Below, one piece after another: positions 1 through 64,000 of a stretch of DNA of 64,000 nucleotides. This DNA comes from Phaeodactylibacter xiamenensis (GTDB lineage Bacteria; Bacteroidota; Bacteroidia; Chitinophagales; Saprospiraceae). The stretch is from contig NZ_JPOS01000034.1 of the NCBI RefSeq assembly GCF_000759025.1, positions 124,001 to 188,000 on the forward strand. The letters are read 5' to 3'. Both the position numbers and the translations under genes were made by a program. Below the pieces are notes generated by a model. That model was not told where the DNA came from. It saw only the letters and a program-made list of their open reading frames with translations, and did not search any database. How positions within the stretch are numbered: the stretch's first letter is position 1; each line of letters opens with the position of its first letter.

Positions 1-843
1 CGGCAGGCTGACCACCCAGGCTTTACCTTCGCGGTGCATCCTCAGAGCGCGGTCTTCCCAATCGGTAAAGGAACCCGCCAGGTGGACTTCTTCCGCGTCT
101 TCGAAACCCGCCAGGCGAAACTGTGTCTCCCGCTTGATTTCATAAACGGAGTTGAGGGTGGCATATTGGTTCCTGACAGTCTGAGGGTTGTTGGGGTCGG
201 GCATCCACTCGCCATCTACAATGAATTTGTATTCATAGCGGCCGGCATCGAGGCTCAGGCAGGTTTCCCAACCACCATCCACTTTTTGCATGGTGAAAGC
301 AGATTCGTCCCAGGCATTGAAGTTGCCGCTGAGGACTACTTTGCCGGCATCCGGATAGCCGGGAAGGAAAAAGCAATCGTCAGCAGTTGTGTCTGGCCGG
401 GCGGTGTATAGCTCCATATTGTAGGTCTCCTTCCAGAAAGTGCCTGTGGGCGTGGTTTTGCCTTTGTTGCGAATGGCCTCAGAAGGTTCTGCCCAAAACT
501 TCCCGTTGACGACAAACTTGAATTCCCAGCGGAAGGCATCATCGAAGTCTTCGATCCGTTTGCGGAGCTGATAACGGCCTTCGCCTACTTTTTTCATCCG
601 CCATTCCTCCGCAGACCAATTATTGAAATCCCCGGCAACGGCAACCGATTCTACGTCGATGTCTTCAAAGTCAGTCATCCAGAAAGAACCGGTCCGGGAA
701 GCCTCTTCAAAGTACCGGATGTCAAATTCGAAAACGATATCATCGCCTTCGAAAAAATAGGCATGATACGGCTCCTGGCTCTGCAAAGGTATTTGCAAGG
801 CACCCAAAAGGCAGATCATGATATATAAGTGCGGTGTTTTCAT
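1..843 (-). CDS. Secreted protein with repeated glycogen-binding-like (CBM48/AMPK1) modules, partial
   Basis: The gene starts at 843 and runs off the left edge, so 281 residues are visible and the C-terminus is missing. An N-terminal signal peptide (about residues 1-22) predicts export. Three related modules follow, each opening with a strand of the type VAVAGDFNNW (near 68-76), VVLSGNFNAW (169-178) and VHLAGSFTDW (253-262), and the first two contain a FKFVVNG or YKFIVDG strand. This is the pattern of the AMPK/CBM48 starch- or glycogen-binding family. No catalytic domain is visible, though one could lie beyond the edge. The start codon is 6 nt after the stop of the retropepsin-like gene at 850, so the two are probably co-transcribed. 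Substrate binding is inferred from family resemblance only. Confidence 0.72.
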   Translation of the reverse strand, partial: MKTPHLYIMICLLGALQIPLQSQEPYHAYFFEGDDIVFEFDIRYFEEASRTGSFWMTDFEDIDVESVAVAGDFNNWSAEEWRMKKVGEGRYQLRKRIEDFDDAFRWEFKFVVNGKFWAEPSEAIRNKGKTTPTGTFWKETYNMELYTARPDTTADDCFFLPGYPDAGKVVLSGNFNAWDESAFTMQKVDGGWETCLSLDAGRYEYKFIVDGEWMPDPNNPQTVRNQYATLNSVYEIKRETQFRLAGFEDAEEVHLAGSFTDWEDRALRMHREGKAWVVSLP

Positions 844-849
844 TCCTTT

Positions 850-1836
850 TTAAGGTTGATACCATTGAAAGAAGTACAACTTTTTCTTCTTATAGTTGAT
901 CAGGGTACGGCGGACGCACAGGAATTCGTACCCAATGAGTCCGTCAAGTCGTGTTCTGTAAGTGCGGTTGAAGGTATGCATGTTGGTCAGCAGAGTTCGC
1001 ATTCCGGAGCATCTTTGCCCGCCTGAACGAAAGCGGTACAATTTACCTGCGATGACCTCCAGCTCCTGTTGTCCCGACATGCCTGCCAGATGAGTCCGCC
1101 TGCTGATTTTGAAATGGTCAAGAACAGCTCTGTTCACGCGGTTGTGCAGGAGATTGAGTTCTGCACCGGAATCCAGTCCAAGCCTGAGGGCTTTACCGTC
1201 CACTTCGCCATTGATAACCAGAAAGTGCTTGTCCATTGTTACACGGAGACTATCGGTCGGCTTTTCGTAGAAAGCCAGGGTGTCCATGCGGTTGCCTTCT
1301 TTGTCAAGGGCGGTCAGGGTCAGCTGTTTGAGCTGAAAGTCAATCATGAGTTCGTAGTTTTCCACTACGTTGTAGCCCAGAAGCCCAAGGAGACGGATGT
1401 TCTTTTTGCGCTCAATATGATTGAGGTCTATGATGTCTGCATACAGCCGGTCGTATCTCAGGGAGTCAATAGTGAAGTCTCTGACTGTTGCTTCCCGGAG
1501 GTCTTTGATGGCACCGGTCATGCTCATGCCCACTGTATTTGGTGCTGACCGCCCTCCGGAGTAGTGGCGTGCGTTCAGAATGAGCTTGCTGGAGCCGGTA
1601 TCGAGTATGAAGTTGCCGGACTGCCCGGCTACTTCCGCCTGTATTAGTATCAGGTGGCCAGCCAGCTTGAATGGAATCCGGATAGTCATGGGGGAAAGCC
1701 GCTCAGCATTGAGGAACTGTGGCGGCGCTACCTGTCTCTGCCCTACTACAGGGTACGGTACCGGGAATGGGGATGCACTACCCAAGACCGGCAGAGCTGC
1801 AAGTACCATCGCTAATAGAAACAGTCGGGATAACAT
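850..1836 (-). CDS. Retropepsin-like aspartyl protease family protein, exported
   Basis: The protein carries two aspartyl-protease half-sites, one in each half: ILDTGSSKLIL (DTG at residues 88-90 if counted from an upstream ATG at 1863) and GLDSGAELNLL (DSG about 231-233). A covalently duplicated pepsin/retropepsin fold is therefore likely, with one Asp supplied by each lobe. I chose the ATG at 1836 because it puts MLSRLFLLAMVLAALPVLG directly at the start as a signal peptide; the in-frame ATG at 1863 would add nine polar residues. Family members in Bacteroidota are periplasmic or lipid-linked proteases of unknown substrate. It is 6 nt upstream of the CBM48-like gene and probably forms an operon with it. 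Confidence 0.75.
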   Translation of the reverse strand: MLSRLFLLAMVLAALPVLGSASPFPVPYPVVGQRQVAPPQFLNAERLSPMTIRIPFKLAGHLILIQAEVAGQSGNFILDTGSSKLILNARHYSGGRSAPNTVGMSMTGAIKDLREATVRDFTIDSLRYDRLYADIIDLNHIERKKNIRLLGLLGYNVVENYELMIDFQLKQLTLTALDKEGNRMDTLAFYEKPTDSLRVTMDKHFLVINGEVDGKALRLGLDSGAELNLLHNRVNRAVLDHFKISRRTHLAGMSGQQELEVIAGKLYRFRSGGQRCSGMRTLLTNMHTFNRTYRTRLDGLIGYEFLCVRRTLINYKKKKLYFFQWYQP

Positions 1837-1951
1837 AGTGTGTCGGTGGTGATTTCGATACACCTAAATATGTGGAATCAGATCGCATGTTGCATCTTCT
1901 TTCTACGAAACCTGACAGATAGCCGACAAGGCAGAAGGGTGGGATAGGGGC

Positions 1952-1980
1952 AAAAAAAAACTGCCCGGCTAAGCGGGCAG
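1952..1980 (-). terminator. Rho-independent terminator of the 82-aa membrane protein gene
   Basis: A perfect 7-bp stem (ctgcccg at 1961-1967 with cgggcag at 1974-1980) and 6-nt loop is followed, read on the minus strand, by nine U residues from 1960 to 1952. It lies 31 nt after the stop of the gene at 2012-2260. Confidence 0.85.
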
Positions 1981-2011
1981 CACCATACTACTGCATACTG
2001 AAAGCACAACT

Positions 2012-2260
2012 TTAATGCCCTAAGTGCTTCTCTTTTTGGTTCTTTATGATATAGGCTGAATAGCCTAAGCTAATGATCAGAAATAAGACACAATGGCTGT
2101 ACATCCCGTACAGGTAACAACCAAGACCAGCGATGACCGCTATGAGGCTTAATAAAAAGAGCCAAAGGTCTGCTTTTAACGCCATTATCTCTGCTTTGAT
2201 ATTTTTTATCTTAAAACCGATCCTTTGGTTATCAGGATTGGTAGTTTTACTATTAGACAA
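2012..2260 (-). CDS. Small two-helix membrane protein of unknown function
   Basis: This is an 82-residue protein with a charged N-terminal third, then two hydrophobic segments (about residues 32-53 and 56-74) and a basic, polar end (KNQKEKHLGH). I do not recognise the family. It has its own terminator just downstream and no close partner, so it is probably a single-gene transcript. Length, the hydrophobic pattern and the terminator support it being real. Confidence 0.55.
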   Translation of the reverse strand: MSNSKTTNPDNQRIGFKIKNIKAEIMALKADLWLFLLSLIAVIAGLGCYLYGMYSHCVLFLIISLGYSAYIIKNQKEKHLGH

Positions 2261-2492
2261 ACAGGGGCTTTTTGTGTTCGCAGAAAACAGAACTTTTTTC
2301 GATTTTCATTTAGGTAAGCCCTGCTGAGGTGACGGCGGGCCTAAGAAAATTAAAAGAAAGACAGTATATGATAAAACCTTGGTTTGCCAGCGTAGAGGCA
2401 TCGCCGGGGTTAGAGCGGCGCTAAATCAGTAGCGTGCAAAACAGCAACTGGCGAAAACATTTTAGGCTATTGAATGTAGAAGTAAAGCTATT

Positions 2493-2522
2493 TTGTCGGC
2501 AGATTTTATTAACTTAGATTTT
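2493..2522 (+). promoter_or_regulatory. Candidate promoter for the TetR-family gene
   Basis: TTG at 2493-2495, a 19-nt spacer and TAGATTTT at 2515-2522 match the Bacteroidota -33/-7 pattern except for the last base. The rest of 2261-2589 holds no gene that I can support. Confidence 0.4.
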
Positions 2523-2589
2523 CAGCTTTTTTCTAAAAGTTTAAGTTTGAAGAGAGCGCTGCCATTAAATACGGAAAAAAAGTGCGTCA

Positions 2590-3291
2590 ATGCTGCAAGT
2601 GAATGTAAACCTGGACATTAACGAGAAGTTGTTCATCAAGAATCCTCAGGAAACGGCCCTGGGGCGTCGTATTATTGAGTATTCTGTTGTCCTGTTTGAT
2701 GAAGTAGGGTTTGAGAATTTCACTTTTCGTAAGTTGGCAGAACGGATCCACTCTACCGAAGCCTCAATCTACCGATATTTTGAGAACAAGCACTACCTGT
2801 TTATCTATCTGGTAAACTGGTATTGGGAGTGGATGCGCTTTCGGGTGACCTTTTTCACGATGAATATCCCCGCTCCGCAGGACAAGTTAAAGTCCGCATT
2901 GCGTGCGATAGTTGATACTTCCCGGAAAAGCACAAGTGTTGATTTTATTGATACAGAGGTACTTCACCGGATTGTGGTAACAGAAGGCCCTAAAGCTTAT
3001 CATAAAAAGAACGTAGACGAAGAGAACAAGTATGGCTTCTTTCTGGCTTATAAAATGCTTTGCGCTAAGATTGCAGATATCATTATAGAAATAAAGCCTG
3101 CTTACCCTTATCCACGGGCACTGGCAAGTATGCTGTTGGAGTCTGCTAATAACAATATTTACTTTGCAGAACACTTGCCTCGCCTGACAGATATTAAGTT
3201 TGGAGCAGAGTACCTGGACCAGGTTGTGGAAATGCTGTTTTCTTTTGCGTTCGGTTGCCTTCAAATGAATGAAAGCGGGCAAGAGCTTTGA
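2590..3291 (+). CDS. TetR/AcrR-family transcriptional regulator
   Basis: The 233-residue protein has the TetR layout. A helix-turn-helix lies at about residues 25-72, with the recognition region FTFRKLAERIHSTEASIYRY followed by FENKHYLF, which is the family's DNA-binding signature. A helical ligand/dimer domain follows, ending in a hydrophobic FAFGCL stretch. Its ligand and target genes are unknown. It is convergent with the TspO-like gene at 3318 (26 nt apart), so that gene is a neighbour but not an operon partner. A GC-rich inverted repeat (CCCCGG/CCGGGG, 3296-3314) sits in the junction but lacks a U-tract. Confidence 0.85.
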   Translation: MLQVNVNLDINEKLFIKNPQETALGRRIIEYSVVLFDEVGFENFTFRKLAERIHSTEASIYRYFENKHYLFIYLVNWYWEWMRFRVTFFTMNIPAPQDKLKSALRAIVDTSRKSTSVDFIDTEVLHRIVVTEGPKAYHKKNVDEENKYGFFLAYKMLCAKIADIIIEIKPAYPYPRALASMLLESANNNIYFAEHLPRLTDIKFGAEYLDQVVEMLFSFAFGCLQMNESGQEL

Positions 3292-3317
3292 TGAACCCCG
3301 GCAAGGCCCCGGGGCGC

Positions 3318-4064
3318 TCAGGCTTGCGGAGTCCTTCTTATCAATGCGAAAAGCGTAGCGACAATCAAAGCACTAGCCGCAATATAGAGGGTGGTTTGAA
3401 GCAGCCCTTCAGAAGCCTGTCGTGCGTAGATACCATAAAATGCCCACAAGAGCACACCATTATATGGTATATCCTTGTAGCGGATAGCGAAGAACAGTCC
3501 GGCAATTGCAGCCACTACAACCATAATGGAAGCCCAGGCTACTTCAGATAGCGGCCCGCCAGCCCAACCGTAACTCACGAGTACTGCAGTAGCGTTGGCA
3601 ATTGTGGCAACAGATATCCATCCCAGGTAGAGTTGAAAAGGGACCTTTGCAAGCCAGTTGGCAGACCATGTCAGAGGTCTTACCACAAGGTAGATTTTGA
3701 TCAGGGTGAAAAGCAGCAGCAGCATAAGCCCTAGAGAAAGCAAAGGCTTTTGGTAGTGCCAGGCAAGAATCCAGCTTGCATTCGCAAGGCAAGAGACGAA
3801 GAACCAAATCCCAATGCTTTTTATTGCTCCGTGCGCAGACTGGAAAAACTGGAAAACAGTGAATCCAAGCAAAGCCAGATAAATGACGCCCCAAATCCCA
3901 AATGTAAAACCTGCAGGCACAAAGCGATTAGGATAGAGCGCGGATAGTTCTCCGGTCGTCATCCCGTTGATGGGAAGAGCATTTGCAAGAATGTTTAAGG
4001 CGATGACAAGCACAAATCCAAGCAGATTGAGAAGCCTAAGAGTGTTAACTGGCATTTCGGGCAA
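3318..4064 (-). CDS. TspO/MBR-related polytopic membrane protein
   Basis: This 248-residue protein is almost wholly hydrophobic, with about six or seven predicted helices. Two passages resemble Bacteroidota proteins annotated as tryptophan-rich sensory proteins (TspO/MBR): NRFVPAGFTFGIWGVIY near residue 50 and the Trp-rich NASWILAWHYQKP near 95-107. Classical TspO has about 160 residues and five helices, so this is a longer relative. TspO proteins bind porphyrins and other hydrophobic ligands; whether that holds here is unknown. It stands alone, convergent to the TetR gene. Confidence 0.6.
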   Translation of the reverse strand: MPEMPVNTLRLLNLLGFVLVIALNILANALPINGMTTGELSALYPNRFVPAGFTFGIWGVIYLALLGFTVFQFFQSAHGAIKSIGIWFFVSCLANASWILAWHYQKPLLSLGLMLLLLFTLIKIYLVVRPLTWSANWLAKVPFQLYLGWISVATIANATAVLVSYGWAGGPLSEVAWASIMVVVAAIAGLFFAIRYKDIPYNGVLLWAFYGIYARQASEGLLQTTLYIAASALIVATLFALIRRTPQA

Positions 4065-4297
4065 TTTTTTGATGATTTTTTTCTACAAGTAAAAACACCT
4101 GTTATAAAGCATAGGTTTGGAAGTTCTTCTCGAAACCTCAGTGATAGTCATGCTTTCAAGTTATTCTGAAAAAATAGAAATAAGTTGCCCGCCAATACTC
4201 TATCGGGTTAGTCTGATAAATTTTGGTTTTCTGCCGAACAGTAATTCACTTCTATTGTTGATAGTAAAACTTTAAAACATCAACAATTGTCCAATTT

Positions 4298-5863
4298 ATG
4301 AAAGAACAATGGAATGCTGACAACAGCGCCATGGGCAATGCTTCAAGCCCTCAGTCACAAGGCTCTACAGCAGAATCAAAGTCTCTGTCCAATCGCATCG
4401 CCGTAGCTTTCGGTGATGGTATCGGTCCGGAAATTATGCGTGCAACCCTCGATATTCTCGAGGCAGCAGGTGCCGGGCTGGAGTACGAAGAAGTGAAGAT
4501 TGGAAAAGAAATGTACCTCAGCGGCCATCAGTCCGGTATCGCACCTGATGCCTGGGATATTTTGCGCCGCAACCGGGTCTTTTTGAAAGGTCCGATCACC
4601 ACTCCGCAGGGAGGAGGGTACAAGAGTCTTAATGTAACGATTCGTAAGACGCTGGGGCTTTTCGCTAACGTACGCCCCTGCCGTGCTTTTACTCCTTATG
4701 TAGACAGCAATTTTCCTGATATGGACCTTGTCGTGGTCCGGGAAAATGAGGAAGACCTGTATGCAGGAATTGAACATCAGCAAACTGCTGAAGTGGTTCA
4801 ATGCCTTAAGCTGGTTTCCCGTCCTGGCTGTGAGCGGGTCATCCGGTATGCTTTCGAATACGCGCGTGCGAATGGGCGTAAGAAAGTAACTTGCATGAGC
4901 AAGGACAATATCATGAAGCATACCGATGGGCTGTTCCACTCCATCTTCAACGAGGTGGCTAAAGAGTACCCGGATATTGAAAACGAGCACCATATCATAG
5001 ATATTGGCTCTGCTCTGCTTGCTGACCGACCGGAGCAATTCGATGTTATCGTCACGCTTAATCTTTATGGAGATATCGTATCTGACATTACTGCACAGGT
5101 GGCAGGCTCTGTCGGTCTGGGTGGTTCTGCTAATATTGGAGAACCCATTTCCATGTTTGAAGCGATTCACGGATCCGCACCTGATATTGCAGGCAAAGGA
5201 ATTGCTAACCCCTCGGGGCTTATTCATGCTGCATGTATGATGCTGAGCCATATGGGCAAAAACGACATAGCTGTCCGAATACAGAATGCATTATTACGTA
5301 CGCTGGAGGATGGTATTCATACCGGTGACCTTTACAGTGAGGCTTATACCCGCCAAAAAGTAGGTACGCAAGAGTTTGCGGAAGCCCTGATTGAGCGCCT
5401 TGGTCAAGTGCCAAGGCATCTCAAAGAGGTCGAACTGTCTACTGCCCGAAAGCCTATTGAAGTTAAAGTCAGGCCTTTTGTGCCAGCCAGTAAAAAGCTG
5501 GTCGGAGTAGATGTCTTTATCGATTGGGCAGTGGGCGAGCGTGACCCTAACGAACTGGGCAGGGCACTGGAGGAAATTGCCAAAGCGGACTTTAAGCTTA
5601 AAATGATCACGAACCGGGGTGTCAAAGTCTATCCTAACGGTTTTCCGGAGACCTTCTGTACTGATCACTGGCGCTGCCGCTTTATTGCTGCTGCTAATGG
5701 TGGTACAGAAGCAGGGGGGAAGCCACGTATGGCCGCCGTTACCTATGAGCAAATTACAGGTTTACTGCAACGGCTCACAGTAGAGGGCCTCAATTTCATT
5801 AAGATTGAAAACCTTTATGAAATAAATGGCGAACGGGCTTATTCCCTTGGTCAGGGAGAATAA
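4298..5863 (+). CDS. icd: Isocitrate dehydrogenase, Thermus-type long form
   Basis: It catalyses oxidative decarboxylation of isocitrate to 2-oxoglutarate in the TCA cycle. The dehydrogenase domain runs from about residue 33 (RIAVAFGDGIGPEI) to about 380. The substrate loop SLNVTIRKTLGLFANVRP holds the Ser, Asn and Arg residues that bind isocitrate. The metal-binding stretch LYGDIVSDITAQVAGSVG and the coenzyme loop IHGSAPDIAGKGIANP follow. About 140 further residues form the extra C-terminal domain seen in the roughly 500-residue Thermus-type enzymes. NADP use is likely but was not tested. The start at 4298 gives about 32 low-complexity residues before the fold; ATG at 4331 is an alternative. 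The gene appears to be monocistronic. Confidence 0.92.
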   Translation: MKEQWNADNSAMGNASSPQSQGSTAESKSLSNRIAVAFGDGIGPEIMRATLDILEAAGAGLEYEEVKIGKEMYLSGHQSGIAPDAWDILRRNRVFLKGPITTPQGGGYKSLNVTIRKTLGLFANVRPCRAFTPYVDSNFPDMDLVVVRENEEDLYAGIEHQQTAEVVQCLKLVSRPGCERVIRYAFEYARANGRKKVTCMSKDNIMKHTDGLFHSIFNEVAKEYPDIENEHHIIDIGSALLADRPEQFDVIVTLNLYGDIVSDITAQVAGSVGLGGSANIGEPISMFEAIHGSAPDIAGKGIANPSGLIHAACMMLSHMGKNDIAVRIQNALLRTLEDGIHTGDLYSEAYTRQKVGTQEFAEALIERLGQVPRHLKEVELSTARKPIEVKVRPFVPASKKLVGVDVFIDWAVGERDPNELGRALEEIAKADFKLKMITNRGVKVYPNGFPETFCTDHWRCRFIAAANGGTEAGGKPRMAAVTYEQITGLLQRLTVEGLNFIKIENLYEINGERAYSLGQGE

Positions 5864-5897
5864 AGAAGTTTATATACCTTTTTATATCTAGCCGCAA

Positions 5898-5935
5898 AAG
5901 CAGAAGTCAGGTGAAGCAGCCTGGCTTCTCTTTGC
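5898..5935. terminator. Likely bidirectional terminator between icd and dapF
   Basis: A 10-bp stem with one G-U pair (agaagtcagg at 5902-5911 with cctggcttct at 5920-5929) is flanked by agca/tgct, which can extend it. Modest A and T tracts lie on either side. It sits between two convergent genes. Confidence 0.5.
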
Positions 5936-5941
5936 TCGTTA

Positions 5942-6745
5942 CTATATATAAAGGTGTCCCTGAAAAACTTCTTCGGCCGGCCCACACAACCAAATCTTAC
6001 TGTAACGGTCCTCTTTTTTGTCCATTCTGATCTCGAGTATCCCTCCTTTTGTTTGCACAGGGATGGTTATCCCGGGCTCGTCCAACAGTTTATGTCGAAG
6101 GGTATAAGCTATAGCTGCCGCCGTCACACCTGTGCCACAGGAAAGGGTTTCTGCTTCCACTCCACGTTCATAGGTGAAAACCTGCAGCGGGAGGCTCGGT
6201 GCTGCCGATACGAAGTTTACATTGGTCCCTGTCGCTGCAAATTGCTCATTGTAGCGGATGTGGCGTCCTTCCTTTTCTACGTTCAGGGCATGCAGCGTTT
6301 CTTCAAACCTCACATAATGAGGAGAACCGGTATCCATGAAAAAATAGTCCTGCCCTCGTTCTACTTTTAGCACATCTGACATTTCGATTTCAAACCAGCC
6401 TTCTTTTTTCAGACTTAAACGAGCCCGGTGCGGCCCATCAGGAGCAAAGAAGTAATAGCTTGACTGCTCTAGTCCAAGGGAACGCGCAAAGGCAACCGTA
6501 CATCGGGCTCCATTGCCACACATTGAGCCTCTGTGCCCATCCGCATTAAAATAATCCATCTCAAAATCGTATCCCTGTTTTGGCTGCAGTAAAATTAGCC
6601 CATCAGCCCCTATGCCAAAGCGACGGTCGCAAAGTCTCTTAATAAGGGCCGTCTCGCTTCCATCCAATACAGTTGATTTCATCTGATTGATCATGATGAA
6701 ATCATTGCCTGTACCCTGGTATTTGTAAAATTGGAGTAGCTTCAT
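5942..6745 (-). CDS. dapF: Diaminopimelate epimerase
   Basis: It interconverts LL- and meso-diaminopimelate, for lysine and peptidoglycan synthesis in the cytosol. Both catalytic cysteines are present: Cys76 in the motif MCGNGARC and Cys203 in LSCGTGVTAAA. The N-terminal signature YQGTGNDFIMI is also intact. The length of 267 residues is normal for the family. The start codon overlaps the stop of the upstream 77-aa gene (ATGA), showing translational coupling. Confidence 0.96.
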   Translation of the reverse strand: MKLLQFYKYQGTGNDFIMINQMKSTVLDGSETALIKRLCDRRFGIGADGLILLQPKQGYDFEMDYFNADGHRGSMCGNGARCTVAFARSLGLEQSSYYFFAPDGPHRARLSLKKEGWFEIEMSDVLKVERGQDYFFMDTGSPHYVRFEETLHALNVEKEGRHIRYNEQFAATGTNVNFVSAAPSLPLQVFTYERGVEAETLSCGTGVTAAAIAYTLRHKLLDEPGITIPVQTKGGILEIRMDKKEDRYSKIWLCGPAEEVFQGHLYI

Positions 6746-6975
6746 TTTTGCGCAGGCTTTTCAAGGTTTATACTGTCTGCTGCGGGTTTTTCCCGGGTCT
6801 GATCCGGCACTTCCAATCCGAATGGGACGTCAAGTGTGTAGTGCCGGTACGCTGCAAAAGCAGAAAGCAGCACAATGACGGCGGCACCGATAAGTGATAT
6901 ACGCCACCCCCATATGTTGCCAATATACTCGCCATCGAATGGGTCTTTCTTTTTAGGTTCCTGAGTCATATTCAA
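6742..6975 (-). CDS. Small single-pass membrane protein, dapF partner
   Basis: A 77-residue protein with a polar N-terminus (EPKKKDPFDGEYIGNIWGW), one hydrophobic segment (about residues 27-44) and a polar C-terminal tail rich in Glu, Lys and Pro. I do not recognise a named family. It overlaps dapF by 4 nt, and a near-perfect promoter lies 15 nt upstream, so it is the first gene of a two-gene operon. No function can be assigned. Confidence 0.7.
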   Translation of the reverse strand: MNMTQEPKKKDPFDGEYIGNIWGWRISLIGAAVIVLLSAFAAYRHYTLDVPFGLEVPDQTREKPAADSINLEKPAQK

Positions 6976-6989
6976 TAGGTTAAAAAAAA

Positions 6990-7021
6990 CAAATATAGAG
7001 TGTATGTCGGGAAGAATACAA
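6990..7021 (-). promoter_or_regulatory. Bacteroidota-type promoter of the dapF operon
   Basis: Read on the minus strand, TTG (7021-7019), a 21-nt spacer and a perfect TATATTTG (6997-6990) match the -33/-7 consensus. The ATG at 6975 is 15 nt downstream of the -7 box, so the 5' leader is very short. Confidence 0.7.
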
Positions 7022-7156
7022 TCTTCTTAGAGCCGGGAGGCGCTACTTCTTTAAGACTTGCAAAGTCTGGGAAAAGCGTCAGCGGTTGATTGTCAGTCTC
7101 TTCGGGAATGTATCCATTTCTTGTTGCCTGTTAGTCGCTTCTTTGCTCGCACATTG

Positions 7157-7188
7157 TTGTATTTGAATATAAAATAATACTATCTTTA
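7157..7188 (+). promoter_or_regulatory. Candidate promoter of the first giant gene
   Basis: TTG at 7157-7159, a 21-nt spacer and TATCTTTA at 7181-7188 match the consensus except for the last base. If used, it gives a 5' leader of about 180 nt before the ATG at 7375. An 8-bp inverted pair (cttgtagg near 7204, cctacaag near 7285) lies in that leader. The remainder of 7022-7374 shows no gene. Confidence 0.4.
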
Positions 7189-7374
7189 TCCCCGAATTAA
7201 GAAGCTTGTAGGAAAATAAAACAAAGAATTACAGGCTTTGTGCTTGTTTTTTAACACGCTCAGCTTCTTGATAAGACGACCGATACCTACAAGAATTATT
7301 TTATCCTAAGGGATAGATATACAGTTTAACGACCTTTTTTTTAACCTAATTTTTTTTAAACAAATCGTGATCTT

Positions 7375-10300
7375 ATGGAAAAAACGAAGTTTACTTTCGT
7401 TTCTCCGTCGCGGCTGGCAGGCGCATTTGCGTTCGCGCTGTTGACTTTCCTGGGCCTTCCACAGGCTTTTGCACAGGATTGTCCAACACCATCGAACGTA
7501 GACGTGAGCTACAACTGTGATGGAGTCGTTGTACTGGACTGGGACATTACGGACCCAAGCGGCCTGGTACAATCTTACACCGTTGACATCGAGAATGGCA
7601 ACCAGCCGGTTGTCGACTTTGTCAACATGACTTCCACTGAGCTGACTATTGTTGCAGGTACCCTGACACCAGGCACGACCTACAACTACGCAATTACTGC
7701 GAACTGTGCAGCTTCTAATGTTTCATCTGCAACTGGCCAAATCGATGGCGCGGACATTCAGGACCGCCAGCCAACGATTTCTATCACCAACGTGAACAAC
7801 CCAGTTTGCCCGGGCGACGAGTTCTCCGGCAGCTTTGATGTTACGGTGAATGATGGTTGTGGCGCTTCCTACAATATTTCTGTAGGCGGGACCACTTTCT
7901 TCAACGTGCCAGCGGGCAATACCATAACCTTCGGTGGGCTGAACGCCGCAGTAGGTGGTACAGTCTACACGGTGAACCTCTCCTTGGCTTCAGCAGGCGG
8001 CTGCCAGTTTAACACAGACCAGACGGGCTGTGTTTCTTCTGTTTCAGCAACTCAGACGCTGACGCCATCCGACAGCCAGGCACCAGGTCTGGACGTGACT
8101 GCAGCCGGTGGTGTTGACCTGGGCTCAGGCGCGACGCTTACGTACACTCCGCCAGAGGGCGAGTGCGGCGTACAGCTGCTTTGGTCTGTGTTCCCATTCG
8201 ACAACTGTACTGGCTTGCCAGGTATCGACTTCACAGCAAATGTGACCAACAACAACCTTGGTGTATTCCCATCAGCGTCGATCACTCAGGATGCAGTAGA
8301 CGCGGCTTACGCTGTGAATATCTTCGCTGCAGTAGGTACGAACGTTGTTACGCTTAGCGCAACCGATGAGAATGGCAACAACACGACCCTGACTTTCACT
8401 ATCGAAGTACTGGATGTGCGTATCCCTGAGATTTACGGCCCTGGCGACATGCAGGTTCAAATCCCGGCTTGCCAGGATGAAGGCGTGCCTGTAAACTGGA
8501 CAGTATCTACAGTTGATGACTGTGATATGCAGCCAGCACTGACTCAGACAGCTGGTCCATCTTCAGGCAGCACGCTGACAGCAGGTACTTACACGGTATC
8601 TTACACTTCTACTGACGATTCTGGCAATACTGCTAACTACAGCTTCACGATTGAAGTGACGCAGGCAGCAAGCCCGGCTCCAATTGTAGATGTATCCGGC
8701 AACGGCCAGTTCCACGTGCCAGCATGTGAGGACAACGTAGAAGTTGTGTTCTCTGGCAACGTGTATGACTGTGACCTTCTGCCCTTCAACTTCGATCCGG
8801 AAGACCTGACGGTTAGCGGTGCAGATGTAGCGATCAGCTACTTCCTGCCACAGGAAGACTATGTATACTTCGAGGCTACCGGCAACCTTGAGCCAGGTGA
8901 TTACCTCATCTCAGTAAGCTACCAGGGCGTAACTGTAGACCACGCGGTTTCTGTTATCCAGGATGCGAACCAGCCTGCAACGGTCACGATGCCCGGCAAC
9001 CTTGCATTCCTTGAGCCGCTTTGCGCTGACGGAGCAGACCTGAGCTTCCAGGTACAGATCACAGACGACTGTGATGCAGACCTTAGCGGTGCTACCTTCA
9101 CACTGAACGGCGGTGCTGCACCTGCAGTTGACGCAGCCGCTTCTGATGAGGCAAATGGCCTTTACGTATGGAACCTTGCTGGTATCCCAGCGGGCTCTTA
9201 CACACTCGTAGGTACTTACACTGACGGCGCAGGCGCGACTTCAGAAGGCACTGCTACCTTCACGGTAACAGACCAGCCTGACAACTCTGCTCCAATTATC
9301 GTATACCCATCTCAGAATATCAATATTGCACTGGACCCATGTGTTGAGAACGCAGTAGCTTCTCAGGTTTTCCAGATCACAGCGATTGACAACTGCGATG
9401 GCGATCTTGCCCCGACTGTAACTGTTTCTTCAGGTACAGGTTCTGTGGCTACAATCCCAGGCGGCTATGTATTCATGGGCGGCCCTGGCGTGCACACAAT
9501 TACAATTACAGCGACTGATGCAGCTGGCAACAGCCGCACGGAGTCCTTTGCTATCAATGTAACTCAGGCGCCTGCACCACAGGAGAACCTGGCTTGCAAC
9601 GATGATATCAACGTTACGCTTGACGACAACTGCTCACGCGTAATCACTGCGGATATGGTACTGGAAGGCAACTTCGGCTGCTTTGAGGAGTCTGACTTTA
9701 CGGTCACCATCGTAAACGACGACAACCCTGCGAACGGCAATATCCTGGACGGCCACGGCCAGTTCATTTATGAGATTGCACTTGCTGACCAGGCTCAGCC
9801 AACGATTGGCTTCACTGGTGATTTTGCGCCAGGCAATTGGGACCTGATTGTTAACGATCCTGCGATGACTGTTGGCTTCAACGGTGATGTACTTGAGCTT
9901 GGTTCTCCTGGCGACCCCGTTACTACCAGTGTAGCTAATGCAGCTATCGCCATGCCAGAGTCAGGGACTGTATCCTTCGACTGGACGTTCTTCACAAATG
10001 AGTTCCCAGGGGGTGCACTGTTTGAGCTGTTTGGTTACGTAATTGATGCAAACGGTAATATTACTGAGACTATCTTAGCTAGCGATGGTACTGTTGGTAC
10101 TGTTGGCCCAGATGGTACAGCAGAAGGTTCAGAATCTTTCGACCTGAATGCGGGTGACGTACTTGTCTTCATCCTGCAGGTTGATGGCTTATTCCCTCTT
10201 GGGGCAGAAGCAACAGTTTCTAACTTCACTTTTGAGCCGTCAACACAACCAGTAGCAGGCTTCGAGCCATGCTGGGGCTTTGTTACCGGCGAAGACAAGA

Positions 10301-13300
10301 CAGCACCAGTTGTTGAGTGCCCGGACGACACAGACGTAGCGACTGTCAGTGTGCCTGTACAAACGATCGACGGCGAGCTGACAGCGTCTGACCCACAGAT
10401 CGAGCTGGCGGACTACTCTTGCTTCCTCGATTACCTGTTCAACATCTTCGGCCCTATAACTACGCCACTGGCGGGCCCACAGTACTACGACCTGATCGAA
10501 TTCCAGGTTAGTGAAGAGGATGTATATACAATTTACCTGACTGCGCCAGCCGGCTGGAACGGCGGAGCAGCGACAGCGGTATTCCAGGGCGGCTTCAACC
10601 CTGACAGCCCATGTGAGAATATCCTCACGGCGTCAACAGCGGACCTGAACAGCGCGAACCTCGGCCCTGTGGGCGGCGGTATCAACCCGACAATCCGTAT
10701 GACGCTGCCACTGCGCCCATACGAGACTTACACTGTACTGGTATCTTCAGTAGATGCGGAGCAGGTAGGCCCTTACACGCACACGATCTTCAGCGACGGC
10801 AACGGCCTTGTAGGCTCATGGAACTTCACGCAGACGACACTGCCAGACTGGACGACCCAGTATGACACGACGTTCTCTGCCCTGCCATCGACTACCGAGC
10901 AGCTGGTACTGCCATTGTTCTGCAATGACTTCGACCAGATCTACGGCGGCGACGCAGGTTCTGTAGCACAGGAGACCGCATTCATCAGCGGCACTTACCA
11001 GTGGGTAGGCGCGCCAAGTGCGACGGACAACTGCGACAACAACGTAGGCATCACAGCGACGGACAGCTTCACAGCTTCCGGCGACTGCGGCGACGTAGTA
11101 ATCACGCGCTCCTTCACGGCTACTGACGACCAGGGCCTGACAGACGAGTGCCAGCAGCAGATCACTTTCCGCAAGCCAACGCTTGCTGACGTGACGAACC
11201 CGCCGATCACGGTAGTGGTAGAGTGCGACGAAGACTACCCAGCGCTGGCGAACGGCAACCCGGCTCCAGAGCTGACCGGCTATCCGTTCATCTTCACAGC
11301 GTTCGGCATCTTTGACATTGCTCCGAATTACTGCAACATCGGCGCTTCTTACGACGACCTGCCAACAGTAGACGAGTGCGAAGGCCGCTTCAAGTTCCGC
11401 CGTGAGTGGACCGTATTTGACTGGTGCGACCCAGGCAGCACAGTGATCATCGACCAGCTGATCAAAGTTGGCGACTACACTGCTCCTACGGTAACCTGCC
11501 CTTCAGGCACACCAATTGCTTACTCTACAAGCCCATTCTCTTGCGGTGCGTCTTTCGAGGTGCCAATGCCAGGCGTGAGCGACAACTGCTCTAACGTAAC
11601 GGTATACACTGAGATCGTGACGACAACAGAGGAAGAGGTGATCAACCAGTACGGCCTGCCAACCGGACAGTTTGTGACCGACACCGTAGTGGTGCGCACA
11701 ATCCAGCCTGGCGCGAACCGTTTTGTATCTTCTATCCCATTCGGCGACCACTTCTTCCGCTATGTAGCAGAAGACGACTGCGGCAATGAGACGGAGCTGT
11801 ACTGCCCATTCTCAGTGATCGACGAGATCGAGCCAGTGGCAGTATGCGACGACCAGCTGAACGTAAGCATCGGCGGCGGCAACATCGTGCCTGGCCAGCC
11901 AGCGCTTGCACGGGTGTTCGCATCTGACGTGGACGAAGGCTCATGGGACAACTGCGGTGATGTATCTATCGCGATCTTCCGCAACAACTTCAACCCGATC
12001 ACTTACACTTGCGGCACGCAGAACAGCGTAACCGGCGATTTCGTCGACTTCTTCTGCTGTGACGTAGGCGTTACATCTGATATCACACTGGTTGTAACCG
12101 ACCAGTACGGCAACCAGAACTCCTGCTGGCTGAGCGTTACGCCAGAGGACAAGATCAACCCATTCTGTGACGCGCCAGACAACGTAGTTGTGGATTGCGA
12201 CGACCTGCCATACGGCTTCGACGCATCTGACGCAGGCCAGCTGGAAGACCTGTTCGGCATGGCGACGGGCGCAGACAACTGCGGCGTAGCATCTGTACAG
12301 CAGGTAGCATCGAACGCTGACCTGGAGTGCGGCTACGGCTCCATCACTCGTATCTTCCGCGTCACTGACGTGAACGGCCTGAGCAGCACGAACAGCTGTG
12401 TGCAGGTGATCACGATCAATGAGGTGCACAACTACGAGATCTACTTCCCAGAGGACGCTGAGGCGAACTGTGGCACGCCAACGCCAGACACCGTTGAGTA
12501 CAACGAGCTTGGCTGCGACCTGCTTGCAGTGACAAGCAACGACGAGCAGTTCTCTGCATCCGGCGACGAGTGCTACAAGATCTTCCGTACGTGGAAGGTG
12601 ATCAACTGGTGCCAGTATGACGGCGAGAGCGACCCATACATCGTAGGCCGCGACGAGGACTGCAACGGCACGCCAGGCGATGGCGACCGCATTGCGAACA
12701 ACGGCAACGGCTTCTGGCTGCTTGCACGCCCGAACGGCAAGATCTACTTCGACCAAGACACAGACGAGACACCTGACAACAACGTACCAGGCATCAACTT
12801 CTGTGGCGTATCGAACGACTACTACAGCTTCGAGTATGACGAGACTGGCTACTACCAGTACACTCAGATCATCAAGGTATACGACGACACCGCTCCTGAG
12901 ATCAGCTTCACGCAGGCAGACGCATTCTGCTCCCTGGACAACGTGAACTGTGATGCGAACGTAACGTATCCGTTCAGCATCGATGAGGACTGTACGCCAG
13001 ACGACCTGACGATCAAGGTGTTCCTTGACCCATTCCTGAGCGGCGACCTTGTGGAGCTGACAGGCGTGGTATCTGGTTCTTACCCAGACTACACGATCAC
13101 AGTGAACGACCTGCCAATCGGCAGCCACGCGTTCGAAGTGCACGTACTGGACGGCTGTGGCAACTCAGACCTTGCGATCCTGCCATTCGACATCATCGAC
13201 TGCAAGGCGCCAGCGCCATTCTGCCTGAACGGCATTGCGATCGAGCTGATGCCAGTAGACGAGGACGGCGACAACCTGCCGGACCCGGGCGCAGGCATGG

Positions 13301-14766
13301 CTGAGATCTGGGCGAGCGACTTTGTCGACTTCTCCACTCAGGCGGGCGACTGCTCTGAGCCAATCAAGTACTCTATCAACCGCGTAGGCGAGCCTAACGA
13401 CCCTGACCAGGCCGGCCTTGTGCTGACTTGCGACGACGAAGGCACGCTGGTGATCGAGATCTGGGCGTACGACGCAGCTGGCAACAGCGACTTCTGCGAG
13501 ACTTACATCCTGGTACAGGACAACATGGGCGTATGCGGTGCAGCAGCACCAATGGCAGCCGGTGCAGTCAATACCGAGGACAACGAGCCGGTAGAAGATG
13601 TACAGGTCAGCCTTTCCGGCCAGGCTTCTACAGCGATGACGACTCAGAACGACGGCGCTTACGTATTCACGAACCTGACAGCAGGCCTTGACTACACGAT
13701 CACGCCACAGCGCGACGGCGACTACCTCAACGGTGTGTCTACGTTCGACCTGGTACTGATCAGCAAGCACATCCTGGGCGTTGGCCCGCTGAGCACGCCA
13801 TACCAGCGTATCGCAGCGGACGTTAACAACTCTGGCTCTATCACTACTCTGGACCTGATCCAGCTGCGCAAGCTGATCCTGTCTATCGATACAGAGTTCG
13901 CTAACAACACCAGCTGGCGCTTTGTAGAGGAAGCTTACGTCTTCCCAGACCCATCTAACCCATGGGCAGAGCAGTTCCCTGAAGTGATCAACATCAACGA
14001 CCTGCCTGCGACAAGCATCATGGATGCGGACTTCGTAGCGGTGAAGATTGGTGATGTGAACGGTGATGCGGCAGCAAACAGCTTTGCAGTAGTTGACGAG
14101 CGCAGCTACGAAGGCACCTTTGCACTGCAGACAGACGAGCAGGAGCTGAAGGCGGGCAATGAGTACCGCGTAAGCTTCACAGCTGCTGAGCTGGCACGCA
14201 TCGAGGGCTACCAGGCGACGCTGACGCTGAGCAACGGCGTAGAGCTGGTAGACATCGTAAGCGGTGTAGCTACTGAAGACAACTTCGGCCTGTCTTACCT
14301 GGGCGAAGGCATGATCACGACAAGCTGGAACGGCGAAGCATCTGATGCAGAGCTGTTCACACTGGTATTGCGCGCAAACAGCGACGTGATGCTGAGCGAA
14401 GTACTGGGCGTAAGCTCAGCAGTTACGAAGGCAGAAGCTTACGGCAAAGACGGCAGCTTCCAGGACGTAGCGATCGAGTTCAGCACCGGTACTGTAGCGG
14501 GCGCAGGCTTCGAGCTGTACCAGAACCAGCCGAACCCATTCAAGGGCGAGACTGTGATCGGCTTCAACCTGCCAGAGGCAGCACAGGTGACGATCACCAT
14601 CAGCGACGTAACCGGCAAGGTACTGAAACTGTACCGCCAGGACGGCTCTAAGGGCTACAACCACATCACGGTTAAGTCTTCTGAGCTGGCGGCGACAGGC
14701 GTAGTATCTTACACTGTTGAAACTGGTGACTACACAGCAACGAAGAAGATGGTAATCATCAAGTAA
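7375..14766 (+). CDS. Giant secreted HYR/Ig-like protein with dockerin, cohesin-like and T9SS sorting domains (paralog 1)
   Basis: The 2463-residue protein begins with a signal peptide (cut after AFA, about residue 33). A fibronectin-III-like domain (35-120) is followed by many HYR/Ig-like repeats. Their linkers read DNC or DDC, D..GN and TAPVVECP. A carboxypeptidase-regulatory-like module precedes two dockerin-type calcium loops (about 2113-2172, LNGVSTFDLVLISKHILG and SGSITTLDLIQLRKLIL). A GDVNGD loop, a cohesin-like region (about 2243-2373) and a C-terminal T9SS type A sorting domain (about 2379-2463, opening YQNQPNPF) follow. Export through T9SS and surface or matrix attachment are inferred. 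Codon use from about 10300 onward is extremely biased (GGC, GAC, AAC, CTG, GTA), which suggests high expression. A segment of about 150 residues near 9778-10256 is absent from paralog 2. Confidence 0.9.
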   Translation: MEKTKFTFVSPSRLAGAFAFALLTFLGLPQAFAQDCPTPSNVDVSYNCDGVVVLDWDITDPSGLVQSYTVDIENGNQPVVDFVNMTSTELTIVAGTLTPGTTYNYAITANCAASNVSSATGQIDGADIQDRQPTISITNVNNPVCPGDEFSGSFDVTVNDGCGASYNISVGGTTFFNVPAGNTITFGGLNAAVGGTVYTVNLSLASAGGCQFNTDQTGCVSSVSATQTLTPSDSQAPGLDVTAAGGVDLGSGATLTYTPPEGECGVQLLWSVFPFDNCTGLPGIDFTANVTNNNLGVFPSASITQDAVDAAYAVNIFAAVGTNVVTLSATDENGNNTTLTFTIEVLDVRIPEIYGPGDMQVQIPACQDEGVPVNWTVSTVDDCDMQPALTQTAGPSSGSTLTAGTYTVSYTSTDDSGNTANYSFTIEVTQAASPAPIVDVSGNGQFHVPACEDNVEVVFSGNVYDCDLLPFNFDPEDLTVSGADVAISYFLPQEDYVYFEATGNLEPGDYLISVSYQGVTVDHAVSVIQDANQPATVTMPGNLAFLEPLCADGADLSFQVQITDDCDADLSGATFTLNGGAAPAVDAAASDEANGLYVWNLAGIPAGSYTLVGTYTDGAGATSEGTATFTVTDQPDNSAPIIVYPSQNINIALDPCVENAVASQVFQITAIDNCDGDLAPTVTVSSGTGSVATIPGGYVFMGGPGVHTITITATDAAGNSRTESFAINVTQAPAPQENLACNDDINVTLDDNCSRVITADMVLEGNFGCFEESDFTVTIVNDDNPANGNILDGHGQFIYEIALADQAQPTIGFTGDFAPGNWDLIVNDPAMTVGFNGDVLELGSPGDPVTTSVANAAIAMPESGTVSFDWTFFTNEFPGGALFELFGYVIDANGNITETILASDGTVGTVGPDGTAEGSESFDLNAGDVLVFILQVDGLFPLGAEATVSNFTFEPSTQPVAGFEPCWGFVTGEDKTAPVVECPDDTDVATVSVPVQTIDGELTASDPQIELADYSCFLDYLFNIFGPITTPLAGPQYYDLIEFQVSEEDVYTIYLTAPAGWNGGAATAVFQGGFNPDSPCENILTASTADLNSANLGPVGGGINPTIRMTLPLRPYETYTVLVSSVDAEQVGPYTHTIFSDGNGLVGSWNFTQTTLPDWTTQYDTTFSALPSTTEQLVLPLFCNDFDQIYGGDAGSVAQETAFISGTYQWVGAPSATDNCDNNVGITATDSFTASGDCGDVVITRSFTATDDQGLTDECQQQITFRKPTLADVTNPPITVVVECDEDYPALANGNPAPELTGYPFIFTAFGIFDIAPNYCNIGASYDDLPTVDECEGRFKFRREWTVFDWCDPGSTVIIDQLIKVGDYTAPTVTCPSGTPIAYSTSPFSCGASFEVPMPGVSDNCSNVTVYTEIVTTTEEEVINQYGLPTGQFVTDTVVVRTIQPGANRFVSSIPFGDHFFRYVAEDDCGNETELYCPFSVIDEIEPVAVCDDQLNVSIGGGNIVPGQPALARVFASDVDEGSWDNCGDVSIAIFRNNFNPITYTCGTQNSVTGDFVDFFCCDVGVTSDITLVVTDQYGNQNSCWLSVTPEDKINPFCDAPDNVVVDCDDLPYGFDASDAGQLEDLFGMATGADNCGVASVQQVASNADLECGYGSITRIFRVTDVNGLSSTNSCVQVITINEVHNYEIYFPEDAEANCGTPTPDTVEYNELGCDLLAVTSNDEQFSASGDECYKIFRTWKVINWCQYDGESDPYIVGRDEDCNGTPGDGDRIANNGNGFWLLARPNGKIYFDQDTDETPDNNVPGINFCGVSNDYYSFEYDETGYYQYTQIIKVYDDTAPEISFTQADAFCSLDNVNCDANVTYPFSIDEDCTPDDLTIKVFLDPFLSGDLVELTGVVSGSYPDYTITVNDLPIGSHAFEVHVLDGCGNSDLAILPFDIIDCKAPAPFCLNGIAIELMPVDEDGDNLPDPGAGMAEIWASDFVDFSTQAGDCSEPIKYSINRVGEPNDPDQAGLVLTCDDEGTLVIEIWAYDAAGNSDFCETYILVQDNMGVCGAAAPMAAGAVNTEDNEPVEDVQVSLSGQASTAMTTQNDGAYVFTNLTAGLDYTITPQRDGDYLNGVSTFDLVLISKHILGVGPLSTPYQRIAADVNNSGSITTLDLIQLRKLILSIDTEFANNTSWRFVEEAYVFPDPSNPWAEQFPEVININDLPATSIMDADFVAVKIGDVNGDAAANSFAVVDERSYEGTFALQTDEQELKAGNEYRVSFTAAELARIEGYQATLTLSNGVELVDIVSGVATEDNFGLSYLGEGMITTSWNGEASDAELFTLVLRANSDVMLSEVLGVSSAVTKAEAYGKDGSFQDVAIEFSTGTVAGAGFELYQNQPNPFKGETVIGFNLPEAAQVTITISDVTGKVLKLYRQDGSKGYNHITVKSSELAATGVVSYTVETGDYTATKKMVIIK

Positions 14767-14831
14767 CCATCTCTTTGAGATATAGCCCGGCGGGCGCTGC
14801 TTAGGCGGCGCCTGCAGTGGGCAGACCGGGA

Positions 14832-14866
14832 GGCCGGGCATCCGAAAGGGCGCCCGGCCTTTTTGG
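14832..14866 (+). terminator. Terminator of the first giant gene
   Basis: An 8-bp GC-only stem (ggccgggc at 14832-14839 with gcccggcc at 14852-14859) and 12-nt loop is followed by five T residues. It lies 65 nt after the stop codon. Confidence 0.85.
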
Positions 14867-14869
14867 TTT

Positions 14870-15315
14870 TAGGCTAAAGCAGTGATTTCAAAGGTGGTGG
14901 ACATTGAATAAAAAATAATTTGATTTATCGCAGATAAATAGATTGGATTATGAGTGGGGGTATTGCATAATTGAAATAAATATCCGTTATTTGAACTCAC
15001 AAACACCTACAGAAAGAAAAAAAGAGCCCAAATAAAAAAGCTCAGTCCCTGTTACACACCCTTTATACAACCTACCTTAACATCTTATTGATATGCACTC
15101 CTGGCAGCGGTACATCCGTATGCCATCTTGTAATTTTAGACCCACAGTTTTAGACCCCTTCATAGTTTATTCACTTCTAATGACAGGTGTATAACCTTCA
15201 ATACTCAGGTATTTATAGGAGGTTTTACGAACAGTGCCTTGCCCCTTTGACAGGGAGCATGACTGTCGTATACGTCCTTTTTGACCATAATTCCATTAAC
15301 ACAAATCGTAATTCT
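14870..15315 (+). other. AT-rich intergenic region between the giant paralogs
   Basis: No gene or consensus promoter was found. A 10-nt direct repeat ttttagaccc occurs at 15134 and 15148. The last 15 nt (15301-15315, acaaatcgtaattct) match 12 of 15 positions of the sequence just before the start of paralog 1 (7360-7374). Confidence 0.6.
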
Positions 15316-18300
15316 ATGAACATTATGACCTTGACGAAACCTTTTATGACCCGTGTGCCGGGCCTGTTTCTTGCAGTAGTATTGCTTACAGGCTGGTCAG
15401 GAAAACTCTTCGGGCAATGCCCGATTCCTGCTAACGTGGATGTGGGGTACGATTGCAACGGAGTCGTGACACTTAACTGGGATGGCTCTGCCGCAGCGAA
15501 CAGCTACACGGTAGATATTGAAAATGGCAATCAGCCGGTTGTCGACTTTGTGAACATGACAAATACTCAATTGACAATTGCCGCAGGAACGCTATCGGCT
15601 GGTACGACCTATAATTATGCAATTACTGCTAACTGTGGTTCGTCTAATGTTGCTTCTGCCACTGGTTCAATTAATGGGGACCTCATCCAAAACAGGCTGC
15701 CGGAAATTCAAATCTCTGATGTGGCCAGCCCGGTTTGCGGAGGAGATGATGGCAGTTTCGATGTTGTTGTTAGCGATATGGCTGATGGCGGAGTGTCTGA
15801 TTGCAATGCAATTTATAATATTGTAGTGCTGGCAAACAGCAGTGAAGCCGATCGCCAAAACAACGTTGCTTCAGGCGAAGTGGTTTCATTCAGCCTCCCG
15901 GGCAGTACAGGAGCCGGGACTACTTACAGCGTGACTTTGGAGCTGGTAAATGAAGGAGACTGTACCTTTAACGCAGATTGTGTGGAAAGCCTTTCCACTG
16001 AAGTTACACTTGCCGCTTCTGATAATCAAGCACCGGAAATAGAAGTGACCGGATTAGGAGGAGTCTCTGTGAATCCCGGAGCTGCTTTTGCTTACAGCCC
16101 ACCGGAAGGCGAGTGTGGCGTACAGCTGCTATGGTCTGTACTGCCCTCCGATAATTGCGAAAGCCCTTCCGAACTTAGCTTTGACGTTACCTTGACGAAC
16201 CCCGATCCGGGAGCAGCACCTACTGTCTCTTTTGAGCAGATAGCTCTGGATGCGGCATATGTACTGAATATTTTTCTTGCTGTAGGTGAAAATACCCTGA
16301 CCATCACCGCTACTGATGGGAATGGCAACTCAGAAGTATTGGATTACGTTCTGACTGTAAATGACAGCCGTGCTCCTGAAGTTTACGGCCCGGGTGATAT
16401 GAATGTGGAAATCCCCGCTTGTCAAAATGAAGGTGTACCTGTCAACTGGACAATCGTTGTTGCTGATGATTGCGATACCCAACCTGATCTGCAGCAGACC
16501 TCAGGGCTTGCTTCCGGCTCTGTATTTTCTGAAGGCTCTTATAATATCAGCTATACTGCAACCGACTACAGCGGGAATGCGACCGTTTACAGCTTTACTG
16601 TGAATGTTACACAGGCTAACAGCCCACAGCCAATCGTTGACATTTCCGGAAACGGACAGTTCCACGTGCCAGCCTGCGAAGCTTCTGAGTTTGTGGTGCT
16701 ATCGGGTAATATCTACGATTGTGATCTTACAGCGGATGATAACCTCTCAGGTGCTATTACTGTAAGTGGTGCTCCCTTGGCAATCACCTATACTCTTGCT
16801 GAAAGTGGGTTTGCATATTTTGAGGCCGCCGGCAATCTTACACCGGGTAATTACTTAATTGACTTCACCTATGGTGGTGTAACCGTAGATCACGCGGTAA
16901 GTGTTATACAGGATGCAAATCAGCCGGCTGGAATCACCATGCCCGGTAACCTGACTTTTCTGGAGCCTATTTGCACAGCTGGTGCGAATCTCAGCTTCCA
17001 GGTGCAAATCTCAGATGATTGTGATACCGACCTGTCAGGTGCCACCTTTACGCTAAATGGCGCTGCTGCACCAGCGATCGATCCATTGGCTTCTGAGCCG
17101 GAAAGTGGCTTATATGTATGGAACCTAAGTGGTATCCCGGCAGGTGTATATACTTTGGTAGCCAGCTATACAGATGGCGCCGGGGATACTTCCGAAGGCA
17201 TATCAGAGCTCACCGTTACAGATCAGCCAGATAACTCAGCCCCAATCATTGTTTATCCTTCCCAGAATATCAACGTTGTATTGGACCCCTGCGCCCCCTC
17301 TACTGCTGAGGTGAGCTTCCAGGTTTCTGCAATAGATAATTGTGAAGGCGCATTGACTCCAAACGTTAGCGTGTCGGGTAGCGCAACCATCGCGCCATCT
17401 GCCGGCAACACCTACGTGGTGACCTCACCGGCAAACGCAGGGCCGTTCACCGTTAGCATCTTCGCAGAAGACGGATCTGGTAACAGCCGTTCCGAGAGCT
17501 TTGCGATTAGCGTAACCCAGGCCGCTGCACCTTCAACCAACCTGGCATGTAACGATAACATCAATGTCACACTCAATGATAACTGCTCCCGGGTCATCAC
17601 GGCCGATATGGTGCTCGAAGGGAACTTCGGCTGCCTGACAGAAGCAGACTTTAGCATTACTATCGTCAATGACCTCAACCCATCCAACGGCAATATTGTC
17701 GATGGGGACGGCCAGTTTATTTATGATATTTCCGGTCCGGACGTACCCGGATTCGAGAATTGCTGGGGCTATGTTACTGCGGAGGACAAGACTGCTCCGG
17801 TTATTACCTGCCCGGACGATACAGGAGAAGCTATTTTTAGCACAACTGTCCAGAAAATCCAGGGCGCGCTGACGACTACCGATCCACAACTGGAGCTGGC
17901 TGATTATTCCTGTTTTCTTGATGCAGTAGGTCCAACGACTGGAGCGCACTACTACGATATCATTGAGTTCCAGGTGAGCCAGGACGATATTTACACCATT
18001 TATCTGAATACGGAATGGGGTGATGGATTTACGGCTTTATATCAGGGCAGTTTCAATCCTGACAGCCCCTGTGAGAATATCCTGTACGCCGCTGACGATA
18101 ACATCCTTGGTAATGTTGGTCCAATCGGTGGTTTGTTCGACCCACAGGTACGGGTAACCCTTCCACTTCGGGCCTACGAAACCTACTATGTATTGGTTTC
18201 CAGCTTTGGGGCAGATGAGACGGGCGCTTACGAACACACCATCTTTAGCGATGGCAATGGTTTAGTCGGTGTTTGGAATTATTCCCAAACTACTCTGCCA

Positions 18301-21300
18301 GACTGGACTATTCAGTATGATACGACATTCTCTGCTTTGCCAACAACTACGGAAACCCTGACAGTACCGCTGTTCTGTGATGACTTCGATCATATTTATG
18401 GAGGCGATGCGGGAAGCGTTGCACAGCAAACAGCATTTATTCAGGGAACTTACGGGTTTGTCGGCGCGCCATCCGCTACGGATAATTGCGATACAAATGT
18501 AGATATTACGGCTACAGACGACTTTGCCGCAAGCGGTGACTGTAGAGATGTGGTGATTACACGGACTTTCACTGCTACGGATGACAACGGTCGCACAGAT
18601 AATTGCCAGCAGCAGATCACTTTCCGTAAGCCTACACTTGATGATGTAAACTTACCTTCCTTTACGGTTGCGATTGAGTGCGATGAGGACTATCCGACTC
18701 TGGCAGACGGTAATCCGAGCCCAGAACTAACCGGCTATCCATTCATTTTTACAGCTTTTGGAATCTTTGATATCGCGCCTTCCTATTGCAATATCGGAGC
18801 CTCTTTCGATGACACTCCAGCGATAGACGAGTGCGACGGCCGCTTCAAGTTCCGCCGGGAATGGACGATCTTTGACTGGTGCGATCCGGGCAGCTCCCTT
18901 GTTGTCAATCAGCTGATCAAGGTGGGAGACTTTTCTGCACCTCAGATCGAATGCCCGGCTGGTACGCCACTGGTATATTCTTCCAGCCCGTTCGCCTGTA
19001 CGGCAGCATTTGCGGTGCCTATGCCTGCCAATATTTCAGACAACTGCTCAAGTGTGAGTGTGTATACTGAAATCGTTACAGAAGTGGAAGATAGCATCTT
19101 TAATCAGTACGGCCTTTTTGCAGGTATTGAGATTGATACGGTGGTGGTGCGGACCATTGCACCAGGAGCGAGCCGTTTTGTGGGCAGTATTCCATTTGGC
19201 AGCCACTACTTCCGCTACGTAGCTGAAGACGACTGTGGCAATGCAACAGAGCTGTACTGTCCCTTCGAGGTCGTCGATCAAATTGAGCCTATCGCAATTT
19301 GTGATGACCAACTGAACGTAAGTATTGGCGGTGGGAATATCGTGCCTGGTCAGCCGGCTGGAGCCCGTATCTTCGCTCATGATGTAGACGAGGGTTCCTG
19401 GGATAACTGCGGTGATGTGACCATTCAGGTCTTCCGCAACAATTTCAACCCCGTTACCAATACCTGCGGTACACAAAACAGTGTTGCCGGAGACTACGTC
19501 GATTTCTTCTGCTGTGACGTTGGCGTGACCTCTGATGTGACCCTGGTCGTCACCGACCAATACGGTAATCAGAACACCTGCTGGCTGAGCGTGACACCGG
19601 AGGACAAGATCAATCCATTCTGTGATGCCCCCGATAACGTTGTGGTAGACTGTGATGATCTTCCTTATGGGTTTGACCCAACCAATGCCGATCAGCTAGA
19701 GGACCTCTTCGGCATGGCTACCGGTGCAGACAACTGTGGCATCGCGAGTGTTCAGCAAGTGGCTGCTAATAACAACCTTGATTGTGGCTTTGGTTCCATC
19801 ACCCGTATTTTCCGGGTGACCGACGTGAACGGCCGCAACAGCACCAATAGTTGTGTACAGGTTATTACGGTCAATGAGGTACACAACTACGAAATCAACT
19901 TCCCTAAAGATGCAGAAGCACAGTGCGGTATTGCTGAGCCGGACAGCGTGACCTACAACGAGATTGGCTGCGACCTGCTTGCCATTTCCAGTGCTGATGA
20001 AACTTTCTCGGCCTCTGGGGATGAATGCTATAAAATCTTCCGGACCTGGAAGGTGATCAACTGGTGTCAGTACGATGGCGAAAGTGCCCCGTACATCGTT
20101 GGCAGGGATGAAGACTGCAACGGCACACCTGGCGATAAGAGCATATGGCTGCTGGCTCGCCCGAATGGCAAGATTTACTTCGATCAGGACACTGATGAGT
20201 CATCGGACAACAACGTACCGGGTATCAACTTCTGTGGTACTTCCAATGACTACTACGACTTCGTATACGATGAAACGGGTTTCTACCAGTATACCCAAAT
20301 CATCAAAGTATACGATGATATCGCACCGGAGATTTCCTTCAATGCCGCTTCTCCATTCTGTTCGCTGGATAATGTGGATTGCGATGCAACAGTTGTCTTC
20401 CCATTCACGGTTGATGAGGATTGCACGCCGAACGACCTCGATGTTGATGTCTTCCTGAATGCTTTCAACAACGGTACACTTACACCGCTCAACGGTGCTC
20501 TGTCTGGTGCTTACCCCAACTTCACAATCACGGGGACCTTCCCGATTGGAGTGCACTCCTTTGAAGTACGCGTGAAAGATGGGTGCGGCAATTCTGATCA
20601 GGCAGTGCTGCCATTCAGTGTGATCGACTGCAAGGCGCCGGCACCTATTTGCATCAATGGTCTTGCCATTGAGCTGATGCCGGTAGACGAGGATGGCGAC
20701 AACCTGCCTGATCCAGGCGCAGGCATGGCGGAAATCTGGGCGAGCGATTTCATAGCTTCTCCGATTTCAGACTGTTCAGAGCCCATCAAGTACTCCATCA
20801 ACCGCGTTGGCGAACCCAATGATCCTGATCAGACTGGTTTGATCCTGACTTGCGATGATGAAGGTACGCTGGTTGTGGAAATCTGGGCATACGATGCTGC
20901 CGGTAACGGTGACTTCTGCGAGACTTATATCCTGGTACAGGACAATATGGGGCTCTGCGGTGATGCCTCACCAATGGCAGCAGGTGCAATCAGCACCGCG
21001 CAGGATGAAGCGGTGGAAGATGTAATGGTCAACCTTTCCGGACAAATGTCAGATATGATGATGACTCAGGCTGACGGTTTGTATAGCTTCACCGGACTAC
21101 AGCCCGGGCTGGACTACACGGTTACGCCACAGCGCGATGGTGATGACCTCAACGGAGTATCTACCTATGACCTGGTGCTCATTAGCAAGCACATTCTGGG
21201 CGTGGACCCACTGGATTCACCCTATCAGCTGATTGCAGCTGACGTCAACCGCTCCGGTACGGTAACTACGCTGGACCTGATTCAGCTCCGTAAGCTGATT

Positions 21301-22209
21301 CTGTCCATTACCACGTCGTTCACTGATAATACGAGCTGGCGTTTCGTGGAAGCAAGCTACAACTTCCCGAACCCTGCTAACCCATGGGCAGCGCAATTCC
21401 CTGAAGTGATCAACTTCAATGACCTGCCTTTAGGAGGCATTAGCAATGCCAACTTTGTTGCAGTGAAGATTGGTGATGTAAGCGGTGATGCAACGCCTAA
21501 CAGCTTTGCAGCTATTGACGAGCGCAGCTACGAAGGCCTCTTCGCACTGCAAACAGACGAGCAGGAGCTGAAAGCAGGCAATGAATACCGCGTAACCTTT
21601 ACTGCCGCCGATCTACCGGCTATTGAAGGCTATCAGGCTACGCTGACGCTGAGCAGTGAAGTAGCATTGGTCGACATCGTAAGCGGTGTGGCCACAGAAG
21701 ACCACTTTGGTCTGGTATACGCTGGCGAGGGTATGATCACCACAAGCTGGAACTGGGCGTCTAAAGCGACAGCAGAAGCCCAGGCAGGCACGGAACTGTT
21801 CACACTGGTACTACGTGCAGAAAGCAATGTGATGCTGAGCGAGGTGCTGGGCGTTAGTTCAGCCGTTACCAAAGCGGAAGCTTATGGCAAAGACGGAACC
21901 TTCCGGGACGTAGCCATCGAGTTTAGCGGTACTGCCGCAGCGGTTGCTGGTTTTGAGCTTTATCAGAATAAGCCCAACCCCTTCAAGGGAGAAACTGTAA
22001 TTGGTTTCAACCTTCCGGAAGCGGCTCAGGCGACAGTGACGATCAGCGATGTCACCGGAAAAGTCCTGAAGCTCTACCGCCTCGAAGGTACAAAGGGCTA
22101 TAACCAACTGACTGTACGTTCGGCTGATCTGGCAGCAGCTGGTATGGTCTCCTATACTGTTGCAGCAGGCAGCTATACAGCGACTAAGAAGATGGTCATT
22201 TTAGAATAA
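15316..22209 (+). CDS. Giant secreted HYR/Ig-like protein with dockerin, cohesin-like and T9SS sorting domains (paralog 2)
   Basis: This 2297-residue paralog of the preceding gene has the same order: signal peptide (cut near LFG|QC), fibronectin-III-like domain, HYR/Ig-like repeats, regulatory-like module, dockerin loops (about 1941-1999), cohesin-like region and T9SS domain (about 2213-2297, YQNKPNPF). I chose ATG 15316 rather than the in-frame ATG at 15187. It gives a proper signal peptide, and the 15 nt before it match the leader of paralog 1. Codon use is ordinary and mixed, unlike paralog 1, except for a stretch around 21500-21660 that is nearly identical in DNA to 14080-14240. The inserted domain of paralog 1 is missing. 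The pair likely arose by tandem duplication. Confidence 0.9.
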   Translation: MNIMTLTKPFMTRVPGLFLAVVLLTGWSGKLFGQCPIPANVDVGYDCNGVVTLNWDGSAAANSYTVDIENGNQPVVDFVNMTNTQLTIAAGTLSAGTTYNYAITANCGSSNVASATGSINGDLIQNRLPEIQISDVASPVCGGDDGSFDVVVSDMADGGVSDCNAIYNIVVLANSSEADRQNNVASGEVVSFSLPGSTGAGTTYSVTLELVNEGDCTFNADCVESLSTEVTLAASDNQAPEIEVTGLGGVSVNPGAAFAYSPPEGECGVQLLWSVLPSDNCESPSELSFDVTLTNPDPGAAPTVSFEQIALDAAYVLNIFLAVGENTLTITATDGNGNSEVLDYVLTVNDSRAPEVYGPGDMNVEIPACQNEGVPVNWTIVVADDCDTQPDLQQTSGLASGSVFSEGSYNISYTATDYSGNATVYSFTVNVTQANSPQPIVDISGNGQFHVPACEASEFVVLSGNIYDCDLTADDNLSGAITVSGAPLAITYTLAESGFAYFEAAGNLTPGNYLIDFTYGGVTVDHAVSVIQDANQPAGITMPGNLTFLEPICTAGANLSFQVQISDDCDTDLSGATFTLNGAAAPAIDPLASEPESGLYVWNLSGIPAGVYTLVASYTDGAGDTSEGISELTVTDQPDNSAPIIVYPSQNINVVLDPCAPSTAEVSFQVSAIDNCEGALTPNVSVSGSATIAPSAGNTYVVTSPANAGPFTVSIFAEDGSGNSRSESFAISVTQAAAPSTNLACNDNINVTLNDNCSRVITADMVLEGNFGCLTEADFSITIVNDLNPSNGNIVDGDGQFIYDISGPDVPGFENCWGYVTAEDKTAPVITCPDDTGEAIFSTTVQKIQGALTTTDPQLELADYSCFLDAVGPTTGAHYYDIIEFQVSQDDIYTIYLNTEWGDGFTALYQGSFNPDSPCENILYAADDNILGNVGPIGGLFDPQVRVTLPLRAYETYYVLVSSFGADETGAYEHTIFSDGNGLVGVWNYSQTTLPDWTIQYDTTFSALPTTTETLTVPLFCDDFDHIYGGDAGSVAQQTAFIQGTYGFVGAPSATDNCDTNVDITATDDFAASGDCRDVVITRTFTATDDNGRTDNCQQQITFRKPTLDDVNLPSFTVAIECDEDYPTLADGNPSPELTGYPFIFTAFGIFDIAPSYCNIGASFDDTPAIDECDGRFKFRREWTIFDWCDPGSSLVVNQLIKVGDFSAPQIECPAGTPLVYSSSPFACTAAFAVPMPANISDNCSSVSVYTEIVTEVEDSIFNQYGLFAGIEIDTVVVRTIAPGASRFVGSIPFGSHYFRYVAEDDCGNATELYCPFEVVDQIEPIAICDDQLNVSIGGGNIVPGQPAGARIFAHDVDEGSWDNCGDVTIQVFRNNFNPVTNTCGTQNSVAGDYVDFFCCDVGVTSDVTLVVTDQYGNQNTCWLSVTPEDKINPFCDAPDNVVVDCDDLPYGFDPTNADQLEDLFGMATGADNCGIASVQQVAANNNLDCGFGSITRIFRVTDVNGRNSTNSCVQVITVNEVHNYEINFPKDAEAQCGIAEPDSVTYNEIGCDLLAISSADETFSASGDECYKIFRTWKVINWCQYDGESAPYIVGRDEDCNGTPGDKSIWLLARPNGKIYFDQDTDESSDNNVPGINFCGTSNDYYDFVYDETGFYQYTQIIKVYDDIAPEISFNAASPFCSLDNVDCDATVVFPFTVDEDCTPNDLDVDVFLNAFNNGTLTPLNGALSGAYPNFTITGTFPIGVHSFEVRVKDGCGNSDQAVLPFSVIDCKAPAPICINGLAIELMPVDEDGDNLPDPGAGMAEIWASDFIASPISDCSEPIKYSINRVGEPNDPDQTGLILTCDDEGTLVVEIWAYDAAGNGDFCETYILVQDNMGLCGDASPMAAGAISTAQDEAVEDVMVNLSGQMSDMMMTQADGLYSFTGLQPGLDYTVTPQRDGDDLNGVSTYDLVLISKHILGVDPLDSPYQLIAADVNRSGTVTTLDLIQLRKLILSITTSFTDNTSWRFVEASYNFPNPANPWAAQFPEVINFNDLPLGGISNANFVAVKIGDVSGDATPNSFAAIDERSYEGLFALQTDEQELKAGNEYRVTFTAADLPAIEGYQATLTLSSEVALVDIVSGVATEDHFGLVYAGEGMITTSWNWASKATAEAQAGTELFTLVLRAESNVMLSEVLGVSSAVTKAEAYGKDGTFRDVAIEFSGTAAAVAGFELYQNKPNPFKGETVIGFNLPEAAQATVTISDVTGKVLKLYRLEGTKGYNQLTVRSADLAAAGMVSYTVAAGSYTATKKMVILE

Positions 22210-22244
22210 CAGCAAACAGGCATAACGTACCTGTTTAATCGACC

Positions 22245-22286
22245 AAGCGGGCATCTGGCAATAATAAGCCGGGTGCCCGCTTTTTT
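22245..22286 (+). terminator. Terminator of the second giant gene
   Basis: An 11-bp stem with one mismatch (aagcgggcatc at 22245-22255 with ggtgcccgctt at 22272-22282) ends in a run of T residues to 22286. It lies 36 nt after the stop. Confidence 0.85.
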
Positions 22287-22363
22287 ATTAACCGGGCCCT
22301 TTGAAAAATTTAGTACATTAGAGATTCGTTACAGGAATCAGCACTTACAACTTTTGAATCTCT

Positions 22364-23788
22364 ATGAAGCAGTACCTTCTCATTGCCATCAGCTCCCTGC
22401 TTAGTGCAGTGCTGGCCGTTCTGGCCTACAGATACATTGACCCTCCTAAAGAAGTCATTATCCGGGAGACCGTTGCTGCCCGCTATACCAATTTCGATCA
22501 GATGGATGTGAGCAAGCAGCGTTTGTTCCTTTCTGCTTCGCCTACAGACTTCTCAAGTGCGGCAGAGGCGGTGATCCCGGCTGTGGTCAATATCAAAACG
22601 ATACAGGGCGGAGGAGGATTCGACCTTTGGGGAAGTGCTTCTGTAGGTTCTGCTTCCGGCTCTGGTGTGATCATTTCCGATGATGGCTATATTGTTACCA
22701 ACAACCATGTTATTGAGGATAGCGATGAAATCGAAGTGACCCTCAACGATAAACGCGAGTACCGTGCCGAACTGATCGGTACGGACCCTTCCACCGATCT
22801 AGCCCTAATCAAGGTCAATGCAAAGGACCTCCCTTCGCTCGAATTTGGCAATTCGGATTCCCTGAGGGTAGGGGAGTGGGTGCTGGCCATTGGTAACCCT
22901 TTCAACCTCGAATCTACAGTGACTTCCGGCATCGTGAGTGCCAAGGGGCGTAGTATTGACATTTTGGAAGGGCAGGACCGCATTGAGTCTTTCATCCAAA
23001 CCGATGCTGCTGTCAATCCGGGCAATAGCGGCGGTGCCCTGGTGAACACCAACGGAGAACTAATTGGCATCAACACGGCTATTATCACGCGCTCCGGCCG
23101 GTACGAGGGGTATTCCTTTGCTGTGCCCATCAATTTGGTACGCAAGGTAGTACGAGACCTTCGGGACTACGGCGTGGTGCAGCGGGGCATCCTTGGTGTG
23201 TTTATTGACGAAATGACCAACGAGATGGCTAAACGCCTCAATCTTGATGCGGTGGAAGGCGTGTACATCAACCGCGTGACGCCCGATAGTGGCGCAGACG
23301 ATGCCGGGCTGACAAAGGGCGATGTTATTATTGGCATTAACGGTGTAAAAACTAAAACCCTGCCCGAAATGCAGGAGCAGCTGGGGCGCTATCGCCCGGG
23401 CAACGCCATAAAAATTGAGATCATTCGTGACGGCAACCGGCAGGATGTAGAAGTCATTCTCAAGAATAAGAGTAACAGCACTGCGTTGGTGACCGCCAAA
23501 AATGAAGACATTTTACTCGACCTGGGCTTCGAACTCCGGGAGCTGACCCGGGAAGAACAGCGCCGCCTCGATGTAGACGGCGTGAAGGTGATCAGTATCT
23601 ACCGGGGCAGCCGGGTGGAACGCACTAATATGGACCCCGGCTTCGTCATTACCAAGATAGACAACCGCCCGGTAGACGAGGTGGAAGACCTGGTCAACTA
23701 CCTGGAGCGCGCTTCCGGCAAAATCATGCTGGAAGGCATCTACGAAGGCTACTCCGGAGAATACTACTACGCCTTTCCACTGGATTGA
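22364..23788 (+). CDS. Do/HtrA-family periplasmic serine protease with two PDZ domains
   Basis: It is a DegP/DegQ-type quality-control protease of the envelope. An N-terminal hydrophobic segment (residues 4-22) acts as a signal or anchor. The trypsin-like domain has the full triad: His115 in VTNNHVIE, Asp145 in STDLALIKV and Ser222 in NPGNSGGAL. PDZ1 lies at about 285-370 and a second PDZ-like region at about 385-465. The length of 474 residues is usual for Bacteroidota members. It ends 22 nt before the carboxyltransferase gene, so the two may be co-transcribed, although no functional link is known. Confidence 0.93.
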   Translation: MKQYLLIAISSLLSAVLAVLAYRYIDPPKEVIIRETVAARYTNFDQMDVSKQRLFLSASPTDFSSAAEAVIPAVVNIKTIQGGGGFDLWGSASVGSASGSGVIISDDGYIVTNNHVIEDSDEIEVTLNDKREYRAELIGTDPSTDLALIKVNAKDLPSLEFGNSDSLRVGEWVLAIGNPFNLESTVTSGIVSAKGRSIDILEGQDRIESFIQTDAAVNPGNSGGALVNTNGELIGINTAIITRSGRYEGYSFAVPINLVRKVVRDLRDYGVVQRGILGVFIDEMTNEMAKRLNLDAVEGVYINRVTPDSGADDAGLTKGDVIIGINGVKTKTLPEMQEQLGRYRPGNAIKIEIIRDGNRQDVEVILKNKSNSTALVTAKNEDILLDLGFELRELTREEQRRLDVDGVKVISIYRGSRVERTNMDPGFVITKIDNRPVDEVEDLVNYLERASGKIMLEGIYEGYSGEYYYAFPLD

Positions 23789-23810
23789 TAAGAAAAACCA
23801 CTAACCAAAT

Positions 23811-25445
23811 ATGGCCAAAATCGACATTGAGAAAAGTAAAAACGAAGACGCAATGAAACTGCTGCTCTCCCGTATGCAGCACCGCCTGGAAAAAATCTAC
23901 AAAGGCGGCGGAGAGCGAAAAATTGAGAAGCTGCACAAGAAAGGCAAAATGACCGCCCGGGAACGTATCGAGCGGCTCATCGACAAAGACAGCGACTTTC
24001 TGGAAATCGGTGCTTTCGCCGGATACGAGATGTACAAGGAACACGGCGGTTGCCCGGCGGGCGGGGTGGTCGTGGGCATAGGCTATGTGAGCGGGCGGCA
24101 GTGCTTGATTGTCGCTAATGATGCCACTGTTAAAGCTGGTGCCTGGTTTCCGATTACCGGCAAGAAAAACCTGCGCGCTCAGGAAATCGCCATGGAGAAC
24201 CGCCTGCCGATTATCTATCTGGTAGACAGCGCCGGGGTATACCTGCCAATGCAGGACGAGATTTTTCCGGACAAGGAACACTTCGGGCGCATTTTCCGTA
24301 ATAACGCCCGCATGTCCAGCATGGGTATTCCGCAAATAGCGGCAATCATGGGTAGCTGCGTGGCAGGTGGGGCTTATCTGCCTATTATGTCCGACGAGGC
24401 ACTTATCGTGGAAGGCACAGGGTCCATCTTTTTGGCAGGGCCTTACCTCGTCAAAGCGGCTATTGGTGAAGAGGTCGATCAGGAAACCCTGGGCGGAGCA
24501 ACCACCCAAAGCGAAATTTCCGGCGTAACTGACTACAAAATGCCAGATGACGAAACTTGCCTGGAAACCATCCGCGACCTGGTAGACAAAATCGGGCACT
24601 TCCCCAAAGCAGGCTTCGACCGGGCAGAACCTCAACCGCCCAAAGCTGACCCGGAAGAAATTTACAGCCTGTTCCCGGAAGGCAACGGCAAGCCCTACAA
24701 AACCACAGAAATCCTCAAGCGCCTGGTCGACGATTCCAAGCTGACATACTACAAAAATGGCTACGGGAAGACCATTATTTGCGCCTACGCCCGCATTGAC
24801 GGCTGGTCAGTTGGTATTGTGGCGAACAACCGGGAAGTGGTCAAAAACAAGAAAGGGGAGATGCAATTTGGAGGGGTCATCTATTCCGACTCTGCCGATA
24901 AGGCCGCCCGTTTCATCATGAACTGCAATCAGAAAAAGATACCGCTCGTCTTCCTGCACGATGTCACCGGTTTTATGGTAGGCACACGGTCGGAGCACGG
25001 CGGCATCATCAAGGATGGCGCGAAGATGGTCAATGCCGTTTCCAATTCTACCGTACCAAAGTTCAGTATCGTCATGGGCAACTCCTATGGTGCCGGCAAT
25101 TATGCGATGTGCGGCAAAGCCTATGATCCGCGCCTCATCGTAGCCTGGCCCAGTGCCAAGATTGCCGTGATGGGAGGCTCTCAGGCGGCCAAGGTGCTCA
25201 TGCAAATACAAGTGGCCTCCATGAAGGCAAAAGGCGAAGCGCCAAGCACACAGGAGCAGGAGGAATTGCTCAACCGCATACAGGCGAGCTACGACGAACA
25301 GACTACGCCCTACTACGCAGCTGCCCGGTTGTGGGTGGATGCCATTATCGACCCGCTGGAAACCCGTAAGGTGATTTCCATGGGTATTGAGGCAGCGAGC
25401 AATGCGGAAGTGGATCGCTTCAACCCCGGTGTGCTGCAAACCTAA
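23811..25445 (+). CDS. Acyl-CoA carboxylase carboxyltransferase (beta) subunit
   Basis: It transfers the carboxyl group from carboxybiotin to an acyl-CoA such as propionyl- or methylcrotonyl-CoA. The 544-residue protein has the paired crotonase-like halves of the family: N-half motifs PVDSAGVYLP-like (YLVDSAGVYLPMQDEIFPD) and MGSCVAGGAYLP, C-half motifs GFMVGT and MGNSYGAGNYAMCGKAY. The LPMQDEIFPD region resembles methylcrotonyl-CoA carboxylase (MccB) more than propionyl-CoA carboxylase. The substrate is not certain, and no biotin-carrying alpha subunit is in the window. Confidence 0.9.
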   Translation: MAKIDIEKSKNEDAMKLLLSRMQHRLEKIYKGGGERKIEKLHKKGKMTARERIERLIDKDSDFLEIGAFAGYEMYKEHGGCPAGGVVVGIGYVSGRQCLIVANDATVKAGAWFPITGKKNLRAQEIAMENRLPIIYLVDSAGVYLPMQDEIFPDKEHFGRIFRNNARMSSMGIPQIAAIMGSCVAGGAYLPIMSDEALIVEGTGSIFLAGPYLVKAAIGEEVDQETLGGATTQSEISGVTDYKMPDDETCLETIRDLVDKIGHFPKAGFDRAEPQPPKADPEEIYSLFPEGNGKPYKTTEILKRLVDDSKLTYYKNGYGKTIICAYARIDGWSVGIVANNREVVKNKKGEMQFGGVIYSDSADKAARFIMNCNQKKIPLVFLHDVTGFMVGTRSEHGGIIKDGAKMVNAVSNSTVPKFSIVMGNSYGAGNYAMCGKAYDPRLIVAWPSAKIAVMGGSQAAKVLMQIQVASMKAKGEAPSTQEQEELLNRIQASYDEQTTPYYAAARLWVDAIIDPLETRKVISMGIEAASNAEVDRFNPGVLQT

Positions 25446-25519
25446 GGTGGCCGATCAGCTGCTCCGCCAAACCAAAACCTGCTTTGAATGTTCTTAGCCT
25501 AAAACGAACAAAGCACAAA

Positions 25520-25645
25520 ATGGAGCGCGAGAATCGGTTAAAACTGTGGCTGAAAAGATTAGGTGTAGCCGGCTTTTTATTCTTCCTGATCAAGGGGCTG
25601 GTGTGGATTGCTATTTTCGTGGGGCTGGGCAAATGCGCTCTGTAA
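25520..25645 (+). CDS. 41-residue single-pass membrane protein
   Basis: A short reading frame encodes a basic N-terminus (RENRLKLWLKRLGVAG) followed by one hydrophobic helix (FLFFLIKGLVWIAIFVGLG). The basic-then-hydrophobic layout and the FLIKGLVW core resemble very small uncharacterised membrane proteins I have seen in Bacteroidota genomes, which is recollection rather than a search. It begins 74 nt after the carboxyltransferase gene on the same strand. No function is known. Confidence 0.6.
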   Translation: MERENRLKLWLKRLGVAGFLFFLIKGLVWIAIFVGLGKCAL

Positions 25646-25687
25646 TAAACCCTGCTCATTCATTTACCCATTGTACTAAATCAACCG

Positions 25688-26356
25688 GTGATGCAGAGAC
25701 TTACAACCTTGCTTTTTGCTGTTTTGAGCTCTTTTTCGCTTCTCTTTGGTCAAGATGTTATTCATCTGAAAAACCCTTCTTTTGAAGATGCTCCCAGACA
25801 TAGCAAGGCGCCGAGGGGGTGGAATAGTGAGGGTTTCCTGGAAGAGTCACCATCGGATATTCATCCGGGAGGTAATTTTGGTGTAAACTCGCCCGCTCGG
25901 GATGGTCGAACCTACGTTGGTATGGTCGTACGCGATAATGAAACCTGGGAGTGTGTTGGTCAGCGGCTAGAACATCCGCTGCGTGCATATACCTGTTACC
26001 TTTGGTCTGTTGCGCTCATGCGGTCGCCGGAATACATAAGTATTAGCCGGACTACTAATCAAAAGGCTAATTTTAACAAACCCTGTGTCCTCCGGATTTG
26101 GGGTGGCAAAACCAAAGGCAAAGGGATGGAGCTGCTCAATGAAACCGAACCTGTAAACCACGAAGTATGGGAAGAGTACAAATTGCTGTTAGAACCCTCA
26201 GATACTTATGACTACATTTACCTGGAAGCCTATTACTACTATGGGGGCGAGGAATTATTACCCTTCAATGGTAATTTACTAGTCGACCACTGCTCTCCAA
26301 TCGTGCCCTGTAATATAGCAGAGCCGGAAGATGATTTGTACCAATACGAAAAGTAG
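25688..26356 (+). CDS. Exported protein with NPSFE jelly-roll-like domain
   Basis: The 222-residue protein has a signal peptide (about residues 1-21, cut before QDV). A compact domain follows, with the patterns LKNPSFEDAPR, PRGWNSEG, DGRTYVGMVVRDNETWE and CVLRIWGG. The same pattern recurs in Bacteroidota secreted proteins, often fused to OmpA or T9SS modules, and resembles carbohydrate-binding jelly rolls. Here it stands alone, with no sorting domain. Its stop is followed by another exported protein gene on the same strand, so they are probably an operon. Function unknown. Confidence 0.7.
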   Translation: MMQRLTTLLFAVLSSFSLLFGQDVIHLKNPSFEDAPRHSKAPRGWNSEGFLEESPSDIHPGGNFGVNSPARDGRTYVGMVVRDNETWECVGQRLEHPLRAYTCYLWSVALMRSPEYISISRTTNQKANFNKPCVLRIWGGKTKGKGMELLNETEPVNHEVWEEYKLLLEPSDTYDYIYLEAYYYYGGEELLPFNGNLLVDHCSPIVPCNIAEPEDDLYQYEK

Positions 26357-26412
26357 TGCGAGGTATTATAAAAAATTGTATTTTGAGTGTGTGCCCAAAT
26401 CACACTTTGACC

Positions 26413-26958
26413 ATGCTGCCTATGAGATACCTCTACCTGCTTTTCTTTTGTTGGCCTTTATGGCTTACTGCCCAAACCAACGGGGCAACCGGGCCGCCTT
26501 CCCACCGTCATGGCGCGAAAATACCAAGCCACCGCTACAGTCCACCCGCCGGGGCATCCGGGTTGGAACCCGTAAGCACATTATCAGGATCCTTTAACAG
26601 AGCGTCTGCAGATAATTCAGAAGTATCAGCCAGTACCAAACTGGAAGATGTGGTGCGAAAACTGGGACCGGACCTTATCACGCCCCGGCTGACCATAGAT
26701 GCTAACCTGCTGGATCATTTGTTAAGCCTTCTGGAAACGGAGCAGGACCTGCGGCTGATTCTGGCGGTAGACCACAGTGCCCTGAGTGTGAGGTACGCTT
26801 TGGTACATCGACTGCTGGAGGACCTGGAAGCCTACCCGTCCGTGAAATCCCGGGTAGATATAGAAATGTACGCTCCAATTAGTGACTTCCATACGACCTG
26901 GCTTTACCGGCGTGGGCTCGGCCACCTGATGATTCGGCTGGAGCACCTTCCGAGGTAA
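26413..26958 (+). CDS. Exported protein of unknown function
   Basis: From ATG 26413 the product has 181 residues and opens with a signal peptide (MLPMRYLYLLFFCWPLWLTA, cut before QTN). An upstream GTG at 26356 would overlap the previous stop and add a non-signal-like stretch, so it is less likely. A Ser/Pro/Gly-rich linker of about 60 residues leads to a globular C-terminal domain of about 95 residues, with RLTIDANLLDHLLSLLE and RVDIEMYAPISDFHTTWLY. I do not recognise the family. Confidence 0.6.
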   Translation: MLPMRYLYLLFFCWPLWLTAQTNGATGPPSHRHGAKIPSHRYSPPAGASGLEPVSTLSGSFNRASADNSEVSASTKLEDVVRKLGPDLITPRLTIDANLLDHLLSLLETEQDLRLILAVDHSALSVRYALVHRLLEDLEAYPSVKSRVDIEMYAPISDFHTTWLYRRGLGHLMIRLEHLPR

Positions 26959-26979
26959 GATTGCTCAAAAGTTCCTACC

Positions 26980-27011
26980 TTTCCGGTGCAGGCTGGCGTT
27001 AAATATCTTTG
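26980..27011 (+). promoter_or_regulatory. Candidate promoter of the RlmL-like gene
   Basis: A perfect -7 box TATCTTTG lies at 27004-27011, 36 nt before the ATG. The -33 position (26980) is only TTT, so the match is partial. Confidence 0.45.
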
Positions 27012-27046
27012 CGCGAGCTATTGAGAAATCAGAACGAACCGCCAAT

Positions 27047-28177
27047 ATGCGATTGATTGCAAAAACACTTGCCGGTTTGGAGCCGGTCCTTGCTCAGGAA
27101 TTGGAAGAACTGGGTGCGCAGGGCATAGAACCCCTCAACCGTGCTGTCGCCTTCGAAGGCGATAAAGCACTCATGTACCGGGCAAACCTGGAGCTGCGTA
27201 CCGCCCTGCGTATTTTACTGCCTGTACACCAAGGCAAAGTCAGAACAGAAGATGAATTGTACCGCCTGGTGCGTAAGGTAGACTGGAGCCGGTATATGAA
27301 GGTCAATGACACCCTGGCTGTAGACGGAGTCACCAACTCCAGGCTCTTTACCCATTCTAAATATGTCGCCCTAAAGACGAAGGACGCCATTGTCGATCAG
27401 TTTCGTGAAGCGACTGGCCGCCGCCCCAACGTCAATGTCTATGCTCCCCGGTTGAGGGTCAATGTGCATATCTTCAATGATGAATGCACCATAGCGCTGG
27501 ACAGTTCCGATGACTCCCTGCATAAGCGCGGTTATCGCCTGTCCTCAGTAGAGGCGCCAATAAATGAGGTGCTGGCAGCAGGCATGGTCCTACTCTCAGG
27601 CTGGAAGGCGGACCGCCCATTGCTGGACCCCATGTGCGGCTCTGGTACATTGGTCATTGAAGCCGGGCTCATTGCCACGCAGCGGGCTCCGCAGCTCAAC
27701 CGGGAACACTTTGGTTTTAAACGCTGGCCCGACTTTGATGAGGCGCTGTGGGGGCAAATCCTGGAAGCGGCGAAACAGCGTGTCCGCAAATCGCCGGTGC
27801 CTATCCTCGGTTCTGATAAAGACTTCAAAGCAATGCGGCTTACTGAGCAAAATGCAATGGCTGCCGGGCTGGAGGATACCATTAAAGTGCAGCGGAAGAA
27901 ATTTGAAAAACTGGAGCCGGAAGTGGAAGCGGGCATGATTTTAATGAACCCGCCCTACGATGAGCGCTTGTCAGAAGCCGATATTGGTGCCTTTTACGAG
28001 ATGATCGGCGATCAGCTCAAACAGCGCTTTACGGGTTTTGATGCTTGGATTATCTCTTCCAGTATAGATGGATTTAAGCGGTTGGGCCTAAAGTCTACCC
28101 AGAAAATACCTCTGTTTAATGGAGCTTTGGAATGCCGGTTTGTAAAATATGAATTGTATGCCGGGACACGAAAATAG
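27047..28177 (+). CDS. THUMP-domain class I SAM-dependent rRNA methyltransferase (RlmL N-half/YpsC type)
   Basis: The 376-residue protein matches the single-enzyme form of the RlmL N-terminal half, which makes m2G2445 in 23S rRNA in E. coli. A ferredoxin-like/THUMP region (about 1-160) handles RNA. The Rossmann methyltransferase part has motif I DPMCGSGTLVIEAGLIA (about 195-211) and the amino-methylation motif MNPPYDERL (about 300-308), typical of N2-guanine enzymes. The target base is inferred from the family. The next small gene overlaps its 3' end. Confidence 0.9.
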   Translation: MRLIAKTLAGLEPVLAQELEELGAQGIEPLNRAVAFEGDKALMYRANLELRTALRILLPVHQGKVRTEDELYRLVRKVDWSRYMKVNDTLAVDGVTNSRLFTHSKYVALKTKDAIVDQFREATGRRPNVNVYAPRLRVNVHIFNDECTIALDSSDDSLHKRGYRLSSVEAPINEVLAAGMVLLSGWKADRPLLDPMCGSGTLVIEAGLIATQRAPQLNREHFGFKRWPDFDEALWGQILEAAKQRVRKSPVPILGSDKDFKAMRLTEQNAMAAGLEDTIKVQRKKFEKLEPEVEAGMILMNPPYDERLSEADIGAFYEMIGDQLKQRFTGFDAWIISSSIDGFKRLGLKSTQKIPLFNGALECRFVKYELYAGTRK

Positions 28178-28589
28178 GAGAAAGCAGGTAGGGATTATAT
28201 GGAAATTTTGTTCTATATTTACTTTGTCAGTAGCTTTGAGTACCTGTCCGGCTACTGCTCAGAACCTCAGTTTAAAGGCACAAAGCAGTCCTATGGGGCT
28301 ACAGTTTACGGCTGAAGAAGGGGATATTATTGCATTTGGCTATGCGATCCTCCCCCTAAGTTATTGGTTGGCTACACCACTATCTTTGCCTGCTAAAAAA
28401 AAGCTGCCGTACCAACAATCGATTATTAGAACAGATCCTGCACATGCATATAAACACCTGGGGGTGATTTGCAAGTGGGAGTACCGCTTAGAGCAGGTCG
28501 TTCAGTTTCCAGTAAAGTTTAGATTGGGAGAATATCACTATGTGCAGAAGCTGGAAGGCAAAAGCCTGCATAATGATTTCCGCCCTTAG
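28158..28589 (+). CDS. Exported small protein of unknown function
   Basis: From ATG 28158 it encodes 143 residues (ATG 28149 is equally open). A basic stretch is followed by a hydrophobic helix ending ATA before QNLSLKAQ, consistent with a signal peptide. The mature part of about 105 residues contains no motif that I recognise. It overlaps the methyltransferase gene by about 20 nt, implying coupled expression or a downstream non-ATG start. Weak evidence for function, moderate evidence that it is coding. Confidence 0.5.
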   Translation: MPGHENRRKQVGIIWKFCSIFTLSVALSTCPATAQNLSLKAQSSPMGLQFTAEEGDIIAFGYAILPLSYWLATPLSLPAKKKLPYQQSIIRTDPAHAYKHLGVICKWEYRLEQVVQFPVKFRLGEYHYVQKLEGKSLHNDFRP

Positions 28590-28716
28590 AATAGTGTCTA
28601 GTGGATTGATCCGTATTTTTGACAGTTAAAGACCCTGCACCAGAGAAGGCTTAAGCGTGGAAATACTATCAATTAATTCGGTCTAGTCGCACTTAGTCTT
28701 AAAGCCCAGCACAAAA

Positions 28717-30039
28717 ATGAACCAAGCTCATCAATCGAGGTTTCTGAGTGAACAAGCTAAACGTTCCCGTTGGTATGGTTTGGTAACAGCTGTACTGGCA
28801 TTCATGATTCTCCCTTTTTTTTATTACACAGACCGGACCGAACTGGGCTTGGAAGGTACCCTCCTTTGGCGCGGTATCGGTGCAGCAGCCGCAGTTTTTT
28901 TTCTCATTAGCCTGGTCTTCAAGCCTTCTCCCCGTCAAATAAATACTTTTCACGGTATCACGTTAACGGCTTACCTTATAATGATGCTGGGCATCTCGGG
29001 TTTGGTATTTACCAGCTCCATGTACGGGGTGACAGAATACTTTGCCGTGACAACGGGGACACTAACGATTTTAGCCATTAATACCCTGGTAGCTCAGGGG
29101 GCACGCCCTATTGTGATGTGGGCTACCGGCATTTTAACAGTGGTGTTTATCATTGGTATTTTTATGGGTGAAATCAAAAGTATGGGATGGGCTGCTTCCA
29201 TCTTGATACTGGCGGTATTCTCTATTTTTGTACTCCGTGGCCAGCACCGGCAGGAAAAAGAGAAAGCTACCTACTTGTATACCCTTGAAGAAAAAGAAGC
29301 CCGTATTGCCAGGCAGCGGGAAGAGCTGGAAGACGTTAATGCCAACCTGGTCGGCTTTAATTTTGCAATCACCCACGACCTGAAGGGCGCGCTCCGCCGT
29401 GCACAGTCATTTACGCAGTTGGTGGAGCGGAGATTGCCCCTCCGGGAAAAGGAAGAAGTAGCCGACTTATTTGGAATGATTAAGCAAAATCATGACAAGA
29501 TCCAGGAGATTATTGAGGGGCTTACACTACTGAATAAAATAGGTAAGTCAGACCTTGAGCGGAAAATAGTTGATTTAGATGAAATGTCTGATAAGGTTTG
29601 GAAAGAGCTTGGAGAAGATATTGTTACCGAACGGAAAGTTGAATTCCAAAAAGACCTATTGGGGAAGGTGGCTGGCGACGAGGGGCTGGTGTGGCATGTT
29701 TTCCATAACTTACTTTCCAATGCGGTGAAGTACTCCGAAAAAACGGAGCTTCCTAAAATTGAGGTGGGGACTTATCAGGACAGGGGCGAACAAATTGTAT
29801 TTGTCAAAGACAATGGAGCAGGCTTTCCTCAGCAGTTTGCAAATGACCTTGGGCGTCCTTTCATGCGATTACATTCTGCTCATGAGTTTGAAGGCACTGG
29901 CATCGGGCTGGCGATTGTAAAGCAAATCGTGGAGCTGCACGGCGGCCGTTTCTGGGGGGAAGGGCAGGAAGGAAAAGGCGCTACTTTCTACTTTTCTTTT
30001 CCAAAAAATGCTCAGGGCGGCAATGCTTACGACAGTTGA
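28717..30039 (+). CDS. Membrane sensor histidine kinase
   Basis: The 440-residue protein has six hydrophobic helices in residues 20-173, with almost no periplasmic loop, so it senses within or near the membrane. A predicted coiled coil (about 175-210) links to the dimerisation/phosphoacceptor helix with His220 in AITHDLKGALRR. The ATPase domain carries an N box (HNLLSNAVKYSE), a G1 box (DNGAGF) and a G2 box (GTGIGLAI). The layout resembles light- or redox-independent Bacteroidota kinases of the HWE-unlike, HisKA class. No response regulator is adjacent. Its stop overlaps the convergent bshB1 stop by 13 nt. Confidence 0.9.
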   Translation: MNQAHQSRFLSEQAKRSRWYGLVTAVLAFMILPFFYYTDRTELGLEGTLLWRGIGAAAAVFFLISLVFKPSPRQINTFHGITLTAYLIMMLGISGLVFTSSMYGVTEYFAVTTGTLTILAINTLVAQGARPIVMWATGILTVVFIIGIFMGEIKSMGWAASILILAVFSIFVLRGQHRQEKEKATYLYTLEEKEARIARQREELEDVNANLVGFNFAITHDLKGALRRAQSFTQLVERRLPLREKEEVADLFGMIKQNHDKIQEIIEGLTLLNKIGKSDLERKIVDLDEMSDKVWKELGEDIVTERKVEFQKDLLGKVAGDEGLVWHVFHNLLSNAVKYSEKTELPKIEVGTYQDRGEQIVFVKDNGAGFPQQFANDLGRPFMRLHSAHEFEGTGIGLAIVKQIVELHGGRFWGEGQEGKGATFYFSFPKNAQGGNAYDS

Positions 30040-30758
30040 AACAAGTCCTGAATACCTGGAGTACGAGGCACCGTGAACCCTTCTCCAAAATCAAATCCCG
30101 CAGGGCGGCCGTAAGTAGCGGCCTTGGCTTTCAGGAAATCCATAAAGCTTTTGGAGGAAATTGGTGAACTTAGTTCCTGTTCATATTCTTTAGCATCAGG
30201 AACATAAAACTGCGAGCGGAATGCCTTTACCAAATCCAACTTTCGCTCCATGTACTCCGAAATATCTACTACAAAATCTGGTTTTAAGTTGAAGTCCTGT
30301 ATGTAATGGTATACTGCCTTCGGCCGCCACCGTTCATGTGGATTGCCCTCTGCGTCATAGGTCGGTATTTTCACCAGACCTGAGTAGAAGCATGCATCAG
30401 CGGTAAGCTTTGCTGCCCGGCCATGATCGGGGTGCCGGTCGTCTACCGCATTACAGAGTATGATTTCCGGCTGATGTTCCCGGATGATGGCGATGATTTT
30501 TTTTATGTTTTCCGGGTTATAGGCAAAGAACCCGTCTTCCATTTCCAGGTTTTTTCTAAACGAGGCGCCCAGCAATTCCGCCGCATCTGCCGCTTCCTGA
30601 TCTCTGATTTCAGCAGTGCCCCGGGTGCCCAGTTCCCCTCGTGTGAGGTCGAGCAGGCCCACTGTTTTACCCTGATCCATATGCCGCAGCAGGGTGCCGC
30701 TACAGCTCAGTTCTACATCATCAGGGTGTACGCCGATGGCTAGTATATCTACTTTCAT
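30027..30758 (-). CDS. bshB1: Bacillithiol biosynthesis deacetylase BshB1
   Basis: It removes acetate from GlcNAc-malate, the second step in making the thiol bacillithiol. The zinc-binding motif HPDD lies at residues 11-14 (GVHPDDVELSCSG) and HPDHGRAA further on, as in the PIG-L/LmbE family. The C-terminal stretch GFDFGEGF is typical of BshB1. I chose ATG 30758 because the family begins MKVDILAIGVHPDD; the in-frame ATG at 30779 adds seven residues. bshA and bshC are not in this window. The gene is convergent with the histidine kinase and overlaps it by 13 nt. Confidence 0.92.
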   Translation of the reverse strand: MKVDILAIGVHPDDVELSCSGTLLRHMDQGKTVGLLDLTRGELGTRGTAEIRDQEAADAAELLGASFRKNLEMEDGFFAYNPENIKKIIAIIREHQPEIILCNAVDDRHPDHGRAAKLTADACFYSGLVKIPTYDAEGNPHERWRPKAVYHYIQDFNLKPDFVVDISEYMERKLDLVKAFRSQFYVPDAKEYEQELSSPISSKSFMDFLKAKAATYGRPAGFDFGEGFTVPRTPGIQDLFQLS

Positions 30759-30847
30759 GAGGAAGGGGCAAAAGTGCATTTTGATTTAATGAAAATACAG
30801 TAACAGGACGGGGAACACCGTATTGCTGCCCAGAGTTCAGGATGCAA

Positions 30848-31342
30848 TCAGGCAAATTTAATCAGCTTAGGTTGCTCTGCAACTTGTTTGGCGATCGGAA
30901 AGTCCTGCCGGTAGACATTGCCGAGCTGATCAAGGTAGGTAAGCTCCACGATAAAATCTTTATTGATCTTTTTCTGGCCGGTAGCTTCCAGCAGGATGCG
31001 ATAGGAGTCACCAGTGTTGATTTCATGCCCGGCGATGTTATTCTTGACCTGTATGTGCCCCTTTCCTTTAATGGACAGCATGCTCAGCCGGGCAAGCTGC
31101 CCGTGGTTATGCACCTTGAAGTAAGCATCTCTGCCCATTGGCGAGAGCTGGAACGCACTGATGGTCAGGTTGGGCGCTATGGCCTTGGCTTTACGCTTCC
31201 TGCGCCGCCGGCCGCCGGACAGGGAGATCAGCAGAATGAAGATGATAAGCCCACCTCCTCCGATACCCCATTCCATAGGTCCGGTAGAAGCCAGGTAGTC
31301 CGTAGCTGTTTCCAGCCATTGTTCCAGGTTGATGTCTTCCAT
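30848..31342 (-). CDS. Membrane-anchored protein of unknown function
   Basis: The 164-residue protein has a short acidic N-terminus, one hydrophobic helix with a Gly run (about residues 25-41) and a very basic stretch just after it (RRRRKRKAKA). A soluble C-terminal domain of about 110 residues, likely beta-rich, follows. The charge pattern places the C-terminal domain in the cytoplasm. I do not recognise the family. It is on the same strand as bshB1, about 90 nt upstream of that gene, so they may be co-transcribed. Confidence 0.65.
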   Translation of the reverse strand: MEDINLEQWLETATDYLASTGPMEWGIGGGGLIIFILLISLSGGRRRRKRKAKAIAPNLTISAFQLSPMGRDAYFKVHNHGQLARLSMLSIKGKGHIQVKNNIAGHEINTGDSYRILLEATGQKKINKDFIVELTYLDQLGNVYRQDFPIAKQVAEQPKLIKFA

Positions 31343-31482
31343 AATGATGTTCCAAATTACGTAAGGGCGTAATTAACTGTATAACGCGAAGGTAGCTTAA
31401 AGTTACAAAATACGCGGGCATGGACCAGACAACTAAATAGGAGGGGGGCTGTTTTTCACAAAAGAAGACCAATACAATTGAT

Positions 31483-32082
31483 ATGTTCACAGGAATAATC
31501 GAAGCCTCAGGAGAAGTACGGGAAATTAAGCAGGAAGGTACAAACGTACATTTTACCATTGCCAGCCCGATCTCTGGTGCCCTAAAGGTTGATCAGAGTG
31601 TAGCGCACAATGGCACCTGCCTTACAGTGGTAAAGTTGGACGAAGGCACCCACACCGTCACTGCAATCGAAGAAACCCTGAAGCGGACCAACCTTGGCGA
31701 CTGGTCTGTAGGCAGCCTGGTCAATCTGGAGCGGGCAATGAAAGCAGATGCCCGCCTCGATGGCCACATGGTGCAGGGGCACGTGGATGCCACGGCTGTT
31801 TGTACGGAAGTAGAAACCCGGGACGGCAGTTGGTACTATCGCTTCAAGTATCAGCCTACGGAAGAGCACCTGCTGGTAGATAAAGGTTCCGTTTGCATTA
31901 ACGGCGTGAGCCTTACGGTGGTAGAGCCGGTGGGGGACCGTTTTTCGGTAGCTATCATCCCCTACACCTATGAGCATACCAACTTCAAGGACCTTGAGGC
32001 AGGAGACCGTGTTAACCTGGAATTTGACATCATCGGGAAGTACATAGCCCGCTATGCCCATCTGTACGCTCAAAAAGTCTAA
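31483..32082 (+). CDS. ribE: Riboflavin synthase alpha subunit
   Basis: It dismutates two 6,7-dimethyl-8-ribityllumazine molecules into riboflavin. The 199-residue protein opens with the diagnostic MFTGIIEASGEV and has two lumazine-binding repeats. Repeat 1 contains NGTCLTV and the GHMVQGHVD junction; repeat 2 contains VCINGVSLTVVEP. No FMN riboswitch was seen upstream. It is followed after 66 nt by the carotenoid genes on the same strand. Confidence 0.96.
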   Translation: MFTGIIEASGEVREIKQEGTNVHFTIASPISGALKVDQSVAHNGTCLTVVKLDEGTHTVTAIEETLKRTNLGDWSVGSLVNLERAMKADARLDGHMVQGHVDATAVCTEVETRDGSWYYRFKYQPTEEHLLVDKGSVCINGVSLTVVEPVGDRFSVAIIPYTYEHTNFKDLEAGDRVNLEFDIIGKYIARYAHLYAQKV

Positions 32083-32148
32083 AAACCCGCCGGGCTACCA
32101 ACATTCCGGAATGGTGAATGTTAATCGCCCGACAACAAAGAATTCAAT

Positions 32149-33609
32149 ATGCGTATTGGAATTATCGGTGCAGGTATTGCCGGACTGGCCAGTGCAGTGC
32201 GGATGGCTGTGCAGGGGCATGAAGTAGAGGTCTTCGAGGCCAACGACTATCCCGGAGGCAAGCTGTCGCAGTTTGACCTGCAGGGCTACCGCTTTGATGC
32301 AGGACCTTCACTCTTCACTATGCCACAGTACGTGGACGATCTCTTCCGGCTGGCAGGTGAAGACCCTCTGGAGCATTTCCAATATGACCGGCTGGATACC
32401 GTTTGCCACTATTTTTGGGAAGACGGCACCCGCCTGAATGCTTACGCTGACCCCACTGCATTTGGCAAAGAGGTGGAAGATAAGCTTGGCGTGCCGGCGG
32501 ATCGGGTACATACTGCATTATCTGACAGTGCTTACAAATACGAGCTTACCGGGCGTATCTTCCTTGAAAAATCACTTCACCGGCTGTCTACCTGGACCAA
32601 TGCCAAAGTGCTTAAGGCTATGCTGAAGATCCCCGGGCTGGACTTGTTTACAAGCATGAACCGGGTGAACGAGCGCTTGCTGCAGGAGCCCAAACTGGTG
32701 CAGCTATTCAACCGTTTTGCCACCTACAACGGCTCCAACCCCTACAAAGCGCCCGGGCTGCTAAGTATCATTCCGCACTTTGAGCATAAGATAGGGGCCT
32801 ATTTCCCAAGGGGAGGGATGAATGCCATTACGCAGGCCATCTACGACCTGGCGGTCCGCAAAGGCGTGACCTTTCACATGGGGCAACCGGTTGACCGTAT
32901 CCTGGTGGAAAATGGACGGGCGGTAGGGCTGCAGGTGGGCGAAGCACAGCACCACTACGACCGCATTATCAGTAATATGGACGTCTTCTTCACGTATAAG
33001 AAGTTACTCCCGGATGCCAGGCATCCACAGCTTACGCTAAAGCAACAAAAGTCGACCTCCGCCCTGATTTTTTACTGGGGCATTCGGCATAGCTTTGAAG
33101 AGCTTGGGCTGCATAATATTTTCTTCAGCGAAGATTATAAGCAGGAGTTTGCCCTGCTGGAAGCCGGAGAAGTGTATGAAGATCCGACGGTCTACGTTAA
33201 TATTTCCAGCAAATGCGAGCCGGGTGATGCCCCCGAAGGCCACGAGAACTGGTTCACAATGATCAACGTCCCTTATGATAGCGGACAGGATTGGGATGCC
33301 ATCATTGACCGGGCCCGGGAGCAGGTTATCCAAAAAGTAGGCCGTATACTGGGCGTGGACCTGAAATCCCTAATCGTTTGTGAGGATATTCTGGACCCCA
33401 GAAGCATTGAGTCTAAAACCCGTTCTCATCTCGGGGCCCTTTATGGTACGAGTTCCAATAACCGTATGGCTGCCTTTATGCGGCACGCCAACTTTTCCAA
33501 CCGGATCAGGAATCTGTACTTTTGCGGAGGCAGTGTGCACCCCGGTGGCGGCATTCCACTTTGCCTGCTTTCTGCCAAAATTGTAGAGGATGTAATGGAA
33601 GCTGCCTGA
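32149..33609 (+). CDS. Phytoene desaturase-family carotenoid desaturase (CrtD/CrtI type)
   Basis: This FAD-dependent carotenoid desaturase has 486 residues. The dinucleotide-binding motif GIIGAGIAGLASAVRMAVQGHEVEVFEAN is at the N-terminus (residues 3-31), followed by GGKLSQFDLQGYRFDAGPSLFTMP. The family C-terminal signature is present as NLYFCGGSVHPGGGIPLCLLSA. The two genes that follow within 35 nt encode a CruF-type hydratase and CrtZ. In that setting a 3',4'-desaturase (CrtD) is more likely than phytoene desaturase CrtI, but sequence alone does not settle it. Confidence 0.85.
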   Translation: MRIGIIGAGIAGLASAVRMAVQGHEVEVFEANDYPGGKLSQFDLQGYRFDAGPSLFTMPQYVDDLFRLAGEDPLEHFQYDRLDTVCHYFWEDGTRLNAYADPTAFGKEVEDKLGVPADRVHTALSDSAYKYELTGRIFLEKSLHRLSTWTNAKVLKAMLKIPGLDLFTSMNRVNERLLQEPKLVQLFNRFATYNGSNPYKAPGLLSIIPHFEHKIGAYFPRGGMNAITQAIYDLAVRKGVTFHMGQPVDRILVENGRAVGLQVGEAQHHYDRIISNMDVFFTYKKLLPDARHPQLTLKQQKSTSALIFYWGIRHSFEELGLHNIFFSEDYKQEFALLEAGEVYEDPTVYVNISSKCEPGDAPEGHENWFTMINVPYDSGQDWDAIIDRAREQVIQKVGRILGVDLKSLIVCEDILDPRSIESKTRSHLGALYGTSSNNRMAAFMRHANFSNRIRNLYFCGGSVHPGGGIPLCLLSAKIVEDVMEAA

Positions 33610-33638
33610 GCAGCAATTGAAAATTGAAGATTCAATCA

Positions 33639-34310
33639 ATGACAAGTAAATCTCTGGAAGCCCCTAACTGGAAGTTTTTGGGCCTGCAATCGGCAGATTT
33701 GTCGATTGCGGTGCTGTCGGTTTTATACCTGGTCGGCATTGTGGGCATTTTACTGCCCATTCATCCGGACTTCATCCTGCTCACGCCCCTCAATCTGTTG
33801 GTTTCGGTAGGCCTGGTGCTTTGGTATCACGGTGAGTGGCAACGCAAGACTGTTTTGTACCTGCTGATTGCCTATCTGGCAGGCTTTGGGGCAGAGCTGT
33901 TTGGTGTTCAGACCGGGCTGTTGTTCGGGGATTATGCCTATGGCCGTGTGCTTGGGCCTAAGATTTGGGGTACACCGCTTATGATTGGCGTAAACTGGCT
34001 GATGCTTGGCTACTGCGCAGGAATTCTGAGCAATACACTGCTCGGGCAGCGCAGCTTCTGGCTTCGGGGTACCCTGGCCGCATTAATGATGGTGGGCCTG
34101 GATGTAATGATAGAACCGGTAGCGATGGCCTATGGGTTCTGGTCCTGGGAGGGCGATGTGGTACCCCTGCAAAATTACCTCGGCTGGCTGGCGGTAGCCT
34201 GGCCCCTGGAAGTCCTCTTTGCTTACTGGCACCCCGCGCGGCGCAACAAAGTGGCAGTGGCGTTGTTTTGCCTACAAATCATCTTTTTTGCAGCCCTGCT
34301 GATTTTTTAA
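33639..34310 (+). CDS. cruF: CruF-type carotenoid 1',2'-hydratase (carotenoid biosynthesis protein)
   Basis: The 223-residue protein has seven or so hydrophobic helices and the family signature VQTGLLFGDYAYGRVLGPKIWGTPL at about residues 90-115, with LDVMIEPVAMAYGFWSW further on. CruF enzymes hydrate the open end of gamma-carotene-type carotenoids at C-1'. I chose ATG 33639; the reading frame is open to a TTG at 33624. It sits between the CrtD-like gene and crtZ, all tightly spaced, which supports a role in monocyclic hydroxy-carotenoids such as saproxanthin or myxol. Confidence 0.82.
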   Translation: MTSKSLEAPNWKFLGLQSADLSIAVLSVLYLVGIVGILLPIHPDFILLTPLNLLVSVGLVLWYHGEWQRKTVLYLLIAYLAGFGAELFGVQTGLLFGDYAYGRVLGPKIWGTPLMIGVNWLMLGYCAGILSNTLLGQRSFWLRGTLAALMMVGLDVMIEPVAMAYGFWSWEGDVVPLQNYLGWLAVAWPLEVLFAYWHPARRNKVAVALFCLQIIFFAALLIF

Positions 34311-34331
34311 ACTTCAATCGTTAGGACACAA

Positions 34332-34826
34332 ATGAATGTAATCCTTTATTCACTGATCACCCTGGCAGCCGTAATTGGTATGGAGTTTATGGCCTGGTTT
34401 GCGCATAAGTACATTATGCATGGCTTTTTGTGGAACTGGCATGAGGACCACCATAAGCCCCACCATGAGAAGGACGGCTTTTTTGAAAAGAACGACCTGT
34501 TCTTCCTGGTTTTTGCCATTCCAAGCGCGATTTCCTACATCGTAGGTCTGGCTGTGCCGGGTTATTTCTGGCTGTTGTTTGTTGGCATCGGGATCTCTAT
34601 TTATGGTATGATTTACTTCCTGATTCACGATGTATACATTCATCAGCGTTTCAAGTGGTTCCGGCAGCTCGACAGCAAGTACTCCCGTGCCATCCTGCGG
34701 GCGCATGGTGCCCACCACGCTAAGCGTGAAAAGGAAGATGGAGAGTCTTTTGGGTTACTAATCGTCAACCCAAAGTACTTCCGAAAGCGCAGTGAGTGGG
34801 CAAAAGAAGAGGCCAAAGCAGGTTAA
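34332..34826 (+). CDS. crtZ: Beta-carotene 3-hydroxylase CrtZ
   Basis: It is a non-haem di-iron hydroxylase that adds 3-hydroxyl groups to beta-ionone rings. All four His clusters are present in 164 residues: HKYIMH (25-30), HEDHH (37-41), HDVYIH (99-104) and HGAHH (125-129). Four membrane helices surround them. The gene begins 21 nt after cruF and is probably the last gene of the carotenoid operon. Confidence 0.95.
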   Translation: MNVILYSLITLAAVIGMEFMAWFAHKYIMHGFLWNWHEDHHKPHHEKDGFFEKNDLFFLVFAIPSAISYIVGLAVPGYFWLLFVGIGISIYGMIYFLIHDVYIHQRFKWFRQLDSKYSRAILRAHGAHHAKREKEDGESFGLLIVNPKYFRKRSEWAKEEAKAG

Positions 34827-34840
34827 ACCCCTCCTCAGGA

Positions 34841-34872
34841 TTAGCATCTATGCCGCAGTATTGGTATTTTTG
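34841..34872 (+). promoter_or_regulatory. Candidate promoter of the tail-anchored protein gene
   Basis: A perfect -7 box TATTTTTG lies at 34865-34872. The -33 region at 34841 is TTA rather than TTG, with a 21-nt spacer. The GTG start at 34893 is 20 nt downstream. Confidence 0.45.
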
Positions 34873-34892
34873 GAATATAAGACCTCAAAACT

Positions 34893-35456
34893 GTGGAAAA
34901 TAAATATCTAGCCAAGGTTAATCAATCGCTCAGCGAGCCCGTCCCGGAGCATACCAATATGGATGACAGCCTGCGGGCTATTCTCAAAGTGGTTCGCCCC
35001 CTTAGCGAGGACCTGAGGGAAGAGAAGTTCTACCTGAATAAGCCCTGGCTGGAATTCAGGGATGATGAAAACTTCCACGATGCCATCCTTCACTTTTTCA
35101 ATGAAGAGAACGAGTACCTGAGGTCCACCAATGGTGACGTGGAAGTCGGAGAGTGGCGTTACCTGAGCAGTTCCAATAAGCTTATGGTTAGTTTAGATGA
35201 AGAAGAACCCTCAGAACTGTACGACCTCGCTTTCCTGGATCCGGAATTTTTTATCCTGTCCAAGCATGGAGACAATAAAAAGCTGGGCCGCCCCGAGTAC
35301 CTGGTCATGCTGCACGAGCGTGTGGGCAGTAGGCTTGTTTGGAGGGAAGCCCTCGAAAAGCTGTTCAATAAGTACCGCAACAACAATAGCTTTCTGATCA
35401 CCGTCACCCTCATAGTCCTGGCTTTAATTGCGCTTGTGGTACTGTTGTCTTATTAG
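34893..35456 (+). CDS. C-terminally membrane-anchored protein of unknown function
   Basis: The 187-residue protein starts at GTG 34893; no in-frame ATG lies nearer the promoter. Most of it is soluble and acidic, with clusters such as FYLNKPWLEFRDDENFHD and VEVGEWRYL. It ends in one hydrophobic helix (about 165-186, LITVTLIVLALIALVVLL) followed by only two residues, so it is a tail-anchored protein with its body in the cytoplasm. I do not recognise the family. It is transcribed alone. Confidence 0.65.
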   Translation: MENKYLAKVNQSLSEPVPEHTNMDDSLRAILKVVRPLSEDLREEKFYLNKPWLEFRDDENFHDAILHFFNEENEYLRSTNGDVEVGEWRYLSSSNKLMVSLDEEEPSELYDLAFLDPEFFILSKHGDNKKLGRPEYLVMLHERVGSRLVWREALEKLFNKYRNNNSFLITVTLIVLALIALVVLLSY

Positions 35457-35546
35457 CACGCTACAGGGTAGGGTGCCTGGTAAATAGGTGCGCTTGGTGC
35501 AGGTTATTGTCCGGACTACACTACCCCCTGCCATATCGTTTAGATG

Positions 35547-35587
35547 AAAAAAAAGCGCCCACTGCACGATTTTCGAGGAGTGGGCAC
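35547..35587 (-). terminator. Terminator of sucD
   Basis: The stem gcccact (35557-35563) with agtgggc (35579-35585) is followed on the minus strand by an eight-U tract (35554-35547). It lies 36 nt past the sucD stop codon. Confidence 0.85.
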
Positions 35588-35622
35588 TTTGCTTTGGTGG
35601 TATGCACAGAACTGCGTAGGGT

Positions 35623-36495
35623 TTAACCCTGCAGTGCCTTCTTCATAGTCTCGCCGATGGTTGCAGGAGATTTCACGACGTGCAGGCCACATTCTTCCAT
35701 GATTTTCATCTTGGCTTCTGCGGTATCCTCTGCGCCGCCGATAATTGCACCGGCGTGACCCATTGTACGACCTTTGGGAGCTGTCTGACCGGCAATAAAA
35801 CCAACTACAGGCTTAGTGCCGTGCTCTTTGATGTAGCGCGCAGCTTCAGCTTCCATGCCACCGCCAATTTCACCAATCATGATGATGCCATCCGTGTCAG
35901 GGTCATTCATCAGCAATTCGACAGCTTCCTTAGTGGTGGTACCTACGATGGGGTCGCCACCGATACCGATGCAGGTAGATTGGCCCATTCCGGCTTTGGT
36001 CACCTGATCAACGGCTTCGTACGTCAGAGTGCCGGAGCGGGAAACGATACCAATGCGCCCCGGGTTGTGGATAAAGCCAGGCATAATACCGCATTTCGCT
36101 TCGCCCGGTGTGATGATACCCGGACAGTTAGGTCCGATAAGGCGGCAGTCGCGATCCTTAATATAGGCCTTGACCTTAACCATATCCTGTACCGGAATAC
36201 CTTCCGTAATACAGATAATGACCTTAATGCCGGCATCAGCTGCTTCCATGATCGCATCACCTGCAAAGGCAGGGGGTACAAAAATAACGGCAGTGTCTGC
36301 ACCTGCATCCTTAACAGCATCGGCAACTGTATTGAAAACCGGCTTTCCTAGGTGCTCCTGACCACCTTTTCCCGGCGTTACGCCTCCTACGACGTTGGTG
36401 CCATACTCGATCATCTGCCCGGCATGGAACGAGCCTTCCTTCCCGGTGAAGCCCTGCACAATGATTTTAGAATCCTTATTGACAAGAACTGACAT
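35623..36495 (-). CDS. sucD: Succinate--CoA ligase subunit alpha
   Basis: This TCA-cycle enzyme subunit binds CoA and carries the phosphohistidine. The CoA-binding N-terminal domain has [20 protein letters not shown] (residues 13-32), the middle has [20 protein letters not shown], and the active-site histidine lies in [13 protein letters not shown]. The length of 290 residues is normal. The partner sucC is not in the window. The gene is followed by a strong terminator. Confidence 0.97.
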
Positions 36496-36524
36496 AACTA
36501 TGGTTTTATCGATTGTTGTTGATC

Positions 36525-36842
36525 TTAATCTTCAATTTCTTCAATGATGAATACATCTTCGCCCTGCTTTTTCATGTAGTACTGCTCGCGGGCAAACTTT
36601 TCTTTATTGACTTCCAAATCCAGGCGTTCCTGTTTGGCTTCCTCTATTTTCTCTTCGTATATCGCTTTGTCGCGGTGCATCTTATTAACGGTGCGCTGCA
36701 ACTTTATTTGAGTCAGCACGCCATGATTGTCAAAGAAGACCATCCAGCCCAGGAACAGCGCCAGGGTAACGAAGTATTTGTTCCTCAGGGGCGCGGGCAG
36801 TTGCTCCAAAAGTGGCTGTAGCGGATTGCTTATTTTTGCCAT
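36525..36842 (-). CDS. Septum formation initiator (DivIC/FtsB-like) protein
   Basis: A 105-residue bitopic protein has one transmembrane helix (about residues 25-38, [14 protein letters not shown]) followed by a coiled coil (about 45-85, rich in Glu, Lys and Leu). That is the usual layout of DivIC/FtsB, which acts with FtsL in the divisome. The ending [12 protein letters not shown] matches the family in Bacteroidota. It lies between eno and sucD on the same strand, with 29 nt to sucD. Confidence 0.82.
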
Positions 36843-36860
36843 GACAATCGGTTTATAAAG

Positions 36861-36905
36861 TTAGTGGGTCTGACGAACATACGAAGATGAAGGCAGACCC
36901 ACTAA
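36861..36905 (-). terminator. Likely terminator of eno
   Basis: A perfect 12-bp inverted repeat (ttagtgggtctg at 36861-36872 with cagacccactaa at 36894-36905) lies 38 nt after the enolase stop. The following tract on the minus strand is only weakly U-rich (ctttat), so read-through into the divIC-like gene is possible. Confidence 0.5.
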
Positions 36906-36943
36906 TTATCTCAGAAAAAAGAGGGCTTGACCCGATATGCCGG

Positions 36944-38302
<1,359 letters not shown>

Positions 38303-38310
38303 TTACAGGA

Positions 38311-39414
38311 TTAATTTTCCATTAAATTCACGAAATGGTCGAAGAGGTAGCGGGCGTCATGCGGGCCAGGGGAAGCTTCGGGGTGGTACTGTACCGAGAA
38401 AGCCTTCTTGCCACGGATGCGCATGCCCTCAATCGTATCGTCGTTAAGGTTGATATGGGTAATTTCCACCTTGTCAGCGTTTGCCTGTAAGGCTTCCGGA
38501 GATACACCGAAGCCATGGTTTTGGCTGGTGATTTCACATTTGCCGGTAGCCAGGTTTTTGACCGGGTGGTTAATACCGCGGTGCCCGTGGTGCATCTTGT
38601 AGGTCGGGATGTCTACCGCCAGTGCCAGAATCTGATGGCCCAGGCAGATGCCAAACAGCGGTTTATCTTCTTCCAGTATGGCTTTGGCATTCTGAACCGC
38701 ATAATCCATCGGTGCGGGGTCGCCGGGGCCGTTGGACATGAAGTAACCATCTGGCCCCCATTCACGGATTTCCTCAAGGGGCGTTTTGGCCGGGAAGATT
38801 CTCATGTAGCAGTTGCGCTCTGCAAAGCTGTTGAGTATGTTCTGCTTAATGCCAAAGTCCATCACCGCAACTTTGTACTTCGCGTGCGGGTCTCCAAAGG
38901 TGTAAATTTCCTTAGTGCTGACCTTAGAAGCCAGCTCCAGCCCATCCATGGAAGGCACTTCCGCCAGTTTTTGCTCCAGTACTTTCAGGTCGGTGGTCTC
39001 CGAGGAGATGATGGCGTTCATGGCTCCCTTGCTGCGAATATGCCGCACGATAGCACGAGTGTCTACGCTGCAAATGCCCACCAGGCCTTCTTCCTCGAAG
39101 TAGTCCTGAATGGACTGATCAGCGATTGGGCGGTGGTATTCGTTGGTGTAGTTCTTGCAGATCAATCCATTGATCTTGATGCTGTAAGACTCTGACTCCG
39201 TACGCTTGGTACCGTAATTGCCAATATGGGCATTCGTCATCACCATCAGCTGGCCATAGTAGGAAGGATCGGTGAAGATCTCCTGATAGCCAGTCATACC
39301 AGTATTGAAACAAATCTCTCCGGTGGTGGTGCCAATTTTTCCGGCGGAAAGACCGTGAAAAACGGTCCCATCTTCTAATAATAATACGGCGGGAACTTGC
39401 TGAATGTCGCTCAT
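38311..39414 (-). CDS. carA: Carbamoyl-phosphate synthase small subunit
   Basis: It is the glutamine amidotransferase subunit supplying ammonia for carbamoyl phosphate (arginine and pyrimidine synthesis). The nucleophile cysteine is in LFGICLGHQILALA, and the His/Glu pair is in SVQYHPEASPGPHD. I start the gene at ATG 39414 (MSDIQQVP). The upstream ATG at 39447 lies inside a strong promoter (39434-39463), so it cannot be used from that transcript. carB is not in the window. Confidence 0.95.
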   Translation of the reverse strand: MSDIQQVPAVLLLEDGTVFHGLSAGKIGTTTGEICFNTGMTGYQEIFTDPSYYGQLMVMTNAHIGNYGTKRTESESYSIKINGLICKNYTNEYHRPIADQSIQDYFEEEGLVGICSVDTRAIVRHIRSKGAMNAIISSETTDLKVLEQKLAEVPSMDGLELASKVSTKEIYTFGDPHAKYKVAVMDFGIKQNILNSFAERNCYMRIFPAKTPLEEIREWGPDGYFMSNGPGDPAPMDYAVQNAKAILEEDKPLFGICLGHQILALAVDIPTYKMHHGHRGINHPVKNLATGKCEITSQNHGFGVSPEALQANADKVEITHINLNDDTIEGMRIRGKKAFSVQYHPEASPGPHDARYLFDHFVNLMEN

Positions 39415-39433
39415 TAACTTGAGGAATTTCGCG

Positions 39434-39463
39434 CAAAGATAAGGCACCGGGGGCTAAAAGCAA
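39434..39463 (-). promoter_or_regulatory. Promoter of carA
   Basis: On the minus strand TTTG (39464-39461), a 19-nt spacer and a perfect TATCTTTG (39441-39434) match the -33/-7 consensus. The carA ATG at 39414 is 19 nt downstream. It separates carA from the his genes just upstream. Confidence 0.75.
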
Positions 39464-39473
39464 AGCTTGTGCC

Positions 39474-40505
39474 TTACTCAAACTCCACCAGTGCCCGGAA
39501 TAGCCGCTCGTTTTCTTCCGGCGTTCCCACGGTGATGCGCAGGCAGCCCTCGCACAGCGTCACCCGGGAGCGGTCCCGCACGATGATACCCCGGTCTACG
39601 AGGTAGTTGTAAATGCCGGTCGGGTCCTCCACTTTTACAAGCAGGAAGTTGGCATCAGAAGGGTAGATACGCTCCGCGAAAGGCAGCCCGCCCAGGTATT
39701 GCTGCAGCAGGGTACGCTGACCAAGCAGTTGCTTTACTTGTGCTTCCTGTGCTTCCTGTTTGTCTAAAGCCTTTAATGCTGCCTCTTGGGTCAGTTGGTT
39801 GATATTGTAAGGGGGCTTCACTTTATTGAAATACCCAATGATCTCTTCAGAGGCAAAAGCCATACCCAGCCGTATGCCTGCCATGCCCCAGGCCTTGGAA
39901 AAGGTTTGCAGGACAACAAGATTGGAATATTCCGGTAGCAGGCGGATAGCACTTTCCTGAGCAGAGAAGTCAATATAAGCTTCATCCACCACCACAATCC
40001 CCGGGAAGCCTTTTGTGAGTTCCCGGATCAGCCCGGGGCGAATGCTGTTGCCGGTCGGGTTGTTGGGGCTGCAGATGAACAGCAGTTTGGAATGGGCATC
40101 GGCTTCAGCCAGCACCGCCTCAACATCCGGCTGAAAACTACCCGGGCGCAGAGGGATTTCCTTCACCGCCACATTGGAAATGTCAGCGGATACCCGGTAC
40201 ATGCCGTAGGTAGGTGGCAGGATGATGATGTGGTCGGCCCCGGGCTCACAAAAAATCCGGAGCAGCAGGTCAATCGCTTCGTCACTGCCATTGCCGAGGA
40301 AGATGTGCTCCGGGGCAATGCCTTTGAGGGTACTGATGGCCTGTTTGAGCTTCCACTGCAAGGGGTCCGGGTAGCGGTTGTAGCCGGTCTCATACGGGCT
40401 TTCGTTGGCATCCAAAAAGACCTCGGCCTTCCCTTTGAACTCCGAACGGGCAGAGGAGTAGGGGGTGAGGCGGTTGATGTTGGGGCGGACTAGGTTTTGT
40501 ATCAT
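39474..40505 (-). CDS. hisC: Histidinol-phosphate aminotransferase
   Basis: It is a PLP enzyme of histidine synthesis. The Lys that binds PLP is in the motif QTFSKAWGMAGIRLGMAF, and the fold-type I Asp/Tyr motif VVVDEAYIDFS and SPNNPTGN are present. The length of 343 residues is usual. It lies on the same strand as hisD and hisG but is separated from hisD by about 1 kb that carries a plus-strand toxin-antitoxin pair. Whether transcription from the his leader still reaches it is unknown. Confidence 0.95.
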   Translation of the reverse strand: MIQNLVRPNINRLTPYSSARSEFKGKAEVFLDANESPYETGYNRYPDPLQWKLKQAISTLKGIAPEHIFLGNGSDEAIDLLLRIFCEPGADHIIILPPTYGMYRVSADISNVAVKEIPLRPGSFQPDVEAVLAEADAHSKLLFICSPNNPTGNSIRPGLIRELTKGFPGIVVVDEAYIDFSAQESAIRLLPEYSNLVVLQTFSKAWGMAGIRLGMAFASEEIIGYFNKVKPPYNINQLTQEAALKALDKQEAQEAQVKQLLGQRTLLQQYLGGLPFAERIYPSDANFLLVKVEDPTGIYNYLVDRGIIVRDRSRVTLCEGCLRITVGTPEENERLFRALVEFE

Positions 40506-40548
40506 AGGAACTTTTGTTGTATTTTGTATTGTTCTTAAAGAAAAACGA

Positions 40549-40809
40549 ATGACAGTAAAAACTGATCGGCTTCAACTTATTGCTTTGATCGCCTCAACGG
40601 AGGACGAGCAACTTATTACTGAATTGAAAGAAACTGCTGAGCGCCGAAAAGTCTTACAATATTTCAGTGAACCTACTCGCACCTATATTTCCGTGGAAGA
40701 ACTTGCTCAGGAACAAAATTACAACCTGCGAGAGGTGCTTTCCGCCAGGGGGGCTTTAGATATAGATGGAGAAGAGTATTCTGAATTATTAAGGCTTCTG
40801 GAAGAATGA
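40549..40809 (+). CDS. Antitoxin-like protein of a PIN toxin pair
   Basis: From ATG 40549 the product has 86 residues, with an acidic, helical composition and the stretch FSEPTRTYISVEELAQEQNY in its middle. Its end overlaps the start of the PIN-domain gene by 4 nt, the normal spacing of type II toxin-antitoxin pairs. I infer an antitoxin role from that arrangement; there is no clear DNA-binding motif. An in-frame ATG at 40465 overlaps hisC and is less likely. The frame is intact although its toxin partner is broken. Confidence 0.65.
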   Translation: MTVKTDRLQLIALIASTEDEQLITELKETAERRKVLQYFSEPTRTYISVEELAQEQNYNLREVLSARGALDIDGEEYSELLRLLEE

Positions 40810-41267
40810 TATTATTGTTTGACACGAATCTCATTCTTGATTTTCTCCGGGATGGTGCAATTACTGCAGCTATTGATGAACAGTTCAATTTGAGTGCTGC
40901 TTCTGGTATTCTTGCCATTTCAGTGGTGTCAATAGGAGAATTGAATGCTTTGGCGTTAAAACGGAATTGGGGACCTAAACGAGTAGAAAGCATATACCAC
41001 GAATTAAATAAGTTTTTAGTCATTCCCATTAATAGTAAAGATGTCCTTCGATTGTATGGTGAAATTGATGCATTTAGTCAGGGCAAACTAAAAGGTCAAC
41101 CTCTCCCTGCCGGTTTGTAATCCCGTAATATGGGTAAAAATGATCTTTGGATTGCTGCATCAGCTGCAGCCACTGGAGCTACCCTACTGACAACAGATAA
41201 GGACTTTAAGCACCTGGAAGGAGTTTTCATAAAACATCAATATTACGCACCACAAGATTATCTTTAA
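40806..41267 (+). pseudogene. PIN-domain (VapC-like) toxin interrupted by an in-frame stop
   Basis: The N-terminal part (104 residues) carries the PIN acidic motifs LFDTNLILDFL and VVSIGELNAL. A TAA at 41118-41120 stops it after LPAGL. The same frame then continues without a break to a natural stop at 41265: residues NDLWIAASAAATGATLLTTDKDF hold the remaining conserved Asp residues of the PIN active site. A single base change to TAA explains the break, since no frameshift is needed. The stop removes part of the active site, so the toxin is probably inactive, barring a sequence error or read-through. Confidence 0.8.
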
Positions 41268-41374
41268 TGCTTTTCGGCCGTCGCTTGAAGTAGCCGGTCG
41301 AGTACCTTAAAGTGAGTAAGCTCCTCTTGTTCTTGTACGGTAAGCCCCTGATCAAGCGACTTTCTTTTCAGGCT
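41264..41374 (-). pseudogene. Remnant of an antitoxin-like coding sequence
   Basis: On the minus strand 36 codons are open up to a stop at 41264, giving SLKRKSLDQGLTVQEQEELT and then HFKVLDRLLQATAEKH. The LT.QEQEEL...LD.LL pattern resembles the C-terminal end of small antitoxin-like proteins. An in-frame TGA precedes it and no start is present, so if genuine it is a decayed fragment. It abuts the broken PIN gene tail to tail. The rest of 41375-41522 shows nothing. Confidence 0.3.
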
Positions 41375-41522
41375 TCAAACCGGGTATGATTTACTGTTGA
41401 TGTCCTTAGCTTTTGAAATGCTTTTCTAGGCATATTCTGTAGTATTTCTGCTAACGCTCCATGGATCGTGTCAAGATCATTCATGCTTTGTAGGTTTATG
41501 CTCACTTGGTTTCACAGCGCGA

Positions 41523-42812
41523 TTACGCTTTCTCCTCCAACCGAACCGCCACCGCCCGGGCATGCGCCATCAGTTCCTCCGCTTCAGCCATGCGTTGTAC
41601 CGCAGGCCCGAGCCCCTGCAGCCCCTCCCGGCTTAGCTCCTGAAAAGTGATCTTTTTGATAAAGCTGTCGAGCGAGACTCCGCTGTAGCTGCGGGCGTAC
41701 CCATCCGTTGGCAGGGTGTGGTTGGTACCGGAAGCGTAATCGCCTACCGACTCCGGGGTGTAGTGCCCCAGAAATACCGAGCCGGCGTTCAGGATTTGTT
41801 CGCCCATCTCTCCGGCATCCGCCACGGAAAGGATAAGGTGCTCGGGGGCATAGGCATTGATGAGTTCCACCGCTGCTGCCCGGTCTTCGAGCACTATGGT
41901 TACACTGTGGCTCAGTGCTTCTTTGGCTATGTCCCGCCTGGGCAATGTGGCGAGCTGGGCTTCCACTGCTTCGGCTACTGCTTTGGCCATTGTTTCCGAA
42001 AGGGTGACGAGCACCACCTGACTGTCGATGCCGTGTTCTGCCTGTGAAAGGAGGTCGGCCGCGACGAATACCGGGTTGGCCGTATCGTCGGCGCAAACGA
42101 GCACCTCCGAGGGGCCGGCAGGCATATCAATGGCTACACCACGCCGGCTGGCCAGCTGCTTGGCGGCGGTCACGTACTGATTGCCGGGGCCAAAGATTTT
42201 GTAGACGGAGGATACAGTCGCTGTGCCGTAAGTCATGGCCCCAATGGCCTGTGCACCACCGATCTTGAAAATCTGCGTAATGCCTACGAGGTCTGCGGTG
42301 TAGAGAATGGCAGGGTTGACTTTGCCGTTTTTATCAGGAGGCGTGCATAAAATCCGCTCCCGGCAACCGGCAATCGTTGCAGGGACGCCGAGCATAAGCA
42401 CCGCAGAAAACAGGGGCGCCGTACCACCGGGTATGTACAACCCGACTTTTTCAATGGGCACACTTTTGCGCCAGCAGCGCACGCCTGGCATGGTTTCCAC
42501 TGCTTCCACCGGTTCCCACTGCCGGGCGTGGAAGGTTTCAATATTCGTTCGGGCGAGTTGGATGGCGGCTTTGAGCTCAGGCGCAAGTGTGGCCCGGGCT
42601 TCCGCAATCTCCGCTTCGCTGACACGAAAATCGTCAAGGCGTACACCATCGAAACGTTCGGTGTATTCCCGCACGGCTTCATCTCCGCGCTGTTCGATAT
42701 CAGCGAGGACCCCGCCCACTATTTTATCGAGGTCGGCCGCTGCCATCGTAGGGCGGCGGAGGAGGTCGCCCCAGGTGTCCGGAGCCGGGTTGAGGTAGGT
42801 TTTCATCTGCAT
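41523..42812 (-). CDS. hisD: Histidinol dehydrogenase
   Basis: It oxidises histidinol to histidine in two steps, using NAD and zinc. The family signature is clear: IFGPGNQYVTAAKQL, IDMPAGPSEVLV, DLLSQAEHG and the C-terminal GPAVQRMAEAE. The length of 429 residues is normal. Its ATG overlaps the hisG stop (TAATG), so translation is coupled. After it the operon is interrupted by the plus-strand toxin-antitoxin region. Confidence 0.97.
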   Translation of the reverse strand: MQMKTYLNPAPDTWGDLLRRPTMAAADLDKIVGGVLADIEQRGDEAVREYTERFDGVRLDDFRVSEAEIAEARATLAPELKAAIQLARTNIETFHARQWEPVEAVETMPGVRCWRKSVPIEKVGLYIPGGTAPLFSAVLMLGVPATIAGCRERILCTPPDKNGKVNPAILYTADLVGITQIFKIGGAQAIGAMTYGTATVSSVYKIFGPGNQYVTAAKQLASRRGVAIDMPAGPSEVLVCADDTANPVFVAADLLSQAEHGIDSQVVLVTLSETMAKAVAEAVEAQLATLPRRDIAKEALSHSVTIVLEDRAAAVELINAYAPEHLILSVADAGEMGEQILNAGSVFLGHYTPESVGDYASGTNHTLPTDGYARSYSGVSLDSFIKKITFQELSREGLQGLGPAVQRMAEAEELMAHARAVAVRLEEKA

Positions 42813-43675
42813 TACAAAATCATTTTTTCGATGGGAATAACTAAGATGCCTTCCGCACCGGCAGCTTTGAGCTGATCGATGATTTCCCAGAATTGGGATT
42901 CATCAATTACGGTGTGGATGGAGTTCCAGCCCGAGGCTGCGAGGGGCATCACTGTGGGGCTCTTCATGCCTGGCAGGATGTTGATGATGGCTTCCGTTTG
43001 GCTGGCGGGGGCGTTCATCAGAATGTATTTGTTGTTGCGGGCTTTGAGCACCGACTGTATGCGGAACACAATCTGATCCAGGATGGCTTGTTTGCCCGCA
43101 GAAAGCTGTGTATTCCTGACGATACAGGCTTCCGATTTCAGGATGACCTCTTTCTCTTCCAGCCCATTTTTAAAGAGCGTGCTGCCGGAACTGACGAGGT
43201 CGCAAATGGCATCTGCCAGCCCGATATTGGGTGCAATCTCCACCGATCCGGAAATCTCGTGAATCTCCGCTTCGATTTGGTGCTTAGCCATAAACTGCCG
43301 CAGGGAATTGGGATAGGAGGTGGCAATGCGCTTGCCGTTGAGCCATTCCGGTCCGGGATAAGGCGTATTCTTGGGTAGGGCAATGGACAGCCGGCATTTA
43401 GAGAAGCCGAGGGGCAGCACTTCTTCGATTTGCTTTTGCTTTTCGACGAGGGTATTTTGGCCCAGAATGCCAATATCGGCTACCCCGTCCTGCACGTACT
43501 GCGGGATATCAGAATTGCGCAGGTACAGAATGTCTATGGGGTAGTTGCTGGCCGAGGCTTTCAGCTGGTCTTTGCCGTTGTTGACCCGGATGCCGCACTC
43601 TTTGAGCAGTTCCAGAGAACCATCCAACAGGCGGCCGGATTTTTGAACAGCGATTTTCAAACGTGTGTCTGACAT
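42812..43675 (-). CDS. hisG: ATP phosphoribosyltransferase, long form
   Basis: It catalyses the first, feedback-controlled step of histidine synthesis, joining ATP and PRPP. The 287-residue length and a C-terminal regulatory domain (about 215-287, with GMKSPTVMPLAASGW) mark the long form that does not need HisZ. The catalytic part shows LKIAVQKSGRL, ADIGILGQNTLVEK and the PRPP-loop region VSSGSTLFKNGL. It is the first structural gene after the leader peptide and attenuator. Confidence 0.96.
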   Translation of the reverse strand: MSDTRLKIAVQKSGRLLDGSLELLKECGIRVNNGKDQLKASASNYPIDILYLRNSDIPQYVQDGVADIGILGQNTLVEKQKQIEEVLPLGFSKCRLSIALPKNTPYPGPEWLNGKRIATSYPNSLRQFMAKHQIEAEIHEISGSVEIAPNIGLADAICDLVSSGSTLFKNGLEEKEVILKSEACIVRNTQLSAGKQAILDQIVFRIQSVLKARNNKYILMNAPASQTEAIINILPGMKSPTVMPLAASGWNSIHTVIDESQFWEIIDQLKAAGAEGILVIPIEKMIL

Positions 43676-43700
43676 AGTAAACGCGAGGGTTGTGGTGAAA

Positions 43701-43739
43701 CAAAAAAAGAGGTTAACCAGCGAATGGTTAACCTCTTTT
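43701..43739 (-). terminator. Attenuator terminator upstream of hisG
   Basis: A perfect 14-bp inverted repeat (43705-43718 with 43726-43739, core gaggttaacc) has a 7-nt loop and is followed on the minus strand by seven U residues (43708-43702). It lies 32 nt after the His-rich leader frame and 26 nt before the hisG start, which is where a his attenuator belongs. A second hairpin, cactgc-ccg-gcagtg (43792-43806), overlaps the leader frame just after the His codons and could be the pausing structure. Confidence 0.85.
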
Positions 43740-43771
43740 GTGGACTAAAGTTGATCAATCAACGGTTCATC

Positions 43772-43846
43772 TCACACACGATTCCACCATTCACTGCCGG
43801 GCAGTGGGAAATGATGTACGTGATGATGCCAGTTGTTGATAATCAT
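43772..43846 (-). CDS. hisL: His leader peptide (attenuation sensor)
   Basis: A 24-codon frame starts at ATG 43846 and ends at TGA 43774-43772. Residues 6-12 read WHHHVHH, five histidines within six positions (7-12). With the terminator hairpin that follows and hisG after that, this is the layout of a transcription-attenuation leader. When charged tRNA-His is scarce, a ribosome stalled at the His codons should prevent the terminator from forming. The mechanism is inferred from other his operons; no alternative antiterminator pairing was worked out here. Confidence 0.85.
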   Translation of the reverse strand: MIINNWHHHVHHFPLPGSEWWNRV

Positions 43847-43854
43847 AAGTTGTT

Positions 43855-43886
43855 AAATAAGAAAAGCAGCCTTTTGAGCTGCTTTC
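43855..43886 (-). terminator. Hairpin after tRNA-Phe, probable terminator
   Basis: An 8-bp stem (aaagcagc at 43863-43870 with gctgcttt at 43878-43885) and 7-nt loop is followed on the minus strand by the T-rich ttcttattt. It lies just downstream of the tRNA and just upstream of the his leader ATG. Confidence 0.6.
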
Positions 43887-43891
43887 CGAAG

Positions 43892-43964
43892 TGGTGTGGG
43901 GCGGATTCGAACCGCCGACACATGGATTTTCAGTCCATTGCTCTACCACCTGAGCTACCGCACC
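43892..43964 (-). tRNA. tRNA-Phe (GAA)
   Basis: The 73-nt gene folds into a standard cloverleaf. The anticodon loop CTGAAAA sits on the stem ATGGA/TCCAT, giving anticodon GAA. The T arm is GGCGG-TTCGAAT-CCGCC and the D arm is GCTC...GAGC. The acceptor arms GGTGCGG and CCACACC pair except for a C-A mismatch at 5-68. The 3' CCA is not encoded. Confidence 0.93.
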
Positions 43965-44001
43965 TTAGTTGTGACATTTTTTGCTAATCCTGCTCCTGTA
44001 A

Positions 44002-44182
44002 AAAAAATTGAAATACTCATCTTCGCTATCGCTTCATTCGCATTTCAATTTTGTCGCAGGCTTACGCAAAAACTGGGTTTATACAATTTTCGCTACCCCG
44101 CTCTTTTGAAGAAAATAAAATACTCACCTTCGCTATTGCTACGTTCGCATTTTATTTTCGCCGCGGGCTTGACGCAAAAATT
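44002..44182 (-). repeat. Two copies of a covarying hairpin element
   Basis: Two units share a 27-nt loop with 23 of 27 identical bases (44015-44041 and 44122-44148). They are closed by different but fully paired stems: aaattgaaat/atttcaattt in one (44005-44014 with 44042-44051), and gaaaataaaat/attttattttc in the other (44111-44121 with 44149-44159). A similar 20-nt flank follows each on the plus strand (gtcgcaggcttacgcaaaaa and gccgcgggcttgacgcaaaa). The frame is not convincingly coding. Confidence 0.7.
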
Positions 44183-44246
44183 GAAAATTGCAAAAACACT
44201 TTTCAAGTTATTTTGATCAGCCACCGCTTTCGGTGTTTTGCGGTTG

Positions 44247-44277
44247 CAAATATAAGCGCGATATCCATACTGCGCAA
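44247..44277 (-). promoter_or_regulatory. Near-consensus promoter reading toward the hairpin repeats and tRNA-Phe
   Basis: On the minus strand TTG (44277-44275), a 20-nt spacer and a perfect TATATTTG (44254-44247) match the consensus. Transcription would pass a short hairpin (caccg-aaag-cggtg, 44222-44235), the two repeat hairpins, tRNA-Phe and then the his leader. Confidence 0.65.
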
Positions 44278-44355
44278 CCCCTTGGCTTAAATTTTTTGTC
44301 TTTGCCTCTGAGTTTAGGTTTTAAGGCTTTGCGGTACAGGGAGTTGTAGCCAGAA

Positions 44356-44400
44356 GAAAAAACAGCCCGGCATTTCCTGTTTTGGAATTGCCGGGCTGTT
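44356..44400 (-). terminator. Terminator of the cobalamin-linked operon
   Basis: A perfect 12-bp stem (aacagcccggca at 44361-44372 with tgccgggctgtt at 44389-44400) is followed on the minus strand by a U-rich tract. It lies 30 nt after the stop of the last gene. Confidence 0.85.
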
Positions 44401-44430
44401 GCTGCCGCGCTAATCGAGTCGATAGTCGGG

Positions 44431-45009
44431 CTAGGCGATACGCTGCGTTTGGAAATCCAGCGCCGGGTAGCGGAGTTTGATGAACTCATACGCACCAAAC
44501 ATGACACTGGTAAAGATGAGATCACCGGCAAAGGTTGCCTGATAGAAAGGCCAGCCTGCGCCGTAGCAAGCCATCAGCCCGCCGATACTTTGCGGGTACA
44601 TGGGGCTGCCCAGCCATACGCCAAAGTTGGACACCAGGAAGAAGATGGCACCAGCTCCGATTGCGCCACCCAGAATACGGGGCAGGGTCACTTTGGAAAG
44701 GACACCCAGCCCAAAGAGTACGATGAGCAGGTAGCTGCCGTACTGCCAGAAGAAGCCTTCATAGAACACGGTGAAGCCTTCAAAGTAGTGGGCATAAATG
44801 ACATTATTGATGACAATATCACTGGCAAAAACCGCCAATACGGGGACCAGGAAAGCCAGCCAGCGCTTGCTGAAGTAAGCGGCACCAAACAAGCCCATCG
44901 CGGCTACTGGAGAAAAATTCAGGGGGTGTGGGAAAATCCGGAACAATGCCGCCACGAGAATCATACCCGTTACTACAGCAAACCGGATGTTAAGCTTCTG
45001 ATCTTGCAT
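44431..45009 (-). CDS. Polytopic membrane protein (DUF6580-like), probable B12-linked transport component
   Basis: The 192-residue protein has about five or six hydrophobic helices. It resembles small integral membrane proteins (DUF6580 type) that resemble substrate-binding subunits of ECF-type transporters; motif examples are FRIFPHPLNFSPVAAMGLFG and YGAGWPFYQATFAGDLIFTS. It is the third gene behind the cobalamin riboswitch, 45 nt after the DUF4465 gene, so a role in corrinoid uptake is a reasonable inference. The family name is recalled, not searched. A hairpin (acgcct/aggcgt, 45037-45055) lies between it and the DUF4465 gene. Confidence 0.65.
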   Translation of the reverse strand: MQDQKLNIRFAVVTGMILVAALFRIFPHPLNFSPVAAMGLFGAAYFSKRWLAFLVPVLAVFASDIVINNVIYAHYFEGFTVFYEGFFWQYGSYLLIVLFGLGVLSKVTLPRILGGAIGAGAIFFLVSNFGVWLGSPMYPQSIGGLMACYGAGWPFYQATFAGDLIFTSVMFGAYEFIKLRYPALDFQTQRIA

Positions 45010-45054
45010 ATCTTAAGTAGTTTATAGTTTTTTGAGACGCCTGACGATGAGGCG

Positions 45055-46032
45055 TTAAAAATTGGTTTTAAATAGTTTTTTGGTCAGGTAGCCATTAGCA
45101 TTATGCACCTGCAGTACGTAAATACCTGCAGGCAAAGTTAAGGCTTCTATGGCGTTTGCTCCCGGCATAAGCCGAAAAGTTTGCAATACCTGCCCGCTGA
45201 TATTCATCAACCTGGCTTCTGCTTCATGATTCGTAGCCCAGTTCGCATACCAGGTAGCTCCCGCCGGGTTAGGAAATACATTTAGATAAGCTGCGGGCAG
45301 TTGTACACGCTGCGTGCTGACCGGCATGTCGGTAGTCATCAGATCGTCCATGCAAAAATAGGCCGGCGTGTTCATCCCAAACATCCCGTTATCCGTAGAG
45401 CTCATGGTGAATTGCAGGCTGTCGGCATTGCCAAGCGTGCTCAGGTCCACGTAGGTCCAATCCTCCACGATATAGTCCTGACTGTTGTCCTCAAACCGGT
45501 AATCCGCCAGGTAGAAGTTAACGCTGTCCGTACTCAGTTCCCCACCAAGATACTTTTTTATGGTCAAAAGAAAAAAGTCGGGGTCATCGCCGGATTCTCC
45601 GCCAAACTTCTTGGCGAAGCCATCGCCTTCCAGCATGCTGAGGTAAGGATAGGTGCCATTGGTGACGTAAAAGCCTTCCACTGCGCCCCCGGCGGCTGCG
45701 CCCTGCAGTACCAGCACGGATTGTGGCGAAGCAAAGCTTACTGCGTAGGCTGTGGAGTTGTACCCCCCTCCGGTAATGGCGCTCAGGTCATTCATAAAGC
45801 CAGGGGTATTTACATCCGTGGTGGCAGATATAGCCCAGCCAGACCAGGAATTAAAATCCGGATTGTAGCTGTTGGGCAGAAAAAGGTTGCCGCTTTGGAA
45901 CCCCCCGCTCCCGTCACTCCCGTTCAGGGCTTCACCGGGCTCGAGGTCAAAGTTTTCGAAATCCGCAGTTGTCTGTGCGTAGTTCAATGTGGCACAGAGC
46001 AGTAGCAGAATAGTCGTTGAAGTCCATCTCAT
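45055..46032 (-). CDS. DUF4465 (BtuH-like) surface protein with T9SS sorting domain
   Basis: The 325-residue protein has a signal peptide (about 1-19, cut before QTTADF). A DUF4465 domain spans about 25-230, with FENFDLEPGEALNGSDGSGG, FNSWSGWAIS and VEDWTYVDLSTLGNADSLQF. A T9SS type A sorting domain ends it (about 245-325, LNVFPNPAGATWYANW). As I recall, DUF4465 proteins of gut Bacteroides (BtuH) are surface lipoproteins that bind B12. This copy lies directly downstream of a BtuB-like receptor under a cobalamin riboswitch, which supports that role, but uses T9SS rather than a lipid anchor. Confidence 0.8.
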   Translation of the reverse strand: MRWTSTTILLLLCATLNYAQTTADFENFDLEPGEALNGSDGSGGFQSGNLFLPNSYNPDFNSWSGWAISATTDVNTPGFMNDLSAITGGGYNSTAYAVSFASPQSVLVLQGAAAGGAVEGFYVTNGTYPYLSMLEGDGFAKKFGGESGDDPDFFLLTIKKYLGGELSTDSVNFYLADYRFEDNSQDYIVEDWTYVDLSTLGNADSLQFTMSSTDNGMFGMNTPAYFCMDDLMTTDMPVSTQRVQLPAAYLNVFPNPAGATWYANWATNHEAEARLMNISGQVLQTFRLMPGANAIEALTLPAGIYVLQVHNANGYLTKKLFKTNF

Positions 46033-46038
46033 ATAAGG

Positions 46039-47916
46039 CTAATGTTTATGTTTGAAAAATAGGTTAATGCCTAACTGAAAGCTGCGGCCCGGCATGGGGC
46101 GCCGATCGACGATGCGGTAGGAAGCGTCCCAGAGATTGTCTGCCCGGCCGAAAGCCTGTAGCGTGAATTTTTGCCAGTTTAGCTGATACTGTAGCTGTGC
46201 AAAACCAAGGTGATAGCCAGGAAGCTCGGTATCATTCAGGGTTTGAACCGCACTCGTCAGCCGATGCTGATAGGTGAATTGCAGGGCGTCTTTACTAACG
46301 GATATGCGGGCAAAACCCAGATGCTCCGGTGTGTAAGCGAGTTGCTCCCCTTCGGCAATCCGCGGCTGCTGAATGGCGATTTCATTGGTGGAGCGGATGT
46401 AATCGTAGCCGATTTGCCCTTCCCATTGCCATTCTCCGGTGGTGAAGCGGCAGGATAGGCGCTGTTCCAGCCCCCGGCTCCAGACCTCTGTGAGGTTATT
46501 GGCGGACCAGAAGTTTTGCCCCTCGGTAAGCCCCCACATAATCCAATCGTCGATGCGCCGGTGGAAGCCGGTAACGGTATAGCTCCATGCCTCCTTTTGC
46601 CAGTTTAGCCCACCCTCTGCGCTCCAGCCGATTTCGGGCAATAAGTCGGGGTTCCCACCTGGCAGCCAGTACAGGTCGTTCAGGGTGGGAATGCGGTAAT
46701 TACGGCTGATTTTGGCCTGCCAGCTTAGATTAGAAGTAATGGGGCCGTTTGCGCCCAGAGCAGGCACGATGGGCACCCAGTTTTCATCGACTCGTTCCTG
46801 CCGTAGGCTGAGCTGAACCCGCAGGGCGTTCCATTCTTTCCGGAGGCTGGCAAAAGCAGCGGCACGTTGCTGCTCCGGCTGCTCGCCCCGGTACCCATCG
46901 GCTGTAGCCGTAGCCCAGTTGTAGAAGAGCCCAGCCTGTAATTCCAGGTCTGCACTTAGCGCCCATTGATGTTCCACCTCGCCCATGAGCGTATGGAAAT
47001 GGCTGAGCGCCCGAAGCAGAATGGCGTCATCCCGGTAGTCGATCGCTTCCCGGAACCAGCCCAGGCGGGCATTAAAAACGCCATGTTTGCTGCGTTGCTG
47101 GTAGTGCAGGGCGGTGCGCAGGAAGGTGTCGAGCTGCAGGGCTTGGCTCCGGGTTTGGGTGGTCAGGGGCGGGATGTTACGATCGGAGGTTTGCCACCAG
47201 GCAAAAGCAGCCAGTTGACGGTCGGGGCGGGGCTGCCAGTAGACTTCCTGCATGATGGCCTGCTGCCGGAAATCGGCATGCGTTTGCTGCCGCTCTTCTC
47301 CGCTATCCAGGCGGTAGCTGAAATCGTTGTCGGCAGACCGGCGGAACAGGCGGGTATTGAATGCCCACTGCTCCCCCCGGTAGCGGGCCCGCGCCTGATG
47401 GTCCTGAAAGCCAAAGCTGCCCAGCATGGTTTGTGCGCCGGCTTCCATGCCCCGGTAGGAGAGGGGCGTATTGCGCAAACCCACCGTGCCGCCAATCGCC
47501 CCGCTGCCCCAGGCTGCGCTGCCCCCGCCCCTTTGCAGGTTCACCCCATCTACAAAAGCCAGGGGCAGGAGGGAAAAGTCAAGTTGGCCCAGCATCGGGC
47601 TTTGGAGCGGCAGCCCATTCCAGGTGACCGCTGTATGCCCGGCACTGCCCCCGCGGATAGAGGTCGTGGCAATGCTGCCCCCGCCGTAGTTCTTGATGAA
47701 AATACCGCCTTCCCGTTCCAGCAGGTCGGTCAGGTAGTAGCCGGCGTAGCGGTTGACATCGGTGGAGTCCCAGCGTTGTTCCTGACTGCCGGTGAAGTTG
47801 GCGCGAAGGGGCGAAGTGGTGATTTCGGCAGTAGGCAGGAGCACGGCGGTATCGGGCTGTGCCAAAAGGGGCACTGCGTATGAAAAGCTCAGTAAAAGGA
47901 TAAGGAGCTGCCGCAT
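46039..47916 (-). CDS. BtuB-like TonB-dependent outer-membrane receptor
   Basis: From ATG 47916 it encodes 625 residues. There is a signal peptide (RQLLILLLSFSYAVPLLA, cut before QPD), a TonB-box-like AVLLPTAEITTSPL, a plug domain (GGIFIKNYGGGSIATTSIRGGS, NLQRGGGSAAWGSGAIGG) and a 22-strand-type barrel ending in an aromatic residue region (FQLGINLFFKHKH). A cobalamin riboswitch in its 5' leader makes B12 or another corrinoid the likely ligand. The frame is open upstream to 48180, but that part overlaps the riboswitch and lacks a signal peptide. Its stop is 6 nt before the start of the DUF4465 gene. Confidence 0.9.
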   Translation of the reverse strand: MRQLLILLLSFSYAVPLLAQPDTAVLLPTAEITTSPLRANFTGSQEQRWDSTDVNRYAGYYLTDLLEREGGIFIKNYGGGSIATTSIRGGSAGHTAVTWNGLPLQSPMLGQLDFSLLPLAFVDGVNLQRGGGSAAWGSGAIGGTVGLRNTPLSYRGMEAGAQTMLGSFGFQDHQARARYRGEQWAFNTRLFRRSADNDFSYRLDSGEERQQTHADFRQQAIMQEVYWQPRPDRQLAAFAWWQTSDRNIPPLTTQTRSQALQLDTFLRTALHYQQRSKHGVFNARLGWFREAIDYRDDAILLRALSHFHTLMGEVEHQWALSADLELQAGLFYNWATATADGYRGEQPEQQRAAAFASLRKEWNALRVQLSLRQERVDENWVPIVPALGANGPITSNLSWQAKISRNYRIPTLNDLYWLPGGNPDLLPEIGWSAEGGLNWQKEAWSYTVTGFHRRIDDWIMWGLTEGQNFWSANNLTEVWSRGLEQRLSCRFTTGEWQWEGQIGYDYIRSTNEIAIQQPRIAEGEQLAYTPEHLGFARISVSKDALQFTYQHRLTSAVQTLNDTELPGYHLGFAQLQYQLNWQKFTLQAFGRADNLWDASYRIVDRRPMPGRSFQLGINLFFKHKH

Positions 47917-48127
47917 CCTGCCGGTTTTGGAGCCTGAAGGGCAGGGCAAGAGCGGATAATGGGGCATTGTGTGGGTGAACGGACAAAAGAAGGTGCAGGA
48001 AATTCTTACACACCTGCGTTTGTTAAGCCGTACGCTTGCCCTTACGTAGAGAACAGGCCAGCGGTACCCATTAGGCCCAATAAGCACTCCATCCCTGCTT
48101 TTCCTCCGAAAGCCCGAATGAATTAAA

Positions 48128-48312
48128 TCTTGCCTGGCAGGTCTTCTGGCTTGCTTCTGCATTTGCGGCCTTCCCATCATCTCCCGACAGTGGCTTAGTG
48201 CGCAAAGGGCATTTTTTGTGAAGCTTACAGCAGCGGGGACTGCTCAGGATTTGCACCTGATTCCCTTTTAAACGAAGGCCATCGTCACAGACATAGCATT
48301 CGTACCAAAGCT
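48128..48312 (-). ncRNA. Cobalamin riboswitch
   Basis: On the minus strand the order of conserved elements is right: AAAGGGAATCAGGTGCAAATCC, GAGCAGTCCCCGCTGCTGTAAG, GCCACTG, GGGAAGGCC, and the B12 box AGCCAGAAGACCTGCC (48153-48138). It is known to bind adenosylcobalamin or related corrinoids and turn off downstream genes. About 210 nt separate it from the receptor ATG. Confidence 0.95.
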
Positions 48313-48316
48313 GGCG

Positions 48317-48324
48317 CAAAGGTA
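48317..48324 (-). promoter_or_regulatory. Promoter -7 box of the riboswitch operon
   Basis: A perfect TACCTTTG on the minus strand places the transcript start near 48310, right at the first riboswitch element. The -33 region, at about 48346, is TTAAC and only weakly matches TTG. Confidence 0.5.
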
Positions 48325-48374
48325 GGGAAAAAAGCACAGGTAGACGTTAAATTTTGGTCAGCGCTGTATAGCAG

Positions 48375-48406
48375 TTGCCTTTTACCGCCTGTTTTCCTTA
48401 TTTTTG
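48375..48406 (+). promoter_or_regulatory. Promoter of the anchor-L/PKD protein gene
   Basis: TTG at 48375-48377, a 21-nt spacer and a perfect TATTTTTG at 48399-48406 match the consensus. It overlaps the ATG at 48404 and so rules that start out in favour of 48425. Confidence 0.7.
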
Positions 48407-48424
48407 GTTAACACTAAACCCGAT

Positions 48425-50221
48425 ATGATGAAAAAGAAGATTACTACGATCACCCTTTTCCTGTTCGCCCTTTTGAGCAGCAACGTACTCCTGGCTCAGT
48501 CCAACCTGTTTGTCGACACCTCTTACACCGCATCTGAAATGGTTACCGCTTTCTTCAGCGATGCTGATGTTGCGCCTTCCAATGTGACCTATACCGGCGC
48601 TCCGGAGGGGATGGCTTTTTTTGATGCCGGCGATACCTATATGGGCATCAATGCCGGGATATTCCTGTCCACCGGCCCGACAACCGTAGCGGCCAACCCG
48701 GCAAGCTTCAGTGCAACTTTTAATAACTTATTACAGCCCGGAGACGCTGATTTGCAGGATCTGCTGGAGCCCGGTATGCTGACCCATGATGCTGCTGTAC
48801 TGGAGTTTGATATCGTGCCCAATACAGATACCATCTGCTTTAATTACGTCTTTGGCTCTGAGGAATACCCGGAGTTTGTGGGCAGTCAATTCAATGATGT
48901 CTTTGCTTTCTTTATAAGCGGTGGTCCGGAGTATGATTCCCTGACTAATATTGCTACTATACCGGACAGCGACCCGGTAGTTCCGGTAACCATCAATAAC
49001 CTGAATGCGGACTCCAACAGCAGCTTCTACATTCCACAGTTCACTCTTGATACCCTGTCGTGGTCGCCACCAATATATGACACTACAGCCACGGACCTGG
49101 CTTACGATGCCTACACCACTTTACTGCCTGCCAAAGCATACGTCACACCGGGCGAAACCTACCACATCAAAATTGGTATTGCAGATGCTGGGGACGGGGT
49201 CTATGACTCCGGTGTTTTCATTGGGATTACCAGTCTGGGCGGTGACTCCCTGCTTACCCCTACTGCTAACGCGAACCTTAGCGTCATCGATAATCAACTC
49301 ATTGCGGAGAATACTTCTTCATTTGCCAAGGCCTTCGAATGGGACTTTGGTGATGGCACCACTTCCACAGAGCGGCATCCGGAGCCTCACACGTACGCAG
49401 CGTATGGGACGTACACAATAGAGCTCAAAGTACATACCTGGTGCTGTTCCGCCACTTTCGTGGAAACCGTGACGGTAGCCCCGCCGTTGCTCACCAATTT
49501 TGGCGTCACCCCCGAGGCAGGGAATTGCCCCGGCGATGCTTTTTCCTTTGAGGACCTCTCGGAAGGCGCCGTTGACACCTGGTCCTGGGCTTTCCCCGGC
49601 GGGCAGCCGGCGACTGCTGATGCCCCTAATCCAACCGTAACCTACGATGAGCCTGGCGTGTACCCCGTAACGCTCACCGTCACCGATACCTTCGGGCAGA
49701 CAGCGACGATTGAAATGGAGGCCGCCGTTGAAATTCAGGCCCTGCCTATCGCTGCTTTCGAAGCCACGGTCAATGAGCTGCAGGTGGCTTTCCAGAATAA
49801 TGCAGCACATGCCACGTCCTACCTATGGGATTTCGGGGATGGCCAGCAAAGCACGGAGCAGTCGCCCACGCATACCTACGCTTCTGAAGGTAGCTACACC
49901 GTAACTCTCACGGCTATGAATGACTGTGGGGAGGCTATTGCGGTGTCACAGGTGAGCGTTATGGTCGTCAGTACCCGGGATTTGCCTGCTACGGCTTTTG
50001 CGCTATTCCCCAACCCGGTCAAAGACCGCCTGACCATCCGCCCGGCAATGACCGCAGCTTATGACGTGTCTGTTTTTCGCGCCGACGGACAACTGTTGCT
50101 CTGCCGGCAGGGGCTACAGGGGCAGTCCACCATTCCAATGGAGCAGTGGAGTGCGGGTGTTTATGTCATCGAACTGACCAATGAGCAGGGCGCTTTACAA
50201 CGGCTGGTGAGTAAGCAGTAA
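48425..50221 (+). CDS. Choice-of-anchor L / PKD repeat protein with T9SS sorting domain
   Basis: The 598-residue secreted protein has a signal peptide (cut near LLA|QSN). A choice-of-anchor L domain spans about 25-270 (signs: MVTAFFSDADV, GAPEGMAFFDAG, GINAGIFLSTG, NYVFGSEEYPEF). Three PKD domains (about 285-365, 375-450, 455-525) carry YLWDFGDG and EWDFGDG with HTYA strands. The C-terminus is a T9SS type A sorting domain (FALFPNPVKDRL). I chose ATG 48425; 48428 is also possible and 48404 lies within the -7 box. A role in adhesion or surface structure is inferred. Confidence 0.9.
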   Translation: MMKKKITTITLFLFALLSSNVLLAQSNLFVDTSYTASEMVTAFFSDADVAPSNVTYTGAPEGMAFFDAGDTYMGINAGIFLSTGPTTVAANPASFSATFNNLLQPGDADLQDLLEPGMLTHDAAVLEFDIVPNTDTICFNYVFGSEEYPEFVGSQFNDVFAFFISGGPEYDSLTNIATIPDSDPVVPVTINNLNADSNSSFYIPQFTLDTLSWSPPIYDTTATDLAYDAYTTLLPAKAYVTPGETYHIKIGIADAGDGVYDSGVFIGITSLGGDSLLTPTANANLSVIDNQLIAENTSSFAKAFEWDFGDGTTSTERHPEPHTYAAYGTYTIELKVHTWCCSATFVETVTVAPPLLTNFGVTPEAGNCPGDAFSFEDLSEGAVDTWSWAFPGGQPATADAPNPTVTYDEPGVYPVTLTVTDTFGQTATIEMEAAVEIQALPIAAFEATVNELQVAFQNNAAHATSYLWDFGDGQQSTEQSPTHTYASEGSYTVTLTAMNDCGEAIAVSQVSVMVVSTRDLPATAFALFPNPVKDRLTIRPAMTAAYDVSVFRADGQLLLCRQGLQGQSTIPMEQWSAGVYVIELTNEQGALQRLVSKQ

Positions 50222-50359
50222 AGGGTTTCTGCCGGTAAAATAGGGCTGTTAGGCAGGTGGGGAACTTCCCTGTCTGCCTAATCTCACCCTCTTCGGTGAC
50301 CATCCTCACTGTAGTTCAGGCTTTTGTCGCTTACTTTTCGGAGAATAAAAAAATTAGCG

Positions 50360-52303
50360 ATGAAAAAATGGATACTCGCCGGTCTGCTGCTGGCTACTTT
50401 GAATACATTAGGCACTGCCCAAACCGAAGAATGGGTGTGCAAAGATCAGGAAGCCATCACCGCCATGGAACGTGGCGCAGCCGAGCGGCAGCTGAATTTC
50501 CGTTCCTCCGCATTGACCGATGACTACGATATCAAGTACCATCGGCTGGAGTGGAATATCAACCCCAACAACTACTACATTTCCGGTACGGTTACTACCT
50601 ACTTCATGCCTAAGGAGGCCAACTTCGTAGCGCTCCACTTCGATCTTGCCAATACCCTGCAGGTCAATAGTGTCATTTTTCACGGGCAGGAAGTGGAAAC
50701 CTACAGCCAAAGCAACAATACGCTGACCATCAACCTCCCCAATTCCCTGTCAATGGCGGAGCTGGACTCGGTAAGCGTTACCTACGAAGGCGCACCGCCG
50801 TCCAATGGCTTCGGCTCCTTCGCGCAAGCCACCCATAGCGGCAATCCGGTGCTCTGGACCCTTTCCGAGCCCTATGGTGCCCGGGATTGGTGGCCCTGCA
50901 AGCAAGACCTGAGCGACAAAATTGACAGTATTGATGTACTGGTGCGTACCCCGGTTGCCTACAAGGTGGCCAGTAATGGTTTGTTGCAAGAAATTATCGA
51001 AGATGGCAATGAGCATATCTACCACTGGAAGCACCGCTATCCCATCCCTGCCTACCTGATTGCCATTGCAGTGACCAACTATGCGGAGTACTCCGACTTC
51101 GTGCCGGTGGAAAACGGAGCCCCGATCGAGGTGCTCAACTACGTCTTCCCTGAAAACCTGGCAGATGCCCAACAGGCTACTACTGCTACGGTGGAAATCA
51201 TGCAACTCTTCAACGAGCTCTTCGGGCTGTACCCCTTTGCTGAAGAAAAATACGGCCATGCCCAATTCGGCTGGGGCGGTGGCATGGAGCACCAAACGAT
51301 GAGCTTTATGGGCGGCTTTTCCCACCTTTTGCAGGCGCACGAGCTGGCCCACCAATGGTTTGGCAACAAAGTTACCTGTGGCAGCTGGCAGGATATCTGG
51401 CTCAACGAAGGCTTCGCCACCTACCTGGAAGGACTGACGTATCAGTACGACCTGGGGCCCAATACCTGGAATAACTGGCTGTCCGGTAAAATCAACCATG
51501 TGACAAGCGCACCCGACGGCTCCGTTTTTGTGTATGACACGAGCAGCGTAAGCCGCATTTTCAGCAGCCGCCTGTCCTATTCCAAGGGGGCGATGCTCCT
51601 CCACATGCTACGCTGGAAACTGGGCGACGAAGCTTTCTTCCAGGGCGTACGCAACTATGTAGATGCACCTGAGCTGGTCTTTGGCTACGCCAAATCTGAG
51701 GACCTCAAAGGGTATCTGGAAGCCGAAAGCGGGCAGGACCTGACCGAATTCTTCGACGACTGGCTCTACGGTCAGGGCTACCCGTCCTATCAGATGCGTT
51801 GGTTTCAGGAAGGGAGTACGCTGTACGTCCGCCTGGATCAGCAGACCTCCCACGCTTCGGTCGACTTTTTCGAAATGCCGGTCCCCGTACGCTTCCTGAT
51901 CAGCGGCGGTATTGACACCACCATCGTCTTCGACCATACTTTTGATGGGCAGCAATTTGCCATCGAGGTGCCGGGGAATGTTGGGATTGTCTACTTTGAT
52001 CCCGAGCAGCGTATCGTGAGCCGCAACAACAGCGTGACGCAGGGGCAGTTTACCAATACCGAAGGCGCACTGCTGGAAGCGGTACAGGTATTCCCTAACC
52101 CGGTACAAGACAAGCTAAATCTAAGCCTCCCCGCCGGCACAACCCTTGAGCAAGCCCGCCTTTACCATGCCAACGGGCAGTTGCTGGCTCAGTGGGCAGG
52201 TACCGTCCGGCAGCTCGAGGTAGGGCAGTGGCCCAATGGTGCTTACACGGTGGAGTTGCAGACGAATTATGGTGTTGTCCGCAGGTTGGTGATGAAGCAG
52301 TAG
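50360..52303 (+). CDS. Secreted M1-family aminopeptidase with T9SS sorting domain
   Basis: It is a zinc metallopeptidase that removes N-terminal residues from peptides. From ATG 50360 it has 647 residues with a signal peptide (cut before QTEEW). The zinc site is HELAH (His327, His331) and NEGFATY (Glu350), with spacing HEXXH-18-E as in M1 enzymes. The exopeptidase motif reads GGMEH rather than the canonical GAMEN. A T9SS type A sorting domain closes the chain (QVFPNPVQDKLNLSL), indicating export across the outer membrane. Neighbouring genes on either side are also secreted, but none is clearly linked to it. Confidence 0.92.
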   Translation: MKKWILAGLLLATLNTLGTAQTEEWVCKDQEAITAMERGAAERQLNFRSSALTDDYDIKYHRLEWNINPNNYYISGTVTTYFMPKEANFVALHFDLANTLQVNSVIFHGQEVETYSQSNNTLTINLPNSLSMAELDSVSVTYEGAPPSNGFGSFAQATHSGNPVLWTLSEPYGARDWWPCKQDLSDKIDSIDVLVRTPVAYKVASNGLLQEIIEDGNEHIYHWKHRYPIPAYLIAIAVTNYAEYSDFVPVENGAPIEVLNYVFPENLADAQQATTATVEIMQLFNELFGLYPFAEEKYGHAQFGWGGGMEHQTMSFMGGFSHLLQAHELAHQWFGNKVTCGSWQDIWLNEGFATYLEGLTYQYDLGPNTWNNWLSGKINHVTSAPDGSVFVYDTSSVSRIFSSRLSYSKGAMLLHMLRWKLGDEAFFQGVRNYVDAPELVFGYAKSEDLKGYLEAESGQDLTEFFDDWLYGQGYPSYQMRWFQEGSTLYVRLDQQTSHASVDFFEMPVPVRFLISGGIDTTIVFDHTFDGQQFAIEVPGNVGIVYFDPEQRIVSRNNSVTQGQFTNTEGALLEAVQVFPNPVQDKLNLSLPAGTTLEQARLYHANGQLLAQWAGTVRQLEVGQWPNGAYTVELQTNYGVVRRLVMKQ

Positions 52304-52630
52304 GGACGGCTGGGGGTTAGGCGCTAAGGTTTTCTCTGAGGTTGCAGGCGGTCTGGTGTTATGGCTTTTCCCCTCCTTCGCCTGAAAGCTTCGGTGGGTA
52401 GAGGGTGTTATGGTTTTTCCGACCCGGTGCCTGAGCTTGCGTCGCCGATCGCAGCTTCGCCCCTGCGGGGAGCTTTCTCCCGGTGTTTTATCTGGGTCCG
52501 TCGGACTAAGCTGGAGCAGAGCCTTGTGAAGTGCTTGGGCTCAAGCTCTACCCCAGCAGTCTTGGCAAGTGCCGGGCATTCACCCAGTGTGCTTTATGTC
52601 AAAGTCAGTACCTGCGCCGAATGCCCCTGG
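52304..52630. other. Intergenic region with a short direct repeat, no supported gene
   Basis: A 16-nt motif gtgttatgg(c/t)ttttcc occurs at 52356 and again at 52405, 49 nt apart. No terminator with a clear U-tract and no convincing coding frame was found. Confidence 0.5.
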
Positions 52631-53206
52631 CTATTCCCATTCCACCCCCTCATAAACAGCTGACAATGGGATTTCAAGATTTAGGGCCTCAATAGCGAGG
52701 CTTTTGTCTAATCCAGTGGTGCGGGTAATTTGCCAAAGGTCGCCGATGCGGTTGTAGGTTTCGATGCTTGGTGAATACTGGTCGATGAGAATGTAAGCCT
52801 TCAAGGTGGGGATTTGGCGGTAGAAGAAGAATTTATCCCCCCGGTCATAGCGCTCTGTGGATGCAGACAGGACTTCCACAATAATGGTTGGGTTAATAAT
52901 GGCATCTTGATGTTGCGGTGCACGCTGCAGTGGTCCGCAAATGGCCATGGCATCCGGATATAAATACTTATTGAAACTGGCAATGTGAAGTTTGACCTCG
53001 CCATTGATGGCTCTGCAGGGCTTTTGATGACCGCGGAGTCCCAATTTGAGTTCACCAAAAATATTGCCGCTAATTAATCCGTGTTCAATGGTGCCGCCTG
53101 CCATAGCGACTACAGTACCATCGTGGTACTCATACTTTATCCCGGATTCCTGTTCTAAAGACAAATAAGCTTCTAACGAAAAGTCTTTAAGGGGCTCTGC
53201 TTCCAT
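52631..53206 (-). CDS. Uma2-family (DUF820) putative endonuclease
   Basis: The 191-residue protein has the Uma2/DUF820 pattern of a PD-(D/E)XK-fold nuclease. It shows YEYHDGTVVAMAGGTIEHG near residue 26, YLYPDAMAICG (catalytic Asp) near 85 and IIVEVLSAST (Glu) near 110, then YDRGDKFFFYRQIPTLKAYILID. Members are common in cyanobacteria and Bacteroidota, and their true function is mostly unknown. It stands alone with no partner. Confidence 0.85.
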   Translation of the reverse strand: MEAEPLKDFSLEAYLSLEQESGIKYEYHDGTVVAMAGGTIEHGLISGNIFGELKLGLRGHQKPCRAINGEVKLHIASFNKYLYPDAMAICGPLQRAPQHQDAIINPTIIVEVLSASTERYDRGDKFFFYRQIPTLKAYILIDQYSPSIETYNRIGDLWQITRTTGLDKSLAIEALNLEIPLSAVYEGVEWE

Positions 53207-53305
53207 GGCATAGCTTTAAGTGTTCAGTAAAAATACATAAATCCATAGCCAAAGCCGCGTTTTTCCCCGACCTTTCGTTTTAGTTGGGCAATCAAACGCT
53301 TTGCC

Positions 53306-53836
53306 ATGAAAATCACCCATTGGGCCGGCTTGCTGCTGGCCGTAACGTTTTTAGCTGGCTGCTACACCGAGCCGGTAGAGATTCCGGAAGAAACGGTAGG
53401 GCTGGCGCCTGTCTATTCTGATGGCGACTGGAAGACCATTGAGAGCCAACCCCCTCAGCCCATCATTGAGCTCAACAAAATTTACTACAAAGACAGCCTT
53501 ATCTTCGTAGGCGAAGCCCAGAAAGGCATCCACATCATTGATAACCGCAACCCGGCAGAACCGGAGCGCATTGCCTTCATCAGCATTCAGGGCAACTCTG
53601 ATATTTCCATCAAGGGTAATCTGTTGTATGCCAACAACCTTGCCGATCTGGTGGTCCTCAATATCAGTGACATCAACAACGTGGAGCTGGTAAGCCGGGT
53701 GGAAGGGGCTTTCCCGCAGAGCGGTGCAACCCTGCCCCAAGGCTACTTTGGCTTCTTTGAATGCCCGGACCCCGCCCTCGGGACCATCGTGGGCTGGACC
53801 GAAAAGACCCTCCAATCGCCGGAATGCTGGCGCTAA
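53306..53836 (+). CDS. LVIVD-repeat lipoprotein (short)
   Basis: The 176-residue protein has a lipobox (LLAVTFLAGC, Cys about residue 19), so it is probably membrane-anchored. It then has LVIVD-type strands: GEAQKGIHIIDNRNPAEPE, ADLVVLNISDINNVEL, with beta-propeller-like spacing. It ends in GTIVGWTEKTLQSPECWR, which looks like a natural end. Downstream, 20 nt later, lies a longer LVIVD lipoprotein, and both are probably in one operon with the barrel protein that follows. Function unknown. Confidence 0.75.
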   Translation: MKITHWAGLLLAVTFLAGCYTEPVEIPEETVGLAPVYSDGDWKTIESQPPQPIIELNKIYYKDSLIFVGEAQKGIHIIDNRNPAEPERIAFISIQGNSDISIKGNLLYANNLADLVVLNISDINNVELVSRVEGAFPQSGATLPQGYFGFFECPDPALGTIVGWTEKTLQSPECWR

Positions 53837-53856
53837 TCTCTAAACTGAATACGACC

Positions 53857-54621
53857 ATGACTAAGATATCCACTTTTATCCTTGCCTTACTTGCCTTCTT
53901 TGTATTGAGCTGCGCAGAGGATAGCGCCGATATTAGTGCGGCTGCTTCCAGCGGGACAGGCGTCGGCGGTTCACTGGCCCGTTTTACTATTATTGGCGAT
54001 TACCTGTACACAGTAGACAATACGACTTTGGCCACTTTTGATATCAGTGCGCCGGAAGCGCCCGAAAAGATAGACGAAACCGTCGTCACCCGGGGTGTTG
54101 AGACCATCTTCCCGCTCAAGGACCACTTGCTGCTGGGTACACAAAACGGGATGTATATCTATCGGGTAAGCGACAACGGGCTGCCGGCTTATGTGTCTGA
54201 ATACCAGCACGTAGTCAGTTGCGACCCGGTAGTAGCCAACCAAAATTACGCTTACGTAACCCTGCGTGTATCTGAATGCCGGGAGGCAGCTGCTGGCGCA
54301 GCCAATACGCTGGATGTAATCGACATCAGCAATATCGAAAGCCCCAATCTGGTCAACTCCCTTTCCCTGGATGGCCCCTACGGCTTAGGGCTGGACGGGA
54401 ATGTCCTTTTTGTATGTGAAGGGTCAAACGGGCTCCGTGTTTTCAACCTTGATGACCCGGAGTCGCCGGAGGAAATCCGCTACCTCAATGACATTAACGC
54501 CATCGACGTCATCCCTCTTGGTGGAACGTTACTTGTGGTTGGCACGGATGCGCTCATTCAATTAGACTACACCGATATCAATAATATTCAGGTGATTTCC
54601 GTAATGTCAATTGGCGCTTAA
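53857..54621 (+). CDS. LVIVD-repeat lipoprotein (long)
   Basis: From ATG 53857 it has 254 residues. A lipobox (FVLSC, Cys about 17) marks it as a lipoprotein. At least four LVIVD repeats, for example YLYTVDNTTLATFDISAPEAPEK, ANTLDVIDISNIESPNLV and GLRVFNLDDPESPEEI, suggest a beta-propeller. An upstream in-frame ATG at 53761 overlaps the previous gene and lacks a signal. Its stop codon is directly followed by the ATG of the next gene. Molecular function unknown. Confidence 0.8.
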   Translation: MTKISTFILALLAFFVLSCAEDSADISAAASSGTGVGGSLARFTIIGDYLYTVDNTTLATFDISAPEAPEKIDETVVTRGVETIFPLKDHLLLGTQNGMYIYRVSDNGLPAYVSEYQHVVSCDPVVANQNYAYVTLRVSECREAAAGAANTLDVIDISNIESPNLVNSLSLDGPYGLGLDGNVLFVCEGSNGLRVFNLDDPESPEEIRYLNDINAIDVIPLGGTLLVVGTDALIQLDYTDINNIQVISVMSIGA

Positions 54622-55293
54622 ATGAAGCATTCTGCAGCGATTGTCGTGTTGCTCCTTGGTATTGCAGGTTTTCTCAATGCCCAGCCCGAAGCTTCGGTTC
54701 CTAAGATGACGGTCAAGCTCGGTGCGCTGAGCCTAATCGATCCTGTTTTACCCTCCTTTAATCTGGCAGGAGAGTTTCAGATTAGTGGTCGCTGGTACGG
54801 GCAGATGGAGGCAGGGCTGATCCTTAACCTTGAGGATCAGGTGGATGGACTGAGGACTGGCGACAAAAGTGGTTTCAGGTTACGGCCAGCCGTTCGTTTC
54901 TACTACCAGGAACAGCGCAACCGGTACTTTCTGGAATTTTTGCTGGTATACCGGCAGGTATCAATGGATATAGATGGCGAGTTTTGGATTGCCCCACCAA
55001 ACGAACTCTCCTATAACCGATTGGTCAATTACTCTGTGGACAGCCGGAAATTATCAGCATTCCTTAACGTCGGCCTGTTTGACCACAGTTTTAATGAGCG
55101 CCTGTTAGTTGAGTTAGGCATGGGGCTGGGCCTAACCGGGCAAGACAATTCCTTCAGCAATATACCTGATTATGGTTCCCTTCGGCGGACGAGTATCTTC
55201 AGTGGGGCCTTTGATCCGGATTATGCAATCAATACAGCCGATATCCGGGTCACGGGCATGTTGTACCTGAATATTGGGTACGTCCTTTTCTGA
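54622..55293 (+). CDS. Outer-membrane beta-barrel-like protein
   Basis: The 223-residue protein has a signal peptide (cut near LNA|QPE). Alternating hydrophobic strands follow, such as MTVKLGALSLIDP, FNLAGEFQISGRWYGQMEAGLI and FRLRPAVRFYYQ, with a terminal aromatic strand MLYLNIGYVLF. This is the general look of an 8-strand outer-membrane barrel. I cannot name the family. It starts on the base after the stop of the LVIVD gene, so translation is probably coupled. Confidence 0.65.
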   Translation: MKHSAAIVVLLLGIAGFLNAQPEASVPKMTVKLGALSLIDPVLPSFNLAGEFQISGRWYGQMEAGLILNLEDQVDGLRTGDKSGFRLRPAVRFYYQEQRNRYFLEFLLVYRQVSMDIDGEFWIAPPNELSYNRLVNYSVDSRKLSAFLNVGLFDHSFNERLLVELGMGLGLTGQDNSFSNIPDYGSLRRTSIFSGAFDPDYAINTADIRVTGMLYLNIGYVLF

Positions 55294-55298
55294 CAGCG

Positions 55299-56159
55299 TC
55301 ACTGACGCTCATCCTTCCATGCGGCCTGTTTTTCCTGAACAGTCTTCCCATACCGGGCTTTGAAGTTGTTATCTGCCAGCTTTAGTGCTTCAGATGTTGC
55401 TTCGAGCGCAGCCTGGTAAGCTTCCTGTTTGGCGTTAATGCGGGCGAGGAGCCAATAGCCTTGTGCTGTGGGCTTATTGTCTACTGATTTTTGCGCGTAA
55501 GTTCGGGCCGGGTTGACAGCCCCTGACCAAAAAAGGAAATCCGCCGCCTGAAGGTAAATTTCCCATTCCCCTTCATCCGGCGTGGCTGCAAGGGCTTCTT
55601 CTATTTCCGTGATGGCCCGGTCCATAGTTTCCACTTTGATTGGCAGGTAGAGCCGTAGCTTTTCCCAGCTGAGTAGTATGTAGCCGTTCTCAATATTTTG
55701 CCGGACGATCTCATATTGCAGCATTTCCTGGTGCCGGGTACGTGCAAATTTTGGGCGGATGTCTACCCTGAGGGCATCTTGTTCGGGTTGGTAGCCATTG
55801 GTGCCACGCAGGGAGGTGTTCTGATTGAAAATCACGGTCCAGGTACTGTCTTTTCTGGGCAGGACCAGCAAAGCATACTTACCTGCTTTCAGGGGTTGCC
55901 CATTGACCTTGACATCGGTACTGAACCCGATTGTGGTAGCCGCATTAGCGCCGGCGCGCCAGAGGGTGTCATAAGGTACGAGCCCGCCCCATATTTCACG
56001 GTCCAGTACTGAAGGGGCGCTATAGTCTATAGAAATATGAGTATAGCCGATGGTAAGCGCAGTACTTGCAGCCGGGCTTTTCAGGGGTAGCTCAACCGTT
56101 TGGGCAAAGGCCAGTGTTTGTTGCAGCAGTAGGAACAGGAAGAAAAGAGTAATTCGCAT
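55299..56159 (-). CDS. DUF2911-family exported protein with TPR-like C-terminus
   Basis: The 286-residue protein has a signal peptide (cut near AFA|QTV). A DUF2911 domain spans about 25-180 with REIWGGLVPYDTLWRAGANAATTI and LKAGKYALLVLPRKDSTWTVIFN. The rest (about 190-280) is helical with TPR-like pairs. The family is widespread in Bacteroidota and its role is unknown. It is convergent with the barrel gene and divergent from the PorE-like gene. Confidence 0.88.
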   Translation of the reverse strand: MRITLFFLFLLLQQTLAFAQTVELPLKSPAASTALTIGYTHISIDYSAPSVLDREIWGGLVPYDTLWRAGANAATTIGFSTDVKVNGQPLKAGKYALLVLPRKDSTWTVIFNQNTSLRGTNGYQPEQDALRVDIRPKFARTRHQEMLQYEIVRQNIENGYILLSWEKLRLYLPIKVETMDRAITEIEEALAATPDEGEWEIYLQAADFLFWSGAVNPARTYAQKSVDNKPTAQGYWLLARINAKQEAYQAALEATSEALKLADNNFKARYGKTVQEKQAAWKDERQ

Positions 56160-56251
56160 GTTGGTTGGTTTTGTGTGGCACAGACCATTGATTATGCAAT
56201 GTCTGTAATGGAAAACGAAGCCGGGAAAGGGTTTGTTTTACCAGCTACAGA

Positions 56252-56284
56252 TTGAAAATATTATAAAAAAAACTATTAGTTTTG
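56252..56284 (+). promoter_or_regulatory. Promoter of the PorE-like gene
   Basis: TTG at 56252-56254, a 22-nt spacer and a perfect TAGTTTTG at 56277-56284 match the consensus. It lies downstream of an in-frame ATG at 56233, supporting the start at 56335. Confidence 0.55.
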
Positions 56285-56334
56285 GGCTGATTTCAGCCGT
56301 GAGGCCTGCTGTACTATTCCAAAAACTGATTCCA

Positions 56335-58308
56335 ATGGCACGTATCTTCTTCGGGCTGTTCCTTATATGCTGTTTCTTTACGACTGCCGCCCAGGTAGTG
56401 GACCCTGGTGATGCGGTGGATTTTTACAAAGCCGGGGAAGAAGCCTTGCTGGCCGGGAAGGAGGAACAGGCCCTTCGGTTATTTAGGAAAGCAGTAAAAG
56501 CAAAGCCTGATTTTAATGCTGCCAGACGAGGTATGGCGCTCTGTCTGGAACTGCAGCGGGATTATGCAGGTGCTGCACAGGAGTACAAACAGATTCTTGA
56601 CCGGGATTCCCTTTTTTCGCGGGCCATGTACTTTCAGGCCGGAGAGGCGTTTTATAAGGCTGGAAAGCCGGAGGAAGCGCTGGCCTATTTTTCCCGCTAT
56701 AAAGCACTCCTGGCATGGGGTGTGGATACCTTCAGCCTAAATACAGAAAGAGAGCTTGAAATAGAAGAAGAATACCTGCAGCGGCTGCCAGGTAGCATAC
56801 GTGCCTGCGAGGTCTCCCTTGATTCCATCAAGTTTATCAACATTACTACCGTAGAACCGCTCAATGGGCAAGTCAATACAAAAGCAGACGATTATTTCCC
56901 CTTTCTGACCAACGATCAGAAGCTGCTGTATTTCACCCGTAAAACGGATAAGGGGGACGAAGACCTCTATGAAAGCGAATTCACTAACGGGCAGTGGTCC
57001 AGAGGGCGCCCCGTCCGCGACCTGAACACCAGCAAGGATGAGGGCATGAGCACTTTTGTACGGGATGGGCGGGTATTGTTTTACACTGTTTGCGGCCGGG
57101 AAGGCGTGCTCGGTGGTTGCGACATCTGGCAGGTGGAAATGGACCAAAACAGGGAGGTAACTGCCATGGCGCCTTTGGAAGGCTTTGCCAATTCCGGAGG
57201 GTGGGAATCTCAGGCGGCGATCAGCTGCGATGGGCAAGCCCTCTATTTTGCCAGTAACCGCCCCGGTGGAGTGGGAGGAACAGACCTCTACGTTTGTGAG
57301 CGGCAGGCAGATGGATCCTGGGGGGAGGCCGTCAACCTGGGGGCAGGCATCAACTCGAAATTGGACGAAGAAGCCCCCTTCATCACCAACGATGGGCAGA
57401 CCCTGTACTTCTCCTCCAATGGTCATCCGGGTATGGGCGATCAGGATATCTTCATGAGCTGGAAAGATAAAGACGGGGAGTGGTCGGTGCCTATCAATCT
57501 GGGGCCACCCGTGAATTCTGCCTTCCGGGAACTGGGGTTTTTTCTTACCGCAGACGGGCAGACCGGCTATTTTGCCTCTGACCGGCCGGAGGAAAGTACC
57601 GGCGGGCTTGATATTTTTCGCTTTCGACTGGATACACAACTGTATAGCCGCCCGATAACTTTTGTTGAAGGGCTGGTCATCGACAGCTCGCTGGAGATGA
57701 CCGTGAGCGCTACGGTTTCCATCGCAGGGCGTCAGGATATTCAGGTTGGGCGGGACGGGCGGTTTTTCCTTTGTGTACCCGCTGGCGACACGCTATTCAC
57801 GGCGGTCAGCAAAAAGTTTTTTCACCCCTATGAAAATGCCTTTATCATCCCGCGATGGAACAACCGTCAGTTCTACACCATTGAGCTGTTGCTCCATTCC
57901 ACATTTGATATACCTGATGCTGCTCCGGCCATTGAGCAGGACACCCTTCAGGCCATAGCTCAACCGCTGCCACGCAAGAAATTTGTTGAGTACACCCATA
58001 CCGTTTTCTTCCCCTTTGATGAAGACAAGATGGAAATAGAAGAGCGGGAAAAACTATTAGCTTTCCTGAAGCCGCTGCAGAAAAAAGATGCTCAGGATAT
58101 TCGTATTGTGGGGTTCTCTGATGACATTGGAACGGATGATTACAATCTACGGCTCTCCGAAGAACGTGCCAAGCAGATTGCACTCGTCATCATGGACAAC
58201 GGGCTGGAAGTAGACCATATATACATGGAGGGCAAAGGGGAAGTGAAAGATGAAACCACAAAAGCCCTTAACCGCCGGGTGGAAGTGAAAATCAGAGTGC
58301 TGGAATAG
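56335..58308 (+). CDS. OmpA-family protein with TPR, beta-propeller and CRD-like domains (PorE-like)
   Basis: The 657-residue protein has a signal peptide (cut near TAA|QVV). In order follow TPR repeats (about 20-130, DFYKAGEEALLAGKEEQALRLF), a WD40/PD40 propeller (about 170-440, ALYFASNRPGGVGGTDLY, TLYFSSNGHPGMGDQDIF), a carboxypeptidase-regulatory-like module (about 455-530) and a C-terminal OmpA peptidoglycan-binding domain (about 560-657, FFPFDEDKMEIEE, NLRLSEERAKQI, NRRVEVKI). The same order is described for PorE, which anchors the type IX secretion system to the cell wall. Several unrelated Bacteroidota proteins share it, so PorE identity is likely but not certain. Confidence 0.82.
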   Translation: MARIFFGLFLICCFFTTAAQVVDPGDAVDFYKAGEEALLAGKEEQALRLFRKAVKAKPDFNAARRGMALCLELQRDYAGAAQEYKQILDRDSLFSRAMYFQAGEAFYKAGKPEEALAYFSRYKALLAWGVDTFSLNTERELEIEEEYLQRLPGSIRACEVSLDSIKFINITTVEPLNGQVNTKADDYFPFLTNDQKLLYFTRKTDKGDEDLYESEFTNGQWSRGRPVRDLNTSKDEGMSTFVRDGRVLFYTVCGREGVLGGCDIWQVEMDQNREVTAMAPLEGFANSGGWESQAAISCDGQALYFASNRPGGVGGTDLYVCERQADGSWGEAVNLGAGINSKLDEEAPFITNDGQTLYFSSNGHPGMGDQDIFMSWKDKDGEWSVPINLGPPVNSAFRELGFFLTADGQTGYFASDRPEESTGGLDIFRFRLDTQLYSRPITFVEGLVIDSSLEMTVSATVSIAGRQDIQVGRDGRFFLCVPAGDTLFTAVSKKFFHPYENAFIIPRWNNRQFYTIELLLHSTFDIPDAAPAIEQDTLQAIAQPLPRKKFVEYTHTVFFPFDEDKMEIEEREKLLAFLKPLQKKDAQDIRIVGFSDDIGTDDYNLRLSEERAKQIALVIMDNGLEVDHIYMEGKGEVKDETTKALNRRVEVKIRVLE

Positions 58309-58404
58309 CGCTAGGGTAGGGTATTCTGTACCCTTCGTACACCATATACCCAGCACTTGCGCAAACTTGTCAAATTAACCCTATCAGAATGGTGAACAAA
58401 ACCA

Positions 58405-58434
58405 TTGAGGCTCTGTTCCGCATTTGTAACCTTG
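58405..58434 (+). promoter_or_regulatory. Candidate promoter of the sigma/anti-sigma operon
   Basis: TTG at 58405-58407, a 19-nt spacer and TAACCTTG at 58427-58434 match the consensus with one mismatch. The sigma gene starts 45 nt downstream. Confidence 0.5.
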
Positions 58435-58479
58435 CCTGAGTTCTTTTTCTAATCTGCATTCGGAATTCAACTGCTGCTT

Positions 58480-59079
58480 ATGGCCACAAAAATCAACGAA
58501 GAAAAACTGGTGCGCCGCCTTCAAGCGAGGGACAAGTCAGCCATTGCCGAAGTGTATGACGCCTACGCACCTTCACTGTACGGTATTGCGCTGCATATTG
58601 TAAGGTCTGAGGCCATAGCTCAGGATGTGGTACAAGAGACGTTCATCAAAGTCTGGAAAAATGCGGCCACATATGACACCAGGAAAGGGACTTTATTTAC
58701 CTGGTTGCTAAATATCACCCGGAATGGAGCGATTGATAAAACCCGATCTGCGGCATTTCGGCGAAGGCGGCAGAACCTACCTGTAGATGAGCATTTGAAA
58801 AACAACCATAAACTGAGTACCGCGCAGAACACGGATCAAATAGGGTTAAGGTCCTTTGTGAATCAATTAGAGGAAAAGTACAGAGACATAATCGAACTGG
58901 CCTATTTTCAGGGGTACACTCAGCAGGAAATTGCTGAAGACCTGGATTTGCCAATTGGTACGGTAAAGTCGAGAGTTCGAATAGGACTCCGTGAGTTGAG
59001 GAAAATCTTTTCAGAGCCAGGTCTAACCCACCTCCTGATCGCAGCTTTTTGCCTGTCGGTATATTGGTTCGTCGTTTAA
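58480..59079 (+). CDS. ECF sigma factor with C-terminal hydrophobic segment
   Basis: The 199-residue protein has region 2 (about 10-80, with VVQETFIKVWKN and TWLLNITRNGAIDK) and region 4 (about 125-175, YRDIIELAYFQGYTQQEIA followed by LPIGTVKSRVRIGLRELR). It resembles SigK-type ECF sigma factors, which are paired with RskA-type anti-sigma factors, and an anti-sigma gene follows after 10 nt. Unusually, after region 4 it ends in a hydrophobic stretch (LTHLLIAAFCLSVYWFVV) that could insert into the membrane. Confidence 0.9.
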   Translation: MATKINEEKLVRRLQARDKSAIAEVYDAYAPSLYGIALHIVRSEAIAQDVVQETFIKVWKNAATYDTRKGTLFTWLLNITRNGAIDKTRSAAFRRRRQNLPVDEHLKNNHKLSTAQNTDQIGLRSFVNQLEEKYRDIIELAYFQGYTQQEIAEDLDLPIGTVKSRVRIGLRELRKIFSEPGLTHLLIAAFCLSVYWFVV

Positions 59080-59089
59080 GAATAATGCC

Positions 59090-59872
59090 ATGAATAAAGA
59101 TAAATTTTTACAAACCGGATTATTAGAGCAGTATATCCTTGGTCTGACGGATGAGGAAGAGACCAAGATTGTAAAAGATTATGCGGAAACCTACCCGGAG
59201 GTTCAATCGGAAATTGATCAGATGCGGGAAGCACTGGATCAGTATGCAAAGCAGTACGCTGTCATGCCTCCGGAAGAGCTGAAGTCAAGAGTCATGAAGG
59301 GGGTAGATCAGGCTGATCAGCGTTCTGATACGGGTACAGCTGTCCCTGGCCCCGCCAGTTCAGGCTCCAACTGGATGGGAGCAGCTCTAATGGTTCTGTT
59401 AATAGGGGCTTCGCTGTTTTTATACAGGGGCAAAGCTGCCGCAGAACGTGATTTGGCTTCATTGGAAAGCCGGCATACCATTTTCCAGGAAGAATGTGAG
59501 CGCCAAAAAGCCGCGCTTCAGCAGCAACAGCAAATATTTGCCATTCTAAATCATGAGGCAACAGTGCCTGTTCGCCTTCATACCACAGGGCTGCAAGCAA
59601 ATGCAGAAGCCGTAGCTTACCTCAACGGCCTCGAAAAAGTAGCCTATATCAATACTGGTTTGCTGCCAGAATTGCCTTCCGGGAAAACCTATCAGCTGTG
59701 GGCTGATGTGGAAGGGGAAATGATCAACATGGGGGTCCTCGAACAACAAAGCAAAGGGTTAAAAGCCGTATCTTATATCGATCACGCAGAGAGCCTTAAT
59801 ATCACTATAGAGCCTGAAGGCGGGAGCGATGAACCTACCGTCGAACAGCTCATTGCAAACGGTGAAGTGTAG
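59090..59872 (+). CDS. RskA-type membrane anti-sigma factor
   Basis: The 260-residue protein has an N-terminal cytoplasmic part with LEQYILGLTDEEETKIVKDY, typical of anti-sigma-K domains. One transmembrane helix follows (about 100-115, WMGAALMVLLIGASLFLY), then a coiled coil and a C-terminal periplasmic RskA domain (about 155-245, GKTYQLWADVEGEMINMGVL). It should hold the sigma factor encoded upstream in check until it is cleaved or altered. The signal it senses is unknown. Confidence 0.88.
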   Translation: MNKDKFLQTGLLEQYILGLTDEEETKIVKDYAETYPEVQSEIDQMREALDQYAKQYAVMPPEELKSRVMKGVDQADQRSDTGTAVPGPASSGSNWMGAALMVLLIGASLFLYRGKAAAERDLASLESRHTIFQEECERQKAALQQQQQIFAILNHEATVPVRLHTTGLQANAEAVAYLNGLEKVAYINTGLLPELPSGKTYQLWADVEGEMINMGVLEQQSKGLKAVSYIDHAESLNITIEPEGGSDEPTVEQLIANGEV

Positions 59873-60040
59873 CTTTAATCCCCTTTTGAGCTTTTGCCAT
59901 TTTACAGTGTCGGGTTTTATTAAAAAATATGAGGAATAATTATGTAGAGTATTAAAAAATCACCATTTTAGTAGCGCCCTCAGAACATATCCACCCTAAT
60001 AGTCCAAAATTTATTGTTTAATTTTAAATCCAATCGGCCT

Positions 60041-60142
60041 ATGTTAATCCTATACATTGCCTCAGGCGCATTTGTTGTAGGTGGAGGGTTAGTGTTCTTT
60101 TCAAATCTTATGGCTCAAAAAACACGCAGCCGTTACTATTAA
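60041..60142 (+). CDS. Possible 33-residue membrane peptide
   Basis: A short frame encodes a hydrophobic helix with a Gly run (LYIASGAFVVGGGLVFFSNL) and a basic, polar tail (MAQKTRSRYY). The layout is that of a small membrane peptide, but no relative is known to me. There is no clear promoter, and the upstream 59873-60040 is AT-rich and otherwise empty. Confidence 0.35.
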   Translation: MLILYIASGAFVVGGGLVFFSNLMAQKTRSRYY

Positions 60143-60560
60143 TTGATCTGATCACCCCCCCTACCTTGTAAGAACGGAGGACTGCCAAAGCTCCTCCCTG
60201 CATTAGTAAGCTATGGCACACACCCCAATCAAAACCAAACACATTACTATACTCACTGCATTCGTCCTTCACTGCTTCAGTGATGGCAGGCAGTAACGAA
60301 GCCCTTCGGCTTCTGGTACTTTCCCATGAACTTATTGGTGACGGGGCTTTCATTAGCTTTGTCTAATCCATATGGTGCGATGCTGCATTACAGTTGCCAT
60401 TCATGCCGGGCGATCTCGTTCGGCTGACTGCAACGTAGTGCTAAAACACCTAAAGCACAGTTATTGTCCCTCCTGCCTGTTTACAGGTGAGCAGGGGCAA
60501 TAGCTTTTGTTGCATAAGCTGTCAAAACAAAACGAAAAACGAACCTACTACAGCTTCATG
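60143..60560. other. Intergenic region with a large hairpin, no supported gene
   Basis: A long imperfect hairpin (about 60462-60502, tattgtccct...gggcaata arms with a ttta loop) is followed by gcttttgttg on the plus strand, so it may be a weak terminator or a structured RNA. No coding frame here is convincing. Confidence 0.4.
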
Positions 60561-60562
60561 CT

Positions 60563-60615
60563 AAAAACAGCAAAGGCACTGCCTACCCATTGGGTAAGAC
60601 AGTGCCTTCTGCTTT
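60563..60615 (-). terminator. Terminator of lepA
   Basis: A long stem (aaggcactgcctaccc at 60573-60588 with gggtaagacagtgcctt at 60592-60608, two unpaired positions) is extended by agca/tgct and flanked by A5 and T5 tracts, so it may work in both directions. It lies about 44 nt past the lepA stop. Confidence 0.75.
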
Positions 60616-60658
60616 TTGTAGGAAACCCCGCACGCAGGGCACCTGTTTGCTTTTTGTA

Positions 60659-62449
60659 TTAGAGCTTCAGCACGTCAAGGAATGCCTTTTGGGGCACCTC
60701 GACTTTTCCAAACTGCCGCATACGGCGCTTACCAGCCTTCTGCTTTTCGAGCAGTTTCCGCTTCCGCGTAATATCACCACCGTAACACTTGGCTGTTACA
60801 TCCTTGCGCAGGGCGGAGATGGTTTCCCGTGCAATGACCTTGGCGCCCACTGCCGCTTGTATGGCAATAACGAACTGTTGGCGGGGTAGTAGTTCCTTGA
60901 GCTTTTTGCAGATTTGCCGGCCAAAGGCTTCAGCTTTAGACCGGTGCACCAGCGCGGAGAGTGCATCCACCGGCTCACCGTTTAGGCGGATATCCAGTTT
61001 GACCAGGTCCGTCTCCCGGTACTCTATAGGCTGATAGTCGAAACTCGCGTAGCCCCGGGAGACCGACTTGAGGCGGTCGTAAAAGTCAAACACGATCTCA
61101 GCCAGCGGCAGATCAAAGGATAGCTCCACCCGTTCAGGCGTAAGGTAGTGCTGCTTCGTCAGCGTGCCCCGTTTCTCCATGCAGAGGGTCATGATGGTTC
61201 CGATAAACTCGGGCTTGGTGATGATCTGAGCCGTGATGTAGGGCTCTTCCACCATTTCAATGGTATGCTGTTCAGGCAACTCCGAAGGCGTCCGTACGGT
61301 GTATTCCTCTCCGGACTTGTCCATTAGGTTATAGGAAACGTTGGGAACGGTCGTAATGACATCCATATCAAACTCCCGGTAGAGGCGCTCCTGCACAATT
61401 TCCAGGTGCAGCATACCCAGAAATCCACAGCGGAAACCGAAGCCCAGTGCAGCGGAAGTTTCCGGCTCAAATACCAGGGATGCATCGTTGAGCTGCAATT
61501 TCTCCAGGCTGTCGCGCAGGTCTTCAAAGTCATCGTTGTCGAGAGGGAAAATCCCGGCAAAGACCATGGGCTTGACATCTTCAAAACCCTGAATCGCCTT
61601 TTCGCAGGGGCGTTCCACCGTAGTGATGGTATCCCCCACCTTAATCTCCTTGGACTCCTTAATGCCGGTGATAATATAGCCTACGTTGCCAGCCTCCAGT
61701 TTGTCCTTAGGGTGCTGCGTCATTTTGAGCACGCCAATCTCGTCCGCTTCGTACTCCTTGCCTGTATTCACAAACCGGACAAGGTCGCCTTTGCGCATTG
61801 TGCCGTTGAGTATCCGGAAGTAAGCAATGACACCGCGGTAGGCATTAAAAACGGAATCAAAAATCAATGCCTGCAGTGGGGCCCCGGGATCACCCTCCGG
61901 TGCCGGGATGCGCTCCACAATGGCTTCCATAATGTCAGGTACGCCCAGCCCGGTCTTGCCGCTGGCCAGAACAATGTCTTCTTTTTCACAACCGATGAGG
62001 TCAATGATCTGATCAGAGACTTCATCGATCATAGCACTTTCCATATCTACCTTATTGAGAATCGGGATGATCTCAAGGTCATGGTCAATCGCCAGATAGA
62101 GGTTGGAAATGGTCTGCGCCTGAATACCCTGAGAGGCATCCACAAGCAGGAGCGCGCCTTCGCAGGCGGCAATAGAGCGGGAAACCTCGTAGCTAAAGTC
62201 CACGTGGCCCGGTGTATCGATAAGGTTGAACGTATATTGTTTCCCATCGCTTGGACGGTCGTAATACATCTGTATGGCATGGCTCTTAATGGTAATGCCA
62301 CGCTCCCGCTCCAGGTCCATGTTGTCCAGGGCCTGGTCTTGCATCTCCCGGTCGGCAATCGTTTTGGTATACTCCAAAAGCCGGTCGGAGAGCGTACTCT
62401 TCCCATGGTCAATATGGGCGATTACACAAAAGTTTCTAATCTGCTTCAT
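60659..62449 (-). CDS. lepA: Elongation factor 4 (LepA)
   Basis: It is a ribosome-associated GTPase that acts on stalled or misplaced ribosomes. The G-domain motifs AHIDHGKST (P loop), DTPGHVDF and NKVD are all present, followed by the EF-G-like domains and the LepA-specific C-terminus ([22 protein letters not shown]). I chose ATG 62449 (MKQIRNFC, 596 residues); ATG 62458 would add three residues. A monocistronic unit ended by its own terminator. Confidence 0.97.
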
Positions 62450-62779
62450 AGCTTGCAAATATACGCTATTTTAGATGTTGGTATGCACTATTTCTGCGAC
62501 AGGGCTGATTATTACATCTATTTTACGTCGGCATACCCGTTTAGATGCCCTGCGCCTTCTTATATAATGGAATGCGCTGCAAATAGTTGGCTTGGGCCAA
62601 ATTGATATTCGTCAAACTTTTATATTTAGAAAAAGCTGATGTGCTGCTGAAACCTTCAGTGCCCTGTAGCGTATACCTACTTACGAATTAGCCGGTTAAA
62701 TCAATCCAATACAAACAACCTGATACGGGTTCTGCCTCTCCCGGGGCGAAGCCTGATGGCAGCAAAACCGATTTGAAGT
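62450..62779. other. Divergent intergenic region between lepA and the NtrC-type gene
   Basis: About 330 nt with no supported gene. A -7-like TATATTTG (minus strand, 62463-62456) overlaps the lepA start, but has no TTG at the right distance. No terminator or repeat is apparent. Confidence 0.5.
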
Positions 62780-64000
62780 ATGGCCAAAGTTCTCATCGTT
62801 GACGACGAAAAAAGTATTCGCCGAACCCTGCGGGACATCCTTGAATTCGAAAAGTACGAGGTGGAAGAAGCTTCGGACGGCATGGAGTGCCTGGTAAAGC
62901 TAAAGCAATCCCGGTACGATGTGGTGATTATGGACATCAAGATGCCTAAAATGGACGGCATGGAAGCACTGGAGCGCGTTCAAATATTGGCACCGGATAC
63001 CCCCGTCGTCATGATTTCCGGGCATGCTAACATCGACACAGCAGTGGAAGCCGTAAAAAAAGGCGCTTTCGACTTTATTTCCAAACCACCGGACCTCAAC
63101 CGACTGCTGATTACTATCCGGAATGCGATGGACAAATCCAGCCTCGTTACCGAAACTAAGCTGCTCAAGCGTAAGGTGTCCAAGTCTAAAGTACAGGAAA
63201 TCATTGGGGAGTCGGAAGGCGTACAGGAAGTCAAAAACACCATCGATCAGGTAGGGCCAACCGATGCCCGGGTGCTCATCCTCGGGCCAAACGGTACCGG
63301 CAAGGAGCTCGTAGCCCGCTGGCTGCACGAAAAGAGCGCCCGCTCGGATCAGCCCATCATAGAAGTCAACTGTGCGGCCATACCAGCTGAGCTGATTGAA
63401 AGCGAGTTGTTTGGCCATGAGAAAGGCGCGTTTACTTCCGCTCACAAGCAGCGCATCGGTAAATTTGAGCAAGCTAACGGCGGCACCCTCTTCCTGGATG
63501 AAATCGGCGATATGAGCCTTTCCGCTCAGGCTAAAGTACTTCGGGCACTACAGGAAAGCCGGATCACCCGCGTAGGCGGGGACAAGGAGATCAGCGTCGA
63601 TGTCCGAGTAGTAGCAGCTACCAACAAAGACCTGCGCAAAGAAATAGAAGAAGGCCGCTTCAGGGAAGACCTTTACCACCGCCTGGCGGTGATCATCATC
63701 CGGGTGCCGTCGCTGAATGAGCGCAAAGATGATATTCCTACCCTGGCCAGGCATTTTGTCAAGCAGGTCTGCCAGGAGTACGGTGTCCCTGCAAAGCCCA
63801 TAGCCCCCAGTGCGCTGGAACGGCTCAAGGAAGTCAACTGGACCGGCAATATCCGCGAGCTGCGCAATGCCATAGAGCGGCTGGTGATCCTGAGCAAGGA
63901 CCGTATAAACGAAGGTGACGTGGAACATTACGTGCTTCCTACCAGCGCTGCGCCCAGCCAGAAACTGAAGGATATCTTCGCCCGCTTCGAGAGCAAGGAG
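62780..64000 (+). CDS. NtrC-family sigma-54-dependent response regulator, partial
   Basis: The gene runs off the right edge; 407 residues are visible. The receiver domain (1-120) has the acidic pair DDE, the phosphoacceptor Asp52 (MDIKMP) and Lys102. The AAA+ domain has a Walker A GPNGTGKE (169-176), Walker B GGTLFLDEIGD (234-244) and the sensor stretch WTGNIRELRNAIERL. The sigma-54 contact loop reads GAFTSA (216-221) instead of GAFTGA. The DNA-binding helix would lie beyond the edge. It has no kinase next to it in the window. Confidence 0.93.
   Translation, partial: MAKVLIVDDEKSIRRTLRDILEFEKYEVEEASDGMECLVKLKQSRYDVVIMDIKMPKMDGMEALERVQILAPDTPVVMISGHANIDTAVEAVKKGAFDFISKPPDLNRLLITIRNAMDKSSLVTETKLLKRKVSKSKVQEIIGESEGVQEVKNTIDQVGPTDARVLILGPNGTGKELVARWLHEKSARSDQPIIEVNCAAIPAELIESELFGHEKGAFTSAHKQRIGKFEQANGGTLFLDEIGDMSLSAQAKVLRALQESRITRVGGDKEISVDVRVVAATNKDLRKEIEEGRFREDLYHRLAVIIIRVPSLNERKDDIPTLARHFVKQVCQEYGVPAKPIAPSALERLKEVNWTGNIRELRNAIERLVILSKDRINEGDVEHYVLPTSAAPSQKLKDIFARFESKE

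Follow-up and report, generated by a model that had tools for sequence, protein, structure and literature searches.

The analysed stretch of DNA (here called the window) is 64,000 nt long and carries on its minus strand, read towards hisG, a tRNA-Phe gene, a short His-rich frame, an intrinsic terminator and the genes hisG and hisD (Table 1). The preliminary description had reported the 24-codon frame with five His among codons 7 to 12, a perfect 14-bp terminator hairpin with U7 and a hisG start 26 nt past the hairpin end at 43701. Coordinates and counts proved right, the downstream gene has HisG and HisG_C domains by Pfam, and the hairpin (AAAAGAGGTTAACCA-TTCGC-TGGTTAACCTCTTTT) reaches 15 perfect pairs when the outer A-U pairs are included. 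Both operon genes, identified by TIGR00070 and Pfam, serve histidine synthesis, which matches the His codons of the leader, and the hisD ATG shares one base with the hisG stop. The tRNA-Phe gene does not encode CCA and gave a single match in the window's own genome, where alone its copy number was checked. A promoter ahead of it would place the transcription start near 44242. Two direct repeats sit between this likely promoter and the tRNA; a query with one repeat against the same genome at E 0.001 gave the locus 44002-44170 as its sole match. On the opposite strand between hisD and hisC (40465-41120, +) lie a short protein without Pfam match, which overlaps the hisC end, and a protein resembling PIN domains, whose Pfam PIN match (E 0.0003) reaches 21.9 bits where the curated cut-off is 23.6. 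They possibly form a VapBC-like pair inside the his cluster.

Table 1. Features around the his leader of the window, in reading direction.
Feature	Position	Strand	Details
Likely sigma-A promoter of the tRNA-Phe/his unit	44247-44277	-	TTG 44277-44275, 20-nt spacer, TATATTTG 44254-44247
Two 62-nt direct repeats	44002-44063, 44109-44170	-	81% identical, spacing 107
tRNA-Phe	43892-43964	-	Rfam tRNA, 69.3 bits; ARAGORN call tRNA-Phe
10-bp hairpin and U-rich tract between tRNA and leader	43862-43886	-	Folding, hairpin script
his leader peptide frame	43772-43846	-	24 codons, MIINNWHHHVHHFPLPGSEWWNRV and stop
Regulatory codons CAT CAT CAC GTA CAT CAT	43811-43828	-	His 7-9 and 11-12
Protector/pause hairpin (segments 1:2)	43785-43816	-	43816-43801 with 43797-43785, minimum-energy fold
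Predicted antiterminator 5' strand (segment 2)	43786-43796	-	CAGTGAATGGT, pairs with 43728-43718
Predicted antiterminator 3' strand (segment 3)	43718-43728	-	ACCATTCGCTG, pairs with segment 2
Intrinsic terminator (segments 3:4)	43705-43739	-	15 bp, loop TTCGC; U7 at 43708-43702
hisG, ATP phosphoribosyltransferase, long form with C-terminal domain	42812-43675	-	TIGR00070, 200.5 bits; Pfam HisG, HisG_C
hisD, histidinol dehydrogenase, next operon gene	41523-42812	-	Pfam Histidinol_dh, E 5e-169

The leader region can fold in two ways. The cactgc/gcagtg stem after the His codons, which had been proposed as a pause hairpin, exists and extends as CAUCAUU...AAUGGUG over the last two His codons; it forms the protector. 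Folding the leader for an antiterminator, suggested as a check in the preliminary description, yielded a pairing of 43796-43786 with 43728-43718 (11 bp, one G-U). Its 3' strand consists of the end of the terminator 5' arm, the loop and the first two letters of the 3' arm, the terminator arms being 43739-43725 and 43719-43705. Protector, antiterminator and terminator share letters, and in silico the antiterminator excludes both of the others: when folding starts at the last His codons, protector and terminator form together, and when the end of the terminator 3' arm is still missing, the antiterminator forms. The 206-nt region 43900-43695, to which the tRNA-adjacent hairpin contributes a share of the energy, folds at -66.9 kcal/mol against -42.4 for shuffled sequences (sd 4.3, n=200; z -5.7), none of which was as low. 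The window fold also paired the leader start over a long range with the region ahead of the terminator; this helix was dropped because L003 lacks the pairing letters (by eye).

Conservation of the leader was examined in 199 genomes of the window's family, 122 of which have hisG; adding the window to the 118 loci taken gave 119, of which 116 offered 250 nt or more upstream of hisG. A short frame with at least three His in seven codons within 420 nt upstream of hisG was present in 106 of these 116 loci (73 of 77 genera), compared with 12/116 on the antisense strand and 10/114 further upstream. Since other residues are also common at this threshold (Leu 74, Ile 59, Ser 59, Phe 58 and Lys 52 of 116), specificity for His is judged by the stricter requirement of at least four in seven, which gave 96/116 for His, followed by Ser with 26 and Ile with 25; the controls fell to 2/116 antisense and 2/114 further upstream. 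Ten loci have no called leader: visual inspection showed a weaker His frame in L124, L126 and L203 and none in six others, and L139 consists mostly of N. The family leaders write their His residues as 458 CAT and 75 CAC, and the rest of the peptide is variable. A strictly called terminator accompanies 87 of the 106 leaders, and 19 are without such a call.

A scan of named genomes, some of which also occur in the family sample so that the two sets are not independent, found at least three His in seven codons at most 600 nt upstream of hisG in 78 of the 80 loci kept, in genera such as Phaeodactylibacter, Portibacter, Chryseobacterium, Psychroflexus, Sediminibacterium and Pseudochryseolinea. The preliminary description had named relatives that keep the hairpin and lose the His codons as the case that would speak against attenuation; in both samples the His codons are conserved. 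One of the two exceptions, L017, starts 36 nt from hisG. The other, L005, keeps tRNA-Phe and the attenuator terminator and has no leader frame, which makes it either a natural leaderless case or an assembly fault. Two tandem leader-terminator units precede hisG in L171 (G161) and L067, and in L171 the first unit lies between tRNA-Phe and the second leader. At the level of the order, the leader was present in 25 of the 29 orientable loci among the best 30 (one of the 29 being a family member), and no tRNA gene was found in the 900 nt upstream in those 29.

The pairing of the antiterminator arms was compared across the 87 loci (62 genera) with leader and strictly called terminator, with the search for segment 2 set to start 6 nt past the last His codon. 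Mean pairing of segment 2 with the terminator arm was -15.9 kcal/mol for a locus's own arms, -11.0 for arms swapped in from other genera and -9.3 for shuffled segment 2. The own pairing beat at least 95% of 200 shuffles in 62/87 loci and did not in the other 25; against swapped arms, which related genera share, its median rank was 12%. At one end of the range of arms stand the saprospirs with GGCAAATGGTG/TACCATTTGCC, at the other the flavobacteria-like leaders with CTCAGGCG/CGTCTGAG. For the 41 arms alignable on ACC over 7 columns, 76% of cells pair compared with 57% when partners are shuffled among loci, and double-sided changes number 58 compared with 22.7, although this column test has a built-in preference for pairing, the criterion by which segment 2 had been placed. 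In 1000 shuffles neither value was reached, and the picture was the same with one row per genus (n=29). The energy test is the fairer control, since its shuffles are re-optimised. The antiterminator arms thus vary together across loci.

The position of segment 2 relative to the coding part of the leader fits a control by ribosomes. In the window it begins 13-14 nt past the last His codon. Ribosomes cover about 12 nt ahead and 17 nt behind, and with a footprint of this assumed size at the leader stop codon, segment 2 falls within it in 82 of the 87 loci.

The tRNA-Phe gene is a recurrent neighbour of the leader. A tRNA gene was found upstream in 34 of the 106 family leader loci, tRNA-Phe every time, and none in the other 72; ARAGORN called tRNA-Phe(GAA) in 17 of the 34 named loci tested, and the anticodon in L002 is GAA. 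In 23 family loci of 16 genera the two are fused, with the leader ATG (as chosen by the script) 0-26 nt past the tRNA, and in G068 the leader AUG lies almost directly behind it. Flavilitoribacter nigricans DSM 23189 is a named strain with the fused layout. At such spacing a terminator would hardly fit, or not at all, and none was called between tRNA and leader in the 23 loci. Promoters were scored against the consensus TTG-N20-TAnnTTTG, with a maximum of 9. The strict TAnnTTTG box occurs within 60 nt before the leader ATG in 0/23 fused loci compared with 49/72 loci without tRNA (Fisher p 1e-9, uncorrected for kinship) and 3/11 loci with a distant tRNA. A score of at least 7 was found just before the leader in 67 of the 72 loci without tRNA, compared with 657 of 2120 shuffles. 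The gap of fused loci scores at most 6. In the 110 nt ahead of their tRNA the top score is 9 for 20/23, 8 for two and 7 for one; these promoter-like sites lie 26-67 nt before the tRNA in all 23. A promoter within the tRNA or the gap of fused loci was considered as well and rejected, as the best sites there score 6-7 of 9, with 8/23 at 7, near the rate of shuffled sequences at this threshold.

With a fused layout, no promoter in the gap and one ahead of the tRNA, the leader would most simply be transcribed from the tRNA-Phe promoter, and since no terminator intervenes, the attenuator would be the first terminator after the tRNA. The layout in these 23 relatives strongly suggests this origin of the leader transcript, and the attenuator there probably doubles as the tRNA terminator. 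More generally, we lean towards the view that in many Saprospiria tRNA-Phe and the his operon form one transcription unit, in which the tRNA promoter would drive hisG, the attenuator would end the essential tRNA and the leader mRNA would get its 5' end, 0-26 nt before the AUG, from 3' processing of the tRNA. If true, histidine supply would decide only whether the tRNA transcript continues, and his expression would therefore be tied to stable-RNA control. In the 11 loci with a distant tRNA the gap is 44-209 nt, and a terminator-like hairpin was called in 7 of them; the three with a strict box near the leader are L129, L188 and L198, from the genomes of L019, L016 and L020. A HisG tree has one well-supported branch (99/97) of 36 rows, and the tRNA is present in 32 of these. 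A single origin of the fused state was considered and dropped: we claim no single fusion event because the tree needs 9 changes for this label, at least 3 of them forced by well-supported branches.

A hairpin stands between tRNA and leader in the window's genus, and for this reason we grade the coupling there below that of the fused relatives. Phaeodactylibacter luteus KCTC 42180 is a named strain with this hairpin layout. The gap in the window is 44 nt, and the hairpin in it could be a (partial) tRNA terminator or a processing hairpin; a hairpin with altered letters stands at the matching place in L002 and L003 (in L003 by eye, uncalled by the script). A less likely alternative for the window and its genus is that a promoter of a kind other than TTG-N20-TAnnTTTG, located between this hairpin and the leader, serves the attenuator, and that the tRNA is only a neighbour. 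The hairpin and U-rich tract after the tRNA in all three genomes agree with this, and in L016, L019 and L020 the tRNA has its terminator, followed by a TAnnTTTG box ahead of the leader. However, no consensus promoter follows the hairpin in the window gap, where the best score of 6/9 equals the shuffled median and stays below the 7 that most loci without tRNA reach, and L004, L006 and L007, the nearest rows of the HisG tree outside the genus, are fused. Within the 860 nt upstream of hisG there is one strict TAnnTTTG, the sole site with score 9 (44277-44247), which lies 291 nt upstream of the tRNA on the far side of the repeats, and one other site scores 8. The context TATATTTGCAACCGC of this promoter resembles by eye the TA..TTTGC ahead of tRNA-Phe in relatives, and its box lies about 290 nt from the tRNA in the window, 181 nt in L002 and 363 nt in L003. 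The three hairpin-type genomes group together in the HisG tree (100/96), and their link to the adjoining fused relatives is weaker (87/72). Because a local promoter motif was not found, the full-score site lies upstream of the tRNA and the tree neighbours are fused, we favour read-through from the tRNA-Phe promoter, which is the likely source of the leader transcript in the window's genus too.

It is very improbable that the hairpin before hisG merely terminates the tRNA-Phe transcript, with a His-rich frame that arose by chance and a hisG promoter elsewhere. A tRNA gene is indeed present upstream, and the 23 fused relatives have no other terminator called between it and the leader, but the excess of His-rich frames over the antisense strand would then be unaccounted for, 72 of the 106 leader loci have no tRNA gene found upstream, the leader recurs in nearly all named-scan loci, including Chryseobacterium, Portibacter, Psychroflexus and Sediminibacterium, and the antiterminator arms co-vary.

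At gathering score, the Rfam families matched in the whole window were tRNA and a cobalamin riboswitch and no others. The Rfam his-leader RNA family, which is proteobacterial, had no match at gathering score in the region and 10 relatives, nor among the matches listed with E up to 10 for 43600-44000. The nine non-tRNA matches among those listed for 43600-44000 each fell short of the gathering score of their family and were regarded as chance hits. The cobalamin riboswitch (48119-48324, minus strand, 106.6 bits) overlaps the start region of the frame 48180-46039, which has the look of a TonB-dependent receptor (by eye). We hardly credit a leader RNA that binds histidine, a protein or uncharged tRNA directly in the manner of a riboswitch or T-box, with incidental His codons: T-boxes are named besides attenuators for his genes in other phyla in the available part of one source (PMC9413887), but at gathering score Rfam gave nothing except tRNA for the region and 10 relatives, neither a T-box nor his-leader was among the 10 matches listed with E up to 10 for 43600-44000, and the His run is kept as codons while the remaining peptide varies.

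Taken together, the locus is very probably a ribosome-mediated transcription attenuator of the hisG-hisD operon. The attenuation reading of the preliminary description is supported by the conserved His codons, the exclusive and covarying antiterminator and the promoter motif upstream of the leader in relatives (the 49 of 72 loci without tRNA); its attenuator parts were right, and the antiterminator and the upstream tRNA-Phe gene with its likely role in transcription were absent from it. The parts of the attenuator, their mutual exclusivity and their conservation can be read from the sequence, and from them we infer leader translation, stalling, a response to histidine and the start site. In the proposed mechanism the leader transcript would most likely start at the tRNA-Phe promoter and run through the tRNA gene. 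With ample charged His-tRNA, the ribosome would pass the five His codons and reach the stop codon near segment 2, extending into and masking this segment, so that the terminator hairpin would form and RNA polymerase would halt before hisG. When His-tRNA is scarce, the ribosome would stall on the His codons and hide segment 1, the first strand of the protector; segment 2 would then be free to pair with segment 3, no terminator would form and hisG would be transcribed. The His-rich leader and the switchable terminator would probably mean that the enzymes for histidine are made only when histidine runs short.

The organism appears to use this device elsewhere, at trpE. There (L276) a Trp-rich frame, MNSFTSNNWWWWHNRSGDRVK, lies about 220 nt upstream of the match, and a terminator hairpin could be seen by eye behind it. 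For the leuA and ilvD matches of this genome, ATG frames of 8-45 codons were inspected over 360 nt upstream, and none was rich in Leu, Ile or Val; hisF, located elsewhere in the genome, has no His leader within 420 nt upstream.

Attenuation of this type is an already known kind, and the his leader described here belongs to it. The his attenuator of E. coli and Salmonella (hisL) shares with it a His-rich leader peptide, alternative hairpins that include a terminator and a place ahead of hisG. Unlike hisL, the window leader has its antiterminator strand close to the leader stop codon and a tRNA-Phe gene directly upstream, its relatives have a promoter motif of the Bacteroidota type, and homology to the hisL RNA was not detectable in Rfam. 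A comparative study by Vitreschak and others from 2004 reportedly mentions attenuators in Bacteroidetes/Chlorobi. Attenuation ahead of hisG is described for enterobacteria (PMC8305728), a source which covers his genes in this phylum and, in its available part, describes attenuation for enterobacteria only; the available part of another names attenuators for his genes in Proteobacteria (PMC9413887). Closest by phylum is Flavobacterium psychrophilum, for which mapped transcripts gave 'strong clues' for leader-peptide attenuation before amino-acid biosynthesis operons; the available part of that report mentions no tRNA coupling, places the Bacteroidota promoter box at -12 to -5 and reports Shine-Dalgarno sequences to be absent in flavobacteria (PMC9723704). 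In Bacteroides thetaiotaomicron, also of this phylum, small 5' UTR frames reminiscent of leader peptides suggested attenuation, the example in the available part being a hypothetical protein gene rather than his, and not validated (PMC7366714). At the level of titles and abstract openings, the literature yielded no tRNA-coupled his attenuator. The sequence signature of classical his leader-peptide attenuation, with covarying antiterminators, is now documented across a large set of Bacteroidota.

If transcripts confirm it, the coupling to tRNA-Phe would provide a natural example in which an essential tRNA gene is terminated by a regulated attenuator and the 5' end of an mRNA arises from tRNA processing. 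Co-transcription of tRNA genes with protein genes is known from metY-nusA and the tufB tRNA operon of E. coli. In these operons one promoter serves a tRNA and a downstream protein operon, as proposed for the window's relatives. The difference is that here a regulated attenuator, which would terminate the tRNA transcript as well, comes first after the tRNA.
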